From the NCBI RefSeq assembly GCF_009177095.1, contig NZ_AP021861.1, forward strand, positions 2,462,501 to 2,526,500: DNA of 64,000 bases, read 5' to 3'. The stretch is from Lacipirellula parvula (GTDB taxonomy: Bacteria > Planctomycetota > Planctomycetia > Pirellulales > Lacipirellulaceae). The notes below the pieces were generated by a model that ran no database searches, was not told the origin of the DNA, and saw only the letters and a list, made by a program, of their open reading frames with translations. Of this stretch, positions 1 to 64,000 are shown one piece after another (position 1 is the stretch's first letter; the number at the start of each line of letters is the position of its first letter). The position numbers and the translations under genes are program-made.

Positions 1-423
1 CGCAAGTTCCGGGAACATCTCCGCCTGCGACGGCCACTCGCCGAGTTCGATGACGTTGCCGTCGGGATCTCGGAAGAACACCTGGCGGTAGTGGTAGGTT
101 GGCAGGACGTGGACGACGTGTTCAATACTGTGCGCGGTCAGCTGCGCAACCGCAGCGTCGAAGTCGTCGACGTGGATCGCCAAGTGGTTCGTTCGCGAGT
201 TGATCGGCGCGGCGAGATTCGGCTCGAACTTCGCATCGTGAATCAAATGGAGCATCACGCCCACGTCGCGGTGGAGCAGCCACGCGCCGCGGAACGAGAA
301 CGCCGGCCGCGGCGTGGCGACGAACCCCAGCACATCGCAGTAGAACTTGGCGCCCCGCTCCGGATCGGCGGTCGGCAAAGCGATGTGGTTCATCGCGCCA
401 ATCGAAACGGGCGGGGGCGTCAC
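1..423 (-). CDS. VOC (glyoxalase/bleomycin-resistance fold) family protein, 3' end outside window
   Basis: Partial gene running off the left edge. The readable N-terminal part has the pattern of a vicinal-oxygen-chelate domain: an early MNHIALP strand with a metal-ligand-type His, the phrase FYCDVLGF typical of the first beta-alpha-beta module, a second His in the TNHLAIHVDDF strand, and a FFRDPDGNVIELGEW segment that carries the usual late Glu ligand. Such proteins are metal-dependent lyases, dioxygenases or resistance proteins; the substrate cannot be told from sequence. The GTG at 423 is chosen because GAGGA lies about 11 bases upstream; an ATG at 393 is an alternative that begins directly at MNHIALP. 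No operon partner is visible. Confidence 0.75.
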   Translation of the reverse strand, partial: MTPPPVSIGAMNHIALPTADPERGAKFYCDVLGFVATPRPAFSFRGAWLLHRDVGVMLHLIHDAKFEPNLAAPINSRTNHLAIHVDDFDAAVAQLTAHSIEHVVHVLPTYHYRQVFFRDPDGNVIELGEWPSQAEMFPELA

Positions 424-594
424 GGTCGGGGAAGTCCTCGGGTTGCGGGCTGCAGTGAGCAGGCGCCAGCGTCGGCCAGCGCGAAGCTCTAGCGATTCTA
501 ACGATTTTCTGGACTTCCGCTAACCGCCCCGTCGATACCCCACGAGGAGCCCGCGGTCTATCCACGGCGGCTCCTGGTAGGGGGGATTCTACGA

Positions 595-1026
595 ATGTCG
601 ATTCAAACTCGCGCCGCCGCGAGCCTGGCAATGCTTTGCCTGCTCGCCGTTGGCTGCCGGTCGGCGATGAACTGCACCGACGGCTGCGCATGCGCTAACG
701 GTTCGCCGCTGGCCGGCATGCGATATTGCGAACCAGGTTGCGCGCCTTGCGCTGGAAAGACGCCCGCTTGCGGAGAATCATGCGCACCCGGTTGCACCGA
801 TGCCTGCGGCGAGGGCTGCGGCAAGTGCGGCGCGAATGGACTCAGCGGCTGCACGGGCTGCGGAGAACGCTACTGGTGCGATTGGTACAACCATCCGCCG
901 CAGCTGTGCCAGCCGTGCGATTGCCACGGCAACTACACGGGGCCGGGCGTTGATCGCTACATTCTGCCGAACGCCAGCGGCCGGGCGGGAACGCCGGTGG
1001 GGACGGAGACTTCCTGGCCGCGCTGA
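595..1026 (+). CDS. small cysteine-rich lipoprotein
   Basis: A 143-residue protein with a lipoprotein signal peptide: a short charged start, a hydrophobic stretch and the lipobox LAVGC with the modified Cys at residue 21. The mature part is extremely rich in Cys and Gly, with many spaced pairs in residues 21-120 (for example CTDGCAC, CEPGCAPC, CTDACGEGCGKCG, CQPCDC), then a Cys-free tail. The protein should be membrane-anchored outside the cytoplasmic membrane, where the cysteines would form disulfides or bind metal. I do not recognise a named family; Cys-rich exported proteins of this kind are frequent in planctomycetes. A G-rich stretch lies just upstream of the ATG. It converges with the tatD-like gene. 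Confidence 0.75.
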   Translation: MSIQTRAAASLAMLCLLAVGCRSAMNCTDGCACANGSPLAGMRYCEPGCAPCAGKTPACGESCAPGCTDACGEGCGKCGANGLSGCTGCGERYWCDWYNHPPQLCQPCDCHGNYTGPGVDRYILPNASGRAGTPVGTETSWPR

Positions 1027-1041
1027 GCTTGCTGACAGCTT

Positions 1042-1821
1042 TCAGTCGCGAATACGGAATAGTTCCCGCGCGTTCGCCGTCGTTTGGCGTCCCAACTCTT
1101 GCGGCGACACGCTGCGGGCGATCGCAATGCAGGTCGCCGTGTGCGCGACGTACGCCGGTTCATTCGGCCGCTTGCCGCGGACCGGTTCGGGCGAGAGGTA
1201 GGGGCAGTCGGTTTCGATGAGCAGCCGCTCGGCGGGAATCGTCGCCGCACAGTCGCGCAGCGGTTGCGACTTTTTGTACGTCACCATCCCCGCGAAGCTA
1301 ATGTGGAGTCCGAGCCCCACGCACTCGGCCGCCATTGCGGCGTCGCCGGTGAACGAATGCATGATCCCCCGCAGCGGTTCGCGGCGGCGATGCTCCGCTC
1401 GCAGCGCCTCCATGATGTCGGCGTCGCAGTCGCGCATGTGGACGATGAACGGCAGGTCGAGCCGGCCGGCGAGCGCCATGTGCCGGTCGAAGTAATCTTG
1501 CTGCATCTCGAACGGCGTGAAGTCCCAGTGCCGATCGAGGCCGGTCTCGCCGATCGCGACGACGCGCGGCTGCGTGGCTAGGCGTTCGATCTCCGCCCAA
1601 TCGTCCGGTCCGCACTCAGCGATGTAGTTTGGCTGCAGGCCGACGGCGGCGTACACGCTTGGGTACTTCGCGGCCACTTCGACGCACTTCTGGCTCGCGG
1701 CGACGGTGGTGCCGACGGCGATGATCGTCTCGACGCCGGCAACGCGGGCGCGCTCCACGACGGCGTCGCGCGTGTCGTCGAATTCTTCCTGGTCGAGATG
1801 GGCGTGGGTGTCGAAGAGCAC
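1042..1821 (-). CDS. tatD: TatD family metal-dependent hydrolase/DNase
   Basis: The 259-residue length is normal for TatD. The N-terminus has the FDTHAHLD metal-binding motif (HxH), followed by GLQPN in the place of the usual GxHP segment, the GETGLD motif with a metal-binding Glu, FIVHMRDCDAD with a further His, a MHSFTG motif, and the late ETDCPYLSPEP motif with the catalytic Asp. These are all hallmarks of the TIM-barrel TatD group, which act as 3'-5' exonucleases or related phosphoesterases and depend on two divalent metals. The start is a GTG. The gene lies downstream of the nuo operon on the same strand but is separated from it by a repeat, so co-transcription is uncertain. Confidence 0.92.
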   Translation of the reverse strand: MLFDTHAHLDQEEFDDTRDAVVERARVAGVETIIAVGTTVAASQKCVEVAAKYPSVYAAVGLQPNYIAECGPDDWAEIERLATQPRVVAIGETGLDRHWDFTPFEMQQDYFDRHMALAGRLDLPFIVHMRDCDADIMEALRAEHRRREPLRGIMHSFTGDAAMAAECVGLGLHISFAGMVTYKKSQPLRDCAATIPAERLLIETDCPYLSPEPVRGKRPNEPAYVAHTATCIAIARSVSPQELGRQTTANARELFRIRD

Positions 1822-1828
1822 TGGCGGA

Positions 1829-1968
1829 GGGTTCAGGGTTCAGTGGGCAGTGGCGGGCGCGCAGCTGCGCGGGATGACTTAAGCGTAGCAAAAGAGAGGG
1901 GGGAAATCAGGATGCGGCGCTAAGCACGCTTCACTCTGAACCCTGAACCCCAACGCCTGAACCCTGCC
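1829..1968. repeat. inverted repeat of GGGTTCAG-type units
   Basis: Units of GGGTTCAGGGTTCAG just upstream of the tatD start are matched by CTGAACCCTGAACCCC and CTGAACCCTG units at 1936-1968, about 100 bases away. The distal arm lies inside the 3' end of the next gene and codes for its last residues (GSGVGVQGSE). It belongs to the general class of intergenic palindromes in this window. Confidence 0.6.
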
Positions 1969-2395
1969 GCGTAGTCGCGGCCAGGGCCGTTTCGCGGAGC
2001 GTGTCGAGATGCCCCTTCGACATGCCAAGGGCTTCTTCAGCCAACGAACGGGCGGCGGCGAATGATTGCAGGCGGTGCACTAACTGCTCGATCATCGCGA
2101 CGTCCTGCTCCTGGTAGCGCACCGCCGTGAGGATCACGTAGTCGATGTCGAGGTCGTGCAGGTCGGTGAACTCCATCGGGAATTCGCCGGTGCGGGGCAG
2201 GGCGTCGGCGTCGATAATCATCCGGCTGATCCGCTCGGCCATGATGTCCTGATCGAGAGCGATCGCGTCGACCGCCTCGAGTTCTTGGCCGCGACCGGCG
2301 GGGACGTGCGGCCGGGCCCAGCGCATGTACTGCGGGAACGATCGGCAGTGGATCGCCAGCAGTCGGTTCAGCCAGTGGATAACGTCGGCTTTCAT
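1931..2395 (-). CDS. conserved-looking helical hypothetical protein at the end of the nuo operon
   Basis: A 154-residue protein with no recognised domain. Residues 1-140 are predicted by eye to be mostly helical, with a long helix rich in acidic and hydrophobic residues (DLDIDYVILTAVRYQEQDVAMIEQLVHRL). Several Glu, His and Asp residues in helices (HCRSF, DQDIMAERI, EQDVAMIEQL) recall ferritin-like or DUF-type four-helix bundles, but no clear ExxH pair was found, so this is only a suggestion. The start lies 21 bases after the nuoN stop, on the same strand, so it is probably co-transcribed with complex I. The last dozen residues are encoded by an intergenic repeat arm and are probably not part of the fold. 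Confidence 0.6.
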   Translation of the reverse strand: MKADVIHWLNRLLAIHCRSFPQYMRWARPHVPAGRGQELEAVDAIALDQDIMAERISRMIIDADALPRTGEFPMEFTDLHDLDIDYVILTAVRYQEQDVAMIEQLVHRLQSFAAARSLAEEALGMSKGHLDTLRETALAATTRQGSGVGVQGSE

Positions 2396-2416
2396 GCGTC
2401 GGACGGGCTCGCTGGT

Positions 2417-4135
2417 CTAGTGAAACAATCCGGAGGCGGCGCTCTGCGCCCAAGCGGCGACCGAGTTCGGCAACACGCCGTAGATCACGACCGGCAGCGT
2501 CATCGCCAGGACGAACGCCGATTGCAGGAAGCCGAGGGAAACAGGTCGAGTTGAGTCGGGCTCGCCGTCGATGCACATTGTCTTTGCGACTCGCAGGTAG
2601 TACACGAGCGACAACGCCGTGTTCGCCGCGGCGACGACCATCACGAACGTCAGGAGCGTGCTGTGCGATTCGAACAACGCTTGCAGCACCCGCAGCTTCG
2701 GCCAGAAGCCGGCGAGCGGCGGCAGGCCAACGAGGCTGAACAGAATCAGCGTGAACGCGACCGCAATCACCGGGCTGCGGTTGATCAGCCCCGCGTAATC
2801 TTTGATCTCCTCGCTCTGCATCGAGTTGCGGAGGAACGCGATGATCGAGAAGGCGCCAAGATTCATGAACAAGTAGATCGCCGCGTAGAGCATCAGCGCC
2901 GAAATCGCTTCGCTGGCGGCCGCTGTTCGGCCTTCGCCGAGCAAAGCGACCGCGGCGGCGACGGGCATCATCATGAACCCAGCGTGGGCGATCGTTGAAT
3001 AGGCGAGCATCCGCTTGATGTTCCGCTGTCCGTAGGCGGCGAGGTTGCCGAACGTGCAGGTGACGATCGAGACGACGCCAATGAGCGTGATCAGGAAGCT
3101 GCGGACCGGGCCAAGCGGCGTCTCAGCGTCGGCCGCGCTCGTGCCCGGCTGGTTAGCGGTGGAGTGCTGAGCGACCAAACGAATCGGGGCCGCGGCGTGT
3201 TCTTGCTCGCTGGCGGCGACGTGAGGCGACGGTTCGCCCGGCTTCGCGGCGGTGGGGGATTCGTAGCTGAAGCCGACCGCCACGCGCACCAACAGCGCCA
3301 ACGCGGCAGCCTTCGACGCGACCGACAGAAACGCGCCGACTTCCGCCGAGGCGCCTTCGAAGACGTCGGGGCACCAAAAGTGAAACGGCACGGCCGACAG
3401 TTTGAACGCCAGCCCGACGCCAACCATGAGTCCTGCCAGCGCGAGCACCATCACGGTGAGTTCGCGGTCGGCCATCCGCGTGGGCAGATCGAACTCGATC
3501 AACCGTTGCGTGAGCGTCGGGAAGTGTGCGGAGCCGAGCAGCCCTGCGACAAGGCTGGTGCCGTAGAGCATCACCCCGGCGGCGCCGGCGCCGTAGACGG
3601 CGTACTTCAGCGCGGCCTCGCTGCTACGGCGACGACCCTTCACAATGCCTGCCAAAACATAGGACGGCACGCTCGCCATTTCGACGCCAAGGAACATCGT
3701 CAGTAGATGGTTCGACGAAACCATAATGCACATGCCAATCGTCGCGCCGAAGACGAGCGAGAAATAGTCTTGACCATCCTCGCGGTCGGCGATGCCGGTG
3801 AGCTGCGACAGCACGACGAACAGCACGGCGAACGCCATCAGGAACAAGCGGAAGTAGGCTGTCATACCGTCGTAGACGAGCAGCCCGGTGAATAATTCCT
3901 CACGCTCAATCGCGTGGAACGTGCCGAGGCCGTCTGGCGGAATCGCGGCGACAAAGGCGGCCAAGGAACCGATGAAGGCGATGACGACCGGCGGAATCCG
4001 ATCGAGCAACGGCAGGACGCGAGTCAGCAGCAACACGACGATCGTCACGCATAGCGCCAGCTCCGGTCCAAAACGAGGCAAACTCGTTTGGACCGTGTCG
4101 CTGATCAGGTTGTCGACGATCTCGTGTAAATTCAC
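2417..4135 (-). CDS. nuoN: NADH-quinone oxidoreductase subunit N
   Basis: Antiporter-like membrane subunit of respiratory complex I, one of the proton-pumping modules. The 572 residues are almost wholly hydrophobic, with the family segments VEMASVPSYVLAGI, RSSEAALKYAVYGA, LAFKLSAVPFHFWCPDVFEGA (a key Lys in a broken helix) and NIKRMLAYSTIAHAGFMM. It is longer than E. coli NuoN (about 485 residues), mainly because of a polar insert at about residues 291-343 (YESPTAAKPG... to AETPLG) that should form an extramembrane loop. The start is a GTG. It is the last recognisable subunit of a ten-gene nuo operon, 76 bases after nuoM. Confidence 0.95.
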   Translation of the reverse strand: MNLHEIVDNLISDTVQTSLPRFGPELALCVTIVVLLLTRVLPLLDRIPPVVIAFIGSLAAFVAAIPPDGLGTFHAIEREELFTGLLVYDGMTAYFRLFLMAFAVLFVVLSQLTGIADREDGQDYFSLVFGATIGMCIMVSSNHLLTMFLGVEMASVPSYVLAGIVKGRRRSSEAALKYAVYGAGAAGVMLYGTSLVAGLLGSAHFPTLTQRLIEFDLPTRMADRELTVMVLALAGLMVGVGLAFKLSAVPFHFWCPDVFEGASAEVGAFLSVASKAAALALLVRVAVGFSYESPTAAKPGEPSPHVAASEQEHAAAPIRLVAQHSTANQPGTSAADAETPLGPVRSFLITLIGVVSIVTCTFGNLAAYGQRNIKRMLAYSTIAHAGFMMMPVAAAVALLGEGRTAAASEAISALMLYAAIYLFMNLGAFSIIAFLRNSMQSEEIKDYAGLINRSPVIAVAFTLILFSLVGLPPLAGFWPKLRVLQALFESHSTLLTFVMVVAAANTALSLVYYLRVAKTMCIDGEPDSTRPVSLGFLQSAFVLAMTLPVVIYGVLPNSVAAWAQSAASGLFH

Positions 4136-4211
4136 TGCGTAAGTCTCGCAGGCGATGGTTCGTTACAAGCCGTTGGCTTTGCCGGTGGACGGGCTTCTAT
4201 GCGTGTGGTTT

Positions 4212-6059
<1,848 letters not shown>

Positions 6060-6117
6060 GATGACGAGACGATCCTTGGACTATCCGAGTTCATAAAAAT
6101 GCGACGAACTGCTTCGA

Positions 6118-8625
6118 TTAGCTGAACGCGAAAAACCTAACAACTGACGCTGTAACAAACATGAAAACGGTGCCGGTGACGATGAAAAACACATACTGCC
6201 GAAGATTTCCAGTCTGCAAGTTTCGCAGCAGCAGGCCGAAGTCCCACGTCCAGTTGGCAAGCGTGTTCACCGTACCGTCGACCAGCGTGCGGTCGAATAC
6301 CGTCGAGAAAATCCCCGCCACGCCGCGGCACACCCACGCGCAACTGTGGAGGAACCAATCAATCACGCCGCGATCAAACAACGCGATCTGCTTTCCAATG
6401 AACAGGGCAGGGCGGATGAACAGGACGTTGTAAAGCTGGTCGAAGTACCACTTGTTCCACAGCAGCGTGTAGACCGGCTTGAAGGTTTGCTTAATTTCGT
6501 TCGGGTTGAGGTAACCCCAGAGGTAGACGACTGCCGCCCCGAAGACGCCGATCAGCGCGGAACCGAACGCCGCGAGGCCGGCCCGCAGCTTGATGTCCGG
6601 AGCATGGCTGAGGTGTTCGGCAGGAACGACGAGGTCGTCAATCAACATCCCCGAGCCGCCGGCGGCGGTGCCGACCGGCTGCGCTTGTTCCAGCACACGC
6701 GTCAAATTGAAGGCCGGCCAAGCGACCGCGATCGCGAACGTCGCCAGCAGGATCAGCGGCCACGTCATTACCCGCGGCGATTCGTGGGCATGATCGTACT
6801 TGTGGTGGTCGCGCGGGGCGCCGGTGAACGTCATGAACCAGAGCCGGAACATGTAAAACGCCGTCATCGAGGCGCCGAGCACCGCCATCACCAGGAAGAT
6901 CCAGTAGCCGCCGCCGTTCGTTTGGGCATGGCTCCAGGCTTGCTCGATGATCGAATCTTTCGAGAAGTAACCGCTGAACCCGATCGGCGTGAGCGGCACG
7001 CCGGCGCCGATGATCGCGAGGCAGCCGATCAGCATCGTGTACGCCGTGATCGGCATCTTCTTGCGAAGTCCCCCCATCTCGGTCATGTCGTTCGTGTGGA
7101 CGGCATGAATCACCGAGCCGGAGCACATGAACAGCAAGCTCTTGAAGAAGGCGTGCGTAATGAGATGGAACAGCCCCGCGATCCAGCCGCCGAGGCCGAG
7201 GGCGAGCATCATGTAACCGAGCTGGCTAACCGTCGAGTAAGCGAGCACCCGTTTGATGTCGGTGGCCGTGATCGCAATCGTTGCCGCGAGCGAGAGGGTG
7301 ATGCAGCCGATGATCGCAATCACCAGGAGCGCTTCGGGACTGAATGCGGGATAAAACCGGCCGACGAGGTAGACGCCGGCCGCGACCATCGTCGCCGAGT
7401 GGACAAGCGCGGAAACGGGCGTGGGCCCTTCCATTGCATCGGGAAGCCACACGTGCAGCGGGAACTGAGCGCTCTTGCCGACGCAACCGCAGAAGATGCC
7501 GACGCCGGCGACCAACAGCAGCCAGTGGCCCGCTTTGCCCGCGGCGGCGTCTTCGGCCTCGATCGCAGGTTGTTGGCGGGTTTCTTCGGCAATCATGCTT
7601 GCCGGCGGGACGAGGCGGTAACCATTCTCGGCGGTGCGCAGTTGGCTGAAGATGCCGGGCTCGGCGATCGCGCCCGAGTCGGTTAGCAGCGTCTGCCCCT
7701 TAGCGTCTTGCTTGTCGCCAAACGCGAAGGTGCCGAGGCTCGCCCACAGCGCCATCATGCCGATCAGCATGCCAAAGTCGCCGACGCGATTGACGATGAA
7801 CGCCTTATTCGCCGCCGTGCTCGCGCTGTGGCGTTCGAAGTAGAAACCGATCAGGAAGTAGGAGCAGATGCCCACCAGTTCCCAGAAGACGAACACCATC
7901 GCCACGTTGCCGGCGATGACGATTCCCAACATGCTGAAGCAGAAGAGCGACAGATATTGGAAGAAGCGGTGAAATCGGCCAGGCCGACTGAGATGATGGC
8001 CGTGGACAATCACTTCGTGGTCGTGGTACGGGTCGTGCAACTCGTCGTGCATGTAGCCGGTGGCGTAGATGTGCACGCACGAGGCGATGAGCGTCACCAT
8101 GCAGAACATCGTCACCGTGAGGGCGTCGATGTAGTAGCCGATGGTCAGCTTTAAGTTGCCGAACTGGCCGAGCGCGTACCAATCGCCGAAGTAATACGTC
8201 GGCGGCGGATTCGCGGCGTGGCCCTCGGCCGCAGCGTGTTCGTCGGCGTGCGACTCTTCCTGCAGCGCGACCAGCTGGAACGGCGAGTCTGTCGCCGCAT
8301 GTGACGCCAGCGGGGCTGGCTCGCCGATCATTGCCGAATCGTGGTGATGATCGGCGCCAGCGGGCGCGTCGTAATGATCGCCCTCTTCGTGGTGGTCGCC
8401 GTGATGCGCTACCGGCAGTTCGTGGTTCGGCAACCAGACGATGAACATCGCCGTGAAGCTGAGCAGGAACGCCGAGACGATCGCTCCCGACGCCACGTAG
8501 CCGGCCCACTTGCCGTGGGGGCCAAGCCGTTTGCCGATGAACAAAATCACCACGAACGACGCCAATGGCAATAGCCAGGCGGCGGCGAGCAGCTTCGGCA
8601 GCGCGGTAGCGGGGGTCAAATCCAT
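6118..8625 (-). CDS. nuoL: NADH-quinone oxidoreductase subunit L with a His-rich loop
   Basis: Largest antiporter-like subunit of complex I. Recognised by VFVFWELVGICSYFLIGFYFER, KSAQFPLHVWLPDAMEGPTPVSALVHSATMVAAGVYL, DIKRVLAYSTVSQLGYMMLALG, and the C-terminal long-helix region. The 835 residues exceed E. coli NuoL (613). One insert follows the second transmembrane helix at about residues 66-142; it has 13 His within about 70 residues (HHGDHHEEGDHY, ADHHHD) plus acidic residues and should face the periplasm. A second polar insert is at about residues 310-365, before the KSAQFPLHVW segment. The His-rich loop could bind metal; this is inference. Co-directional with nuoK (15-base gap). Confidence 0.96.
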   Translation of the reverse strand: MDLTPATALPKLLAAAWLLPLASFVVILFIGKRLGPHGKWAGYVASGAIVSAFLLSFTAMFIVWLPNHELPVAHHGDHHEEGDHYDAPAGADHHHDSAMIGEPAPLASHAATDSPFQLVALQEESHADEHAAAEGHAANPPPTYYFGDWYALGQFGNLKLTIGYYIDALTVTMFCMVTLIASCVHIYATGYMHDELHDPYHDHEVIVHGHHLSRPGRFHRFFQYLSLFCFSMLGIVIAGNVAMVFVFWELVGICSYFLIGFYFERHSASTAANKAFIVNRVGDFGMLIGMMALWASLGTFAFGDKQDAKGQTLLTDSGAIAEPGIFSQLRTAENGYRLVPPASMIAEETRQQPAIEAEDAAAGKAGHWLLLVAGVGIFCGCVGKSAQFPLHVWLPDAMEGPTPVSALVHSATMVAAGVYLVGRFYPAFSPEALLVIAIIGCITLSLAATIAITATDIKRVLAYSTVSQLGYMMLALGLGGWIAGLFHLITHAFFKSLLFMCSGSVIHAVHTNDMTEMGGLRKKMPITAYTMLIGCLAIIGAGVPLTPIGFSGYFSKDSIIEQAWSHAQTNGGGYWIFLVMAVLGASMTAFYMFRLWFMTFTGAPRDHHKYDHAHESPRVMTWPLILLATFAIAVAWPAFNLTRVLEQAQPVGTAAGGSGMLIDDLVVPAEHLSHAPDIKLRAGLAAFGSALIGVFGAAVVYLWGYLNPNEIKQTFKPVYTLLWNKWYFDQLYNVLFIRPALFIGKQIALFDRGVIDWFLHSCAWVCRGVAGIFSTVFDRTLVDGTVNTLANWTWDFGLLLRNLQTGNLRQYVFFIVTGTVFMFVTASVVRFFAFS

Positions 8626-8640
8626 CGCGATCCGTCGGCG

Positions 8641-9000
8641 TTAGCCTTGCAATTGATCGGCGCGGTCGACGTCGATCGAGTCGTGGTTGTTGTAAAAATT
8701 GAGTGCGATCGCCAGGGCCACCGCCGCTTCCGCCGCGGCGAGCACGATGACGAACAACGCAATCAACGGCGCGTCGAGCCCCAGGTCCGGCCCGCCGTTG
8801 TTGAGGTACTTGCTGCCAAAGGCGATGAAGTTGAGGTTGGCGCCGTTGAGCACCAGCTCAATCCCCATCAACACGCCGAGCGCGTTTCGCTTAGTCGCCA
8901 TGCACATGGCGCCGCAGACAAACATCACCGCGCCGACCGTCATGTAGTGGGCCGGTCCCGGCGGTTCCGTCAGCAGATTGGCAAGCAGCGAAATCGTCAT
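8641..9000 (-). CDS. nuoK: NADH-quinone oxidoreductase subunit K
   Basis: Small three-helix membrane subunit of complex I. The 119 residues hold the family core: ALGVLMGIELVLNGANLNFIAFG, with the conserved membrane Glu in the GIEL segment, followed by ALFVIVLAAAEAAVALAIALNFY, with the second conserved Glu. Length is close to the family norm (about 100), with a slightly longer N-terminus. It sits in the expected order between nuoJ and nuoL. Confidence 0.96.
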   Translation of the reverse strand: MTISLLANLLTEPPGPAHYMTVGAVMFVCGAMCMATKRNALGVLMGIELVLNGANLNFIAFGSKYLNNGGPDLGLDAPLIALFVIVLAAAEAAVALAIALNFYNNHDSIDVDRADQLQG

Positions 9001-9061
9001 GGTTGGTCAGGAAAATCAGTTGATTGAAATCTTAGCGAGCGCTACCAGCGAGCCGACGGGT

Positions 9062-9658
9062 TTATCCCGTCGGTAATGGATTTGCCCGCCGTTTCGCGCG
9101 AGCCAAGTAGGCCGCCCCAATCAGCACCACCAGCAAATGAACCGATACAATTTCAAACGGAAACAAATATCCCGACCTTCCCGCTTGTTCGCTCGTGGGA
9201 GCGTCGATCTTATCGACCCGTGCGCCGAGCAGCCCCATGCCGATCGGCGTGGCGTTTGGCTCCGCCTGCAGCTTCTCGACGGCAGCCCGTTCGGGGCTGC
9301 GCCATTCGGGGACGCTGAACGCCGCCGCGGTGAGCAGGCTAAGCAGCGCTCCGCCGGCAATCATGCCAAGCACCCAATCGCCGGCGGGCGTCTTCATGTT
9401 CACGAATCGCTCCTGCGACGTGAGCATGACGCCGAAGATCAGCAGCACCAACGTGCCGCCGACGTAAATCAGTAGTTGCATGGCGCCGACGAATTCCTGG
9501 CCCGCCAAGAAGAACAGCCCGGCCGTCGCCGCGAGGGCGAGCACCAGGTAGAAGGCCATCCGCACGATGTTCGTCGAGAGCAGCACCGCGAGCGAGAAGG
9601 CGCACGCGAGCCCGCCGAAGATCAGAAAGAAGACCGAGGGCCAGTAGATTTGCTCCAT
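9062..9658 (-). CDS. nuoJ: NADH-quinone oxidoreductase subunit J
   Basis: Membrane subunit of complex I with several transmembrane helices. Recognised by the N-terminal FLIFGGLACAFSLAVLLSTNIVRMAFYLVLALAATAGLFFLAGQEFVGAMQLLIYVGGTLVLLIFGVML region, which contains the pi-bulge Gly-rich helix with the conserved Tyr. The C-terminal helix EIVSVHLLVVLIGAAYLARAKR follows a polar linker of about 45 residues. The gene is 198 residues long and starts two bases after the nuoH stop codon, so translation is probably coupled to nuoH. Confidence 0.95.
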   Translation of the reverse strand: MEQIYWPSVFFLIFGGLACAFSLAVLLSTNIVRMAFYLVLALAATAGLFFLAGQEFVGAMQLLIYVGGTLVLLIFGVMLTSQERFVNMKTPAGDWVLGMIAGGALLSLLTAAAFSVPEWRSPERAAVEKLQAEPNATPIGMGLLGARVDKIDAPTSEQAGRSGYLFPFEIVSVHLLVVLIGAAYLARAKRRANPLPTG

Positions 9659-9660
9659 CG

Positions 9661-11082
9661 CTAGTCCCTCCGTCCTTGGCTAGCGAAGTGCTGATTGTGC
9701 GTGTGGGAGGCGCTCTTGCTGTGGGAGGCGTCTCCGACGCCGATTCCGCGCTCTACTTCCAACCAATTCGGCCCCTCAAGCTGCTTCGGCGTCGGAGACG
9801 CCTCCCACAGCTCAGCTTCGCGACCTTCTCGCACGTCGACTACTGCAGGTCGCGCCGGCTCGACGCTCGCTGCTCGCGGCGCGTCCCAGCCTTCGTCGAC
9901 CGCGAACATCGCCGCGGGAGCCGGCAGCAATCCGAAGAACGTCCGACCGGGCAGATTGTATTGCCACAGCACCGCGCCGAGGAACATCACCGCCGCGATC
10001 GGCGTGCAGTACTTCAGGCACGTCGCCATCACCTGGTCGATCCGCAACCGCGGCAACGTCCAGCGAATCCAGATCATCACGCAGACGCCAACGACGCCCT
10101 TCAGCAGCACGTTCGTTAACCCGATCAGGTTGCCGAGGTAGCCGGTGAGTTCGCCATTCTCATAAGTCAGGCCGAGGATCGACGCGATCGGGATCGGCCC
10201 GTTCCAGGCGCCGAGGAACAGCACCGAGGCCAAGATGCTCACCGACAGCATCGAGCCATACTCGGCCATGAAGAAGAAGCTCCACCGCAGTCCGGAGTAT
10301 TCCGTGTGGAAGCCGGCCACGAGTTCGCTTTCAGCTTCGGCCAAGTCGAACGGCGCGCGATTGACGCTCGCCGTCGCACACGTGAAGTAGACCCAGAACG
10401 TGATGAACGTCGCCGGATCGTGGAAGATGAACCAGTTGGTGAAGAGTCCCGCCTGTTGGTTGCCGATGACGACCATGTCCATCGACCCGGCGATCAGCAC
10501 CGGGACGACGGCGCACATGCCGAGCGGCACTTCGTAGCTCACCACCTGAGCCGCTTCGCGCATGGCGCCAAAGAGCGACCACTTCGACGCCGAACTGTAC
10601 CCGGCGAGGATGACGCCGAAGACTTCGAGCCCCAGCACGGCGACGACGAAGAACACACCGGTGTTGAGGTGCTGCGCGATCCAGGGATAAGGACCGCCGG
10701 CGAACGGAATTGCAATGAACGCCGCGATCGACGCGGCGAAGCTGACATACGGCGCGATCTTGAACAGGAAGCCGTCCGCCCCATCGGGCATTAGGTCTTC
10801 TTTGGTGATCAGCTTCAGGCCGTCGGCGAGCGTTTGCAGCCAGCCGAACTTGCCGCCGACCCGGGTCGGACCGAGACGATCCTGAATGCGGCCGGAGATC
10901 TTGCGTTCCAGCCAGATGAACACCAGGGCGCCAACCGCCACTAGGTTCAGAATCAACACGATGTGAATCAGCGCAGCGACAACATAGCCAACAGCGCTGT
11001 CAGACGGGATCGACCAGCCGAGTCCCGACAACAGCCAACTGGACAGCAGCCAGTCGAGCAAGTTGTTGATTCCAGACGCCAC
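9661..11082 (-). CDS. nuoH: NADH-quinone oxidoreductase subunit H with repeat-derived C-terminus
   Basis: Membrane subunit linking the peripheral arm to the pump arm and forming part of the quinone cavity. Family motifs are clear: WLERKISGRIQDRLGPTRVG, PYVSFAASIAAFIAIPF, SVNRAPFDLAEAESELVAGFHTEYSG (quinone-site acidic loop) and WTLPRLRIDQVM. The 473 residues exceed the usual 320-440. After the last membrane helix (ending near NLPGRTFFGLLPAPAA) there is a hydrophilic tail of about 80 residues. The section from ELWEASPTP to GIGVGDASHS is encoded by a 90-base palindromic element (9720-9809) that also occurs outside genes elsewhere in the window. The start is a GTG. Translation probably couples to nuoJ. 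Confidence 0.95.
   Translation of the reverse strand: MASGINNLLDWLLSSWLLSGLGWSIPSDSAVGYVVAALIHIVLILNLVAVGALVFIWLERKISGRIQDRLGPTRVGGKFGWLQTLADGLKLITKEDLMPDGADGFLFKIAPYVSFAASIAAFIAIPFAGGPYPWIAQHLNTGVFFVVAVLGLEVFGVILAGYSSASKWSLFGAMREAAQVVSYEVPLGMCAVVPVLIAGSMDMVVIGNQQAGLFTNWFIFHDPATFITFWVYFTCATASVNRAPFDLAEAESELVAGFHTEYSGLRWSFFFMAEYGSMLSVSILASVLFLGAWNGPIPIASILGLTYENGELTGYLGNLIGLTNVLLKGVVGVCVMIWIRWTLPRLRIDQVMATCLKYCTPIAAVMFLGAVLWQYNLPGRTFFGLLPAPAAMFAVDEGWDAPRAASVEPARPAVVDVREGREAELWEASPTPKQLEGPNWLEVERGIGVGDASHSKSASHTHNQHFASQGRRD
9720..9809. repeat. GTGGGAGG-type palindromic element, copy 1 (inside nuoH)
   Basis: A perfect 24-base inverted repeat, TGTGGGAGGCGTCTCCGACG at the start of each arm, with arms at 9720-9743 and 9786-9809 around a 42-base loop. 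It lies in the 3' part of nuoH, in frame, and so is translated. Related copies are at 25284-25374, 57325-57414 and 59118-59208. Confidence 0.9.
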
Positions 11083-11286
11083 AGCAAACTTCCGTGAGTT
11101 GTGAGCGAGCTAACGACCGCTCATGAAAAGTGGGTGCTTTGCCCGACTTTTGCTAACAATGACAAAGCACTCGGAACCCAAACCATCGATCCAGGCATGC
11201 CAGCGGAAGTTCGTGAAATATGGCACAATGCCGTGCAGGTGTATAGTCTCTTCGGCCTCCAAATCCGGAAACGACCTGAAGGAATT

Positions 11287-11378
11287 GTCAGTGGTCCGTC
11301 GTCAGTTGTCAGTTGCTAAAGGCTATTGGCAAACGCCCCTGCGACAGCAGCAACTGACCACGGACCACTGACAACTAA
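11287..11378. repeat. GTCAGT-type hairpin repeat between nuoD and nuoH, copy 1
   Basis: Left arm TGTCAGTGGTCCGTCGTCAG and the following TTGTCAGTTGCT at 11287-11318 pair with AGCAACTGACCACGGACCAC and TGACAACTA at 11349-11378. The loop contains GCGACAGCAG, also present in copies 13177-13287 and 13996-14097. The rest of the 301-base gap between nuoH and nuoD holds no gene that I can see. Confidence 0.85.
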
Positions 11379-11383
11379 CATTC

Positions 11384-12586
11384 CTACCGATCAATCTCAC
11401 CCATCACGATGTCGAGCGAACCGACGATCGCCGGTACGTCGGCGATCAGGCAGTCGCGGCACAACTCACTCGCCACCGACAAGTTGCAGAAGCTGCTGCT
11501 CCGTGCGCGCGCTCGCCACGGGATCGCGTCGCCGCTGCTGACGATGTAAAAGCCCATCTGCCCGCGCGGAGCCTCGGTCTCTAAGTACGCTTCGCCTTTC
11601 GGCAGCTTCTGGTTGAGCTTCATCGGCTCGCCGTAGTTGCCGCTGGCCACGCTGTAGCGATCGATCGCTTGCCGCACGAGATCGATCGACTGCATCACCT
11701 CGAGCATCCGCACGTAGAACCGGTGCCAACAGTCGCCGAGGATCGCTTCGCGCGGCACGGCCGGGTAGTCGTGATCTTTCGGATAGTGGCCGTTCTTCTC
11801 GACGATTACCTCAAAGGCGTAGCCGTCGTACATGGCGGTGTAGATTTCTTCGCCGTCGCGGCGCAGATCATGATCGACGCCGCTGCCGCGGAGCACCGGC
11901 CCGCTTGTGCCGTAGTCGATCGCCGTCGCGGCCGACATCACGCCGATCGCCGCGGTCCGCTTGACGAAGATCGAGTTCGTCGTCAGCAGCGTGTGATACT
12001 CGACGATGATCGGCTCAAGCTGCGTGAGGAACGCCTCGCACTTTTGCAGCCAGCCATTGGGCAGATCAGCCGTGCAGCCGCCGACCGTGATGTAGCTATA
12101 GGTAAGCCGCGCGCCGCAGACCTCTTCGAATAGATCAAGAATCCGCTCCCGCTCGCGGAATGCATAGAGGAACGGACTAAACGTGCCGAGGTCGAGCCCG
12201 TACGCTCCCATGCCGACCAGATGGCTCGCGATTCGCCCCATCTCGGCGATGATCACCCGCAGATGCCGTCCCTTTTCCGGCGGCTCGTACTTCATCAACT
12301 TTTCGATCGCGAGCGCCCAGCCGAGATTCATGTTCATCCCGGCGAGGTAGTCCATACGGTCGGTGTACGGAATGAACTGCCGCGGCGTGAGGTTCTCGCC
12401 AATCTTCTCGGCGCACCGATGGAGATAGCCGAGATGCGGCGTCACTTCCGACACGATCTCGCCATCGGTGCGCAACACGAGCCGCAACACGCCATGGGTG
12501 CTCGGATGCTGCGGGCCCATATTGACCAGCATCTCGTCCGTGCGGACGTCGAATTCGATGGTGCGCGGGTCGTCGATTGTGGCCAT
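11384..12586 (-). CDS. nuoD: NADH-quinone oxidoreductase subunit D (49 kDa)
   Basis: Peripheral-arm subunit of complex I, homologous to the large subunit of NiFe hydrogenase, lining the quinone site. The 400 residues include NMGPQHPSTHGVLRLVLRTDGE near residue 22 (the conserved His/Thr loop next to the N2 cluster), HRCAEKIGENLTPRQFIPYTDRMDY, and the C-terminal ADVPAIVGSLDIVMGEIDR ending that is nearly invariant in the family. Length is normal. It follows nuoC by 57 bases and precedes nuoH across a hairpin repeat. Confidence 0.97.
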   Translation of the reverse strand: MATIDDPRTIEFDVRTDEMLVNMGPQHPSTHGVLRLVLRTDGEIVSEVTPHLGYLHRCAEKIGENLTPRQFIPYTDRMDYLAGMNMNLGWALAIEKLMKYEPPEKGRHLRVIIAEMGRIASHLVGMGAYGLDLGTFSPFLYAFRERERILDLFEEVCGARLTYSYITVGGCTADLPNGWLQKCEAFLTQLEPIIVEYHTLLTTNSIFVKRTAAIGVMSAATAIDYGTSGPVLRGSGVDHDLRRDGEEIYTAMYDGYAFEVIVEKNGHYPKDHDYPAVPREAILGDCWHRFYVRMLEVMQSIDLVRQAIDRYSVASGNYGEPMKLNQKLPKGEAYLETEAPRGQMGFYIVSSGDAIPWRARARSSSFCNLSVASELCRDCLIADVPAIVGSLDIVMGEIDR

Positions 12587-12643
12587 GGAGTCGGGAGGTC
12601 AGAGGTCGGAGTTCAGAAAAAACTGTTCGCGTTGCGGTGCGAG

Positions 12644-13165
12644 CTACCTCCCGCGAATGCCGTGGTACTCGAGCGGCATCTCGTAATCTTTTCGCAGCGG
12701 ATGGCCCACCCAATCTTCCGGGCAGAGGATCCGCCGCAGGTTCGGGTGGCCAATAAAGTGAATGCCGAGGAGGTCGTAGCATTCGCGTTCGTGCCAGTCG
12801 GCGGTGCGCCAGACGTGCGCTACCGAGTCAATTTCCGGCAAGTCGCCCGGCTCGTCGCCCTTCCACCGCGGCAGCATCACCTTCAGCACCAGGCTATGTT
12901 TGTGCTGCATGCTGAAGAGGTGGTAGACCACCTCCAGGTGCGGCTGCCATTCGCTCTTCGCCGCCTTCTTCTCGTCGGTATGGACGTAGTCGACGGCAGT
13001 GACGCTGTTGCAGTAGTCGAACGCCAGGCCCGGCTCGTCGCGCAAGTAGGTGCAGACGGCGACAATCGACTCGGGCGCCACTTCGATCCACGGATCGACG
13101 TTTTCTAAGTTGGCGCCCGTGATGGTCGCGCCGAACTTTTCTTTGAGCTGGTCTAGTAGGCTCAT
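12644..13165 (-). CDS. nuoC: NADH-quinone oxidoreductase subunit C (30 kDa)
   Basis: Peripheral-arm subunit of complex I. The 173 residues contain the NuoC signature WHERECYDLLGIHFIGHPNLRRILCPEDWVGHPLRKDYEMP, here near residues 124-165, preceded by a typical alpha/beta N-terminal part with FDYCNSVTAVDY and YHLFSMQHKHSLVLKVMLPR. It is a stand-alone NuoC, not fused to NuoD as in E. coli. It lies between nuoA and nuoD; nuoB, which usually comes before nuoC, is absent here. Confidence 0.96.
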   Translation of the reverse strand: MSLLDQLKEKFGATITGANLENVDPWIEVAPESIVAVCTYLRDEPGLAFDYCNSVTAVDYVHTDEKKAAKSEWQPHLEVVYHLFSMQHKHSLVLKVMLPRWKGDEPGDLPEIDSVAHVWRTADWHERECYDLLGIHFIGHPNLRRILCPEDWVGHPLRKDYEMPLEYHGIRGR

Positions 13166-13176
13166 CGTGGCGTGTC

Positions 13177-13287
13177 CGTGGTCAGTAGTCCGTTGTCAGT
13201 TGCGAATGCGGGAACGCTGCCGTATCTCATTTGGGAAGTTGCCTTGGCGACAGCAGCCACTGGCCACTGACGACGGACAACTGACGC
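13177..13287. repeat. GTCAGT-type hairpin repeat between nuoA and nuoC, copy 2
   Basis: Left arm around GTGGTCAGTAGTCCGTTGTC at 13178-13200 and right arm around CCACTGACGACGGACAACTG at 13264-13284. The loop keeps GAATGCGGG, TTGGGAAGTTGC and GCGACAGCAGCCACTG, shared with copy 3. It fills the nuoC/nuoA gap. Confidence 0.88.
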
Positions 13288-13288
13288 C

Positions 13289-13990
13289 CTAAGCAGACAA
13301 AATCGATCCCGCGGCCCGCCCGCGCTTTTGTTCCAATTCCAACGTCACCGGCACCCGTTCGACGACTTCGCCGGCATGGCTCCGCACCGAGCGGACCCAG
13401 TCCAGATCGCCGCGCCGCCAGACGTACGCGAAGCCGACCATCAGCACCGCGAAGAACACGCCGATATCCCACAGCGAGGCCCGCGCCATCTGGCGAGAAG
13501 TCGCCTCGACCGTCGCTTTCATCACCGAGCCGTTCGCCGCGCTGCCGCCAAGTTCACGCATTTCGGCCGGCGAGAGGGCGCCGATCGTCGCCTGCGACGG
13601 ATTGCGGACGCCAAGTTCTCGCAGCCGTTCCGTCGCTTGCGGCGTCAGCTCTTCCGCGGAGCCCCGCTCCGGATCGAGGTCGGCCATCACGACGGGCATG
13701 TTAGGCGCCGTCAGTTGCGTTGCCTTGCCAAAGACCGTCGCCCAAGGAAAGAAGAAGGCCACTTCGACGTCGAAGATAATGAAGAGCAGGGCGACGACGT
13801 AGAACCGCAGGTCGAACTGCACGAAGCTCGAACCGATCGTCGGCTCGCCGCACTCGTAGACCTCAAGCTTCTCTTGATTCGGCAACCGCGGCCGCAAGAA
13901 CCGGCCGAGCAGCAAGTTCACGAACAAAAACGCCACCGCCAGGCCCGCGAACAGGCCGAGGTAAGCGACGATGGCGATGGGCGTGGCCAT
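13289..13990 (-). CDS. nuoA: NADH-quinone oxidoreductase subunit A with a large internal insert
   Basis: Three-helix membrane subunit of complex I. Helix 1 (residues 5-30), the loop with PNQEKLEVYECGEPTIGSSFVQFDLRFYVVALLFIIFDVEVAFFFPWA (conserved acidic residues and the ECG motif) and the last helix near WDIGVFFAVLMVGFAYVWRRGDLDWV are all recognisable. The usual length is about 120-150 residues, but here it is 233. A polar segment of about 75 residues (TAPNMPVVMADLDPERG to MKATVEATSRQMAR) lies between helices 2 and 3, and the C-terminus is extended. It is flanked by hairpin repeats on both sides. Confidence 0.94.
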   Translation of the reverse strand: MATPIAIVAYLGLFAGLAVAFLFVNLLLGRFLRPRLPNQEKLEVYECGEPTIGSSFVQFDLRFYVVALLFIIFDVEVAFFFPWATVFGKATQLTAPNMPVVMADLDPERGSAEELTPQATERLRELGVRNPSQATIGALSPAEMRELGGSAANGSVMKATVEATSRQMARASLWDIGVFFAVLMVGFAYVWRRGDLDWVRSVRSHAGEVVERVPVTLELEQKRGRAAGSILSA

Positions 13991-13995
13991 TTTTT

Positions 13996-14097
13996 AGTTG
14001 TCCGTTGTCAGTGGCGAATGCGGGGGACGTCGTCTCTTCGTTGGGAAGTTGCACTTGCGACAGCAGCCACTGACCACTGGCGACGGACAGCTGACGC
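13996..14097. repeat. GTCAGT-type hairpin repeat between nuoI and nuoA, copy 3
   Basis: Left arm TAGTTGTCCGTTGTCAGTGG and right arm CCACTGACCACTGGCGACGG plus ACAGCTGACGCC, with the loop sharing GAATGCGGG, TTGGGAAGTTGC and TTGCGACAGCAG with copy 2. It fills the gap between nuoA and nuoI. Confidence 0.88.
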
Positions 14098-14099
14098 CC

Positions 14100-14648
14100 C
14101 TACTGATTCGGTCCCCCATGCACCGGCTCGACGATCACCTTCGACTGCGCGACCGCCGTCGGATTGATCGTGGCCCGGCCCCAGGCGACGTCGAGCGGCA
14201 GCCGGGCGAAGTCGACGATGCATCCATCGCGGCTGTAGCAACTCAGGTCGTGGCTCGCCCCCATGAAAATGCAATCGACGGGGCAGGGCTCGACGCACAA
14301 CGCGCAGAACATGCACTTGCTGTAGTCGATCGCGTAACCCGTGATCTTAAAGCCCTTGCTCCCTTGAGCACGCTCCTTGCCGATGTAGATGCAATCGACG
14401 GGGCAGGCCTTCGCGCACTGATCGCACGCGATGCAGGTCGTGAGATCGAACCGATGAAAGCCGCGGTAGCGCGCGGCGACTGGCACGGGGAGTTCGGGAT
14501 ACTCGAAATGTTCGGTGAACGTCTTGCGATCGGGGCGATACGTCTTGATCCACGTTCGCAACGTTACCCACATCCCGGCGCCAACTGTGGCGACAGCTTC
14601 GACGATATTCCCCAACCAGGGAAAGACTCGCTTGAGCCAGGCAATCAT
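14100..14648 (-). CDS. nuoI: NADH-quinone oxidoreductase subunit I
   Basis: Peripheral-arm iron-sulfur subunit of complex I. It has two 8-iron-ferredoxin type motifs, CIACDQCAKACPVDCIYI and CMFCALCVEPCPVDCIFM, around residues 72-130, which ligate clusters N6a and N6b. The N-terminus has an amphipathic or hydrophobic segment that sits on the membrane. At 182 residues the length is normal. It is the first gene of the operon here, whereas in most bacteria nuoI lies between nuoH and nuoJ, so the order has been rearranged. The promoter should lie in the long gap upstream. Confidence 0.96.
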   Translation of the reverse strand: MIAWLKRVFPWLGNIVEAVATVGAGMWVTLRTWIKTYRPDRKTFTEHFEYPELPVPVAARYRGFHRFDLTTCIACDQCAKACPVDCIYIGKERAQGSKGFKITGYAIDYSKCMFCALCVEPCPVDCIFMGASHDLSCYSRDGCIVDFARLPLDVAWGRATINPTAVAQSKVIVEPVHGGPNQ

Positions 14649-15598
14649 GGGCGAACTTCACCTTCGTCCCGATGGGGGCGGCAGAACCATTTCAGCCGCG
14701 GCCGTCAGGGAGTTCATCCGATCGTAGGTCTCGCGCCATAAACGAGTGCGATGCCGCATCCGATGCAACAAGGCCGAAGCGCAAGCCAAAGCAGTGGGGT
14801 CGATTATAGAGATGTCGACCCGCGCTGCAACTGTTCGCTTGATTGAATGAATGCGAATCGAGAAATAGTCAGCGCCCGCGCAGGCCTGATGCGCTGGTCG
14901 CATGGGCTCCGCTCGATTGAATGAAAAAGCGAATGCGCGTCGCCCTCAGTAAGAATTAAGTCAACGCAATGCAGCGTCCCAATGAAGGGACTCTGTGGTG
15001 AAAATCGCTCGAAGCTGTTCGCGCCGATTCAAGCAGGGAGCGAGAGAGCGGGGGGAGCCCACAATGAGGTTCGAGGCGGAGCGCGAATACTGCAGGGTTA
15101 CGCCCACCCAACGCCAATTCGACCGGTGGACACTAACAGCCAGCCCTCGTCGGCTGATTCGGGCGGGTCGGCCCGTGTCAGAATCGCGGCAACGCTAGCG
15201 ATGCGCTCTCGATTTGGGGCCTGGTGAGTGCTTGGGTCATTGGGTAGGGCACGTGGGCCGAATTTTCAGGTTCCGGTTGCGACGTAAGTCCCTAAAAAAT
15301 AAAGGTTTACGTTTGAGTTTAGCGTCGCCTGGTCGGACGGCCAGACGCCAATCCGAACCACCGCCCCTGTTTCCTCACCCGCAAAACTCCACCTACCCCG
15401 CAAAAAATGGGCCGGCGGGCTGTCATCATTTCTTGACTAGCCCCAATCACCACGTAGAGTGGAACGAGGGGAATGGCCTCCATTCCCCGCCGAGGGCGCC
15501 CTAATTGGCCGTGCAAAAGGGGTTAGGATCGCTCACGGCAACGGCATGAAGGCAGCTACTTTGGAGGGCCGCCGGGCCAACCCGCGAAGGAATCGATC
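14649..15598. other. 950-base region without a supported gene, between nuoI and csrA
   Basis: Divergent intergenic region that must hold the nuo promoter (minus) and the csrA promoter (plus). Short open frames here show no domain and look like shadows. An AT-rich patch near 15290-15315 (CCTAAAAAATAAAGGTTTAC) is a possible csrA promoter area, but I cannot assign boxes. Confidence 0.5.
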
Positions 15599-15817
15599 AT
15601 GTTAGTTCTCTCACGCAAGAAGAACGAAAGTATTGTCATCAACGATGACATTACGATCGTCGTGGTGGAAATCCGCGGCGACAAGGTTCGCTTGGGAGTG
15701 GAAGCTCCCAAGGAAGTCCCCGTTCATCGCAACGAAGTTTACGAAGCCATTCGTCGCAACCAGCAGCAAGGCGCCGATGGCGAGGCCCATGAAGCCGACG
15801 CCAACGCCGCCGAGTAA
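15599..15817 (+). CDS. csrA: carbon storage regulator CsrA, canonical paralogue
   Basis: RNA-binding post-transcriptional regulator that dimerises and binds GGA motifs in mRNA leaders. The 72 residues begin MLVLSRKKNESIVINDDITI, the first strand with the RNA-contacting L4 and R6 region, and continue with DKVRLGVEAPKEVPVHRNEVYEAI, which keeps the canonical Pro-Lys-Glu and Val-His-Arg contacts (E. coli V42-H43-R44 equivalents). The hydrophilic tail after residue 55 is longer than in E. coli. A GAAGGA ribosome-binding site lies about seven bases before the ATG. Monocistronic by position. A divergent paralogue is at 22598-22801. Confidence 0.95.
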   Translation: MLVLSRKKNESIVINDDITIVVVEIRGDKVRLGVEAPKEVPVHRNEVYEAIRRNQQQGADGEAHEADANAAE

Positions 15818-15843
15818 ATGTGGTCGCTCGTCCGCTTCATGTC

Positions 15844-15866
15844 CACGCCCCTAATTGGGGGGCGTG
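15844..15866 (+). terminator. GC-rich hairpin after csrA
   Basis: CACGCCCC, a short loop TAATTG and GGGGGCGTG form a strong stem 27 bases after the csrA stop. No T-run follows directly (AACCGCTTTT), so it may be a 3' stabilising hairpin and not a true intrinsic terminator. Confidence 0.4.
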
Positions 15867-16012
15867 AACCGCTTTTGCCATTTGAGTTCGCGCCGCACCC
15901 GCGAACCCCATTCTGAGTCGGCTGCAGCTTTTCTTGGCCGACCGAAGTCGTTTTCGACTTCCCGTATTTCGGCGATTTTGCCGTAGTTTTCGGCTCTCGC
16001 CGCTCTCGGCCC

Positions 16013-16041
16013 TTGACGATTTGCGTTGTGCCCGCACAATG
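16013..16041 (+). promoter_or_regulatory. candidate sigma-70 type promoter upstream of tRNA-Glu
   Basis: TTGACG at 16013-16018 and ACAATG at 16036-16041, separated by 17 bases. The -35 box matches five of six consensus positions; the -10 is weak. It lies about 80 bases before the tRNA. Confidence 0.4.
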
Positions 16042-16122
16042 CGAGTTTCGTCGCCGAATGGTCGATAAGACTAGCTCAGCACGAATCGCAGGGTAGTCGC
16101 TCGCCGACTGCTTTCCGCGTCC

Positions 16123-16194
16123 GGCCCCATCGTCTAGCGGTTAGGACACCGGCCTTTCACGCCGGTAACACGGGTTCGATTCCCGTTGGGGTCA
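16123..16194 (+). tRNA. tRNA-Glu (anticodon TTC)
   Basis: 72-base cloverleaf. The acceptor stem GGCCCCA pairs with TGGGGTC (one G-T wobble), the D arm has GTCTAGCGGTTAGGAC, the anticodon stem CCGGC/GCCGG encloses the loop CTTTCAC with anticodon TTC at 16156-16158, and the T arm is ACGGG-TTCGATT-CCCGT. The discriminator base is A at 16194 and CCA is not encoded. The pattern matches bacterial tRNA-Glu. Confidence 0.95.
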
Positions 16195-16273
16195 CTGAGG
16201 TCCAGAGTGCGCACCAGCGTGCTCTGGGCCTCTTTGCGTTTGATGGCGAAACGCAGCGGTGAGTTCGTAGAAT

Positions 16274-16479
16274 TGAACCGCCAAGGACGCCAAGGACGCC
16301 AAGGACGCCAAGGACGCCAAGGTAGAATGGGGAGAGCCTTGCTCGTTCGAATCTCAACCAAACAAGAGCACTGGTTGGAATAGTTCTACAGATCCGACGA
16401 TAAGCCTCTCAGAAGTTTCACTCTGACTTTCTATGCCTTCCGAATTTCCTTGGCGTCCTTGGCGTCCTTGGCGGTTCAG
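16274..16479. repeat. CCAAGGACG tandem/inverted repeat before hemH
   Basis: GAACCGCCAAGGACG followed by tandem CCAAGGACG units (five CCAAGG in a row, 16280-16322) is mirrored by CCTTGGCGTCCTTGGCGTCC TTGGCGGTTCA at 16448-16478. About 125 bases lie between the arms. The same arm family is at 18686-18780 and 26064-26253. Confidence 0.9.
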
Positions 16480-16496
16480 TTTTTTCAGCACCAGCC

Positions 16497-17534
<1,038 letters not shown>

Positions 17535-17620
17535 TAATGGCCACCCCCCAGGGGTAGAATTTGGGGATGGGCAAAACCTGCCCGGCACGAATCAACTGAC
17601 ACCCTTTTCGGAGTCGAACG

Positions 17621-17914
17621 ATGAAGTTCACCTACACATTCGCCTTGGCCGCCGCCCTCGCCGGTCTCGCTGGCTGCAGCGACAACACGAAGACGCAAAC
17701 TGACGAAGCGATCAAGGAATCGACCGAAGCTGCGAAGGCCGCCGCTGAAGACGTGAAGGCTGCCGGCGAAAAGGCCGTTGCCGAAACGAAGGCTGCCGCC
17801 GACGCCGCCGTCGATGCGACCAAGGAAGCCGCTGCTGGCGCCGCCGACGCCGCCAAAGATGCCGCTGACGCCGCGAAGGACGCCGCCGACAAGGCTGCTG
17901 AAGCGGTGAAGTAG
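17621..17914 (+). CDS. small Ala/Lys-rich helical lipoprotein
   Basis: 97 residues with a lipoprotein signal peptide (lipobox LAGC, Cys19). The mature part is a single long amphipathic helix made of imperfect repeats such as AADAAKDAADAAKDAADKAAEAVK, low in aromatic residues. This composition resembles LEA-like or apolipoprotein-like helical rods and periplasmic stress lipoproteins; no specific function can be given. A GGAG ribosome-binding site lies seven bases before the ATG, and an intrinsic terminator follows 34 bases after the stop, so it is a single-gene unit and may be highly expressed. Confidence 0.75.
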   Translation: MKFTYTFALAAALAGLAGCSDNTKTQTDEAIKESTEAAKAAAEDVKAAGEKAVAETKAAADAAVDATKEAAAGAADAAKDAADAAKDAADKAAEAVK

Positions 17915-17947
17915 CGAGTGCTGCTTGGCACGTGCTAAAGCAACAAC

Positions 17948-17986
17948 AAAGCTGGGGCGTCACGGGACGCTCCAGCTTTTATTTTG
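17948..17986 (+). terminator. intrinsic terminator after the Ala/Lys-rich lipoprotein gene
   Basis: AAAGCTGGGGCGTC, a 3-4 base loop and GACGCTCCAGCTTTT form a stem of about 14 pairs followed by TTTTATTTT. Confidence 0.85.
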
Positions 17987-18006
17987 CGCGAATGCCGCTG
18001 CAGCGA

Positions 18007-18660
18007 TCAGCGCTTCGCATGAAACCCGACAATCGGCGCATCGCCCGGAGGCAACTCTTTCGCCAGCGCGCTGATCTGCTTGAATTCCGGCGTCCCCGCC
18101 CGCTCGCACCATTCGAACAGCGCCGCTTCGGTGGTCGTGATCGTCACGCCGGCCGACTCCATCCGCCGCAGCGCGACGTCGCGATCAATGCGGGCCCGCG
18201 TCCCCGTCGCGTCGGCCGCCACATAAACCTGATAGCCAGCCGACAGCAGATCGAACGCCGTTTGCGCGACGCAAACATGCGTTTCGATGCCGCAGAGCAA
18301 AACTCGCTCGACTTGCTCCGCCCGCCACTGGGCGAATAACTCGCCGCACGCGCCGGCGCTAAACGCGAGTTTTGAGTGAGCCGGCGCCGCGATCCGCTCC
18401 GCCAGCGACGGCTCGGTCGGACCGAGCTTTTCCGGATACTGCTCCGTCACCGCCGTGCGCACGCTGAGGATGTTGGCGCCATCGAGCAGCCGCCGGCAGT
18501 TCCAGACAATCCGCGGCCCCTCATGGACGACGTTGAGCAATCGCTCCTGGGCGTCGATCAGCAATAGCGCCGTATCGCTCGGCCGCATTAGGTCGATGCT
18601 CCGCGGCAACGGGGCAGGGGAGTGGCTAACGTGGTTCGTAGATGGTTGCGAGTCGCTCAT
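18007..18660 (-). CDS. isochorismatase-family cysteine hydrolase
   Basis: 217-residue alpha/beta hydrolase of the isochorismatase-like fold. LLLIDAQERLL carries the catalytic Asp, the SKLAFSAG segment has the Lys position, and VLLCGIETHVCVAQTAFDLLSAGYQVYVAADAT is the strand with the catalytic Cys and its preceding cis peptide. Members cleave amides or vinyl ethers (nicotinamidase, ureidoacrylate hydrolase, isochorismatase); the substrate is not evident. The ATG at 18660 is chosen because an upstream extension would be encoded by the palindromic repeat at 18686-18780. Transcribed divergently from hslV. Confidence 0.85.
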   Translation of the reverse strand: MSDSQPSTNHVSHSPAPLPRSIDLMRPSDTALLLIDAQERLLNVVHEGPRIVWNCRRLLDGANILSVRTAVTEQYPEKLGPTEPSLAERIAAPAHSKLAFSAGACGELFAQWRAEQVERVLLCGIETHVCVAQTAFDLLSAGYQVYVAADATGTRARIDRDVALRRMESAGVTITTTEAALFEWCERAGTPEFKQISALAKELPPGDAPIVGFHAKR

Positions 18661-18685
18661 CCCCAAAACATACCAAGGTAAAGAA

Positions 18686-18780
18686 CGAACCGCCAAGGAC
18701 GCCAAGGACGCCAAGAGCGCCAAGAAGAAATACATTCTTCCCGTATTTCCTTGGCGCACTTGGCGTCCTTGGCGGTGAAT
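18686..18780. repeat. CCAAGGACG inverted repeat, copy 2
   Basis: GAACCGCCAAGGACGCCAAGGACGCCAAGAGCGCCAAG is matched by CTTGGCGCACTTGGCGTCC and TTGGCGG; a short inner stem AAATAC/GTATTT closes the loop. It lies between the divergent isochorismatase and hslV genes, so it is close to both promoters. Confidence 0.9.
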
Positions 18781-18874
18781 GCATTCCGCATGCATCTCTC
18801 AAGTCCTTCCCCCCTCCGCCATCCGCCCTCACAATAAAGCGTTCCCACCTTCCCACGCACGCCGCGGTCCTGCC

Positions 18875-19408
18875 ATGAAATTCCGCTCCACCACGATTCT
18901 CACCGTTCGCCACAATGGCCAGGTCGCCATGGGGGGCGACGGCCAGGTGACGATGGGCCAGACGGTCGTCAAAAGCGACGCCGTGAAAATCCGCCGGCTG
19001 ATGGATGGCCAAGTCATCGTCGGCTTCGCCGGCGCCGCGGCCGATGCCTTTGCACTGATGGAACGCCTCGAAGCGAAGCTGAAGGATTACCCCGCCAACG
19101 TTCCCCGCGCGGCGACGGAACTGGCGAAGGAGTGGCGGATGGATCGCGCGCTCCGCCGGCTTGAGGCGCTCGTCGCTGTGGTCGACGCGAAGAACACGCT
19201 GCTCCTCTCCGGCACCGGCGACGTCATCCAACCGAGCGACGGTATTCTCGGCATTGGCTCCGGCGGGAACTATGCCCTCTCCGCCGCGCGGGCGCTCGTG
19301 AACCACACCAACCTCTCGGCCGCCGAGATCGTTCGCCACTCGCTCGACATCGCCGGCGAGATTTGCGTCTACTCCAACCGCAACATCGTGATCGAAGAAA
19401 TCAAGTGA
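18875..19408 (+). CDS. hslV: ATP-dependent protease subunit HslV (ClpQ)
   Basis: Proteolytic chamber subunit of the HslUV protease. The 177 residues begin [15 protein letters not shown]; removal of the first five residues would expose Thr6 as the N-terminal nucleophile, in line with the TTI start of mature HslV. The conserved [51 protein letters not shown] and GIGSGGNYA segments are present. The ATG at 18875 is used, since upstream codons have no family similarity. The stop codon overlaps the hslU start (GTGA), so the two are translationally coupled. Confidence 0.97.
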
Positions 19409-20766
19409 AGACTCTCACTCCCCGCGAAATTACTCCGCGCGAAATCGTTGCCGAGCTCGATCGCCACATCGTCGGCCAAGGCGCCGCCAAACGGGCCGTC
19501 GCGATCGCGCTCCGCAATCGCTGGCGGCGGCAGCAACTGGAAGACGACCTCCGCAAAGAGGTGGCGCCGAAGAACATTCTTATGATCGGCCCCACCGGCG
19601 TCGGCAAAACCGAAATCGCCCGCCGCTTGGCCCGCCTCACCGGCTCGCCGTTCATCAAGGTTGAAGCGTCGAAGTACACCGAGGTTGGCTACTACGGCCG
19701 CGACGTCGAGAGCATGGTCCGCGAACTGATCGAGAACGCCATCGGTCTCGTTCGCGAGACCGAGCGCGCCGGCGTCGAGGAAGAAGCCAAGCGCCGCGTC
19801 ACCGAACGGCTGCTCGATTTGCTCGCCCCTGCGCCGACGACGATCGACATCGGCTCCGATCAGCCCGACGACCCGCACCGCTACGAACGGACCCGCGAGA
19901 AGATGCGGGCGATGCTGCTGGGCGGCGAACTCGAAAGCCGCCAGGTCGAGATCAAGATCGAGCAGAAAACCCAAGCCATGGTCCTCCCCGGCATGGGCGG
20001 CCCCGGCAACGACCACATGGACGTCGACTTCCAGGGGATGCTCGAGAAGATCATGCCGAAGAACGTCGTCCGTCGCACGCTCACCGTCGCCGAAGCCCGC
20101 CGCGTGTTGTTCGAGCAGGAGAGCGAGGCGCTGATCGACAAAGAGAAGGTCAACGCGAAGGCGGTGGAACTTGCCGAGCAGACTGGCATGATCTTCATCG
20201 ACGAGATCGACAAGATCGTCGCCAGCGAAGGTGGCCGCGGCGCCGACGTTTCCCGTCAAGGCGTCCAGCGCGACCTGCTGCCGATCGTCGAAGGGACGAC
20301 CGTGCAGACTCGCTATGGCTACATCAAGACCGACCACATCTTGTTCATCGCCGCGGGGGCGTTCCACACGGTGAAGCCGTCCGACTTGATGCCGGAACTA
20401 CAGGGACGGTTCCCGATTCGCGTGGAACTCGACGACCTCACGCGGGAAGATTTCGTGCGGATCCTCTCCGAGCCGCGCAACTCGCTCACCCGCCAGTACA
20501 CGGCGCTGATGAAGACCGAAGGGGTCGAGGTCGTTTTCACCGACGACGCGGTCGCGGCGCTTGCCGACTACGCCCACCGCGTGAACCAGTCGACGCAAAA
20601 CATCGGCGCCCGCCGCTTGCACACGATCATGGAGCGGTTGCTTGAGGAGCTTTCGTTCGAAGCCCCCGAGATGCACATGGGCCGCGTCGAGATCAACGCC
20701 GCCTACGTCCGCGACCGCTTGGACGAAATCGCCCAAGACGAAGACTTAAGCAAGTTCATCCTGTAG
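19405..20766 (+). CDS. hslU: ATP-dependent protease ATPase subunit HslU (ClpY)
   Basis: AAA+ unfoldase partner of HslV. From the GTG at 19405 there are 453 residues, near the family norm. It shows [25 protein letters not shown], Walker A GPTGVGKT (residues 62-69), the gating loop [16 protein letters not shown], the Walker [41 protein letters not shown] (sensor 1 and Arg finger region), sensor 2 [18 protein letters not shown], and the C-terminal DLSKFIL ending that inserts into HslV. The start overlaps the hslV stop by four bases. Confidence 0.97.
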
Positions 20767-20840
20767 CCGTAGCTGCGGGTCAACGACCCGCCGGAACGGT
20801 GATAAAACGGACTCGAAGAGTTTTAATTCGAGGGGTTGTG

Positions 20841-20938
20841 GCTCCCTCCCCCTGGAGGGGAGGGCTGGGGAGGGGGGATGAAGCTGGTACCAGCAACCAC
20901 CACCCCTCCCTAACCCTCCCCCTCAAGGGGAGGGGACC
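20841..20938. repeat. G/C-strand biased palindrome (CTCCCCCTGGAGGGGAGGG type)
   Basis: CCCTCCCCCTGGAGGGGAGG GCTGGGGAGGGG is mirrored by CCCCTCCCTAACCCTCCCCC TCAAGGGGAGGGG, each arm being itself a small hairpin. It lies between the convergent hslU and tsaE genes, where it may act as a bidirectional 3' end. Confidence 0.85.
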
Positions 20939-20949
20939 AGAGGATTCAG

Positions 20950-21435
20950 TTAGCGAAGCTCTTGCGCGATCGCCTCAACCATCGCCGCAATCCCCGCCCC
21001 GCGTCCCGCCCCGCGTCCCGCCAGCGTAAACCGCCGCTCCGTCTCTCCCGTCGCCTCGCAGCGAATCTCCAAATACTCCCGCGGCAAGCAGCGCTCGACG
21101 CGATCGGCCCACTCAACGAACGTCACCCCGTTCGATTCGAAATATTCATCCGGCCCCAGCTCGATGAACTCATCGTCGTCGCGCAACCGGTAGGCGTCGA
21201 AGTGATAAATCGGCAGCCGGCCCTGGTATTCGTTCACGAGCACGAACGTCGGACTCGTCGCCTCATCCCGCGGCACGCCATGGGCCGCCGCAAACGCCTG
21301 CACGAGCCGCGTCTTCCCGGCGCCAAGCGTCCCGATGAGCGCCACCGCCGTCCCGCCAGGAAGGGCATCAGCCAGGGCCGCACCCAGTCGCTCCGTATCC
21401 GCTTCGCTCTTCGCAACAAATTCAAACATGTTCAT
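20950..21435 (-). CDS. tsaE: tRNA threonylcarbamoyladenosine biosynthesis ATPase TsaE
   Basis: 161-residue P-loop ATPase needed with TsaB, TsaC and TsaD to make t6A37 on ANN-decoding tRNAs. It shows Walker A GTLGAGKT (residues 35-42), the switch segment SPTFVLVNEYQG, YHFDAYRL and the late ELGPDEYFESNGVTFVEWADRVE motif with the conserved Trp. The C-terminal RGAGRGAG is encoded by a duplicated CCCGCGTCCCG unit and lies outside the core. The gene follows thiL by 73 bases on the minus strand. Confidence 0.95.
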   Translation of the reverse strand: MNMFEFVAKSEADTERLGAALADALPGGTAVALIGTLGAGKTRLVQAFAAAHGVPRDEATSPTFVLVNEYQGRLPIYHFDAYRLRDDDEFIELGPDEYFESNGVTFVEWADRVERCLPREYLEIRCEATGETERRFTLAGRGAGRGAGIAAMVEAIAQELR

Positions 21436-21471
21436 CTCACAAAGTAGCCGCGGGCCAACGAGCCGCAGTCG

Positions 21472-22398
21472 CTAGTGGCGAAATCCGCTCGCTTCGAGCG
21501 AAGTCAATACGCCGTTCGTGTCGCGTCGCCACAAACCCGGCTCCGCGACGCACTCGCCGATGATCGTCACTGGCACATCGAGCGGCTGCTCGCGCACCAT
21601 CTGCTCCGCCACGTCTAGCGCCGCGGTGAACAACAACTCAAAATCTTCCCCGTCGCCGAGGGCATGTTCAAGCGGTGAGCGGCCATCGCGTTCGGCAAGC
21701 CGTCGGGCGTCGTCGCTCACCGGAATCGTTTCGAGCCGCAGCGCCACCCCGCAACCGCTCGCGGCGGCGAGTCGCGACGCATCGAGCGCCAGTCCGTCGC
21801 TGATATCCATCCCCGCACTCAGCTGGTAACGCTCGTTAAGCAGCAGCGCCTCGCGCACCCGCGGCTCGACGCTGAGGTGCCGCCCCAAAATGCTTCCGCC
21901 GAGGGCGCCGGTAACGAGCACCGCATCGCCCGCCTTGGCCCCGCTTCGCCTCAACGGCCCCCGTTCGGTCGTCCGCCCAAACGCCGTCACCGAAATCGCC
22001 AGCGGCCCGTCCCATGAGTTCGTATCGCCGCCGGCGATGGCCACGCCGAACCGCTCCGCCAGCGGCAACATCCCGTGGTAGAGCTCGACCGCAAGTCCCT
22101 TGGCGTCGAACCCCGCGCCGCCATTTCGCGGCAACACAAGCGACACTACCGCCGCCACGGGCTCCGCTGCCATCGCCGCGAGGTCGCTCAGGTTCACGCC
22201 GAGCGCCTTGTGCCCCACGAGTCGCGGGTCTGTCTCCGCCAGAAGAAAATCGACCTGATCGGTGATCGCGTCGGTGGTCACCACAAGTTCGCCGTCGCGG
22301 GGCCAACGCAGCACGGCGGCGTCGTCCCCGATCCCGATCCGCAGCAGCGGGTGGGAGGGAAGATTGTCGCTCAGCCAGCGAACTAGCTCGAGTTCCAC
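21472..22398 (-). CDS. thiL: thiamine-monophosphate kinase
   Basis: Phosphorylates thiamine monophosphate to thiamine diphosphate. The PurM-like fold is clear: GIGDDAAVLRWP, VVTTDAITDQVDFLL, GHKALGVNLSDLAAMAAEP, GVAIAGGDTNSWDGPLAISVTAFG, GDAVLVTGALGGS, AGMDISDGLALDASRLA and GDGEDFELLF. All acidic metal ligands are in place. The GTG at 22398 is chosen since GAGGA lies four bases before it and the protein then begins at the usual place; an ATG at 22455 would add 19 unrelated residues. The gene is paired with tsaE. Confidence 0.94.
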   Translation of the reverse strand: MELELVRWLSDNLPSHPLLRIGIGDDAAVLRWPRDGELVVTTDAITDQVDFLLAETDPRLVGHKALGVNLSDLAAMAAEPVAAVVSLVLPRNGGAGFDAKGLAVELYHGMLPLAERFGVAIAGGDTNSWDGPLAISVTAFGRTTERGPLRRSGAKAGDAVLVTGALGGSILGRHLSVEPRVREALLLNERYQLSAGMDISDGLALDASRLAAASGCGVALRLETIPVSDDARRLAERDGRSPLEHALGDGEDFELLFTAALDVAEQMVREQPLDVPVTIIGECVAEPGLWRRDTNGVLTSLEASGFRH

Positions 22399-22597
22399 GC
22401 TGTCCTCAGAAAGTAAATTGTCGCCGCCTAAACTGCGTTCATTGCCTAGTATCACAAGCTTGGCATTGCAGGAATAGGCGGATTGTGCGGTCCAAACGCT
22501 TGCAAACCCCTGCCGGCGCCACTACCGTTAGTTCCATGCGGCGGCCCGTAGGCCGGCCTTGCTAGCCCCCACGCCGGGCGAGATGGAGATCCCCAAC

Positions 22598-22801
22598 GTG
22601 CTGGTAGTCTCTCGAAAAATCGGCGAACGCATTCTCATTGGCGACAAGATCGCCATCACCGTGGTGAAAGTCTCGGGTGGAGCGGTGCGCCTCGGCGTCG
22701 AAGCCCCCGCCGAACTCGCCGTCATGCGCGAAGAGCTCGCGATCGAAATCGAAGAGTCGCAGAAGGCGGCGCTCGACGAAACCGAAATCTTCGGCAAGTA
22801 G
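22598..22801 (+). CDS. CsrA-like RNA-binding protein, divergent paralogue
   Basis: 67 residues from a GTG start, VLVVSRKIGERILIGDKIA..., aligning along the whole of CsrA, including R6 and the GVEAP turn. The C-terminal contact region reads GVEAPAELAVMREELAIEIEE; the canonical Lys after Pro is Ala and the His of the V-H-R contact is Met, while the Arg is kept. GGAGA lies about eight bases before the GTG; an ATG at 22583 would add five residues. It sits in a short gap between the divergent thiL gene and the convergent ftsQ-like gene. It probably binds RNA with altered specificity or modulates the paralogue at 15599; this is inference. Confidence 0.88.
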   Translation: MLVVSRKIGERILIGDKIAITVVKVSGGAVRLGVEAPAELAVMREELAIEIEESQKAALDETEIFGK

Positions 22802-22825
22802 CCGCGGGTTGTCGACACGCGGCTG

Positions 22826-23857
22826 CTACTTCACCACGTCGTCTTCCGGCTTCTTGACGATCCGCTCGGACGGTTTCTTCACCATCCGCGGGCCGACTTG
22901 CAGTTCTCCGCGCACGTTGATCGTGCCAGGTGATTCAAGGGAGTCGAGCGGTCCGTATTTTTTAATGCACTCCTGCAGACGCTCAAGCTTCACAGCGAAC
23001 GAGTCCTCGCCCGGCAGTTTGGCGCGCGGCGCCGGCCCCCATTGAATCCGCGTGCCGTGGCGCGACACGAGTTCATAGACGAAGTACTGGTTGGAGCCGG
23101 AGACCTCCGGCCGCGTCGACGGCGTGATCTCTTGCAGATGAAGTTGCTCCCACAGATGTCCGAGCATCGCGGCGATTTCCACGGCGCCGGAAACGCGCGG
23201 ATCCTCCCAGGCCTGGCCGACTGGCGGCTGACCGACAATTCCCGTCACGCGCGGCAAGTGCTCGCGGCGAATCAGCGGCACCTCTTCCGCCGGCAGCAGC
23301 ACGCCCATAATGTCGGCCGGCAGCAGCTTCCGCGAGTCGCCATCGGGAGATTCGATCACCGCCACTGGCTTGCGATAGGTGACCTCCAGAAACACGCCGG
23401 CCGGCACTCGCTTCTCGACGCGATCGACCGAGCGGATCCAAGGATGCATCGCGAACGGCTGCTTCACCGACTCCGCGAACCCGGGGTCGAGAATTGACAG
23501 CCGGCGATCGAGGCCGGCAGTTTCCACCACCTGCGTGCGAACGTCGGAGACGATCCACTCCGGCGGATCAGTCACGGTGATCCGATCCGCGGGAACGAGG
23601 TACCCCTCGCGAGCAGCGATCGTCGGCGCCGCGATGCGCCACGCCGACTTCGCCCCCCATGCCATGAGTCCGACGACGCCAATCGCCACGGCCGCTTTGA
23701 ACCGCCGCCGCGTCAGCGCGTCGGCAATCGCCGGCCGCAGTCCGCCGGAGACCTCCTCGTCGAGCAACTCCTCCTCGGCCACGGCCTTCGACCGCTTCGA
23801 TTTCCCCGTCGCGGGGGCGGCTGCTTCATCCGACGCCTTTGAACTCTTGCGAGCCAT
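22826..23857 (-). CDS. ftsQ: FtsQ/DivIB-like membrane protein with POTRA-type domain
   Basis: 343 residues: a charged cytoplasmic tail (1-52, Lys/Glu/Ala-rich), one transmembrane helix (about 53-72), then an extracytoplasmic part. Residues about 85-180 fit POTRA followed by the FtsQ beta domain: FAMHPWIRSVDRVEKRVPAGVFLEVTYRKPVAVIE matches the FtsQ pattern hPWV..v.V.R.hP..l.V.v.ER.Pva. The gene lies directly downstream of murB on the same strand, as in the classical dcw cluster, which supports the call. FtsQ scaffolds divisome assembly; planctomycetes are known to lack FtsZ, so its role here is open. The symbol is tentative. Confidence 0.72.
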   Translation of the reverse strand: MARKSSKASDEAAAPATGKSKRSKAVAEEELLDEEVSGGLRPAIADALTRRRFKAAVAIGVVGLMAWGAKSAWRIAAPTIAAREGYLVPADRITVTDPPEWIVSDVRTQVVETAGLDRRLSILDPGFAESVKQPFAMHPWIRSVDRVEKRVPAGVFLEVTYRKPVAVIESPDGDSRKLLPADIMGVLLPAEEVPLIRREHLPRVTGIVGQPPVGQAWEDPRVSGAVEIAAMLGHLWEQLHLQEITPSTRPEVSGSNQYFVYELVSRHGTRIQWGPAPRAKLPGEDSFAVKLERLQECIKKYGPLDSLESPGTINVRGELQVGPRMVKKPSERIVKKPEDDVVK

Positions 23858-23883
23858 CACTCACCGCCGTGTGTGCCGAATGT

Positions 23884-24238
23884 TCCCCTCCCTCGCAGGG
23901 AGGGGCCAGGGGAGGGATTCCCGACGCGTGCTGTCCTAGTTGGAACGAGAACCCGCCGTATTCCTTTCTTCGCCACACAAGCCGCCCCAGCCTCAATGAA
24001 CTCGCGTGGCTCAATCGCACCCCGCTAACCGACAAGAACCGCAAGGTTGCCCTAGCCCCGGGCTCCGCCCGGGGGCCGCGCACCATGCCGATGGAACGTC
24101 GTCCCTACGTCACGCCGACCCCCGGGCGGAGCCCGGGGCTAGGGGAACGCGCGCAGCACGAAGCAACTGAAACGCTACAGCTTCTTGCGCGGGGCCAGAG
24201 AAAAACCCCTCACCTAACCTCTCCCCTCGGGGGAGAGG
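23884..24238. repeat. composite nested repeats between murB and the ftsQ-like gene
   Basis: An outer pair of C/G-rich hairpins, CCCCTCCCTCGCAGGGAGGGG at 23885-23905 and CCTCTCCCCTCGGGGGAGAGG at 24218-24238, encloses a second palindrome at 24052-24142 (CTAGCCCCGGGCTCCGCCCG arm, see next entry). The gap has no gene of its own. Confidence 0.75.
24052..24142. repeat. CTAGCCCCGGGC palindrome with conserved loop, copy 1
   Basis: Arms CTAGCCCCGGGCTCCGCCCG plus GGGG and the reverse complement at 24119-24142 are perfect over 24 bases. The loop, with GCCGATGGAACGTCGTCCCT, is nearly identical to that of the copy at 31786-31876, so loop and arms were copied together. Confidence 0.92.
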
Positions 24239-24243
24239 AACCG

Positions 24244-25122
24244 CTACCAGATCTCAAGCTCGGTCTCGAGCTCCACGCCCAGCCGCTCGGCAACGCGGCT
24301 GCGGATCAGGTCGATCAGTCGCAGGACGTCCTGGCTCGACGCCCCATCGCCCGCGACGATGAAGTTGGCGTGCCGTTGGCTTACTTCAACGCCGCCGACG
24401 CGGGTCCCCTTGAGGCCCGCCTGTTCGATCAGCATCCCGGCGCTCATGCCGCGGGGATTCTTGAAGACGCAGGCGACGTTCTGGTGCGACAGGGGCTGGC
24501 CCGCCTTCTTGACGATCCACTGCTTCTGCATCCGCTTGGTGAGCTGAGCGGGATCGTCTTGCTCGAGCTGGAACTCGCCGCTGAGGATCACCAACTCGTC
24601 GAGGCTGCTCTGGCGGTAGGCGAAGACGAGGTCTTCGCGATTGCGGTGCACGATGTCACCAGCGCGGGTCATCACCGTCGCCCGGCAGGCCCACTGGCCG
24701 ATGTCGCCGGCGCGGCTGCCGCTGTTGCCGTGGAGGGCGCCGCCGACGGTGCCGGGGATGCCCACGAGCGGCTCCAGGCCAGCCAGCCCAGCCCGCACGG
24801 TTTCGCTGATCGCGTGGGCCAGCTTGACGCCGCCGCCGGCAGTGAGCCGATTGCCGGCGATACGGATCTGCGAGAATGCGGGGCTCGTGAGGCTCACGAC
24901 CATCCCATTGACCCCTTCGTCGCGAACGAGGACGTTTGAACCTCCGCCCATCAGGCGGATCGGCACGTCTTCGTTACGGCAGCGGCGAACGAGAGCAGCC
25001 AATTCGTCGACCGAATTGGGCTCGGCAAAGAATTCGGCAGGACCGCCCAGCCGGAGCCATGTGCGCTCCGCTAGCGGCTCTTGTTGCCGAACGATTTTCT
25101 CAAAGCCGCTTACCAGGGTCAT
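24244..25122 (-). CDS. murB: UDP-N-acetylenolpyruvoylglucosamine reductase
   Basis: Second committed step of peptidoglycan precursor synthesis; an FAD enzyme reducing UDP-GlcNAc-enolpyruvate. The 292 residues show TWLRLGGPAEFF, the FAD-binding LMGGGSNVLVRDEGVNGMVV and GIPGTVGGALHGNSGSRAGDIGQW segments, FAYRQSSL, and CVFKNPRGMSAGMLIEQAGLKG with the general-acid Ser227; Glu288 or Glu290 near the end is the other catalytic acid. It lacks the extra E. coli loop, so it is the shorter type II form. Upstream of the ftsQ-like gene. Evidence that this organism makes peptidoglycan. Confidence 0.96.
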   Translation of the reverse strand: MTLVSGFEKIVRQQEPLAERTWLRLGGPAEFFAEPNSVDELAALVRRCRNEDVPIRLMGGGSNVLVRDEGVNGMVVSLTSPAFSQIRIAGNRLTAGGGVKLAHAISETVRAGLAGLEPLVGIPGTVGGALHGNSGSRAGDIGQWACRATVMTRAGDIVHRNREDLVFAYRQSSLDELVILSGEFQLEQDDPAQLTKRMQKQWIVKKAGQPLSHQNVACVFKNPRGMSAGMLIEQAGLKGTRVGGVEVSQRHANFIVAGDGASSQDVLRLIDLIRSRVAERLGVELETELEIW

Positions 25123-25283
25123 GTTCGCACTATCCTTGACGAGTAGGCGCCATCGTGACTGATTGGCCCCGAATCGTCAATTCAGCCGGCATAAATTGCC
25201 CAGTCTGGGTGAGTTGCGTCGCGGTATGCCGAAATCGAGCCGGTGTGGTGGTTTCCCGCGAAAAACGCGGAGTGCCAGTGATC

Positions 25284-25374
25284 TGTGGGAGGCGTCTCCG
25301 ACGCTGATTCCGCTCGCCAAACGAAACCCACTCGGCATTGCCGGGCCGCATCGGGGTCGGAGACCCCTCCCACA
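25284..25374. repeat. GTGGGAGG-type palindromic element, copy 2
   Basis: Left arm TGTGGGAGGCGTCTCCGACG and right arm TCGGGGTCGGAGACCCCTCC CACA. The arms are of two sequence variants (GCGTC and GGGTC types) and so pair imperfectly. It lies in the 363-base gap between murB and trmL, which has no other feature I can support. Confidence 0.88.
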
Positions 25375-25485
25375 AGCCCTTTCGCCACCTCACTGCCTAG
25401 GTGTCGAAATAATCATCGACTCCCCGAGCCGAGAAGATCACGATTGCTCCCCGCATGCCGATCACGCCGCCTGCTTCAGTTCCGC

Positions 25486-25932
25486 TCAACCATCCCACTG
25501 CCGCAGCGCTTCGTACATGGCGATGGCCGCACTATTGGAGAGGTTGAGACTGCGAACTTCCGGCCGCGTCGGTATCCGCAAACACCGTTCCTGTCGCCCC
25601 GCGACGATCTCCGGCGGCAAGCCCTGCGACTCCCGCCCGAAGACCAGCACATCCCCCTCGGCAAACTCCGCAGAGGTGTAATTTTGCTGACCAAACTTCG
25701 TGAAGTACCAATGCCGCTCGACCGGTAACGCCGCGACGAGCGCCTCCCAATCGTCGACTACCTCCCACTCAAGGTGTTGCCAATAATCGAGCCCCGCCCG
25801 CCGCAGGTAGTAGTCGTCGACGCGAAACCCCAGCGGCCGCACCAACCATAGCTTCGCCGCCACGGCGACGCACGTCCGCCCGACGCTCCCAGTGTTGTAA
25901 GGGATCTCGGGCTGAAACAGGACAATGTGCAT
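25486..25932 (-). CDS. trmL: tRNA (cytidine/uridine-2'-O-)-methyltransferase TrmL
   Basis: SPOUT methyltransferase that methylates the wobble ribose of certain tRNA-Leu species. From the ATG at 25932 there are 148 residues starting MHIVLFQPEIPYNTGSVGRTC, a near match to TrmL (IVLYEPEIPPNTGNI). Further motifs are LGFRVDDYYLRRAGLDYW, VLVFGRESQGLPPEIV (SAM knot) and LRIPTRPEVRSLNLSNSAAIAMYEALRQ. Length is normal for the family. A TTG at 25998 could add 22 residues of low-complexity sequence; I consider it less likely. Confidence 0.94.
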   Translation of the reverse strand: MHIVLFQPEIPYNTGSVGRTCVAVAAKLWLVRPLGFRVDDYYLRRAGLDYWQHLEWEVVDDWEALVAALPVERHWYFTKFGQQNYTSAEFAEGDVLVFGRESQGLPPEIVAGRQERCLRIPTRPEVRSLNLSNSAAIAMYEALRQWDG

Positions 25933-26063
25933 CCGCGGGACATACTTCGGCCCCGCGGCATCGTCTGCCGGTGCGCTTGGTTGATCGTCGCTCGCCAACT
26001 TTTCCCTCTACAGATATTCAGCGTGGAACCGCATAATACGCAACTTCACGCGGATGCAAAATC

Positions 26064-26253
26064 AGTAACTGCCCAGGACGCCAAGAGCGCCAAGGAGAAA
26101 TGCTTTTTACCACGAAACACACGAAGCACACCAAAGGCAGAGCATGAGCTATCGAGCTCTTCCTCGTTTCTCAGTTTTGTGTGCTTCGTGTGTTTCGTGG
26201 TAAATCTCCCCGTACTTCTTGGCGCACATGGCGTCCTTGGCGGTTCAATTCGA
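26064..26253. repeat. concentric palindrome: CCAAGGACG outer pair, ACCACGAA inner pair
   Basis: The outer arms (GCCCAGGACGCCAAGAGCGC CAAGG and CTTGGCGCACATGGCGTCCT TGGCGG) flank a perfect 25-base inner inverted repeat, TTACCACGAAACACACGAAG CACAC at 26107-26131 with its complement at 26179-26203. It sits between the divergent trmL and Gfo/Idh genes, covering the likely promoters. Confidence 0.92.
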
Positions 26254-26274
26254 ATTCTCAAGAAGGCTCACCAG

Positions 26275-27348
26275 ATGGCGATTGGCTTCGGAATTATCGG
26301 CGCAGGGATGATCAGCCGCTTTCACGCGAAGGCGATCCTCGACGTCAAAGGGGCGAAGCTCGTTGCCTGCGCTGATCGCACCCCGGGGAAGGCCGAGGCA
26401 CTGGCCAAGGAGTTTGGCTGCACGGCGCACGATTCGGTCGAAGCGATGGTCGCCGACCCAAACGTCGACGCCGTAACGATCGCCACCCCCAGCGGCGCCC
26501 ACATGGAGCCGGCCGTCATCGCCGCGAAGGCGGGCAAGCATGTGATCGTCGAGAAGCCGTTAGAAATCACCCTCAAGCGTTGCGATAAAATCATCGACGC
26601 CTGCGAGAAGGCGGGCGTGAAACTCGCCGCGATTTTTCCGTCGCGGTTTCACGATTCTTCGCGCCTGCTGAAGGGCGCCGTCGACGCCGAACGCTTCGGC
26701 CGCATCACCCTCGGCGACGCTTACGTCAAATGGTTCCGCACGCAGCAGTACTACGATAGCGGCGCCTGGCGCGGCACCTGGGCCCTCGACGGCGGCGGCG
26801 CGCTGATGAACCAGGCGGTCCACACGGTCGACCTGCTCAGCTGGCTGATGGGGCCCGTCGAAGAGGTGCAAGCCTTCACCGCGACGCTCGCCCACGACCG
26901 CATCGAAGTCGAAGACGTCGCCACGGCGACGCTCCGCTTCGCCAGCGGCGCCCTCGGCGTTATCGAAGCCACCACCGCCGCGTTCCCCGGCTACCTCAAG
27001 CGGATCGAACTCCACGGCAGCGAAGGCTCTGCAGTGCTCGAAGAGGAAGATATCAAGGCCTGGGACTTCGCCAAAAAGCTCCGCAGCGACGCCGCGGTCC
27101 ATCGCCAAATGGCCAGCCGCAAAAGTACCGGCGGCGGCGCGGCCGATCCTTCCGCCATCGGCCACCACGGCCACAAGCTGCAGATTCAAGACTTCGTCGA
27201 AGCGATTCGCAAAGACCGCGCCCCGGCCGTCGACGGCCCCGAAGGCCGCAAGTCGATCGAGATCATCTTGGCGATCTACCAATCGGCGAAAACTGGGAAA
27301 CGCGTGACGCTTCCGTTGAAAAACGATCCAAAAATGAGTGACAAATAG
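26275..27348 (+). CDS. Gfo/Idh/MocA family oxidoreductase
   Basis: 357-residue NAD(P)-dependent sugar or inositol dehydrogenase-type protein. The N-terminal Rossmann domain starts with [18 protein letters not shown], followed by the family EKP motif in [16 protein letters not shown] (Lys of the catalytic set). The C-terminal alpha/beta domain has [31 protein letters not shown] with the catalytic Asp/His pair. Substrate unknown; planctomycete genomes carry many paralogues of this family for sugar and polyol breakdown. The ATG at 26275 is right for the Rossmann start; AAGG lies nine bases before it. No signal peptide. Confidence 0.93.
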
Positions 27349-27449
27349 AAACTGGTTTTCCAGTCAATCGATTTGTTGCGGCGAGCCTCGCCAAGGTTAG
27401 AATCGAGCGGATAGCCTTCTAGGCGCTCTCTTTATCCTTGAGGTTGGCG

Positions 27450-30400
27450 ATGACTCATCGGTCGTGCGTTCACGTTGCTGTTCCAGCGTTCGTCCTGCTG
27501 CTCGGCTTGTTACCGATTGCCGGCTGCGACGAAGCCCCGTCTGCAGCGGTCCCCAGCAGCCCAGTTTCGGCGGCGAACGCAGCCCGCGAGCCTGCCAAAC
27601 CTCAAACTCCGCCGAGCATTAAACTCGACCGCGTCGCAGCGCTCTCCACGCAGTGGTATCCCAACCATTCCGAATGCAACACGATGACGGACAACCGCTT
27701 CCTCCGCGAAGTGGTCCGCCAAGGCGTGTTGATGGCGTTGCGCGAAGAGCTCGGGCTCGTCACCCGTGACGAATCATTGGGCGAACCGCTCGCCCAGCGC
27801 CCGCCCGACGCTAAAAACGTTGATTTGCAAGTCGATCCGCTGGCGCTCAACTTTCATTGGGATACGACGAACGTTTGGCACGCCGAACTCTCGGGCGCCG
27901 GCGCGCCGGCCGACAACCCGATTTGGAAACATGACGGCACGTTCAAGTTCAGGAACCGCACGTTCTACGCAGTGTTCGCGGCGCAGATGGCGGAACTTTC
28001 TGAACAAATCGCCGACCAAATGCGGGCCGCAGGCGCGAAGGAGGCTCGCCGCGAGCTGAATCCTGCCAATGTGCCTCTGCCAGAGATTGAAACGCAGCTC
28101 GGCGAAATGAACTTTGTGTCGCAGTTCGCCGCGGTGCGCGCGGCGCATCGAGCCATGGCAGATCAGGGACCGTCGATTCCCTGGTTGGGCGTCCTCGTTC
28201 GCGGCTACGCTAATTTGGCGATGCTCACTCAGCACACCTGGACGACGCAGCAAGACGCCTTTGCCGCCCGTTCGATTGTCTATGCCGAGCGCATGCTGCA
28301 GTTGAGCGAGCGCAGCCGTGAAGCCCGACTGCATCAGGCCTACGCCTACGCAGTCATCGGCATGCATGGCCATGCACTCGACCTGTTGGCGGAAGCTGAC
28401 AAGCAAACGCCTCGTTCCGGCGATGCCGACCCCGCCTGGGCGCAACTCATCGGGCCGTTCGCCAAGTTTCAGCTCGTCGAACTCGAGCAACTCGCCGCTG
28501 ACGATGACGAACTGGCGGAACTCGCCGCGCTTCTGCGTTGGCACGTCTACCGCAGCTACATGCACGGCCGATGGATCAACGACATTGGTTTGCAGACGAT
28601 GGCCGTCTGCCCAGAGGCTTACTCAATCTACTCCGTGATGGCCAATTGGACGGCGCTCGGCATCAAACGGCGCGGCGCTTCGGCGGCGATCAACATGTTC
28701 GGCCGGCGTCTCCCCGATCGCGTCGCCGAGCTCCAAGATTTGCCAAAAGCGGCCCGGTCGCACACCGTGAAGTCGTCGGGCTTGCTCAGCAGATTGCTTG
28801 GCGGCGGCGACGATGACCTGAGCGATCGCCCAATGAAGATCGCGCGGGCCTTGCAGACGGCTGCGCGCGAGGAGGCGGAACCCACTGAGTTTTCGTGGGC
28901 CGTCCTCGGGACGCTCATTGCGGAGGAGCAGTTCGTCGAAGCCGTTAACTTGCTCAAGGTGTCCGGCGACGCCGTCGAACATTCGCGCGGCAGTCTCGTC
29001 GAGCGGTTCGAACCGCTCGTCGCAGGACACCGTTACGCGCCGTACGTCAGCACCTTCGCCGTGCCGCCCAGCGACGCCCCGCGCGCCGCCGAGATGATGC
29101 GTGAAGTCCAATTCGTCGACCCCCGCGCGGCGATGAATCGCATGTACAGCACGGTGTGGCATTCCCCGATCGCCGACGGCGGCAATGGCAACGAGTACCG
29201 CTACCGAACGGTGTGGGGCCGCAGCTTTACCCACCCGAGCTTGATGGAAAATTGGTACGACGTCGCGGGAACTTGGGCCGTCGCCATCTTGGCCGACCAG
29301 CGTCGCCATTTCGCGATCGAGTTCCGGCAAGTCTCGCCCCACTCGCCTCAGGCCGCCCGTATGCAGTGGGAGACCGCCGAAACGTACACGCCCGAGCAGT
29401 TGGCCAAGTGGGAGCAAGAACTCCGCGAAGACCCGGTTGGCTGGATGTCGCTCGGCCAGTGCTACTACTCGCTCAGCAAGCTCGACGACGCCACGCGCTG
29501 CTACAAGCGATCGGTCGAAATTAGCCCCTGTTACGACGCGACGCTTGGACTCGCGAATTGCTACTACTACAACGGCAAACGCGAACTGTGGAAGCCGACG
29601 CTCGAATCGTACCTGGAAGTCGAAGATTTGGGCCTCGCCCATGCGCAGATTCATCAGCAGATCGCCGGCGAGTGCATCGGCCGCCGCTCATGGCGCGAAG
29701 CGGAGCCGCACGCGCTGGACGCCGCGCAGACCTATTCCGCGTGGGGCCTGCAGTTGGCCAGCACCGTCTACGAAGGGAGTCGGCAGTGGGAGGAATCGGA
29801 ACGCTTCGTCGCTGCGGCGTCGCGGAGCTATCCTTCTTACTATTCGGGCATGCAGTGGTACCTGTGGTGCCGGCGCACCGGCCGCGGCGAGCTCGACGAA
29901 GCGCGCGACCTGGCGCAAACAAGCCTCCGACTTGCCGAGGAGAGCACTCAGTTTTCGGAAGCCTACCGAGCGTTCGTCTATCGCATGCTCGAGGGCGAGC
30001 CCGCTGCGGCGATTGCCGGCATGGATCAACAAGCGGCGACGTTCGGGCAGAAGGAAGAGCTTTGGGACCATGTTTGCCGACTGCTGCATACCGCGGCGGC
30101 GGCCGAAGAAGCGGGCAACGCCGAACGCAAGCAGCAGGCTCTGGAAGAAATTCGCGGGCTGAACGACGCGATCGCCGCCGATTCGCCCACCTGGGTGGCG
30201 GTCGTCGATGCGCTCGTCGGAGCGTTCAACGGCGAAGAACTCAGCGAGGAAACGCTTGCCAACTACGATAAGGTCATCGAAGGAGGCGCCGCCAACGGGC
30301 GTTGCACCTATCAGTACCTGATGGGCGCCGCTCTCGATCAGCAGAAACGGACGGACGCTGCGGACGACTATTGGCGTCGTGCGCTCTACGGCGGACCATT

Positions 30401-30623
30401 CGACAACTACGGCTGCACGCTCGCCGGCCACGAGTTAGCCGAGAAGTACGGGGCCGATCGCGACGACCTCCCCGAGAGCTTCGCCAAGCTCGAGGCTGAA
30501 GCGGACGCCGCCTGGGCAAAGTCGCAGGCCGAGGCTGACGCCGCCGCGTCCGCGGAAGAGGAGGATGCCGAAGAAGCAGAAGGCGCGACTGACGAACAGC
30601 CCGATCCTGATACGACGATCTAG
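27450..30623 (+). CDS. large TPR-repeat lipoprotein
   Basis: 1057 residues. The lipoprotein signal peptide ends in LPIAGC (Cys26). Residues about 45-160 form an N-terminal domain I do not recognise (TQWYPNHSECNTMTDNRFLREV). The rest is helical. Clear tetratricopeptide units lie around residues 650-760, for example GWMSLGQCYYSLSKLDDATRCYKRSVEISP and WEESERFVAAASRSYPSYYSG. The last 40 residues are acidic and Ala-rich. It should be anchored to a membrane and act as a protein-binding scaffold. No neighbouring gene suggests the partner. The ATG at 27450 is taken in preference to a TTG 12 bases earlier. Confidence 0.8.
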   Translation: MTHRSCVHVAVPAFVLLLGLLPIAGCDEAPSAAVPSSPVSAANAAREPAKPQTPPSIKLDRVAALSTQWYPNHSECNTMTDNRFLREVVRQGVLMALREELGLVTRDESLGEPLAQRPPDAKNVDLQVDPLALNFHWDTTNVWHAELSGAGAPADNPIWKHDGTFKFRNRTFYAVFAAQMAELSEQIADQMRAAGAKEARRELNPANVPLPEIETQLGEMNFVSQFAAVRAAHRAMADQGPSIPWLGVLVRGYANLAMLTQHTWTTQQDAFAARSIVYAERMLQLSERSREARLHQAYAYAVIGMHGHALDLLAEADKQTPRSGDADPAWAQLIGPFAKFQLVELEQLAADDDELAELAALLRWHVYRSYMHGRWINDIGLQTMAVCPEAYSIYSVMANWTALGIKRRGASAAINMFGRRLPDRVAELQDLPKAARSHTVKSSGLLSRLLGGGDDDLSDRPMKIARALQTAAREEAEPTEFSWAVLGTLIAEEQFVEAVNLLKVSGDAVEHSRGSLVERFEPLVAGHRYAPYVSTFAVPPSDAPRAAEMMREVQFVDPRAAMNRMYSTVWHSPIADGGNGNEYRYRTVWGRSFTHPSLMENWYDVAGTWAVAILADQRRHFAIEFRQVSPHSPQAARMQWETAETYTPEQLAKWEQELREDPVGWMSLGQCYYSLSKLDDATRCYKRSVEISPCYDATLGLANCYYYNGKRELWKPTLESYLEVEDLGLAHAQIHQQIAGECIGRRSWREAEPHALDAAQTYSAWGLQLASTVYEGSRQWEESERFVAAASRSYPSYYSGMQWYLWCRRTGRGELDEARDLAQTSLRLAEESTQFSEAYRAFVYRMLEGEPAAAIAGMDQQAATFGQKEELWDHVCRLLHTAAAAEEAGNAERKQQALEEIRGLNDAIAADSPTWVAVVDALVGAFNGEELSEETLANYDKVIEGGAANGRCTYQYLMGAALDQQKRTDAADDYWRRALYGGPFDNYGCTLAGHELAEKYGADRDDLPESFAKLEAEADAAWAKSQAEADAAASAEEEDAEEAEGATDEQPDPDTTI

Positions 30624-30721
30624 AAACTCAGCGCCGGACAGTTTGCGAGGGCCCGGCACGAATCTTGCAACGGGAAGTTGAGCATTCGCTTTCGAATCGC
30701 TCCCTGTTGGTCGAGGTTCTC

Positions 30722-31789
30722 GTGTCGCGTCGGTTGCACTTCCCCTCGTCGCTCGCCCCGGAAGACCTCGCCCGTCTTGCGCGGCTACGGTACGTCACCG
30801 ACCAAGAGCCCGGCATGGGCCGGCGGCGGCACGGCCAAGGTTTCGCTTACACGACGGCTCGCGGCACGCCGCTGCGCGATCCGCGTAAAATTACCCGCAT
30901 CGAAACGCTCGCCATTCCGCCCGCGTGGCGCGACGTGTGGATCTGCACGGTGAGTGCGGGCCACCTCCAAGCCACCGGTCGCGACGCTCGCGAGCGGAAG
31001 CAGTACATTTACCACGAGCGGTGGCAGGAGGTTGCCGGCCTCGCGAAGTTCGCGCGGCTCGCGGCGTTCGGCGCGCAACTGCCCAAGCTCCGCCGCGCGA
31101 TCGCTGCGCACCTGCGTGGTCGTAGCCTGACGCGCGAGCGAGTGCTTGCCGGCATGTTGGCCGTGCTCGATCTCACCGGCATTCGCGTCGGCAACGAGGA
31201 ATACGTGAAGGAGAACGGCTCCTACGGCCTCGCGTCGCTCCGCAACCGCCATGTGACGATCGGCGCCCATCGCGTCGAACTCCGCTTCCGCGCGAAGGGA
31301 GGCTTTCATCGCAACGTGGAAATCGACGCTCCGGCTGTCGTACGCCTGATCCGCGATTGCGCCGAATTGGCAGGCAGTCGCGTCTTTCAATACCTCGACG
31401 CGGACGGCAAGATTCACGCTGTCGAGGCAGGCGAAGTGAATGAGTTCCTCCGCGAGCTCAGCGGCGAAGAGTTCACAGCCAAAGACTTCCGCACGTGGAA
31501 GGCGTCGACCTTCGCCGTCGGCGCGTTGTTCCGTGCGGAAGTGGCGGAGACCCTTACGGCTCGCAAGCGGACCGCTCGCGAGGTGGTGTGCGCGACTGCC
31601 GAGATGCTCAGCAACACGCCGGCCGTCTGCCGCAACTATTACATCCACCCGGGGCTGCTGGAGAGCTTTGAGGCAGGAACCTTTCGGCAAGAAGTCGGGA
31701 CCGCAACGCCCCGCGCCCGCAACCTATTTTCCACTGACGAGAAACTCCTCATGCGGTTTCTGAAGTACTGGAAGCCAACGCTCAACTAG
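30722..31789 (+). CDS. DNA topoisomerase IB (poxvirus/bacterial type)
   Basis: Relaxes supercoils by a transient 3'-phosphotyrosine link. 355 residues from a GTG preceded at five bases by GAGG; a TTG at 30665 would add 19 residues. The N-terminal domain has RLRYVTDQEPGMGRRR, and the catalytic domain has LTGIRVGNEEYVKENGSYGLASLRNRHV (Arg155), ELRFRAKGG (Lys192), EEFTAKDFRTWKAS (Arg257) and SNTPAVCRNYYIHP with the nucleophile Tyr, probably Tyr307. All residues of the Arg-Lys-Arg-Tyr set are present, so it should be active. Bacterial TopIB is patchily distributed. The stop codon lies within the first bases of a palindromic repeat. Confidence 0.93.
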   Translation: MSRRLHFPSSLAPEDLARLARLRYVTDQEPGMGRRRHGQGFAYTTARGTPLRDPRKITRIETLAIPPAWRDVWICTVSAGHLQATGRDARERKQYIYHERWQEVAGLAKFARLAAFGAQLPKLRRAIAAHLRGRSLTRERVLAGMLAVLDLTGIRVGNEEYVKENGSYGLASLRNRHVTIGAHRVELRFRAKGGFHRNVEIDAPAVVRLIRDCAELAGSRVFQYLDADGKIHAVEAGEVNEFLRELSGEEFTAKDFRTWKASTFAVGALFRAEVAETLTARKRTAREVVCATAEMLSNTPAVCRNYYIHPGLLESFEAGTFRQEVGTATPRARNLFSTDEKLLMRFLKYWKPTLN

Positions 31790-31876
31790 CCCCGGGCTCC
31801 GCCCGGGGGTCGCGCACCAAGCCGATGGAACGTCGCCCCTACTTCACGCCGACCCCCGGGCGGAGCCCGGGGCTAG
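31786..31876. repeat. CTAGCCCCGGGC palindrome with conserved loop, copy 2
   Basis: Perfect terminal arms CTAGCCCCGGGCTCCGCCCG plus GGGG around a 43-base loop nearly identical to that of copy 1 (GCCGATGGAACGTCGCCCCT). The TAG of the first CTAG is the stop codon of the upstream topoisomerase IB gene. Confidence 0.92.
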
Positions 31877-32006
31877 GGATGTGGCAGCAGTCCGGCAAGC
31901 GGCTAGCAATTCCCCCGCCCACGAATTCCCCCCGCAATTCGCCCTGGCTCGCTCCCCGCAAATTGTGCAGAATACCGCCGCTTCCAGGGAAGGAATCGCC
32001 GCTGCC

Positions 32007-32966
32007 GTGACACGTTCGAAGCCGATCATCGACTACACCGCGTACCTCGCGGTTCGCACCTTCGTCTGCATTATCCAGGCGATGCCGCTCTCGACGTGCC
32101 AAGCCTGGGCACGGCGGCTCGGCTGGCTCTTCTGGCATGTGCTGAAAGTTCGCCGCGGCACCGTTGAAGAGAATCTCAAAACCGCTTTCCCCGAACGCTC
32201 GCCGCGCGAGCACGAGCAGATCGCCCTCGGCATGTGGGAACACCTGCTGCTGATGGTTTGCGAGATTGCGCACGCCCCGCGGAAGATCAACCGCACGAAC
32301 TGGCGGACGCACCTTGCGATGCCGCAAATGGAGCTGATGGTTCGCCGTCTGCTCGCCCCGCGGCCCGTGATCATCATCTCCGGTCACCTCGGCAATTTTG
32401 AGATGGGGGGGTACCTCCTCGGCCTCCACGGCTTCCCGTCGCACACGATCGCCCGCACGCTCGACAACCCATACCTCGATCGCTGGATCAATGACTTCCG
32501 AGGCGCCACCGGCCAGTTCATCCTCCCGAAGCACGGCAGCAGCCAACGGATCGAAGAACTCTTGAAGTCGGGCGGCACGCTCGTGCTGCTGGGCGATCAG
32601 CACGCCGGCGAGGCTGCCTGCTGGGTCGATTTCTTCGGCCGCTCGGCCTCGACGCACAAGGCGGTCGCCCTGTTCACGCTCAGCGGCAACGCCCCCACGG
32701 CCACCGGGTGCGTCTATCGCAAGGGGGCGCCGATGCACTTCGAAATGGAAGTCGCCGGCCTCGTCGATCCCGCCGACGCCGACTTCAATCTCGGCTCGAT
32801 TCCGCTGCTCAGCACCTGGTACACCCGCGGTTTGGAGAATCTAATTCGCGTGGCCCCCGACCAATACTGGTGGCTCCACCGCCGCTGGCGGGAACCTCCG
32901 GCTCGGCAAAAAAAACTCCGCGCCGCAGAGCCGAGCGATCCCGCCGCCGCCCGTCCCGCCGCGTAG
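32007..32966 (+). CDS. LpxL/HtrB-like lysophospholipid or lipid A acyltransferase
   Basis: 319 residues of the LPLAT superfamily as found in late lipid A acyltransferases. An N-terminal hydrophobic helix (IIDYTAYLAVRTFVCIIQAMPL) anchors it to the inner membrane. VEENLKTAFPERS matches the family segment R.NL..aFP, and IIISGHLGNFEMGGYLLGLHG has the catalytic H-x4-E motif. Further family segments are ILPKHGSSQRIEELLKSGGTLVLLGDQHAGEAACWVDFFGRSASTHKAVALF and the C-terminal PDQYWWLHRRWR. The GTG at 32007 has AAGGA upstream. Acceptor lipid unknown. It suggests lipid A or a related acylated outer-membrane lipid. Confidence 0.9.
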   Translation: MTRSKPIIDYTAYLAVRTFVCIIQAMPLSTCQAWARRLGWLFWHVLKVRRGTVEENLKTAFPERSPREHEQIALGMWEHLLLMVCEIAHAPRKINRTNWRTHLAMPQMELMVRRLLAPRPVIIISGHLGNFEMGGYLLGLHGFPSHTIARTLDNPYLDRWINDFRGATGQFILPKHGSSQRIEELLKSGGTLVLLGDQHAGEAACWVDFFGRSASTHKAVALFTLSGNAPTATGCVYRKGAPMHFEMEVAGLVDPADADFNLGSIPLLSTWYTRGLENLIRVAPDQYWWLHRRWREPPARQKKLRAAEPSDPAAARPAA

Positions 32967-33068
32967 GCGCCGGCCAGCCGCACCATCGCCGCTTCGTCCG
33001 CTGAGGTTCGCCGCTACCTACCTTTGCCCCATCCCGCCCGCGTGACATAATCACGGCTTGCGCGCCGT

Positions 33069-34061
33069 TTGCCGCCGCAGCCCAACACGGACCACCTCGT
33101 GTATCGCCTCCGAGCTTTCCGCAACTCCGATCCGCCCCACCTGGCCGCCATTTGGCGCAGCCAGCCGGCGCAGCGCGGAATTCTCCAGCCAATTTCGCCG
33201 CCGCTGCTCGAGTATGCCGTCTTCTCGAAGTTGAACTTCGAACGCGGCGGCCTGATCGTCGCCACCCGCGACGACGTGCCGGTCGGGTTCGTGCATGGCG
33301 GATTCGGGCCGACCGATGATGGCTTGTACCTCGACACCTCGCTCGGCGTCACGCAGATGTTGATGGTGCAGGGGGGAAGCGAAACCGAGGCGCCGCTCGC
33401 CGACGACCTCCTCCGTGCCAGCGAAGAGTACCTCCGCGGCCGCGGAGCGACGGTTCTCTACGCCGGCGGCGTCAATCCTCTCAACTCGTTTTACCTCGGC
33501 CTTTACGGCGGCAGCGAAATCCCCGGCGTCCTGCAAACCGATCACATCCTGCGAAACGCCGCGCAGCGCGCGAACTACCGCGAGATCGATCGCGTGCTGA
33601 TCATGCAGTGCGACCTCGCCCGCGTGCGGCCGCCGGTGTCGCGCGAGCTCCGCGCGATCAAGCGGACGACGCAGCTGATCGAGAAGATCGACCCCGAACC
33701 GAAAACGTGGTGGGAAGCCTGCATCTGGGGCTCGCTGCAACGCGACGTCTTCAGCCTGTTCGACAAGACGCAGAACCGTACCGTCGCCACGGCGTCGTTC
33801 TGGGACATGCAGCCCCTTTCGACCTGCTGGGGGATGACGGCCGCAGGGCTGTTCGACCTCGAAGTCGACGCGAAGTTCCGCCGCAAGGGCTACGCCAGCT
33901 ACCTGCTCGGCGAAGCGATCCGCGTCCTCCGCCGCCGCGGCGTGACGACGATCGAAGCCCAAACGATGGCGACGAACGAAGCGGCCCGCGACTTCTACCT
34001 GAAGTTCGGCTTCACCGAAATCGACCATGGGGTCGTGTTTCGGAAAGAATCGACGCATTAG
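33069..34061 (+). CDS. tandem GNAT-domain N-acetyltransferase
   Basis: 330 residues with two GNAT modules. The C-terminal module (about 195-330) is clear: WGMTAAGLFDLEVDAKFRRKGYASYLLGEAIRVLRRRGVTTIEAQTMATNEAARDFYLKFGFTEID, with the acetyl-CoA pyrophosphate loop RRKGYA and the ARDFYLKFGF helix. The N-terminal module (about 12-155) is looser (GLIVATRDDVPVGFVHGGFG, PLADDLLRASEEYLRGRGATVLYAGG) and may not bind CoA. The substrate is unknown. The start is a TTG at 33069; a GTG at 33099 begins just before the first domain and is also possible. Convergent with the next gene. Confidence 0.85.
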   Translation: MPPQPNTDHLVYRLRAFRNSDPPHLAAIWRSQPAQRGILQPISPPLLEYAVFSKLNFERGGLIVATRDDVPVGFVHGGFGPTDDGLYLDTSLGVTQMLMVQGGSETEAPLADDLLRASEEYLRGRGATVLYAGGVNPLNSFYLGLYGGSEIPGVLQTDHILRNAAQRANYREIDRVLIMQCDLARVRPPVSRELRAIKRTTQLIEKIDPEPKTWWEACIWGSLQRDVFSLFDKTQNRTVATASFWDMQPLSTCWGMTAAGLFDLEVDAKFRRKGYASYLLGEAIRVLRRRGVTTIEAQTMATNEAARDFYLKFGFTEIDHGVVFRKESTH

Positions 34062-34063
34062 GC

Positions 34064-34140
34064 AAATGACGAATGACGAATGACGAATGAAAAACGCTTG
34101 CGTCCGACATTCGTCATTCGGATTTCGTCATTCGCTCATT
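34064..34140. repeat. ATGACGAATGACGAATG hairpin repeat
   Basis: AAATGACGAATGACGAATGA CGAATGA is mirrored by CATTCGTCATTCGGATTTCG TCATTCG. It sits between the convergent GNAT and KAS III-like genes and could form a bidirectional 3' hairpin. Confidence 0.88.
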
Positions 34141-34146
34141 CACTGC

Positions 34147-35172
34147 TCACCACTCGACGCCCAGCATCTGGCAGTTGATTCCCGAGCCGATGCCCAGCAT
34201 CGCGACGCGGTCGCCTTTTGCAAAACGCCCCGCCTCGGCCGCTAGCGCCATCGTGGTCGGCAATGCCGCCGCGCCGGTATTCCCAAGCGTTTCGAAGGTC
34301 GAGTAATCGAGCGATTCGTCGAGCCCCAGCGTTTCGAACAGCAGCTTGCGATGGGCGACGCCGACCTGATGGCAGATCGTCTTCGTGATGTCGCCGCGCG
34401 ACCAGCCGACTTCGCGCAGGAACGGCTCAAACGTTCGCCGTCCCGTCTCGACGCCGTGGAGCATCAACTGCTCGCTGTCGGTTCGCATGAAGGTCTCCAG
34501 CCCCTCGCTTTGGCAGAGGGCGTGCCCCTCGGTGTTCGCCACGACGGCGCCGCCAAGCAACCGATGCCGCTCGCGGCTGAGCGCCTCGTCACACAGCACG
34601 ACGCCCACGCTCGCCGAACCAATGGTGAGCGACGCCACAAACGCCTTCACGCCGCGGCGATCGATCGAGTGATCGTTGTTGAGTCGCTCGACCGTCGTCT
34701 CCACCAGCGACCGCCCATCTTCGGTGCCGACGATAAGCCCCGCGCGAATCTGCCCCAACTCGATCATGTTCGCCACCTGCACCATCCCGCTGAGGATGCC
34801 GAGGCAGGCGTTCGAGACGTCGTAAATGAGGCAGTCGCCCGACAGCCCGAGCGCGTGATGCACGCCGCAGGCCGTCGCCGGTTCGAGGTAGTCGCGACAG
34901 ACTGAGCCGTGCACCAGCGCGCCAATTTCCGCCGGATCGATCCCCGCCGCCGCGATCGCCCGCCGGCCGCTCTCGATGCTGATCTCCCCCGGCCGCGTCC
35001 CCGGCGAATAGAACCGCCGCTCGCGGATGCCGGTCATCAGTTCCAGCCGCCCCTCCGGCAGCCGCAGCCGCTGGTATGCCGGCGCTAGCCACCGCTCAAG
35101 CTCGTCGGTGGTGACGGCCTCATCGGGCAGCGTGTAGCCGAAGCTTTCGAGATAAACGCGGCTGTAGCGCAT
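34147..35172 (-). CDS. 3-oxoacyl-ACP synthase III-like (FabH/OleA-type) thiolase-fold enzyme
   Basis: 341 residues from the ATG at 35172. It has the FabH-type triad: Cys123 in YDVSNACLGILSG, His268 in TKTICHQVGVAHRK and Asn298 in LGNTGAAALP. The N-terminal region YLESFGYTLPDEAVTTDELERWL and TGIRERRF are usual for KAS III. A standard fabH normally sits with other fab genes, whereas this one is isolated; an OleA-like or secondary-metabolite condensing role is possible, but no oleBCD genes are nearby. An acyltransferase and a GNAT gene are close, on the opposite strand. Confidence 0.88.
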   Translation of the reverse strand: MRYSRVYLESFGYTLPDEAVTTDELERWLAPAYQRLRLPEGRLELMTGIRERRFYSPGTRPGEISIESGRRAIAAAGIDPAEIGALVHGSVCRDYLEPATACGVHHALGLSGDCLIYDVSNACLGILSGMVQVANMIELGQIRAGLIVGTEDGRSLVETTVERLNNDHSIDRRGVKAFVASLTIGSASVGVVLCDEALSRERHRLLGGAVVANTEGHALCQSEGLETFMRTDSEQLMLHGVETGRRTFEPFLREVGWSRGDITKTICHQVGVAHRKLLFETLGLDESLDYSTFETLGNTGAAALPTTMALAAEAGRFAKGDRVAMLGIGSGINCQMLGVEW

Positions 35173-35309
35173 GGGAGGGCAGAGCAGTGTGCAGTGGGCA
35201 GTGGCAAGAATCGAGCGGCGCAAGCGAATTACTTACCGTACCGCCCGCTGCGTCCCCCCACAACGCCCCGCTGAACCCGCCCCTGCACGCCGCTCGCCAT
35301 TCCACCACA

Positions 35310-35404
35310 CCCATTTAGCCCCGTCCGCTCGCGGCGGGCGTTTGCGGCGTGACCGCCGACCGTTGCGGCAACGACGCGCGGGCTCACGCCCGCGGCTAAA
35401 TGGG
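35310..35404. repeat. CCCATTTAGCCCC nested palindrome
   Basis: CCCATTTAGCC at 35310-35320 pairs with GGCTAAATGGG at 35394-35404; inside, CGCGGGCTCACGCCCGCG forms its own hairpin and CCGCTCGCGGCGGGCG is the degenerate counterpart. A half copy (CCCATTCAGCCCCGTCCGCT) occurs at 40328-40347. Confidence 0.85.
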
Positions 35405-35505
35405 CGCCACGGCTTGCTGGACGCTCGCGTTCGCCGGCCGCCATTTAGCGTTCCCCGATTTGCCGAATTGCATTAAAACCACCGCACACCCTGCGGATTG
35501 CTTCT

Positions 35506-36249
35506 TTGTCCGAACTCTCGCCCACCGCCGCTCCGCCGCGCCCGCGCGATCTCGTCGCGGTCGTCGTTGCGCTCGTGTTGCCGACGATCGTCACCTGGCT
35601 CTACTTTTTCCAGGCCGACGACATGCGCCCCGCCGCGCAGCTCCTCGTCTTCAATACGGTGAAGACAGTCCAGTTTTGCTTTCCGCTGTTCTGGGTGCTC
35701 GCCATCCAGCGGGGCCGCGTCACGCTCCGGCCGACGACTACCCGCGGAATCGACGTCGGCATCACGTTCGGCGGCGTCGTCGCGGCGACGATGTTTGCGC
35801 TCTACCTGATCTTCCTCCGCGCCTCGCAACCGGTCGTCGACGCCACCGAAATCATCATCGACAAGGTCAGCGGCTGGGGCATCAACGAGCCTTGGAAGTA
35901 CGGCCTCCTTGGCCTCTTCTACGCCCTCATCCACTCGTTTCTCGAAGAATACTACTGGCGCTGGTTCGTCTTCGGGCAACTCCGCCGTTTCATTCCGCTC
36001 TGGCCGGCGGCGATCATCTCCGCCCTTGGCTTCATGGCCCACCACGTCCTGGTGCTCGGCAAGTTCTGCGGCTTCGACAGCCCGCTCACGTACTTCCTCT
36101 CGGCCTGCGTCGCGATTGGCGGGGCCTTCTGGGCGTGGCTCTACGACCGCTCCGGCTCGCTGATGGGCCCGTGGCTCGGCCACATGCTGATCGACGCCGC
36201 CATCTTCGCGATCGGCTTCGATCTCATCCGCGGGTACTTTGCGACGTAG
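35506..36249 (+). CDS. CPBP family intramembrane glutamic endopeptidase
   Basis: 247-residue polytopic membrane protein with about seven hydrophobic helices. It has the CPBP (ABI/Rce1-like) motifs: EEYYWRWFVFG, the EExxxR motif, at about residues 146-156; MAHHVLVL with the second His pair; and GHMLIDAAIF at the last helix. These residues form the intramembrane catalytic site in this family, so it is likely active. Targets are unknown; family members cleave prenylated peptides, bacteriocin precursors or other membrane peptides. The start is a TTG at 35506. Confidence 0.88.
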   Translation: MSELSPTAAPPRPRDLVAVVVALVLPTIVTWLYFFQADDMRPAAQLLVFNTVKTVQFCFPLFWVLAIQRGRVTLRPTTTRGIDVGITFGGVVAATMFALYLIFLRASQPVVDATEIIIDKVSGWGINEPWKYGLLGLFYALIHSFLEEYYWRWFVFGQLRRFIPLWPAAIISALGFMAHHVLVLGKFCGFDSPLTYFLSACVAIGGAFWAWLYDRSGSLMGPWLGHMLIDAAIFAIGFDLIRGYFAT

Positions 36250-36250
36250 G

Positions 36251-36507
36251 AACCAACCACGAAGACTCGAGGGCGCGAAGGGCAGCACGAAGAAATGCTT
36301 TTTTAACCACGAATCACACGAAAGGAACGAAAGGAGAGGTAAAAAAACTCACCGCTAATTAACGCTAATTGATTTGATTCCAATCAGCGATCATTAGCGT
36401 GAATCAGCGGTACAACCCTCTTCATTTTCGTGTTATTTCGTGTGTTTCGTGGTTAAAAATCCCCGCTCCCGCATTTCGTCGTGTACTTCGCGCTGCAGTA
36501 GTTCAAT
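36251..36507. repeat. three-layer concentric palindrome
   Basis: From outside in: ACCACGAAGACTCGAGGGCG CGAAGGGCAGCACGAAGAAATGC with GCATTTCGTCGTGTACTTCG CGCTGCAGTAG; TTAACCACGAATCACACGAA AGG with TTTCGTGTGTTTCGTGGTTA A; and ACCGCTAATTAACGCTAATT with ATCATTAGCGTGAATCAGCG GT. Each layer is a separate inverted-repeat family found elsewhere in other combinations. Confidence 0.92.
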
Positions 36508-37008
36508 TCTCTTGCTAGCGGTCCGTGGACGCACACGCATAAAACGGCAGAAACCCGCCTATGTAGTGCTAGCACTTCCTGCCCGCCGCAATATCGTCGA
36601 ATGGTTTGCGTCGGCTGACGAAGTCGTTACATTTCGCTTCAGACTTGCATCCACGATCCGGACCGGTGACACGGTCGCCCATTGAAGGAGTTTCGAGGCC
36701 AGAAGATAGGGAAGTCGTTCCGACCCAGTTCCCCGTGCGGGCACGAAGCGTCGGACAGCCGCCTCAAGTCAAACATTGCCGCGCCCGAGCGCCCACGGAT
36801 GGGTGGTCACGCCAGCTTCAGCTAGCCGACACGCTTGCCGCGCTACAAGTTCGCTTTGATCTGAGTGTTGTTGTCCGTCAGACTTTTGCCGCCCGTGCGA
36901 GGCGACAGCGAACGATTCTCCTCCGGCCTCTTTGAGCGAGCCCCCGCAAGCTCGCCGTTGTAGGGAAACCACAGGGTGCGCCATGATGGCGCCGGAAAGG
37001 ATCATTCC
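36508..37008. other. 500-base region without a supported gene
   Basis: Lies between the concentric repeat and the amidotransferase-like gene. Short plus-strand frames have no start signal or recognisable domain. It presumably contains the promoter of the downstream gene; no boxes can be assigned with confidence. Confidence 0.45.
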
Positions 37009-37767
37009 ATGTCCAAGCCGCTTATCGGTATCAACACCGACTTCCGTTCGTCCAACCAAAACTCGACCGAATTCGCCTACGTCGCCGCCGGATACTTCGA
37101 CGCGATCTTCCAAGCAGGCGGCCTGCCGGTCCTCATTCCTCCCTACGAGAACGAATCGGATCTCGAACACCTGCTCCAACGTCTCGACGGCGTGCTGCTC
37201 ATCGGCGGCGCCGACCTTGATCCCCGCCGCGACGGCTGGATGCTCCACCCGACCGTCCGCCTGCAAGATCCCCGCCGTGAGAATTCCGACCGCATGCTCG
37301 TCCGCCTCATCGCCGAACACCGCACTCCGGTCCTCGGCATCGGCGCCGGTATGCAGCTGATCAACGTCTCGCAAGGCGGCAACCTGATGCTGCACATTCC
37401 GGAAGATATGCCGGGCGCCCTCCCGCATCTCGACCCGCTCGATCCCGATCACCGCCACACGCTGCAGCTTGCCTCGGGCTCGATCATGGATCGCGTCTAC
37501 GGCGACGGCGAACTTCGCGTCAACAGCATGCACCACATGGCCGTCGACGAAATCGCCCCCGGCTTCCAAGTGACCGCCCGCTGCCCCGACGGCATCGTCG
37601 AAGCGATCGAAAGCACGATGGAAGATTGGTTCGCCTTCGGCACGCAGTTCCACCCCGAAGCGTCGACCGCCTCGGCGCTCGACATGCGGATCTTCGAAGA
37701 GTTCATCATGGGCGTCGAAATCGCCCGCGGCATGCTGCCCGCGGTCCACGAACTAGCCGCCGCCTAA
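37009..37767 (+). CDS. peptidase C26/class I glutamine amidotransferase-like protein lacking the nucleophile Cys
   Basis: 252 residues of the PuuD (gamma-glutamyl-GABA hydrolase) type. PLIGINTDFR, AYVAAGYFDAIFQAGGLPVLIPP and DGVLLIGGADLDPRRDG match the family, as do NSMHHMAVDEIAPGFQVTARCPDGIVEAIE and GTQFHPEAS (His-Pro-Glu of the triad). The nucleophile elbow, normally GICRGMQ, reads GIGAGMQ: residue 112 is Gly (codon GGC at 37342-37344) and the following Arg is Ala. The protein should therefore be unable to hydrolyse a gamma-glutamyl amide by the usual route, and may be a binding or regulatory protein. AAGGA lies seven bases before the ATG, and an intrinsic terminator follows. Confidence 0.9.
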   Translation: MSKPLIGINTDFRSSNQNSTEFAYVAAGYFDAIFQAGGLPVLIPPYENESDLEHLLQRLDGVLLIGGADLDPRRDGWMLHPTVRLQDPRRENSDRMLVRLIAEHRTPVLGIGAGMQLINVSQGGNLMLHIPEDMPGALPHLDPLDPDHRHTLQLASGSIMDRVYGDGELRVNSMHHMAVDEIAPGFQVTARCPDGIVEAIESTMEDWFAFGTQFHPEASTASALDMRIFEEFIMGVEIARGMLPAVHELAAA

Positions 37768-37787
37768 TAGTGAGAGCTTTCACCTAA

Positions 37788-37869
37788 AGGCGTAGCGGGC
37801 TTCAGCCCGCGACGCAGAACACAGAGTGCGTGCTCCAGCGGCCTGAACGGATTCAGAGTGGCCGCTACG
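37788..37869. repeat. paired hairpin repeat after the amidotransferase-like gene
   Basis: GCGTAGCGGGCTTCAGCCCG CGACGC forms the first hairpin and AGCGGCCTGAACGGATTCAG AGTGGCCGCT the second. The outer CGTAGCGG and CCGCTACG can also pair. Confidence 0.75.
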
Positions 37870-37882
37870 TTTGAAAAGGTCG

Positions 37883-37923
37883 GGCTCGGCGTTGGTAGAG
37901 GAAGCCAACGCCGAGCCTTTTTT
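37883..37923 (+). terminator. intrinsic terminator of the amidotransferase-like gene
   Basis: GGCTCGGCGTTGG, loop TAGAGGAAG, CCAACGCCGAGCC and then six T. A perfect 13-pair stem, about 115 bases after the stop codon. Confidence 0.95.
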
Positions 37924-37940
37924 ATGCGCTGAGGTAATTG

Positions 37941-38191
37941 AACCACGACGGCACGACGAGCACGACGAAATACTTTTTTAACCACGAAGCACACGAAAGG
38001 AACGAAAAAGGAAAGAAGAGAATGAGCCCGCGAATTGACGCGAATGATCGCTAATTGAAATGCAATTCATTTATTCGCGATAATTCGCGTGGATTAGCGG
38101 GCCAAAGTTTTTTTTCGTGCCTTTTGTGTGTTTCGTGGTTAAATAATTCCCCGTTCCCGCATTTCGTCGTGTTCTTCGTGCCGTTGTGGTT
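37941..38191. repeat. three-layer concentric palindrome, second example
   Basis: Outer pair AACCACGACGGCACGACGAG CACGACGAAAT with ATTTCGTCGTGTTCTTCGTG CCGTTGTGGTT; middle pair TTAACCACGAAGCACACGAA AGG with TGTGTGTTTCGTGGTTAA; inner pair CCGCGAATTGACGCGAATGA TCGCTAATT with AATTCGCGTGGATTAGCGGG. It lies between the convergent amidotransferase-like and DJ-1/PfpI genes. Confidence 0.93.
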
Positions 38192-38196
38192 AGCTT

Positions 38197-38769
38197 CTAA
38201 TTGAGCAGCTTCAAAAACTCACGCATCCAAGCCGGGTTTCCCGGCCAAGCCGCCGCCGTCACGAGGTTGCCATCGGCCGTGACGCCGTCATAGCCCGGAG
38301 TCGGCTCTTCCCAAATGGCGCCCGCCCAGGCCAGCTCGCGCCAGCAGGAGGGGTAGGCCTGGCAACGCCGCCCCTCGACCACTTCCGCCGCGGCCAAAAT
38401 CAATCCGCCGTGGCAGGTCGACGCCACCGGCTTATTGTCGGCGAAAAACTTCCGCACGATCTCAAGGACGCGCTCGTCAAGTTGTAAGAACTCCGGCGAC
38501 CGTCCGCCAGGAATGATGAGCCCATCATAGGTCGATTCGTCGACCAGCCCCCAATCGATGGTGATCGGAAAGTTATGCCCGCGCTTCTCGGTGTAGGTTT
38601 GGAACCCCTCGAAGTCATGGATCGCCGTGACGACCGTCGACCCGGACTCCTTGCCAGGCGAAGCCGTATCAATGTGATGCCCCGCCATTTGCATCGCTTG
38701 ATAGGGAAAAATCGCTTCGTAGTCTTCCACGAAGTCGCCAACCAACATCAACACCCGCTTCGCGCTCAT
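38197..38769 (-). CDS. DJ-1/PfpI family protein
   Basis: 190 residues from the ATG at 38769, which has a strong AGGAG six bases upstream. KRVLMLVGDFVEDYEAIFPYQAM starts the flavodoxin-like fold with the acidic residue (Glu15), GLIIPGGRSPEFLQLDERVLEIVRKFF precedes the nucleophile elbow, and ASTCHGGLILAAAEV carries Cys119-His120. This matches the PfpI/YhbO group, with deglycase, protease or chaperone roles. The active site is intact. It lies downstream of no obvious partner and is flanked by concentric repeats on both sides. Confidence 0.92.
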   Translation of the reverse strand: MSAKRVLMLVGDFVEDYEAIFPYQAMQMAGHHIDTASPGKESGSTVVTAIHDFEGFQTYTEKRGHNFPITIDWGLVDESTYDGLIIPGGRSPEFLQLDERVLEIVRKFFADNKPVASTCHGGLILAAAEVVEGRRCQAYPSCWRELAWAGAIWEEPTPGYDGVTADGNLVTAAAWPGNPAWMREFLKLLN

Positions 38770-38790
38770 AGTCTGCTCCTGTTTATTTTG

Positions 38791-38967
38791 AACCACGACG
38801 GCACGACGAGCACGACGGAAAGCGATCGATTAGAACCGCCGATGAACGCAGATAAACGCAAATGAGAGATCAAATCCTCTCCCAACCAATCTTATCTGCG
38901 TGCATTGGCGTTCATCTGCGGTTCGTTCCTTCGGGCATTTCGTCGTGTCCGTTGTGCCGTCGTGGTT
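38791..38967. repeat. two-layer concentric palindrome
   Basis: Outer pair AACCACGACGGCACGACGAG CACGACGG with CGTCGTGTCCGTTGTGCCGT CGTGGTT (same outer family as 37941-38191), but with a different inner pair: GAACCGCCGATGAACGCAGA TAAACGCA with TTATCTGCGTGCATTGGCGT TCATCTGCGGTTC. It shows that inner modules are swapped between outer shells. Confidence 0.93.
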
Positions 38968-38972
38968 AGCTT

Positions 38973-39356
38973 TCACTCCTTAATAATGCTCTCCGGCATC
39001 CGCCGAATATTCCCCTCGCGGTCGACGCAAGCAATCGTACTCGCCCCCTCGGCGATCAACTTTTCGTTCACCACCACGCGGTAAGCGTGTTCGATCCGCG
39101 CCATCGTCGCCTTGGTCACTTTGGTTTCGATCCGCAGCCGATCGCCGAAGCGGGCAGGGCGGTGGTACTTGGCTGAGATGCTATGGACGACGAGGAACGC
39201 CCCGTCGCGTTCGAGGTCTTGATAGTCGTGCCCCATCGCCTTGAGCATCTCGACCCGCGCGAGTTCGAAGTAGCGGAAGTAATTCGAATGGTGGACGACT
39301 CCCTGCCCATCGGTCTCGTAGTAGCGAACGTCGAGTTCAAACGCATGTTCCATCAT
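38973..39356 (-). CDS. acyl-CoA thioesterase of the 4HBT hot-dog family (YbgC-like)
   Basis: 127 residues, a complete single hot-dog domain. The N-terminal motif VRYYETDGQGVVHHSNYFRYFELARVEML places the catalytic Asp at residue 16 and matches YbgC and 4-hydroxybenzoyl-CoA thioesterase proteins; YHRPARFGDRLRIETKVTK and RIEHAYRVVVNEKLIAEGASTIACVD follow. It hydrolyses acyl-CoA or acyl-ACP thioesters; the chain length is not evident. Start at one of two adjacent ATG codons (39356 or 39353). Confidence 0.92.
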   Translation of the reverse strand: MMEHAFELDVRYYETDGQGVVHHSNYFRYFELARVEMLKAMGHDYQDLERDGAFLVVHSISAKYHRPARFGDRLRIETKVTKATMARIEHAYRVVVNEKLIAEGASTIACVDREGNIRRMPESIIKE

Positions 39357-39488
39357 CAAACACTTTCAGGCGGGGCAGGGATGCGGCGGTCGAACGCCGC
39401 GTCAGTAGCCGCCGGTCAACGACCGGCCGGAGCGGAGGGACCAACATCGTACAAAACCACCCGCCCCCAGTCAGTGGCCGCGCGAAAC

Positions 39489-39563
39489 GGGGTCGGGAGC
39501 CTTTTGCCACTAGCGGGCGCCAATTCGATGGTAAGCCTCTAGTGGCAAAAGGCTCCCGACCCC
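39489..39563. repeat. perfect 24-base inverted repeat (GGGGTCGGGAGCC type)
   Basis: GGGGTCGGGAGCCTTTTGCC ACTA at 39489-39512 and its exact complement at 39540-39563. In the same 319-base gap, GTAGCCGCCGGTCAACGACC GGC at 39407-39429 is another small hairpin type, also seen as degenerate forms near 20764, 21443 and 22799. Confidence 0.92.
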
Positions 39564-39675
39564 TTCCCGCGCACCACCCCCAAACCACGTTGCATCCCCC
39601 AATTCACCCCCCTATAGTGAACCGCATTCCAAAGGAGTCCCCCAGGCCCCACCCGGCCCAGCAGGAGCGGCATCG

Positions 39676-40173
39676 ATGAGCAGTAGCGGCGGCGGCGAGC
39701 ATTCTGGAATCGATTTCGCCACGATGCGCGGCCGCGACTACCCTTCCATCCGCCAATTCACGGTCTTCCTCGAGAACCGCGTTGGCCAACTCCTGGAAGT
39801 CGTCCGCCGCTTCGAGGGAAGCAACGTCCGCATCGTCGCCCTGACGATCTCCGATTCGACCGAATGTGCGGTCGTCCGCTTCTTGCTGAGCGACCCCGAA
39901 GCGGGCCGCGAAGTGCTCGAACGGGCCGGCTTGGCGATCGTCGAATCCGACCTGATCGGCGTCGAACTCCCCGACACGCCGCAACCGCTGCTGCAGGTTT
40001 GCACGGCGCTGCTGCAGTCCGAGGTGAATATCACCCAGGTCTATCCGCTCCTCTCCCGCCCGCATGGCCGGCCGGCCGTCGCCCTGATGGTCGACAACAT
40101 CGAGATCGCCCTCGACACGCTCACCTCGAAGGGCTTCACGCCGATCAACGAAGACGATCTCAAAGAGATCTAG
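39676..40173 (+). CDS. tandem ACT-domain protein
   Basis: 165 residues: a short polar N-terminus, then two ACT domains, about 25-92 (IRQFTVFLENRVGQLLEVVRRFEGSNVRIVALTISDS) and about 93-160 (LIGVELPDTPQPLLQVCTALLQSEVNITQVYPLL). ACT domains bind small ligands, typically amino acids, and regulate enzymes. There is no catalytic domain, so this is a stand-alone regulatory or sensor protein. AGGAG is eight bases before the ATG. No amino-acid biosynthesis gene is adjacent. Confidence 0.9.
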   Translation: MSSSGGGEHSGIDFATMRGRDYPSIRQFTVFLENRVGQLLEVVRRFEGSNVRIVALTISDSTECAVVRFLLSDPEAGREVLERAGLAIVESDLIGVELPDTPQPLLQVCTALLQSEVNITQVYPLLSRPHGRPAVALMVDNIEIALDTLTSKGFTPINEDDLKEI

Positions 40174-40396
40174 GCCAGCGGTTTGGCCGCCGAGCCTTCT
40201 CGCTGGGGTGGCCGAAAATAGAGACTCGAAATTAGCCCCCCAATCCTCTATCAATGGGGGAGGCAAGTGCCCGTCAAGCGGCCTGCGGTCCGCGCTGCGG
40301 ATCAGTTGCGCTCGCCACACACTGACGCCCATTCAGCCCCGTCCGCTTGCGGCCGGCGAACCGATAATCACTTCCGCATACAATGTCGCATGTCGC

Positions 40397-40430
40397 CCTT
40401 AATGTCGCGTTCACGACGCGACATTAAAGG
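40397..40430. repeat. inverted repeat CCTTAATGTCGCGT/ACGCGACATTAAAGG
   Basis: Near-perfect 14-base arms around a 5-base loop TCACG, about 95 bases before the zinc-ribbon gene. A further TGTCGC-type copy lies just upstream (ATGTCGCATGTCGCC). It could be an operator or a hairpin in the leader. The rest of the 352-base gap (40174-40525) holds only a half copy of the CCCATTTAGCCCC repeat. Confidence 0.65.
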
Positions 40431-40525
40431 TTAAAATCAACCTAACAGCCGACCAGGAAACGCCTTAAGTCCAGTTTCTTAGTGTCGCCTAAAATCGCTT
40501 TTCCTCTTAGATAGAACGCGTCGCC

Positions 40526-41332
40526 ATGCCCATTCATGTCATATGCCCCACCTGCCATGCCCGTTTCAAGGTCGGCGACCAGCACGGCGGCAAGTCTGGC
40601 AATTGCCCCAAGTGCAAAGGGGCGATCCAGATTCCCAAGGCTGAGGACGAGGTCGTCATTCACGCCCCCGAGAGCGAAGCCGGAGCCAAGGACGCGAAGG
40701 GCCGTAACGTCCTCAAGCCAATCAAGCGCACAGAGACCAAGTTCCAACTCAACGCCGCACTGATCATCGGCGGGGCGGTGGTGCTCGTCTTCGCCGTTGC
40801 GTTTTTGCTCGGCAACAGTCGCGACCAGCTGAAAGACGTTCTCACTTACATCATGGCCGGCGGATTGGCGGTTCTCGGCCCAGCGCTCGCCTACGCCGGT
40901 TACACCTTCCTCCGCGACGACGAATCGGGCGCCTTCATAGGAACCGATCTACTCGTTCGCGCCCTCGGCTGCGGGTTGGTCTACGCTCTCACTTGGGGCG
41001 TCTATTGGTACGTCGGCTACACCGTCTTCGGCAGTGAACCCTACCTGATCACCGGCCTCGAACTCTGGCAGATTGGCCTGCTCGTCGGCATCTGCATCGG
41101 CATCGGCACGTTCACGGCGTTCGTCGCGTTCGACTTCGAACCAATGACTGGCTTCTTTCACTTCGCATTGTTCTTCGTGACGACCGTCCTGCTGCGGTTC
41201 CTCATCGTCGGTAACTTCCTGCCCGGCATGAACCGTGAGGAAAAGAAGCCCGGCGTGCGAGCCGCCGTCATGGAGGTCGTGCCGCACAGCAGCATTGTCA
41301 TGATCAATGCCCCACCGGAGATGATCAGCTAG
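40526..41332 (+). CDS. zinc-ribbon membrane protein of unknown function
   Basis: 268 residues. Residues 1-40 form an MJ0042-type zinc ribbon: Cys7 and Cys10 in ICPTCHARF and Cys27 and Cys30 in NCPKCKG. A charged linker follows (PESEAGAKDAKGRNVLKPIKR), then about six transmembrane helices (about 75-235) in pairs, and a short C-terminal tail. The ribbon should be cytoplasmic. Such N-terminal ribbons on otherwise unrelated membrane proteins are common in planctomycetes; what they do is unknown. The next gene is 42 bases downstream on the same strand. Confidence 0.8.
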   Translation: MPIHVICPTCHARFKVGDQHGGKSGNCPKCKGAIQIPKAEDEVVIHAPESEAGAKDAKGRNVLKPIKRTETKFQLNAALIIGGAVVLVFAVAFLLGNSRDQLKDVLTYIMAGGLAVLGPALAYAGYTFLRDDESGAFIGTDLLVRALGCGLVYALTWGVYWYVGYTVFGSEPYLITGLELWQIGLLVGICIGIGTFTAFVAFDFEPMTGFFHFALFFVTTVLLRFLIVGNFLPGMNREEKKPGVRAAVMEVVPHSSIVMINAPPEMIS

Positions 41333-41374
41333 GAGTTCATTACCGCCCACCGACAACTGACAACTGACAAAGCC

Positions 41375-42706
<1,332 letters not shown>

Positions 42707-42725
42707 GCGACGCCACAAACGTTTT

Positions 42726-42816
42726 TTAGCCCCCGGTTCTTCAAACCGGGGGCGAACGAAGCACCACACCGTTCCGCGCAACAAAAAAACCCCCGGCATG
42801 AAGTGCCGGGGGCTAA
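42726..42816. repeat. TTAGCCCCCGG palindrome pair
   Basis: Two hairpins, CCCCCGGTTCTTCAAACCGG GGG and CCCCCGGCATGAAGTGCCGG GGG, whose outer halves TTAGCCCCCGG and CCGGGGGCTAA also pair with each other. Located between convergent genes. Confidence 0.9.
42783..42812 (-). terminator. intrinsic terminator of the 42855-43244 gene
   Basis: Read on the minus strand: CCCCCGGCA, loop CTTCA, TGCCGGGGG, then TTTTTTT. It is one half of the palindrome pair above, so a repeat seems to be used as a terminator. Confidence 0.85.
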
Positions 42817-42854
42817 GTAGTTTCCAAACGGCAACAATCGACCGCGCACCAAAC

Positions 42855-43244
42855 CTACGCGTTCGCCAACTCGAGCTCCGGCTCCGCCTGCCGCGTACTA
42901 CGCCGGTACGCCGCGTACTGCTGATCGATGACGTCGGCCGGCATGAAGTTGTGCTCCACGAGGATATCGCGGAGCCCCGCCATGTGGCGGCTCTGCTCCT
43001 CGAGCAGCAAGTTCAGATCGTCGTTGGTGAGGTAACCAAGCCGCACCGCAATCTCGCCGAACATCTGGTTCGGCGTATCGCACTGTTCCTGCAGGATGAC
43101 GAACATCTGCTTCACAGTCAGCTTGCGAGTTTGGATCGCCATCGTCCCCAGCGGCGGACGCGACCGCATCTGCAGCTTCAGGGCCTTGTAGAACGCCTGT
43201 GTCGAAAGGAGCCCGTTGTCGACCAGGTACATACCGAATTGCAT
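42855..43244 (-). CDS. small protein with MshEN/GspE-N-like modules
   Basis: 129 residues, no signal peptide or membrane helix. Two helix pairs recall the N-terminal domain of type II secretion and type IV pilus ATPases: FGMYLVDNGLLSTQAFYKAL at 3-22 and FGEIAVRLGYLTNDDLNLLLEEQ at 62-84. In MshEN domains such motifs bind c-di-GMP, but the usual RLGELLVxxGLI consensus is only partly met, so ligand binding is uncertain. No secretion genes are nearby. Confidence 0.7.
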   Translation of the reverse strand: MQFGMYLVDNGLLSTQAFYKALKLQMRSRPPLGTMAIQTRKLTVKQMFVILQEQCDTPNQMFGEIAVRLGYLTNDDLNLLLEEQSRHMAGLRDILVEHNFMPADVIDQQYAAYRRSTRQAEPELELANA

Positions 43245-43923
43245 GAGAGTTTCCTCAGGAGGGGGCTGCCGTTCAGCGGCGTGGGGCCTCCGGCGCGGGA
43301 GGCAGGCGGGAGAGAAAGCGGGGGAGCCGCTCCTCTATTCAAACTTATCTCGCAACCGCCCCAAAGGTGGGGGGGCGGGCCTGTCGATTCCGTCATGCGC
43401 TGTGATTCTGCCCGAACATTCGTGCTGAGCCTCAAATTCCGAGCTTCCTCGCAGTGGCGATCCACCCGTGACTTGGGGCCGGCCGCAGTGTTCCGGGCCC
43501 GTACTTCTAGCCCCGGGCGCCGCCCGGGAGTGAGTTTCCATTCCGGGGGGCGTCGTCGCGAGTCGGGCCACCCCCGGGCGGAACCCGGGGCTAGAGATGC
43601 CAATGGAGGCCGTGCCGGGATTCCGTGCAGGGATGCGGCGGAGCTAGGCGATCTCACGGTCCGCGAAAGCCGCTCCGCTGCGTGCGGGGCATTGGCTTGG
43701 CCTCGCGCCAGCCGTCGCAACTCCATATTTTGCTAGCTGTTGCGCGGTGTACGACAACGCGCTCGCCGCCGTTTGGCAAGCGTTGTCCAACCATCGGCAT
43801 ATGAGTTGCTTTAGAGGCTTTCATCTCTCTTCCGGCGGCCTTCGCAGGACGTGAACCGCAGTGATCGATTCCGTGTCGATCTAGTTGAACGACCGCCCGC
43901 TGATGCGGACGGCAAGGAGTTGG
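43245..43923. other. 680-base region with one repeat and no supported gene
   Basis: Divergent region between the MshEN-like gene and the small plus-strand gene. Besides the palindrome at 43507-43594 there is a short inverted repeat ACAACGC/GCGTTGT at about 43753-43787. No coding frame with a recognisable domain. Confidence 0.45.
43507..43594. repeat. CTAGCCCCGGGC palindrome, copy 3 (divergent loop)
   Basis: Arms CTAGCCCCGGGCGCCGCCCG GG and CCCCCGGGCGGAACCCGGGG CTAG; the loop differs from copies 1 and 2. Confidence 0.85.
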
Positions 43924-44172
43924 ATGACCATGCTACGCGATACCAGTGCCTACGATCTTAGCGCGACCCCGATCCCGTTCCGGGCGGCTACCGTTGATCA
44001 GCAGGTTGCGCCGGTCGCGGTGGCGCCTCCTTCCGACGCCCGCCTGATCGAACAAGAAATCGCGCGGCTCACATGGATTGTCCTCGACGGCGGCGCCACG
44101 CTTAGCGACCGCCAACGGCTCGCCGAGTTGGTCAACGCCCAGCACGCCCAGCGCCGCCGCTTCGACCGCTAA
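43924..44172 (+). CDS. small hypothetical protein upstream of the RNase H-like gene
   Basis: 82 residues from the ATG at 43924 (a second ATG at 43930 is equally possible; AAGGAG precedes both). The first half is low in structure (Pro and Val-rich, TPIPFRAATVDQQVAPVAVAPP), the second half a predicted helix pair (ARLIEQEIARLTWIVLDGGATLSDRQRLAELVNAQHAQR). No known domain is recognised. It is cytoplasmic. It is co-directional with the RNase H-like gene, 288 bases downstream. Confidence 0.6.
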   Translation: MTMLRDTSAYDLSATPIPFRAATVDQQVAPVAVAPPSDARLIEQEIARLTWIVLDGGATLSDRQRLAELVNAQHAQRRRFDR

Positions 44173-44460
44173 GCCGGTCGATCGTTACAGCCGGCGCGAC
44201 CGGTCCCGCCTTCGCCCGCCGCGGCTTCCCTGGCCGCGGTTTCGAGCCAATTCGCTCCGCTTTTTCGCCTGTTAAGCTGGAGCGATTGCGAAAACACTGC
44301 CGATACCGTTCTCTAGATCGAGCAAGTGCCACGGTCTGATTCGCAAGGGATGCGACTCCCCGCCCCCAGTCACCGCCTCGGCCCCAGGAAGCCGCCGCCG
44401 AGGTTCCCGCCTGATGAGTTTGGCGAACTGAGTTCGGCCGACTCAGCTGGAACGACTGCG

Positions 44461-45027
44461 ATGATGACCGCTCCCGCCGCGCACTACCTGCTGTTCGTCG
44501 AAGCCTCGATCGAACCAAATCAAGCCGGAACCTGGCGCTTCGTCCTTGAGAACGTCGCCACCGGCGAACGACTCTCGGCCACCGACGGCGAAGCGATCGA
44601 ATGCCACGAGCGTCTCGAACTGCTGGCCGTCGTCCGCGGACTCGAAGCGATCGATCACTCGGCCCGCGTCACGTTGGTTACGAAGAGCCGCTACGTCAAC
44701 CGCGGCTTGAAGCGCGGCCTGAACGACTGGCGCGCCAACGGGTGGCAGTGGGAACGCTTCGGCCGCGTGGTGCCGGTTCGCGACCACGACCTGTGGAAGC
44801 GGGTCGACCGCGCCCTCAACTATCACCAAGTCGACTGCCGTTTGTGGCAGTTCGACGGCGAGGTGGAAGCCGAGCCGGCGGTTGAAGTCGAAACGCCAGT
44901 CGAATCGGTGGTGATCGCCGGTCCGCGTCGCGGGCGTTTCACGCTCGCCGCGGAAGGCTTCCGCCGAGCGACCCAAGCGGCCGCTTCGCTGGGCGACGCC
45001 CTGATGCCGACGAGCCTCGCCGGCTAA
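44461..45027 (+). CDS. RNase H-fold protein with altered catalytic residues
   Basis: 188 residues from the ATG at 44461. The fold order follows type I RNase H: HYLLFVEASIEPNQAGTWRFVLE (first strands), ERLELLAVVRGLEAI (helix with the conserved Glu, residue 53), RVTLVTKSRYVNRGLKRGL (fourth strand and helix) and HDLWKRVDRAL. At the canonical positions, the first Asp is Glu14, the Asp of the DS.YV motif is Lys75, and the late Asp of the C-terminal helix is missing. It is therefore probably not a metal-dependent nuclease. The C-terminal 55 residues are a Val/Glu linker and a short Ala-rich helix. It could bind RNA/DNA hybrids or another partner. Confidence 0.82.
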   Translation: MMTAPAAHYLLFVEASIEPNQAGTWRFVLENVATGERLSATDGEAIECHERLELLAVVRGLEAIDHSARVTLVTKSRYVNRGLKRGLNDWRANGWQWERFGRVVPVRDHDLWKRVDRALNYHQVDCRLWQFDGEVEAEPAVEVETPVESVVIAGPRRGRFTLAAEGFRRATQAAASLGDALMPTSLAG

Positions 45028-45193
45028 AGAGTCCCGCCCAACCTTGAGATTTTCGCCCGTAACGAGCGACCTACGCGTTCAGAACGGCGCCCAGAGATTG
45101 CCTCCCCGAGTCACGCAGCAACCATTACCGGCCGCCCAAGCCCCAAGCAAGCTGCTCCCGTTTCAAGTACAACAGTTAGCAGGATAGACCACC

Positions 45194-47419
<2,226 letters not shown>

Positions 47420-47449
47420 TCGATCGCGATGCAACCTGAAACGAACAAA

Positions 47450-47484
47450 GCAGCCTTCCATGCAGTATGGAAGGCGGCTTTTCT
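47450..47484 (+). terminator. intrinsic terminator of glgB
   Basis: GCCTTCCAT, loop GCAGT, ATGGAAGGC, then GGCTTTTCTT, 30 bases after the stop codon. Confidence 0.9.
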
Positions 47485-47546
47485 TATTGGCCGTTTGCTT
47501 CTCGAATTCTTCCTCGACTGGAGAACGCCAACGGCGTTCAATCTTC

Positions 47547-47724
47547 CAGCCCGGGGTTGAGAGCGCAGCGATCTACCCCGGGTAAAGAGCGGGCGCGAAT
47601 CCGCAACCCTGCAGGGGTTGTAGCAGCTGGGACCAACTCCAATTAACGATTCAACCCTTGCAGGGTTGGAGAGGAGAGCCGAGATAACCCGGGGTAGATC
47701 GCGGGTGCGATCAACCCCGGGCTG
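47547..47724. repeat. nested palindrome of CAGCCCGGGGTTGA type
   Basis: Outer arms CAGCCCGGGGTTGAGAGCGC AGCGATCTACCCCGGGT and ACCCGGGGTAGATCGCGGGT GCGATCAACCCCGGGCTG, inner arms AACCCTGCAGGGGTTG and CAACCCTTGCAGGGTTG. It occupies most of the 438-base gap between glgB and the convergent ppiD-like gene. A smaller hairpin, ATCCCTTCAGGATT, follows at about 47733. Confidence 0.9.
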
Positions 47725-47857
47725 AATGATTGAATCCCTTCAGGATTCGAAGCAGAGTTGTTGAGCGACTACATCACGAGTGCAGGGGCCACCACTCCGA
47801 GCCGTGCACTTGGCTCGAAATGACGTGTATGACGGTACGCGACGCTATCTCACTCGC

Positions 47858-50224
47858 TTACTGCGACTTCTCTCGCCGCTTCTGGCGTTCGATTTCCCAC
47901 TCTTCGTTGATCTCCAGGCCAGCGCGGTTCTGGATCATCTCGGTCCGCACAGCGTTCTGGAACTGCGAGGCATGCTTCACGAGCATGTCCTGACCGCCGC
48001 GCCAGTATTCAGCTTCCTGCAAGAAGAGCTTCTTGAGATCGTCGTCGCTGAATTCCTTGCGGGCCAGTCGTAGCACGTAGGCGGCCGTGTGATCGTAGTT
48101 GAGGAGGCTCACCGTCTCGTTGTCGACGAGGCTGAAGGCCTTTTCCATGAACTCGGGGCTGATGCCCTTGAGCTCCGGCACGTCGCTGAGCATCGCCTGA
48201 GCGCTCGCGTCGGTACGGCCGGCGGGGTAGTTCAGCCAGCTGAACAACGCCGTTTCCTTGATCACTTCGTAACCGCGATCGGCGAAGAAGAACTGGTCGA
48301 AGGGGGTGTTGCTCTTCACGACCTCGGCGGCCAGCTCTTGAGCTTTCTTCTCAGCGAGTTCAGAGGCCTTCCGCTGCTTCCAAGCCGTGACGACTTGATC
48401 GCGGACTTCTTTGAAGTCGGGGATGCGACGAGCGACGTCTTCGGACTTCACCACGATGAAGGCGTCGCCTTCGAGCTCGCTGGCGAGCATTGGCTCGTAC
48501 GGCTTGAGGCGGTAGAACGCCGCTTGGGTTACGTTCATCGTCTGCCGTTCGTCGATCGCCTTACCGACCGGCGTATCGAACAGTTCGAGCATCGTCAGCG
48601 GGCTCGTCTTCTCGTAGGTCAGGCCGTATTTGTCGGCGAGCCATTGGAGGTCGGTGAGCTTTGCGGGCGGCTTTGGCGGCTTCTTGCCTGATTCTTCGGC
48701 CTCGATCGTGGCGACTTCGTACACGTTGGCTTCCGCCTGCAACTGAGCCGTGGCTTCAGTCATGATCCGGATCAATTCCTTCTCAGCAGCTTCTTGAGCC
48801 AGCACGCGGCGGATTTCGTCGCGGACGGCGTCGAGCGGCTCGTACTGCTCGGTCGACGGCGTCGCCGTTGCCGAGGCAGCAGGCTCGGTTGCCGGGGTTT
48901 CGGTCGTTGCGGGAGTCGCGTCGGCGGCAGGCGCCGCGGGTTCTTCGGCCGGGGCGGCGGTTGCAGCCTCGGCGGCGGCAGGAGCCGCTGCTTCTGCGGC
49001 GGGTTCCGCCGGAGTCGACTCTTCCTGGAACGAAGCCAAACGGAACGGGCTGCTACGACGTGCGTCCGATGACTCGTTGGCGCCTTCGGCGGCAGGTGCG
49101 GCCGGTTCAGCAGCCGGGGCGGCCTCTTCCGCGGGAGCGGCTGGGCTCGCCGGCGTTTCCGTCGCTGGCGTTTCGGCGGCGGGCGTTGTCGATTCAGCCG
49201 GTGCGTCTGCTGCGGGCGTTTCGGTGGTCGGAGTTTCGGTTGCGGGCGTTTCTGCAGCCGGTGCAGTCGACTCGCCGGCCGGGGCCGCGCCGATCTTTAC
49301 GAAGTTTTCTTTGTTTTGCTCGTAGTAATACGCGATGTCTTGTTCGGTGATCGTGTCGAGGAGCTTTTCGGTCAGCGTCGGCACGCTCAACTTAAGGTAT
49401 TCGAGACGGACGCGACGCGGTTCCGCGAAACCAGGATCTGGCGAGTTGACGACGTGTCCGCCGAAATCGACGCGACGGCCCGGATCGAAATCCCTGAACT
49501 CGTTGTAGAGGCCTAGGAGCTGCTCATCCGTCGGTTCGGGAACTTCAGTCAGGAACTTGTCGACCGGCAGAATGGCGGCCTGCACCGAGATCCGTTCGTT
49601 CACTTGGCGCCAATCGGCCCACCGTTGTTCCGGGGTGACGACCAAACCAGCCTCGGCGTACATGCGGGTGTAGAAGTACGCCGACAGCGCCTTCCGCAGC
49701 GTGCCGAAGACAATTCCCTCGGTGGTTCGCGGGTTGCCGTTGCCCAGATTCGCGAGAATCTGCTCCGCCTGCTGATCGGTGACCTTACCCAGGCCCACCT
49801 TCTTGATGTACTGGCTGATCAATTGATCGCTGACGGTGATGCCGGCCTCTTTCGCGAGTTGGGCTTCCACCTCGGTATTGATCACGACTTGATCGAGGTT
49901 GTCCATCTCTTGGTCGTTGGTCAGCAAGATGCCTTGCAGCGGAATGTCGCGCGGAAGGTCGTAACCGCTCGTTCCGCCGCCGGCGCCGAAGACCCCGAGA
50001 AGAAAATCATTGGTAATCTTCCGCTGCGCCATGAGGGCCTGCAATTGGCTCTCATTGAGCGAGCCGCCGTTCCAAGCGGCGACCTGGCCATCGACTTGCG
50101 GTCCGTTGTTGCTCCGCCCGCTGCTAAAGGAGCTGCCGACCACCCAGATAAACATCAACAGCACCACCGCCACGGCCATGAAAGCTTTGGTGTGCTTGCG
50201 GAAATATCGAAACGGGCTAGCCAT
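47858..50224 (-). CDS. membrane-anchored PpiD/SurA-like periplasmic foldase
   Basis: 788 residues from the ATG at 50224 (AGGA upstream). A short cytoplasmic N-terminus, one transmembrane helix (about 13-32) and a long extracytoplasmic part, as in PpiD. Residues about 40-215 form the SurA-N/PpiD-N chaperone module (GSLNESQLQALMAQRK, EAQLAKEAGITVSDQLISQYI). A low-complexity Pro/Ala/Thr/Glu insert fills residues about 311-460 and contains SSPFRLASFQEES at 391-403. The C-terminal half has helical segments typical of PpiD (PLDAVRDEIRRVLAQEAAEKEL), but I see no clear parvulin active-site motif, so PPIase activity is doubtful. It probably acts in folding of exported proteins. Confidence 0.8.
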   Translation of the reverse strand: MASPFRYFRKHTKAFMAVAVVLLMFIWVVGSSFSSGRSNNGPQVDGQVAAWNGGSLNESQLQALMAQRKITNDFLLGVFGAGGGTSGYDLPRDIPLQGILLTNDQEMDNLDQVVINTEVEAQLAKEAGITVSDQLISQYIKKVGLGKVTDQQAEQILANLGNGNPRTTEGIVFGTLRKALSAYFYTRMYAEAGLVVTPEQRWADWRQVNERISVQAAILPVDKFLTEVPEPTDEQLLGLYNEFRDFDPGRRVDFGGHVVNSPDPGFAEPRRVRLEYLKLSVPTLTEKLLDTITEQDIAYYYEQNKENFVKIGAAPAGESTAPAAETPATETPTTETPAADAPAESTTPAAETPATETPASPAAPAEEAAPAAEPAAPAAEGANESSDARRSSPFRLASFQEESTPAEPAAEAAAPAAAEAATAAPAEEPAAPAADATPATTETPATEPAASATATPSTEQYEPLDAVRDEIRRVLAQEAAEKELIRIMTEATAQLQAEANVYEVATIEAEESGKKPPKPPAKLTDLQWLADKYGLTYEKTSPLTMLELFDTPVGKAIDERQTMNVTQAAFYRLKPYEPMLASELEGDAFIVVKSEDVARRIPDFKEVRDQVVTAWKQRKASELAEKKAQELAAEVVKSNTPFDQFFFADRGYEVIKETALFSWLNYPAGRTDASAQAMLSDVPELKGISPEFMEKAFSLVDNETVSLLNYDHTAAYVLRLARKEFSDDDLKKLFLQEAEYWRGGQDMLVKHASQFQNAVRTEMIQNRAGLEINEEWEIERQKRREKSQ

Positions 50225-50653
50225 GAAATCGTCCTGAAGAATCGTGCTATCGCCGGCCAGTGACTTGACAGGCGGCCATGTCGAAAAGTAATGATTGACC
50301 AGCGGGAGTCGCGAAATGAAGGATGCTGATTCTATGGGGAATCGACGTAAACGCAATCCCAACAAGGGAGTATCGCCGATTGGCGCGTGCCGGTGAAGGG
50401 GCTGACAGCGGTTTGCTGGGCCGTCGGTCGTGCCGGTTAGAGGAGGTTGGCAGGAGCCCAAGCCGTCGACGGTGATAGCTGGCGAAACTTTAACGTCCGC
50501 TGCCGCCTGTGCCGGTTGCCCGAGATTGTCCGCAGCTACCGCTTAGCGAAAGTTTGTTTACGGCAGACTTGCCCGTGAACGGATAATTTCAGCACACGAC
50601 GGAATACTATCGCATTCACGCGATTTGATATCGCCTTGCCCGCAGCCGACCGT
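50225..50653. other. divergent intergenic region between ppiD-like gene and topA
   Basis: About 430 bases that must hold both promoters. There is no recognisable gene or strong hairpin. Matches to -10 and -35 boxes (such as TTTACG and TACTAT near 50560-50610) are not properly spaced, so none is called. Confidence 0.4.
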
Positions 50654-53410
<2,757 letters not shown>

Positions 53411-53456
53411 GCCCAGAACTTGCAGTCGCCGACGGCGGCTACCGAGAGGTTAGCGG

Positions 53457-53858
53457 CTAGTCGTCCATTGGATCGGCTTCCGCAATCGCATAGGCAGTCG
53501 CGTGGCTTCGGCAGTGCGAAATGCTGATGTGCATGTGAGCGATTCCGGATCGCTCGAAGACTTCACGCGCGCCGCCGCACAGCGCAATGATCGGCGCGCC
53601 GCCCGCCTTATGGCGGACTTCAACGTCGCGCCAGCTGATGCCGCGGACCCAGCCGGTGCCTAACGCCTTCAGCACCGCTTCTTTCGCCGCCCAGCGGCCG
53701 GCATAGTGCTGCGTCGCTGCTCGCTTCGACGAGCAATAGGCGATCTCGTGATCGGTGTAGACGCGGCGAATGAACAACTCGCCGTGGCGTTCGATCATCT
53801 GGGCGATGCGGAGGCACTCGATGATGTCGGTGCCGATGCCAATGATGCGGGCGGCCAT
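53457..53858 (-). CDS. acpS: holo-[acyl-carrier-protein] synthase
   Basis: Transfers phosphopantetheine from CoA to apo-ACP. The 133 residues contain IIGIGTDIIECLRIAQMIERHGE (metal-binding Asp), FIRRVYTDHEIAYC, the signature AGRWAAKEAVLKALGTG with the catalytic Glu and Lys, and HISISHCRSHATAYAIAE. Length is normal for AcpS. The gene starts two bases before the end of trpS and is on the same strand, so they are likely co-transcribed. Confidence 0.96.
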   Translation of the reverse strand: MAARIIGIGTDIIECLRIAQMIERHGELFIRRVYTDHEIAYCSSKRAATQHYAGRWAAKEAVLKALGTGWVRGISWRDVEVRHKAGGAPIIALCGGAREVFERSGIAHMHISISHCRSHATAYAIAEADPMDD

Positions 53859-53860
53859 CG

Positions 53861-54856
53861 TTAATATCCTTTCGCACCGCAGGCGGCTTGAGCGCGAGCC
53901 AGCGTCGCAGCGGCCTTTGCACGGGCCTTCTCGGCGCCTGCCTTGAGCACATCACGCACGTCGTCGGGGCGGGCGGCCCAATCGGCGCGGCGCTCGCGGG
54001 CGGCGGCGAAGTAGGCCTCCGCCGCGTCGGCCAGCGCCTTCTTCACCTCGCCGTAACCAAAACCGCCGCGGGCGTAGAGGGCGGTCATGTCGGCGACCTG
54101 CGTTTCTGTCGCCACGAGCTTGTAGAGATCGAACAGCACGTCCCCTTCGGGATTTTTCGGATCTTCCATCGGCCGGCTGTCGGTCGTGATCCGCAGGATC
54201 TGCTTGCGCTGCGCCTTCACGTCGTCGAATACGGCGAGCGTGTTGTTATAGCTTTTCGACATTTTTTCGCCGTCGAGGCCCGGCACCTTCGCTGAGGCGT
54301 CGAGGACCTGCGCCTTCGGCATGACGAACGTCTCGCCGAAGTGGTGGTTGAAGCTTCCCGCGATGTCGCGGCAGACCTCAATGTGCTGAATCTGATCTTC
54401 GCCCACCGGGACGACGTTTGAGTCGTACGCCAGAATGTCGGCCGCCTGCAGTACGGGGTAGGTGAACAGGCCGGCGTCGGCCTTCAGCCCCTTGGCCATT
54501 TTGTCTTTGTAGCTGACGCAACGTTCGAGCAGCCCCATCGGCGTGCCGGTGAGCAGCAGCCAGCAGAGCTCGCTCACCTCGGGGACGTCCGACTGCACGA
54601 ACAGCACCGCCTTCTCCGGCTTCAGGCCGAGGGCGAGCAGATCGATGGCGCCGTTGAGGGTGTATTCCTGCAGCTTCGCGCGATCACGCACCGTGTTGAG
54701 CGCGTGGAGGTTCGCGATGAAGTAATACGCCTCGGCGGCCTGATCTTGCAGGTCGACGTACTGCTGAATGGCGCCAAAGTAGTTGCCCCAATGAAAGGGG
54801 CCGGTCGGTTGGATGCCGCTGAGAACGCGAGGTGCAATTTTCTGAATAACTTGCAT
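53861..54856 (-). CDS. trpS: tryptophanyl-tRNA synthetase
   Basis: Class Ic aminoacyl-tRNA synthetase. From the ATG at 54856 there are 331 residues, the normal length. [22 protein letters not shown] carries the HIGH-equivalent motif (residues 21-26), [29 protein letters not shown] is the family strand-helix, and [10 protein letters not shown] (198-202) is the KMSKS loop. The upstream neighbour pyrD is on the same strand with a 23-base gap, so pyrD-trpS-acpS may form one unit. Confidence 0.96.
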
Positions 54857-54879
54857 GAAGAATAATCTGCTTCGAGAGA

Positions 54880-55833
54880 TTAGTTTCGTTTGAGTTGCAG
54901 CGAGCCGACGACTTCCGTCACGCTCTTTGCACCGAGCGACGCAATTGCCGCTGGCAGGGCGTCGAGCACCGACATCGAGACCGTTGGATTGTAGAAGTTG
55001 ACCGTGCCGAGTTGAACGGCCGAGGCGCCGGCGACGATGAACTCCATGACGTCGTCGACGGTCGCGATGCCGCCGATGCCGATCAGCGGCGTCTTCACGG
55101 CCTGCGCCGCTTGGAAGACGCAGCGGAGGGCGATCGGCTTGATCGCCGGGCCGCTCAGGCCGCCGATGACGTTGCCGAGGATTGGCTTCTTCCGCTTCCA
55201 GTCGATCGCCATCCCTTGGACCGTATTGATCAGCGAGATCGCGTCGGCGCCGCCTGCTTCGGCCGCCTTGGCGATCTCGGCGATGCTGGTGACGTTCGGC
55301 GTCAGCTTGGCGATGATCGGCAACCGGCAGGCGGCGCGACAATCAGCGACTAGCTTTTCGCAGAGCGCGGGGTTCACGCCGAAGTCGACGCCATGGCTCA
55401 CGTTGGGGCAGGAGATGTTCAGTTCGACCGCAGCCGCCCCCTCGGTGTCGCCCACCATGGCGGCCATCTCGACGAACTCTTCTGCGCTGCGGCCGGCGAC
55501 GCTCACGATGATCGGCGTTTGCCGGCTGGCCAAGTAGGGGAGGTGGTGCGCGAGGAATGCGTCGATCCCGTCATTGTCGAGGCCGATCGCGTTGAGCATT
55601 CCTGACGGCGTTTCGACCGTACGCCAGGGGGCGTTACCGGGCCGGGCTTGTCGAGTGACGGTCTTCGGCAAGATGCCGCCGAGCCGCGAGAGGTCGACCA
55701 GCCGCTCCATTTCCCGCGCGTAACCGAACGTCCCCGAGGCAACGAGGACGGGATTGGGAAGCTGCAGTCGCCCGAGCGTGACTTGCAGATCGACGGCGGC
55801 CGGGGATCCCGGCGGTAGGGCGGTAGCGGTCAA
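54880..55833 (-). CDS. pyrD: dihydroorotate dehydrogenase, class 1B type
   Basis: Fourth step of pyrimidine synthesis. The 317 residues show [52 protein letters not shown] with the catalytic base Cys142 (class 1, not the Ser of class 2), [46 protein letters not shown] and [26 protein letters not shown]. The partner PyrK, expected for class 1B, is not in this window. The start is a TTG at 55833, giving a normal N-terminus; no stronger start is in frame. Confidence 0.95.
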
Positions 55834-55924
55834 CGAGATCAGTGGAGCAGGGGTGTGTGGGCAGCTAGCGACGCATCCCTGAATTTACCGGTTTGGACTC
55901 CACGGCGAAACGGGCGCATGCAAT

Positions 55925-55959
55925 CGGCGTGCGAGAGCCACGTAGGCCCTCGCACGCCG
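55925..55959. repeat. inverted repeat CGGCGTGCGAG/CTCGCACGCCG
   Basis: Perfect 11-base arms around a 13-base loop, between pyrD and the small lipoprotein gene on the minus strand. Possible 3' hairpin of the lipoprotein gene; no T-run. Confidence 0.6.
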
Positions 55960-56005
55960 TGCGTGGATGGGGTTCACGTCAGATTAGGCCCGCAGGCCCA
56001 ATCGA

Positions 56006-56224
56006 CTAGATGATGCCGCCATGGACGCTGTGGGGCGTCAGGTGCGAAGGCATATCGAGGAACCAGATCCGTTCCCACTCATCGAGCAGCAAACGGAGGT
56101 TTTCAGAACTGTAAAACAGCTCTTGAGCACGCCGCGCGGGATCGCCGGAGTAGATGGGGATAAGACAGCCCGTGCTGCTCAGCAGCGTGCAGGCGAGCGC
56201 GGTTGATATGAGCCAATTGCGCAT
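56006..56224 (-). CDS. very small lipoprotein
   Basis: 72 residues from the ATG at 56224, with GGAGGAG ten bases upstream. The signal peptide MRNWLISTALACTLLSSTGC ends in the lipobox with Cys20. The mature part of 52 residues reads as one amphipathic helix (PARRAQELFYSSENLRLLLDEWERIWFLDMPSHLTPHSVHGGII) with a C-terminal PSHLTP...HGGII end. I recall similar short lipoproteins with a W-E-R-x-W-F-L-D-x-P-S-H-L-T-P core in planctomycete genomes, of unknown function. The gene stands alone. Confidence 0.75.
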   Translation of the reverse strand: MRNWLISTALACTLLSSTGCLIPIYSGDPARRAQELFYSSENLRLLLDEWERIWFLDMPSHLTPHSVHGGII

Positions 56225-56513
56225 GTGCGTAGCTCCTCCTTGAGCTGCAAACGGAACGTCACGTCCTGCAATGGACGACGTAACGCCCAACGATCTCACG
56301 ATTTACGCTTTGTCGAACGCGTCCATGCGCTTACTTGTGGGGCGCGATCAACGTGGTTCGATAAGGTCTCAGACAAGCGATCACCGCCGGCTGGATCCTG
56401 CCGAGCGGCGGAATCCTAGCGACAGTAGTGACTTGCGTCGAGACTGACCGGCAGCACCGATAGGACGGCAATGCTGGCAACCTCGACTGATTCGTAGCGG
56501 CGTCGACGCTGAG

Positions 56514-56921
56514 TTACCCGGGGCTTTGCCCGTAACTCGTTGCGGAGCCATGTGTTTCGTGTGGCGGAGGGGTGGCAGGCGGCGAATCGACGACCTGGCC
56601 ATTTTGGAGAGCCTGCTGGCGAGCGGCCTCATTGGCGCGGCGCTCGAGCTCGCGGACTCGTTCTTCCATTTCTTTGCCCGGTTTGAAGGTGACCACAAAC
56701 TTTTCGGGGACAAAGACTTTTTCGCCGGTGCGTGGGTTACGCGCCTTGCGGGCAGCTCGTCGCTTCACTTCGAAGACGCCGAAATTCCGCAGTTCAATGC
56801 GATGATCTTCAACCAACGTTTCGACGATGGCGTCGAACGTTTTCTGGACGATTTCTTTCGTCTTCAACTGCGTGAGGCCAATCTCTTCGGAGATGGTCTT
56901 CACGATTTCTTTCTTGGTCAC
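56514..56921 (-). CDS. HU/IHF-family DNA-binding protein with C-terminal extension
   Basis: 135 residues. Residues 1-95 are a complete HU/IHF fold: [35 protein letters not shown] (two helices), then [46 protein letters not shown] with the DNA-binding arm carrying RNPRTGE. A tail of about 40 residues ([13 protein letters not shown] then Pro/His-rich) is not part of the fold. It bends and compacts DNA; whether it is HU-like or IHF-like is not clear. The start is a GTG with AGGGGAA upstream. Confidence 0.92.
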
Positions 56922-57446
56922 GACGAGTTCCCCTGTGACAAGGCTCGAGGTCCTTTTCGGCGGACGACGACCGTGCTAGTGAAGGGCATTCACTCGCTCC
57001 AAGTGTAATTGGCGTAAGCATTAGAGTCAAGAAAGGGAGACTCCCTATCGAAGCCCCGAATCGCCGTAACTTGGCGAGGCGGCGCGACGACTTTTCGGCA
57101 CTTACGCCGATTTTTTGCGTGGCTATTTAGCGGCAAATTGTCAAAGAGCAGGCTGCCGGGCGTGCCTATGGCTACCCAGAGACAAGTATCGACCCGCACG
57201 ACCGCCAGACTTCAGCTAATCGTTAAAGTCGACCAAATTATTCCAGCCAGCATGCTGGCGCCCGGCATTTGGGTACCTGCAGCCTTCGGGGCTGGTTCAG
57301 GGTACGACGCGTTTCCCAAAAAACTGTGGGAGGGGTCTCTGACCCCGAAGCGGCATTGTGCTGCCGCCACCGCTTGCAGTGGTGACCGGCATCGGCGTCG
57401 GAGACGCCTCCCACAAGCGATGTGTAGCAAGGGCGATAGCACCAGA
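56922..57446. other. 525-base region with one repeat and no supported gene
   Basis: Upstream of the HU gene. It contains the palindromic element at 57325-57414 and otherwise nothing that I can assign. Confidence 0.45.
57325..57414. repeat. GTGGGAGG-type palindromic element, copy 3
   Basis: Left arm TGTGGGAGGGGTCTCTGACC CCGA, right arm TCGGCGTCGGAGACGCCTCC CACA, the reverse arrangement of the two arm variants of copies 2 and 4. Loop of about 42 bases. Confidence 0.88.
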
Positions 57447-57887
57447 TCAGATGCGAATAACCGCCGCCTGCTCTTGGATCGTTTCGATCGAGTAGAGCTT
57501 CCCCTTCCCGCTGCCGGGGCAAACATCGCAGGTCGCTTGCCAATCTTCGGGCGTCCGGATCGTCGAATCCCAGAAGGGCCAGGTGCGACATTGGCGGGGG
57601 CGTTGTTCGTAGACGGTGCACTTGCGGGTTTCGCTATCGAGCAGCACGCAGTCGAAGTTTCGCTTTTCTTTGATCGAGCGGCGGACGCCGATCTGCTTCA
57701 CGTACTTCTTTTCGAACGCCGCCGGCGTCATTTCCATCCGCGCGGCGATGGCGTCGATTTCGGCCTGATTCACCCACACATAGCCCGGGCCGCCGCCGCA
57801 GCAATCGCCGCAGCCGGTGCAGGTGAACTGCAGGCCATCGGCATACCACGGTTCGCTGCCATCAGATTTGGCGGGGATTTTGGCCAT
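57447..57887 (-). CDS. YkgJ family cysteine cluster protein
   Basis: 146 residues. The N-terminal cluster FTCTGCGDCCGGGPGYVWV (Cys23, Cys26, Cys29, Cys30) and the later CVLLDSETRKCTVYEQRPRQCRTWPFW match the UPF0153/YkgJ family, which is believed to bind iron-sulfur clusters or zinc. A further pair, CDVC, is near the C-terminus. The function of the family is not established. The gene follows the class V aminotransferase gene on the same strand by 31 bases, so a link to sulfur transfer or Fe-S assembly is possible but only inferred. Confidence 0.9.
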   Translation of the reverse strand: MAKIPAKSDGSEPWYADGLQFTCTGCGDCCGGGPGYVWVNQAEIDAIAARMEMTPAAFEKKYVKQIGVRRSIKEKRNFDCVLLDSETRKCTVYEQRPRQCRTWPFWDSTIRTPEDWQATCDVCPGSGKGKLYSIETIQEQAAVIRI

Positions 57888-57918
57888 CGGGTGAACTCCA
57901 TTCTTGCGGGCGAGCCCG

Positions 57919-59073
57919 TTACGCCGTTGCCACTGCCGTTGCGACGGCGAGTACTTCGTCGATCTCCTCGACGGTCGTCGCCCAACCGACGCTCATGCGA
58001 ACCAAGCCGCCCGAGTCGAACGTGCCGAGCGCCTGATGCATTCGCGGGGCGCAGTGGAGGCCGGCTCGCGCTTGGATGCCGCGGGCCGCGTCTAGGGCGG
58101 CGGAAAACTCCTGCGGATCATATCCCTCGACGCTAAAGCTGACAACGGGCCCACGGAGGGGGGAGGGGGGCGGTCCGTAGAGCCGCACCGTGCCGAGAGC
58201 CGCGAGGCCGTTCCATAGACGCTCGACGAGCATTTGCTCGTGCGCGCAGACGGCCGTGATCGTCCGCTGCCGCAGATAGCGGACTGCTTCCACGAGGCCC
58301 GCGAGCCCGGGGCCGTTGAGGCTGCCCGCTTCGTAGCGCGTCGGCAGTTCGTCTGGCATGCGGTCGAGCTGGCTTTCGAAGCCTGTGCCACCCTGGCGAA
58401 TCGGGTGGACCAGCTTTTCGACCCCGTCGCGGATGAACAGAAATCCGGTCGCCGCGGGGCCGAGCAGCCCCTTGTGGCCGCTGGCGGCGAGTAGGTCGGC
58501 CTGCAACGCCGTGACATCGATGTCGACGTGCCCGGCCGACTGCGAGGCGTCGACCATTAGCAGCTTGTCGGCGCTTTTTGTGACGGCGGCGATCTCGGCG
58601 AGCGGCTGGATCGCTCCGGTGACGTTCGACGCATGCGTGGCGATCACTATCCGCGTTTCTGGGCGAATGGCCCGCCGCACGTCGTCGGGGTCGATGAGCC
58701 CCTGGCCATTGCAGCCGACGTAGGTGACCGTCACGTCGCGCAATCGCGTCGCATCGGCCAGCGGTCGCAGCACCGAGTTGTGGTCGGTCACCGAGGCAAC
58801 CACATGGTCGCCGGGCCGCAGAGTGCCGTGGATCGCCAGGTTCAGCGAATCGGTGCCGTTACAGCCGTGGATGATGTGGCTGGGGTTTGGGGCGCCGATG
58901 AGCGCGGCGATCTCGCGGCGGGCCGCCTCGACGATCCGCTGAGCTTCGATCGCGTCGTTGTATCCGCCACGGCCGGCGGCGATGCCGATCTCACGCTGGT
59001 AGCGGTCGACGGCGGCGTAGACGGCGTCCGGTTTGGGCCAGCTCGTGGCGGCGTTATCGAGATAGATGCGCAT
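57919..59073 (-). CDS. class V aminotransferase (cysteine desulfurase-like)
   Basis: 384 residues from the ATG at 59073, with the PLP fold type I. RIYLDNAATSWPKPDAVYAAVDRY opens the protein as in SufS/NifS-like enzymes, HGCNGTDSLNLAIHG and VTDHNSVLRPL follow, MVDASQSAGHVDIDV gives the PLP-contact Asp, and LLAASGHKGLLGPAATGFLFI carries the PLP Lys201. A Cys in QARAGLHCAPRMHQALG is at the place of the sulfur-accepting Cys of group II desulfurases. It may supply sulfur for Fe-S or thio-modifications. Upstream codons would come from a palindromic repeat and are excluded. Adjacent to the YkgJ gene. Confidence 0.9.
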   Translation of the reverse strand: MRIYLDNAATSWPKPDAVYAAVDRYQREIGIAAGRGGYNDAIEAQRIVEAARREIAALIGAPNPSHIIHGCNGTDSLNLAIHGTLRPGDHVVASVTDHNSVLRPLADATRLRDVTVTYVGCNGQGLIDPDDVRRAIRPETRIVIATHASNVTGAIQPLAEIAAVTKSADKLLMVDASQSAGHVDIDVTALQADLLAASGHKGLLGPAATGFLFIRDGVEKLVHPIRQGGTGFESQLDRMPDELPTRYEAGSLNGPGLAGLVEAVRYLRQRTITAVCAHEQMLVERLWNGLAALGTVRLYGPPPSPLRGPVVSFSVEGYDPQEFSAALDAARGIQARAGLHCAPRMHQALGTFDSGGLVRMSVGWATTVEEIDEVLAVATAVATA

Positions 59074-59117
59074 GGTGCTGGAACTGAGGCCTAGAGTGAG
59101 CTCTCCGAAGAAATGTT

Positions 59118-59208
59118 TGTGGGAGGCGTCTCCGACGCCGAGTTCGCTCACCACAACAAGTCGTTTAGGTGACGCAACGCCGCTTCGGGGTCAGAGACCC
59201 CTCCCACA
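59118..59208. repeat. GTGGGAGG-type palindromic element, copy 4
   Basis: Left arm TGTGGGAGGCGTCTCCGACG CCGA, right arm TCGGGGTCAGAGACCCCTCC CACA, same arrangement as copy 2. It lies between the class V aminotransferase and feoB. Confidence 0.88.
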
Positions 59209-59267
59209 GATGCATTGTGGAAGGCCGCGAGCAACCCAGCCTACCAAGTTTGCCGCCGGCGCTCGAC

Positions 59268-61286
59268 CTACAGCAGCCGCGTGGCGACCTGGTAGGTGAC
59301 CAGAGCCGCGACGTATGCCAGGGCGGTCATGTAGCCGAGTTGGATCAGCGGCCATTTCCAGGAGCCGGTCTCGCGGCGGGTGACGGCCTGCGTCGGCAGG
59401 CACTGCATCGCCAGGACGTAGAAGACGAGCAGGCTGAGGCAGGTGGCCGTGGTGAAGACGAGCGATCCGTCGGCATGCTTGGAGGAGCCCATCGAGGCGA
59501 GGAGCGAGTTGACGCCGTCGTCCGCCCCTTCGGCGCCAAGGCCATAGAGGACCGCCAACGTCGAGACGATCACCTCGCGGGCGGCGAAGGAGCTCAAGAC
59601 GCCAATGCTCATCTTCCAGTCGAAGCCGAGCGGCTCGAACACCGGCTCGATCGTCCGGCCAATCCGCCCGGCGAACGAGTGTTCTAGCTCCATTTGCTGC
59701 GTGAGGTGCTCGACGCCCGCTTCATCGCCCGCAGCCTCCAACTCGGCCAGCTGGGCCTGCACCTCGGCCGGCATTTGGTCGACGCTTGTCTTCGGATAGG
59801 TGGCGAGCGCCCACAGGACGAGCGAGATCACCAGAATCGTCGTGCCGGCGGTCTTCACAAACGCCCAGGCGCGATCGTAGGTGAGCAGCAGGGCATTCCG
59901 CAGCGAGGGCAGCCGGTAGTTCGGCAGCTCGATCACCAGCGGCCGCACGGGGCCCTTGAGCAGCGTTCGCTTGAAGACCCAGGCCATCGCGAGCGCCGCG
60001 GTGATGCCAAGCGCGTAGGCCGCCGTGAAAATGAGCGCCCGTTGCAGCGAACTATTCGGGAACAGCAGAGTCGCCACCATCGCATAGACGGGGATCCGCG
60101 CGGAGCAGGTCATCAGCGGTGCGATAAGGATCGTCGCCAGCCGGTCGCGGCGGTCTTCGATCACCCGTGTCGACATGATCGCGGGGATCGCACAGGCGTG
60201 GGCCGAGAGCAGCGGCACGAACGCCTTGCCCGGTAGGCCGACCTTGTGCATCAACCGGTCCATCACCAGCGCCGCGCGGGCCATGTAGCCCGAATCTTCC
60301 AGCAGCGCAAGGACGAAAAAGAGCAGGCAAATTTGCGGCAGAAACACGAGCATGCCGCCGAGGCCGCCGATGACGCCGTCGGTGAGCAGGCTTTGCAGAT
60401 CGCCCTCGGGAATCCACTTGCCAATCGTCTCGCCCGCGGCGCCGAACAGGCTGTCGATGAGATCCATCGGGAACGTCGCCGCCCAGAAGATCGTCAGGAA
60501 GGTCGCCGCCATCACGAGGGCGAAGCTCAGCAGTCCGCCGAAGCGGTGCGTCAGGACGCGGTCGATCGCCTCGGTGACGCGGCCTTGTTTCACCGCTGTG
60601 CCGCGAACGGCGGCGTGACTCACGCGCGAGGCCCAGTCGTAACGGGCGGAGAACTGGCAGCCGTTACACGAGCCGCAGGCAGCGAGCTCGGCGTGAACTT
60701 CGGGCGCCTTGCGCTCCCGCAGCGTCGTCTGCACTACTTCGAGCAGTTGATCGATGCCGCTTCCCGTGCGGGCCGACACCGGCACGACGGGGCAGCCAAG
60801 TCGCTGCTGCAGTTCCGCGAGGTCGAAGGTGATGCCCTGCTTCTCGGCGGCGTCGCTGAGGTTGAGCGCGAGCACCGTCGGATCGCCGAGTTCGAGTACT
60901 TGGCCGGCGAGGAACAGGTTGCGCTCAAGGTTCGTCGAATCGACGACCAACAAAACCAGATCGGGGTCGGGCGTGCCGGGGAGCAGGCCCTCGAGCGCTT
61001 GGCAGGCGACCCGCTCGTCGGGAGTCGTCGGGTCGAGGCTGTAGAGTCCCGGCAGATCGACGATCGTCACCGGCACATTGCCGAGCGTGACGTCGGCGCG
61101 TCGGTGCTCGACCGTGGTGCCGGGGAAGTTGGCCGTCTTCGCCCGCAACCCGGTGAGGCGATTGAAGAGCGACGTTTTGCCGGCGTTCGGATTGCCGACC
61201 AGCGCGATGGTGGTCGGCCCCCCCGCGGCCGGCGCAGGCGGCGTCGACAGGACCGGCAGCGATAGCTCTGGCGTGGCGGAACTCAC
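59268..61286 (-). CDS. feoB: ferrous iron transport protein B
   Basis: Inner-membrane Fe2+ permease with an N-terminal GTPase domain. The 672 residues have G1 GNPNAGKTS (about 31-39), G3 DLPG, LNLSDAAE as the G4 region, then the spacer with an unusual CGSCNGC cluster (Cys204, Cys207, Cys210). Two Gate domains follow with about nine helices, including VFLPQICLLFFVLALLEDSGYMARAALVMDRLMHKVGLPGKAFVPLLSAHACAIPAIMSTRVIEDRRDR. In the first gate the usual GFGCNVPA is LSAHACAIPA, keeping the Cys. The GTG start overlaps the feoA stop by four bases. Confidence 0.95.
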   Translation of the reverse strand: MSSATPELSLPVLSTPPAPAAGGPTTIALVGNPNAGKTSLFNRLTGLRAKTANFPGTTVEHRRADVTLGNVPVTIVDLPGLYSLDPTTPDERVACQALEGLLPGTPDPDLVLLVVDSTNLERNLFLAGQVLELGDPTVLALNLSDAAEKQGITFDLAELQQRLGCPVVPVSARTGSGIDQLLEVVQTTLRERKAPEVHAELAACGSCNGCQFSARYDWASRVSHAAVRGTAVKQGRVTEAIDRVLTHRFGGLLSFALVMAATFLTIFWAATFPMDLIDSLFGAAGETIGKWIPEGDLQSLLTDGVIGGLGGMLVFLPQICLLFFVLALLEDSGYMARAALVMDRLMHKVGLPGKAFVPLLSAHACAIPAIMSTRVIEDRRDRLATILIAPLMTCSARIPVYAMVATLLFPNSSLQRALIFTAAYALGITAALAMAWVFKRTLLKGPVRPLVIELPNYRLPSLRNALLLTYDRAWAFVKTAGTTILVISLVLWALATYPKTSVDQMPAEVQAQLAELEAAGDEAGVEHLTQQMELEHSFAGRIGRTIEPVFEPLGFDWKMSIGVLSSFAAREVIVSTLAVLYGLGAEGADDGVNSLLASMGSSKHADGSLVFTTATCLSLLVFYVLAMQCLPTQAVTRRETGSWKWPLIQLGYMTALAYVAALVTYQVATRLL

Positions 61287-61603
61287 GATGCGTTAGCCAA
61301 AGGAGCGAATGGCAGCGACGCATCGAGCGGTTCGACGCGAACTTCCGCAGCGAGCCGGGCCGAGAGGCCGACGCGAGCCCCGACGACGGTGATCACCATG
61401 GGATCGCCAGCTTTCAGCAATTGGAGCCGTCGTCCGACGCACACGCCAAGCGCCTGCAGCCGACGAATATCGTCGTTCGCTGCCACGACCTCGACGACGC
61501 GAGCATGCGCCCCCGCAGTGAGAGCGGACAGCAGTACCGTTTCGACCCGCGGTTGCGGATGGCGGTGAACCGGCGTCGTCGGTGCGGCTTCGACGGTGCT
61601 CAT
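61283..61603 (-). CDS. feoA: ferrous iron transport protein A
   Basis: 106-residue SH3-like domain protein. LSALTAGAHARVVEVVAANDDIRRLQALGVCVGRRLQLLKAGDPMVITVVGARVGLSARLAAEVRVEPL matches FeoA, with an N-terminal extension of about 24 residues. FeoA is a small cytoplasmic partner of FeoB. The stop overlaps the feoB start (GTGA), so the two are translationally coupled. A candidate Fur box lies 34-48 bases upstream of the ATG, on both strands by symmetry. Confidence 0.93.
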   Translation of the reverse strand: MSTVEAAPTTPVHRHPQPRVETVLLSALTAGAHARVVEVVAANDDIRRLQALGVCVGRRLQLLKAGDPMVITVVGARVGLSARLAAEVRVEPLDASLPFAPLANAS

Positions 61604-61636
61604 GGTCGCTCGAAAGGGGCCGAAGGCTTGGGCTGT

Positions 61637-61651
61637 TGAGAATGAATCTCA
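61637..61651. promoter_or_regulatory. candidate Fur box upstream of feoAB
   Basis: TGAGAATGAATCTCA is a palindrome on the 7-1-7 Fur core TGATAATNATTATCA, with 11 of 14 defined positions matching. It lies just upstream of feoA, where iron-dependent repression by a Fur-type protein would be expected. Only the match is seen; regulation is inferred. Confidence 0.6.
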
Positions 61652-61767
61652 GTTCAAACCTAAGCAGATCGCGAGATGGCCGCAAGGGGTAGTTAGCCAA
61701 CAGGTTGCGGATTTCGCGGCAACTCGCGGAGGACGGCTCGGCGGGCATGCGGGTGCGGCCGCGTTGC

Positions 61768-63258
61768 TTACTTCTTCCGCTTGCGATTTTTCGCCGCATT
61801 GCGAACTCGGGCCAGCGGGCCAATCGGTTTCGCGGGGGCGCCATCCACGCCAGTGCTCTCGTCGCCCAGCGGCGACGATGGATCGCCGGGGCCGAGCGGG
61901 AACATCATTTTCTGCCGCTGGTCGTCGACGACGTCACCGGCGCTGAGCAGCCGCAGCTCCTTGTTGACCATTACCAGCAGCGCGTGGATGAAGGCGACCA
62001 GCATCGGGCCGACGAGAATGCCGACGGGCCCAAGCGCCTTCACGCCGCCGAGAACGCTCATCAGCGCGAGTAGCGGGTGGAGGTTCGATTGGCCGTGGAG
62101 GACGAGTGGTTTGATGACGTTGTCGATCGTCGAAACGACGCCGCCGCAGTAGAGGGCGAGCAGGATGGCCGTCATTGGTTCGCCGGTGACGGTTGTCTGA
62201 ATGCCATCGGCGCCGGTGACGATCCGTTCCCCTTGGTAGAGGAAGACCCAAATGCAAGTCGGGATCCAGATGCCGGCGGCGCCGACAAAGGGGATCACCG
62301 ACGCGATCATCGTCACCATCATGAGCAAGAAGATCGGAGCGCCCGCATCCAGGGCGAAATAGAAGCCGAGCCCAGCGAGCAGGCCTTGCACCACGGCGGC
62401 TGCGAGCACCGCGACGACGACCGCGCGGCTAACATTGGCGAATTTGTCGAGCAACTCGCGTTCATACTCGTTGTCGAGCGGCGAGAGCCGCATCATCGTG
62501 TTGATCATCGTCGGCCCGTCGACGAGGAAGTAGTAGATCGCCAGGACCATAATGATCAGCCCTAAGACGACCCCCACCAGTCCTTGGGCGGTCGCGATCA
62601 GAATGCCGCCGATGGCGCCGGCTGCGAAGTCGTAGAGTGCATCGACCCGCAGGCGGAGATTCGGTTCTGTGGCTGAGCCGTGCTGGCCGTCGCCGTCCAG
62701 CGTGGACTCGAACACGGTCGGGCCTTCGGCCGCCTCGTCGTCCGCATCGTCGCGACGCGAGGTGATCTTGTCATCCTGATCGTCGGCTTCCGCCGTCCCG
62801 TCGGATGAGGGCTGCGATTGAAGAGGCTTCTCGGCCGTTGCGGGCGAAGCGGTGCTCGCGGCCAGCGGGTCGACGGCAGGTTTCTCATAGATGTCGAGAA
62901 ATGGCACCACGTCGGTCACCGACTGAGCGGCGCGCGTCAGCTTGTTCTCGAGAGCTTTGCGGTTCTCGTCGTTCTTGAGGTAAACGAACACCGTCCGACC
63001 TTCGAGGTAGGCGTTCCAGCCCAGCCACGCCGTGGGCAGCAGCACCACGAGCATAATGAGAAAGGTGGTGATGATCGCCGAAAGCCGTATGCTGCCTGGC
63101 AACCGATCGCGGACCCAGACGTGAAGCGGCTTGAAGACGACCACGAACACCGCCGCCAGGAACAGCGGCAGCACGAACTGCGCCATCACCTTGAAAAACA
63201 TCGCGGCGATGAACGCCAGAATGGCGACCAGAACGATAAACGAAACGACGCGCGGCAC
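61768..63258 (-). CDS. AI-2E family (PerM-like) membrane permease
   Basis: 496 residues from a GTG with AAGGAG six bases upstream. The pattern fits the AI-2E transporter/PerM family: MAQFVLPLFLAAVFVVVFKPLHVWV near the N-terminus, a helical linker, GLVGVVLGLIIMVLAIYYFLVDGPTM in the middle, and the signature segments AAVVQGLLAGLGFYFALDAGAP, VPFVGAAGIWIP, KPLVLHGQSNLHPLLALMSVLGG and GPVGILVGPMLVAFIHALL. A charged insert of about 85 residues (120-205), rich in Asp and Glu, separates helices 3 and 4. Family members export varied substrates; AI-2 itself is not implied. Confidence 0.9.
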   Translation of the reverse strand: MPRVVSFIVLVAILAFIAAMFFKVMAQFVLPLFLAAVFVVVFKPLHVWVRDRLPGSIRLSAIITTFLIMLVVLLPTAWLGWNAYLEGRTVFVYLKNDENRKALENKLTRAAQSVTDVVPFLDIYEKPAVDPLAASTASPATAEKPLQSQPSSDGTAEADDQDDKITSRRDDADDEAAEGPTVFESTLDGDGQHGSATEPNLRLRVDALYDFAAGAIGGILIATAQGLVGVVLGLIIMVLAIYYFLVDGPTMINTMMRLSPLDNEYERELLDKFANVSRAVVVAVLAAAVVQGLLAGLGFYFALDAGAPIFLLMMVTMIASVIPFVGAAGIWIPTCIWVFLYQGERIVTGADGIQTTVTGEPMTAILLALYCGGVVSTIDNVIKPLVLHGQSNLHPLLALMSVLGGVKALGPVGILVGPMLVAFIHALLVMVNKELRLLSAGDVVDDQRQKMMFPLGPGDPSSPLGDESTGVDGAPAKPIGPLARVRNAAKNRKRKK

Positions 63259-63289
63259 GGCCGGCTCCTTGAGGGCAGGGGGCTGTCGG

Positions 63290-63351
63290 CTAACTGCTCC
63301 CGGCTCTCGGCCAAACAGATTTGTCTGGCCGAGAGCCGATAGCTGATAGCC
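63290..63351. repeat. inverted repeat GGCTGTCGGC... / ...GATAGCC
   Basis: CGGCTCTCGGCCA, loop AACAGATTTGTC, TGGCCGAGAGCCG forms the core stem, with GGCTGTCGGCTAACTG and CGATAGCTGATAGCC as the outer, imperfect stem. Upstream of the permease start. Confidence 0.85.
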
Positions 63352-63560
63352 GAGTTTTTCATTCTATGCGTTTCTTCGCCAGACCCTAGACCAGCTTGCC
63401 GGGCGTGCTGGGCGGGATGTAGCGGTGACGCGGGGGTTTGCCGCTGATTCCGCGGTCGGAAGGCGTTGCGAGCCGTCTCGCCGCGCCCGAGCGGCGGGGA
63501 TTCTGGTATGTTGAAGTAAGGCTTATGAGTATCGCGTGGGAATTGTCGAGTGCGATGCGG

Positions 63561-63776
63561 AGCCCCGAAGGGGCGGCATGATGTAGCCAGGGGCGCCAGC
63601 CCCTGGACCGGATCGTGCCAAGTACAGAAAGCCCCGCGAGGGGCGACACTTGCCGCGTCGATCTCACTCTGCACGCGACCAGGAATTCTGTCGCCCCTGC
63701 CGGGGCTTAGACGTAGAAAACGCCTTCATCCAGGGGCTCACGCCCCTGGCTACATGATTTCGCTCCTCCGGAGCTG
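63561..63776. repeat. nested palindrome of AGCCCCGAAGGGGC/TAGCCAGGGGC type
   Basis: From outside in: AGCCCCGAAGGGGCGGCATG ATG with CATGATTTCGCTCCTCCGGA GCT; TGTAGCCAGGGGCGCCAGCC CCTGGA with TCCAGGGGCTCACGCCCCTG GCTACA; and AAGCCCCGCGAGGGGCGACA with TGTCGCCCCTGCCGGGGCTT. It fills the gap between the permease and the glycosyltransferase. Confidence 0.92.
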
Positions 63777-63790
63777 CAAAACATCGTCGC

Positions 63791-64000
63791 ATGATCAGCA
63801 TCGTTATCCCGCTACTGAACGAAGTCGGCACGCTCGAACAGCTCCACCACGAGCTGAGCGAGCTGGCCGCTGCGCGCGGATACGAGCTGCAGATGATCTT
63901 CATCGACGACGGCTCGACCGACGGCTCGTGGCAGGTCGTCGAACGGTTGGCCGCAACCGACTCGCGCGTCCTGGGAATTCGCTTCCGCCGCAACTTTGGC
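63791..64000 (+). CDS. glycosyltransferase family 2, N-terminal part only
   Basis: The first 70 residues, cut by the window edge. MISIVIPLLNEVGTLEQLHHEL and YELQMIFIDDGSTDGSWQVVERLAATDSRVLGIRFRRNFG carry the GT-A nucleotide-sugar fold: the VIPLLNE strand, then the IDDGSTDGS motif binding the sugar nucleotide, and FRRNFG. This pattern is typical of dolichol-phosphate mannosyltransferase or ArnC-like enzymes that charge lipid carriers. The substrate cannot be determined from the fragment. Confidence 0.9.
   Translation, partial: MISIVIPLLNEVGTLEQLHHELSELAAARGYELQMIFIDDGSTDGSWQVVERLAATDSRVLGIRFRRNFG

Follow-up and report, generated by a model that had tools for sequence, protein, structure and literature searches.

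The hairpin at positions 36256-36504 of a 64,000-nucleotide stretch of Lacipirellula parvula DNA (hereafter the window) consists of three nested, concentric inverted repeats, which are independent modules. The arm of its middle layer ends an element bearing a GxxExxY gene, and the arm types of its outer layer and core do likewise elsewhere, which is the new observation reported here. Genomes of the same genus differ in the presence and absence of such palindromes, and inner palindromes occupy the loops of outer palindromes shared between genomes. GxxExxY is a widespread family of small proteins which, to our knowledge, has no assigned role. Neither a tie between GxxExxY and palindromes nor nests of this kind were found in the open-access literature searched, in which the publications naming GxxExxY do not mention palindromes in their relevant sections; subscription papers and preprints lay mostly outside this search, so that absence in print remains unproven.

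Anatomy and modularity of the three-layer hairpin

The first-pass annotation, which was made from the sequence alone, had proposed three stacked inverted-repeat families at 36251-36507, and this held in the stem scores, the folding and the orthologs. Judged against the maximum of 500 shuffles, the middle stem (25.2 versus 12.7) and the core stem (15.4 versus 9.3) are far beyond chance, whereas the outer stem (12.6 versus 12.3) is marginal by itself. The fold of the 257 nt reaches z = -10.4 as RNA and z = -8.4 as DNA of the other strand, and none of 200 shuffles equals it in either case. The CPBP gene lies upstream of the hairpin and a peptidase C26 gene downstream; the latter was used to locate the orthologous site in two genomes of the same genus (G003 and G004). 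Both possess the same three layers, and in both the outer stem is strong: it reaches 20.8 in G003 (shuffle maximum 11.6) and 29.0 in G004 (shuffle maximum 14.0). Because the orthologous outer stems are strong, the outer layer of L. parvula is a decayed arm pair and not a chance match.

The two outer arms look unlike each other, the left being of the CACGAAG type and the right CACGACG-like, for which we offer no explanation; arm exchange between copies is a possible source of the mismatch. Positions 36466-36508 share 77% identity with the CACGACG arm at 38154-38196, and the outer layer of G003 and G004 shows CACGAAG/CACCAAG types on both sides. A linker, AATGCGGGGA or AATGCGGGAGCGGGGA, is found between the shells (36460-36476) and outside many solitary ACCACGAA arms genome-wide; it may mark the true border of the element.

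Table 1. Features of the window and orthologous sites compared between L. parvula and G003 (genome coordinates for the latter sites)
Feature	Position	Strand	Remarks
Upstream gene, CPBP/Rce1-like membrane protease	35506-36249	+	stop codon 6 bases before the outer arm
Outer layer, left arm	36256-36298		CACGAAG type, decayed
Outer layer, right arm	36471-36504		resembles CACGACG family
Outer layer, best-pairing part	36273-36298 / 36471-36493
Middle layer, left arm	36299-36339		TTAACCACGAATCACACGAAAGGAACGAAAGG
Middle layer, right arm	36417-36459		pairs with 36299-36339
Core layer, left arm	36351-36379		ACCGCTAATTAACGCTAATT
Core layer, right arm	36382-36411		pairs with 36351-36379
Sibling three-layer composite	37941-38191		CACGACGGC outer, ACCACGAA middle, CGCGAAT/CGCTAAT core
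Two-layer nest	38791-38967		CACGACGGC outer, CCGCCGATGAACGCAGATAAACGC inner
Two-layer nest	26067-26245		GCCAAG outer, ACCACGAA inner
GCCAAGGAC palindrome (GCCAAG alone)	16271-16481		no tested inner layer; stem 32.8
GCCAAGGAC palindrome (GCCAAG alone)	18700-18774		short loop
REPIN-like palindromes AGCCCCGGGCTCCGCCCGGGG and TGTGGGAGGCGTCTCCGACGCC	24052-24144, 31786-31878, 9719-9814, 25283-25377, 57324-57418, 59117-59211
Rfam Acido-Lenti-1, inverted pair	63561-63606 / 63730-63775
Orthologous site	L. parvula 2454801 / G003 2411367		empty / AATGTGG palindrome
Orthologous site	L. parvula 315408 / G003 432117		CCACCGGC palindrome / empty
Orthologous site	L. parvula 420125 / G003 534486		AATGGGG / outer decayed, empty
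Orthologous site	L. parvula 248270 / G003 362924		AATGCTG / ACCACCAAGG, left outer arm lost
Orthologous site	L. parvula 237259 / G003 339739		outer remnant only / ACCACGAAGACACGACGG

The same annotation had stated that the shells recur in the window with other partners, and this is likewise borne out by the sibling composite, the two-layer nests and the solitary GCCAAG palindromes (Table 1). At the site of the sibling composite other palindrome families are present in G003 and G004. At 38791-38967 a similar nest occurs in G003 and a different two-layer nest in G004. Unrelated palindrome families are seen to share an intergenic site across genomes of the genus, at 37941-38191 of the window and at C1:2552624, 122633, 270210 and 1660070 of L. 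parvula. No expectation was computed for this pattern, and a hot spot, replacement or chance are all possible.

The layers were also proposed to be modules, a view that would have been refuted had they always occurred together. A genome-wide search and nesting table was carried out on the middle arm, in the single L. parvula contig (6,922,258 bases). The 17-nt core of this arm, ACCACGAANNACACGAA, has 60 exact copies in 39 clusters (none for the reversed control), and the arm occurs solitarily, nested in three other families and itself enclosing several. Among the 35 ACCACGAA arm pairs that met the rules of an automatic layer test, 12 enclose an inner stem, nine have an outer stem, three have both and 17 neither; the outer layer of the hairpin described here itself fails the automatic outer test (10.2 versus 15.8). 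By reading, two clusters (L035 and L041) contain a lone ACCACGAA arm. The families around ACCACGAA are GCCAAGGAC, CACGACGGC and CGCAAAGGCGCGAAGG; within it lie palindromes of the CGCTAAT/CGCGAAT or the CGCAGAG/CGCAAAG types, CCACCGGCTCC, GTCATTCCGAGCG or else a gene. In particular, CGCAAAGGCGCGAAGG lies outside ACCACGAA at 2326623 (stem 17.6), 5691535 (21.9) and, weakly, 578146 (11.5), with the order reversed at 2462275 and 6136134. The two families therefore nest in both orders and do not form one fixed unit. Partners and order vary, and the modularity of the layers is upheld.

GxxExxY genes, their arms and their protein

The ACCACGAA palindrome at C1:2230146-2230641 contains a whole GxxExxY gene. 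There are four matches to GxxExxY (TIGR04256) in the L. parvula genome, each inside a palindrome of a different arm family: CGCAAAGGCGCGAAGG at L048, GGATTGGCTGGATTAACAGGAT at L049, ACCACGACGACACGACGG at L050 and ACCACGAAACACACGAA at L051. The arms of L051 belong to the family of the middle layer, and those of L050 are of the CACGACG family, similar to the outer right arm. In a relative (L085), a GxxExxY gene is surrounded by CACGAAG arms, the type of the outer left arm. For the core, the corresponding arms are known from other genomes only, as none of the four L. parvula genes is surrounded by CGCTAAT arms: GCAGAT arms of a related type occur in G005 (L087), CGCGAAT arms of the type of the core in an acidobacterial locus (L233), and CGCGAAT/CGCTAAT arms like the core in Neomarinimicrobiota (L248), the last with a score of 16.2, just under the 95% cut of 16.9.

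GxxExxY was found in 48 of 59 genomes (L. parvula included, up to 14 matches each), and IVP, the 23S rRNA intervening-sequence protein family, in 45 of the 59 (L. parvula included, up to 20 matches each). The threshold, a flank palindrome score of 13.1, was the highest reached by any of the 29 control GATase loci scored (30 given). It is exceeded at 31 of 32 GxxExxY loci (four in L. parvula, 28 in relatives; 33 given) and at 32 of 34 IVP loci (eight in L. parvula, 26 in relatives; 37 given). All four L. parvula GxxExxY genes and 27 of the 28 scored in relatives are accordingly enclosed by palindromes. The loci of the relatives are among the best-scoring search matches and no random sample. Stricter 99% cut-offs from cross-pairs, 27.4 for GxxExxY and 69.6 for IVP, are passed by only 10/32 and 0/34 loci, respectively; these cut-offs are likely too high, being raised by neighbouring loci and by arm families common to several loci. 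Of the best 80 among at least 463 GxxExxY matches in a named genome collection covering many phyla, 59 loci lie above the 95% cross-pair null and 36 above the 99% null, while 21 fail at 95%. The 59 passing loci span about a dozen phyla, as judged by record title.

The arms follow a common grammar. At loci with a flank stem of at least 14, to which this analysis was restricted, the best repeat lag is 8-11 in 60 of 62 GxxExxY arms from L. parvula and relatives and in 115 of the 128 arms scored from many phyla (136 arms, eight too short to score). The repeated unit is a heptamer, CRCNVAD, followed by 1-4 nt, and hence recurs every 8-11 nt. Runs of two or more heptamers are present at 25/31 GxxExxY loci of L. 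parvula and relatives and at 57/68 of those from many phyla, compared with 1/32 IVP loci and about 1% of shuffles. As the consensus was drawn by eye from such arms, it is a description and no independent proof. It fits CACGAAA of the middle layer, CGCTAAT of the core and CACGAAG of the outer left arm; CACGACG of the outer right arm departs from it at position 6 only. The arms of IVP loci, on the other hand, keep a strict 7-nt period, the best lag being 7 or 14 in all 64 arms from 32 loci. Palindromes of this period were noted at L052-L059 and L089-L117. The eight IVP matches of L. parvula (TIGR02436, PF05635) are wrapped in palindromes, clearly so in seven (scores 18.6-32.0); the palindrome of L052 is weak (12.0) and its gene has an internal stop.

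Similarity among GxxExxY proteins correlates with similarity among their heptamers (Mantel r 0.45 over the 87 loci with a callable heptamer; 0.46 for 60 loci from many phyla, 0.49 for 27 loci of L. parvula and relatives). Each p of 0.001 is the floor of 999 permutations, and base composition and kinship are uncontrolled. Gene and arms travel together. Recognition of the heptamer by the GxxExxY protein may be inferred from this pattern, which gene-arm linkage alone could also produce.

The GxxExxY protein itself is likely a nuclease, as predicted by structural model and sequence pattern, with an unidentified substrate and no activity data. Thirteen GxxExxY fragments have invariant D62, E72 and K74 (numbering of the L051 fragment) in a PD-(D/E)XK pattern, and the four L. 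parvula proteins match Pfam PDDEXK_3 with E values of 1.6e-38 or lower. The AlphaFold model of the L051 fragment has a mean pLDDT of 95.9. At E < 0.001 it matches nothing in the PDB but two chains of SSO0001, which we take to be a Cas4 protein (TM-score 0.55 by query length); another Cas4 follows at 0.013, and RecU and a Holliday-junction resolvase match weakly.

Loop insertion, the proposed origin and its rivals

Growth by insertion into its own loop had been suggested for the hairpin, and this holds if reworded: the loop entered is that of a different palindrome, which may be of the same class or of another. L. parvula and G003 were compared over three 400-kb blocks, in which the chains spanned 217, 270 and 190 kb (76-78% identity). 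One 400-kb block of L. parvula contains 1,728 N (L148-L167). Five sites picked by eye among the divergent ones keep an outer palindrome of which the inner module is absent or different in one genome (Table 1). They show the insertion of palindromes into the loops of older palindromes, with the reservation that loss of the inner copy instead of gain stays possible at every one of them. In four of the five the outer palindrome is GTAGCC-type and REPIN-like. None holds the three families of the hairpin, to which the observation is extended by class. The growth steps of the hairpin itself are not visible, as the same set of layers is present at its site in each of the three genomes. At an identity of about 77% neither a base-precise empty site nor a target duplication is readable between L. 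parvula and G003.

A preference for loops is possible and only weakly supported. Of 50 automatically polarised insertions, two hit a loop and 48 a target without a stem, and no arm was hit, so most insertions go to plain intergenic DNA. The control points gave 12 in loops and 12 in arms out of 500, against which the loop enrichment among the 50 insertions is not significant. When 209 stems scoring at least 20, taken from both genomes in two of the three blocks and in part possibly coding, were deleted in silico and their flanks joined, seven fell in a palindrome loop and none in an arm. Loop and arm counts among 1254 control points were 6:14 with a 4-base tolerance and 18:12 with a 10-base tolerance. 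The corresponding Fisher p values are 0.002 and 0.047 for loop versus arm, and 0.0009 and 0.054 for nested versus control. The count is affected by layers that touch and by stems that may be coding. The G003 ortholog of the hairpin is one of the seven nested stems; the nest in the window itself was missed because its layers touch. A de novo search for nesting gave eight concentric and seven eccentric pairs among 430 stems; it fused touching layers, missed the hairpin, included coding-looking stems and was not used for counts.

We favour, with moderate confidence, the interpretation of the hairpin as a stack of non-autonomous palindromes of a GxxExxY superfamily that grew by loop insertion with the nuclease as mover. 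The locus would comprise three non-autonomous copies from one superfamily of small palindromic elements, of which a complete member would have two arms of CRCNVAD heptamers around a gene for the predicted PD-(D/E)XK nuclease. Most copies would have lost the gene and kept the arms. New copies would enter intergenic DNA or, on meeting an older palindrome, its loop, and shells would accumulate from the outside inward. The nuclease may cut or nick a cruciform or replication hairpin at its exposed tip, and repair of the break may then copy in a new unit of arm, loop and arm. The role of the GxxExxY protein as mover, the reading of heptamers, the cut-and-copy route and an active preference for loops are all inferences for which no activity data exist.

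We also have to consider that the GxxExxY and IVP genes are mere passengers and that another enzyme, e.g., a RAYT/Y1 transposase, moves all the palindromes. The genome indeed has four Y1_Tnp matches, three of them inside palindromes, and the REPIN-like outer palindromes at four of the five loop-insertion sites are consistent with this view. However, the palindromes enclosing Y1_Tnp are, by reading, other families without heptamer arms. Moreover, GxxExxY stays with a period of 8-11 and IVP with a period of 7, although free passengers would mix, and protein similarity follows the arm type. We therefore consider the passenger explanation unlikely. We give still less credit to the idea that each composite is copied in its entirety as a fixed MITE-like unit, with nesting being old and no loop insertion taking place. 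It draws support from positions 37959-38007 and 36284-36332, which are 94% alike over 49 nt across the junction of outer and middle layer (family D10), and from the identical layering at the site in L. parvula, G003 and G004. Yet partners and order vary, spacers differ among loci (by reading), and orthologous sites with the outer palindrome and without the inner one exist. The variable order largely refutes this explanation, and a fixed three-layer unit is rejected.

It is equally very unlikely that the palindromes are host structures such as terminators or mRNA 3' ends under selection, with nesting as the elaboration of a useful stem. The short distance of the element to the upstream stop codon (6 bases) and its persistence in three genomes would agree with such a function. 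Against it, a consensus terminator scan gave two matches, both outside the element and equal to the shuffle mean, so that terminator identity is rejected. The outer stem has decayed in L. parvula, and among 126 divergent stem sites in the three blocks a strong palindrome is present in only one genome at 88 and in both at 14. A known Rfam RNA is likewise rejected, none of the three Rfam matches of the window being at the hairpin.

The proposed stack of GxxExxY-superfamily palindromes can be extended to a bolder and merely possible reading, according to which hairpin-tip-homing elements, i.e., palindromes of repeated heptamers with a GxxExxY or IVP gene in the loop, occur across many bacterial phyla. 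If true, rRNA intervening sequences would be a special case with a ribosomal helix as the tip, and nested palindromes like the present one would be the footprint of repeated homing. Should GxxExxY be the motor, the CACAGAG/CACGAAG/GCCAAG intergenic repeats of many genomes would receive one explanation, and the way in which rRNA intervening sequences reach helix tips would become testable.

Comparison with known palindromic systems

By the membership tests carried out, the hairpin belongs to neither the rRNA intervening sequences nor the REPIN family. With REP sequences and REPINs it shares the intergenic position, the many copies and the inverted pairs (PMC3733652, PMC3116915), and REP dimers inserted within longer palindromes provide a precedent for nesting (PMC3733652). 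In contrast to these, its layers lack a GTAG or CGTC tag, as read directly from the arms, and no RAYT is associated with its arms: three of the four Y1_Tnp matches of L. parvula have arms, which belong to other families, and REPIN membership of the layers is rejected. Around the Y1_Tnp gene at C1:1466181 lies the second REPIN-like type, TGTGGGAGGCGTCTCCGACGCC. A GTAGCCAGGGGC palindrome (L348) surrounds the Y1_Tnp gene at C1:2347180 and looks similar to the Acido-Lenti-1 pair of the window. The Acido-Lenti-1 'sRNA' family may possibly be a REPIN moved by RAYT; the likeness of L348 is one of appearance only.

In contrast to MITEs, the arms of the hairpin are whole stems of repeated units and not short terminal repeats, and the gene encodes a nuclease-fold protein and no recognised transposase. 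A target duplication was not seen, the borders being imprecise at the roughly 77% identity of the sister genome. Nevertheless, as in MITEs (reviewed in PMC10969869), gene-less short copies share their ends with a gene-bearing copy in the genome, the autonomy of which is inferred.

The intervening sequences of 23S rRNA encode IVP/S23p, a four-helix-bundle protein. The hairpin differs from them in lying outside rRNA genes, as no rRNA emerged when the window was scanned against Rfam at gathering thresholds, and in that the complete middle-family copy in L. parvula encodes GxxExxY and not IVP/S23p. Its arms have spaced heptamers, whereas the IVP arms examined here keep their strict 7-nt period. 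An intervening-sequence stem-loop has been found to replace a small tetraloop in rRNA (PMC4990558), and most of the rRNA insertion sequences studied are at the top or base of stem-loops, with IVP among their ORFs (PMC11270868). The intervening sequences resemble the elements described here in that their ends are complementary and the loop carries a small ORF, and the IVP genes (PF05635) of L. parvula likewise lie in palindromes.
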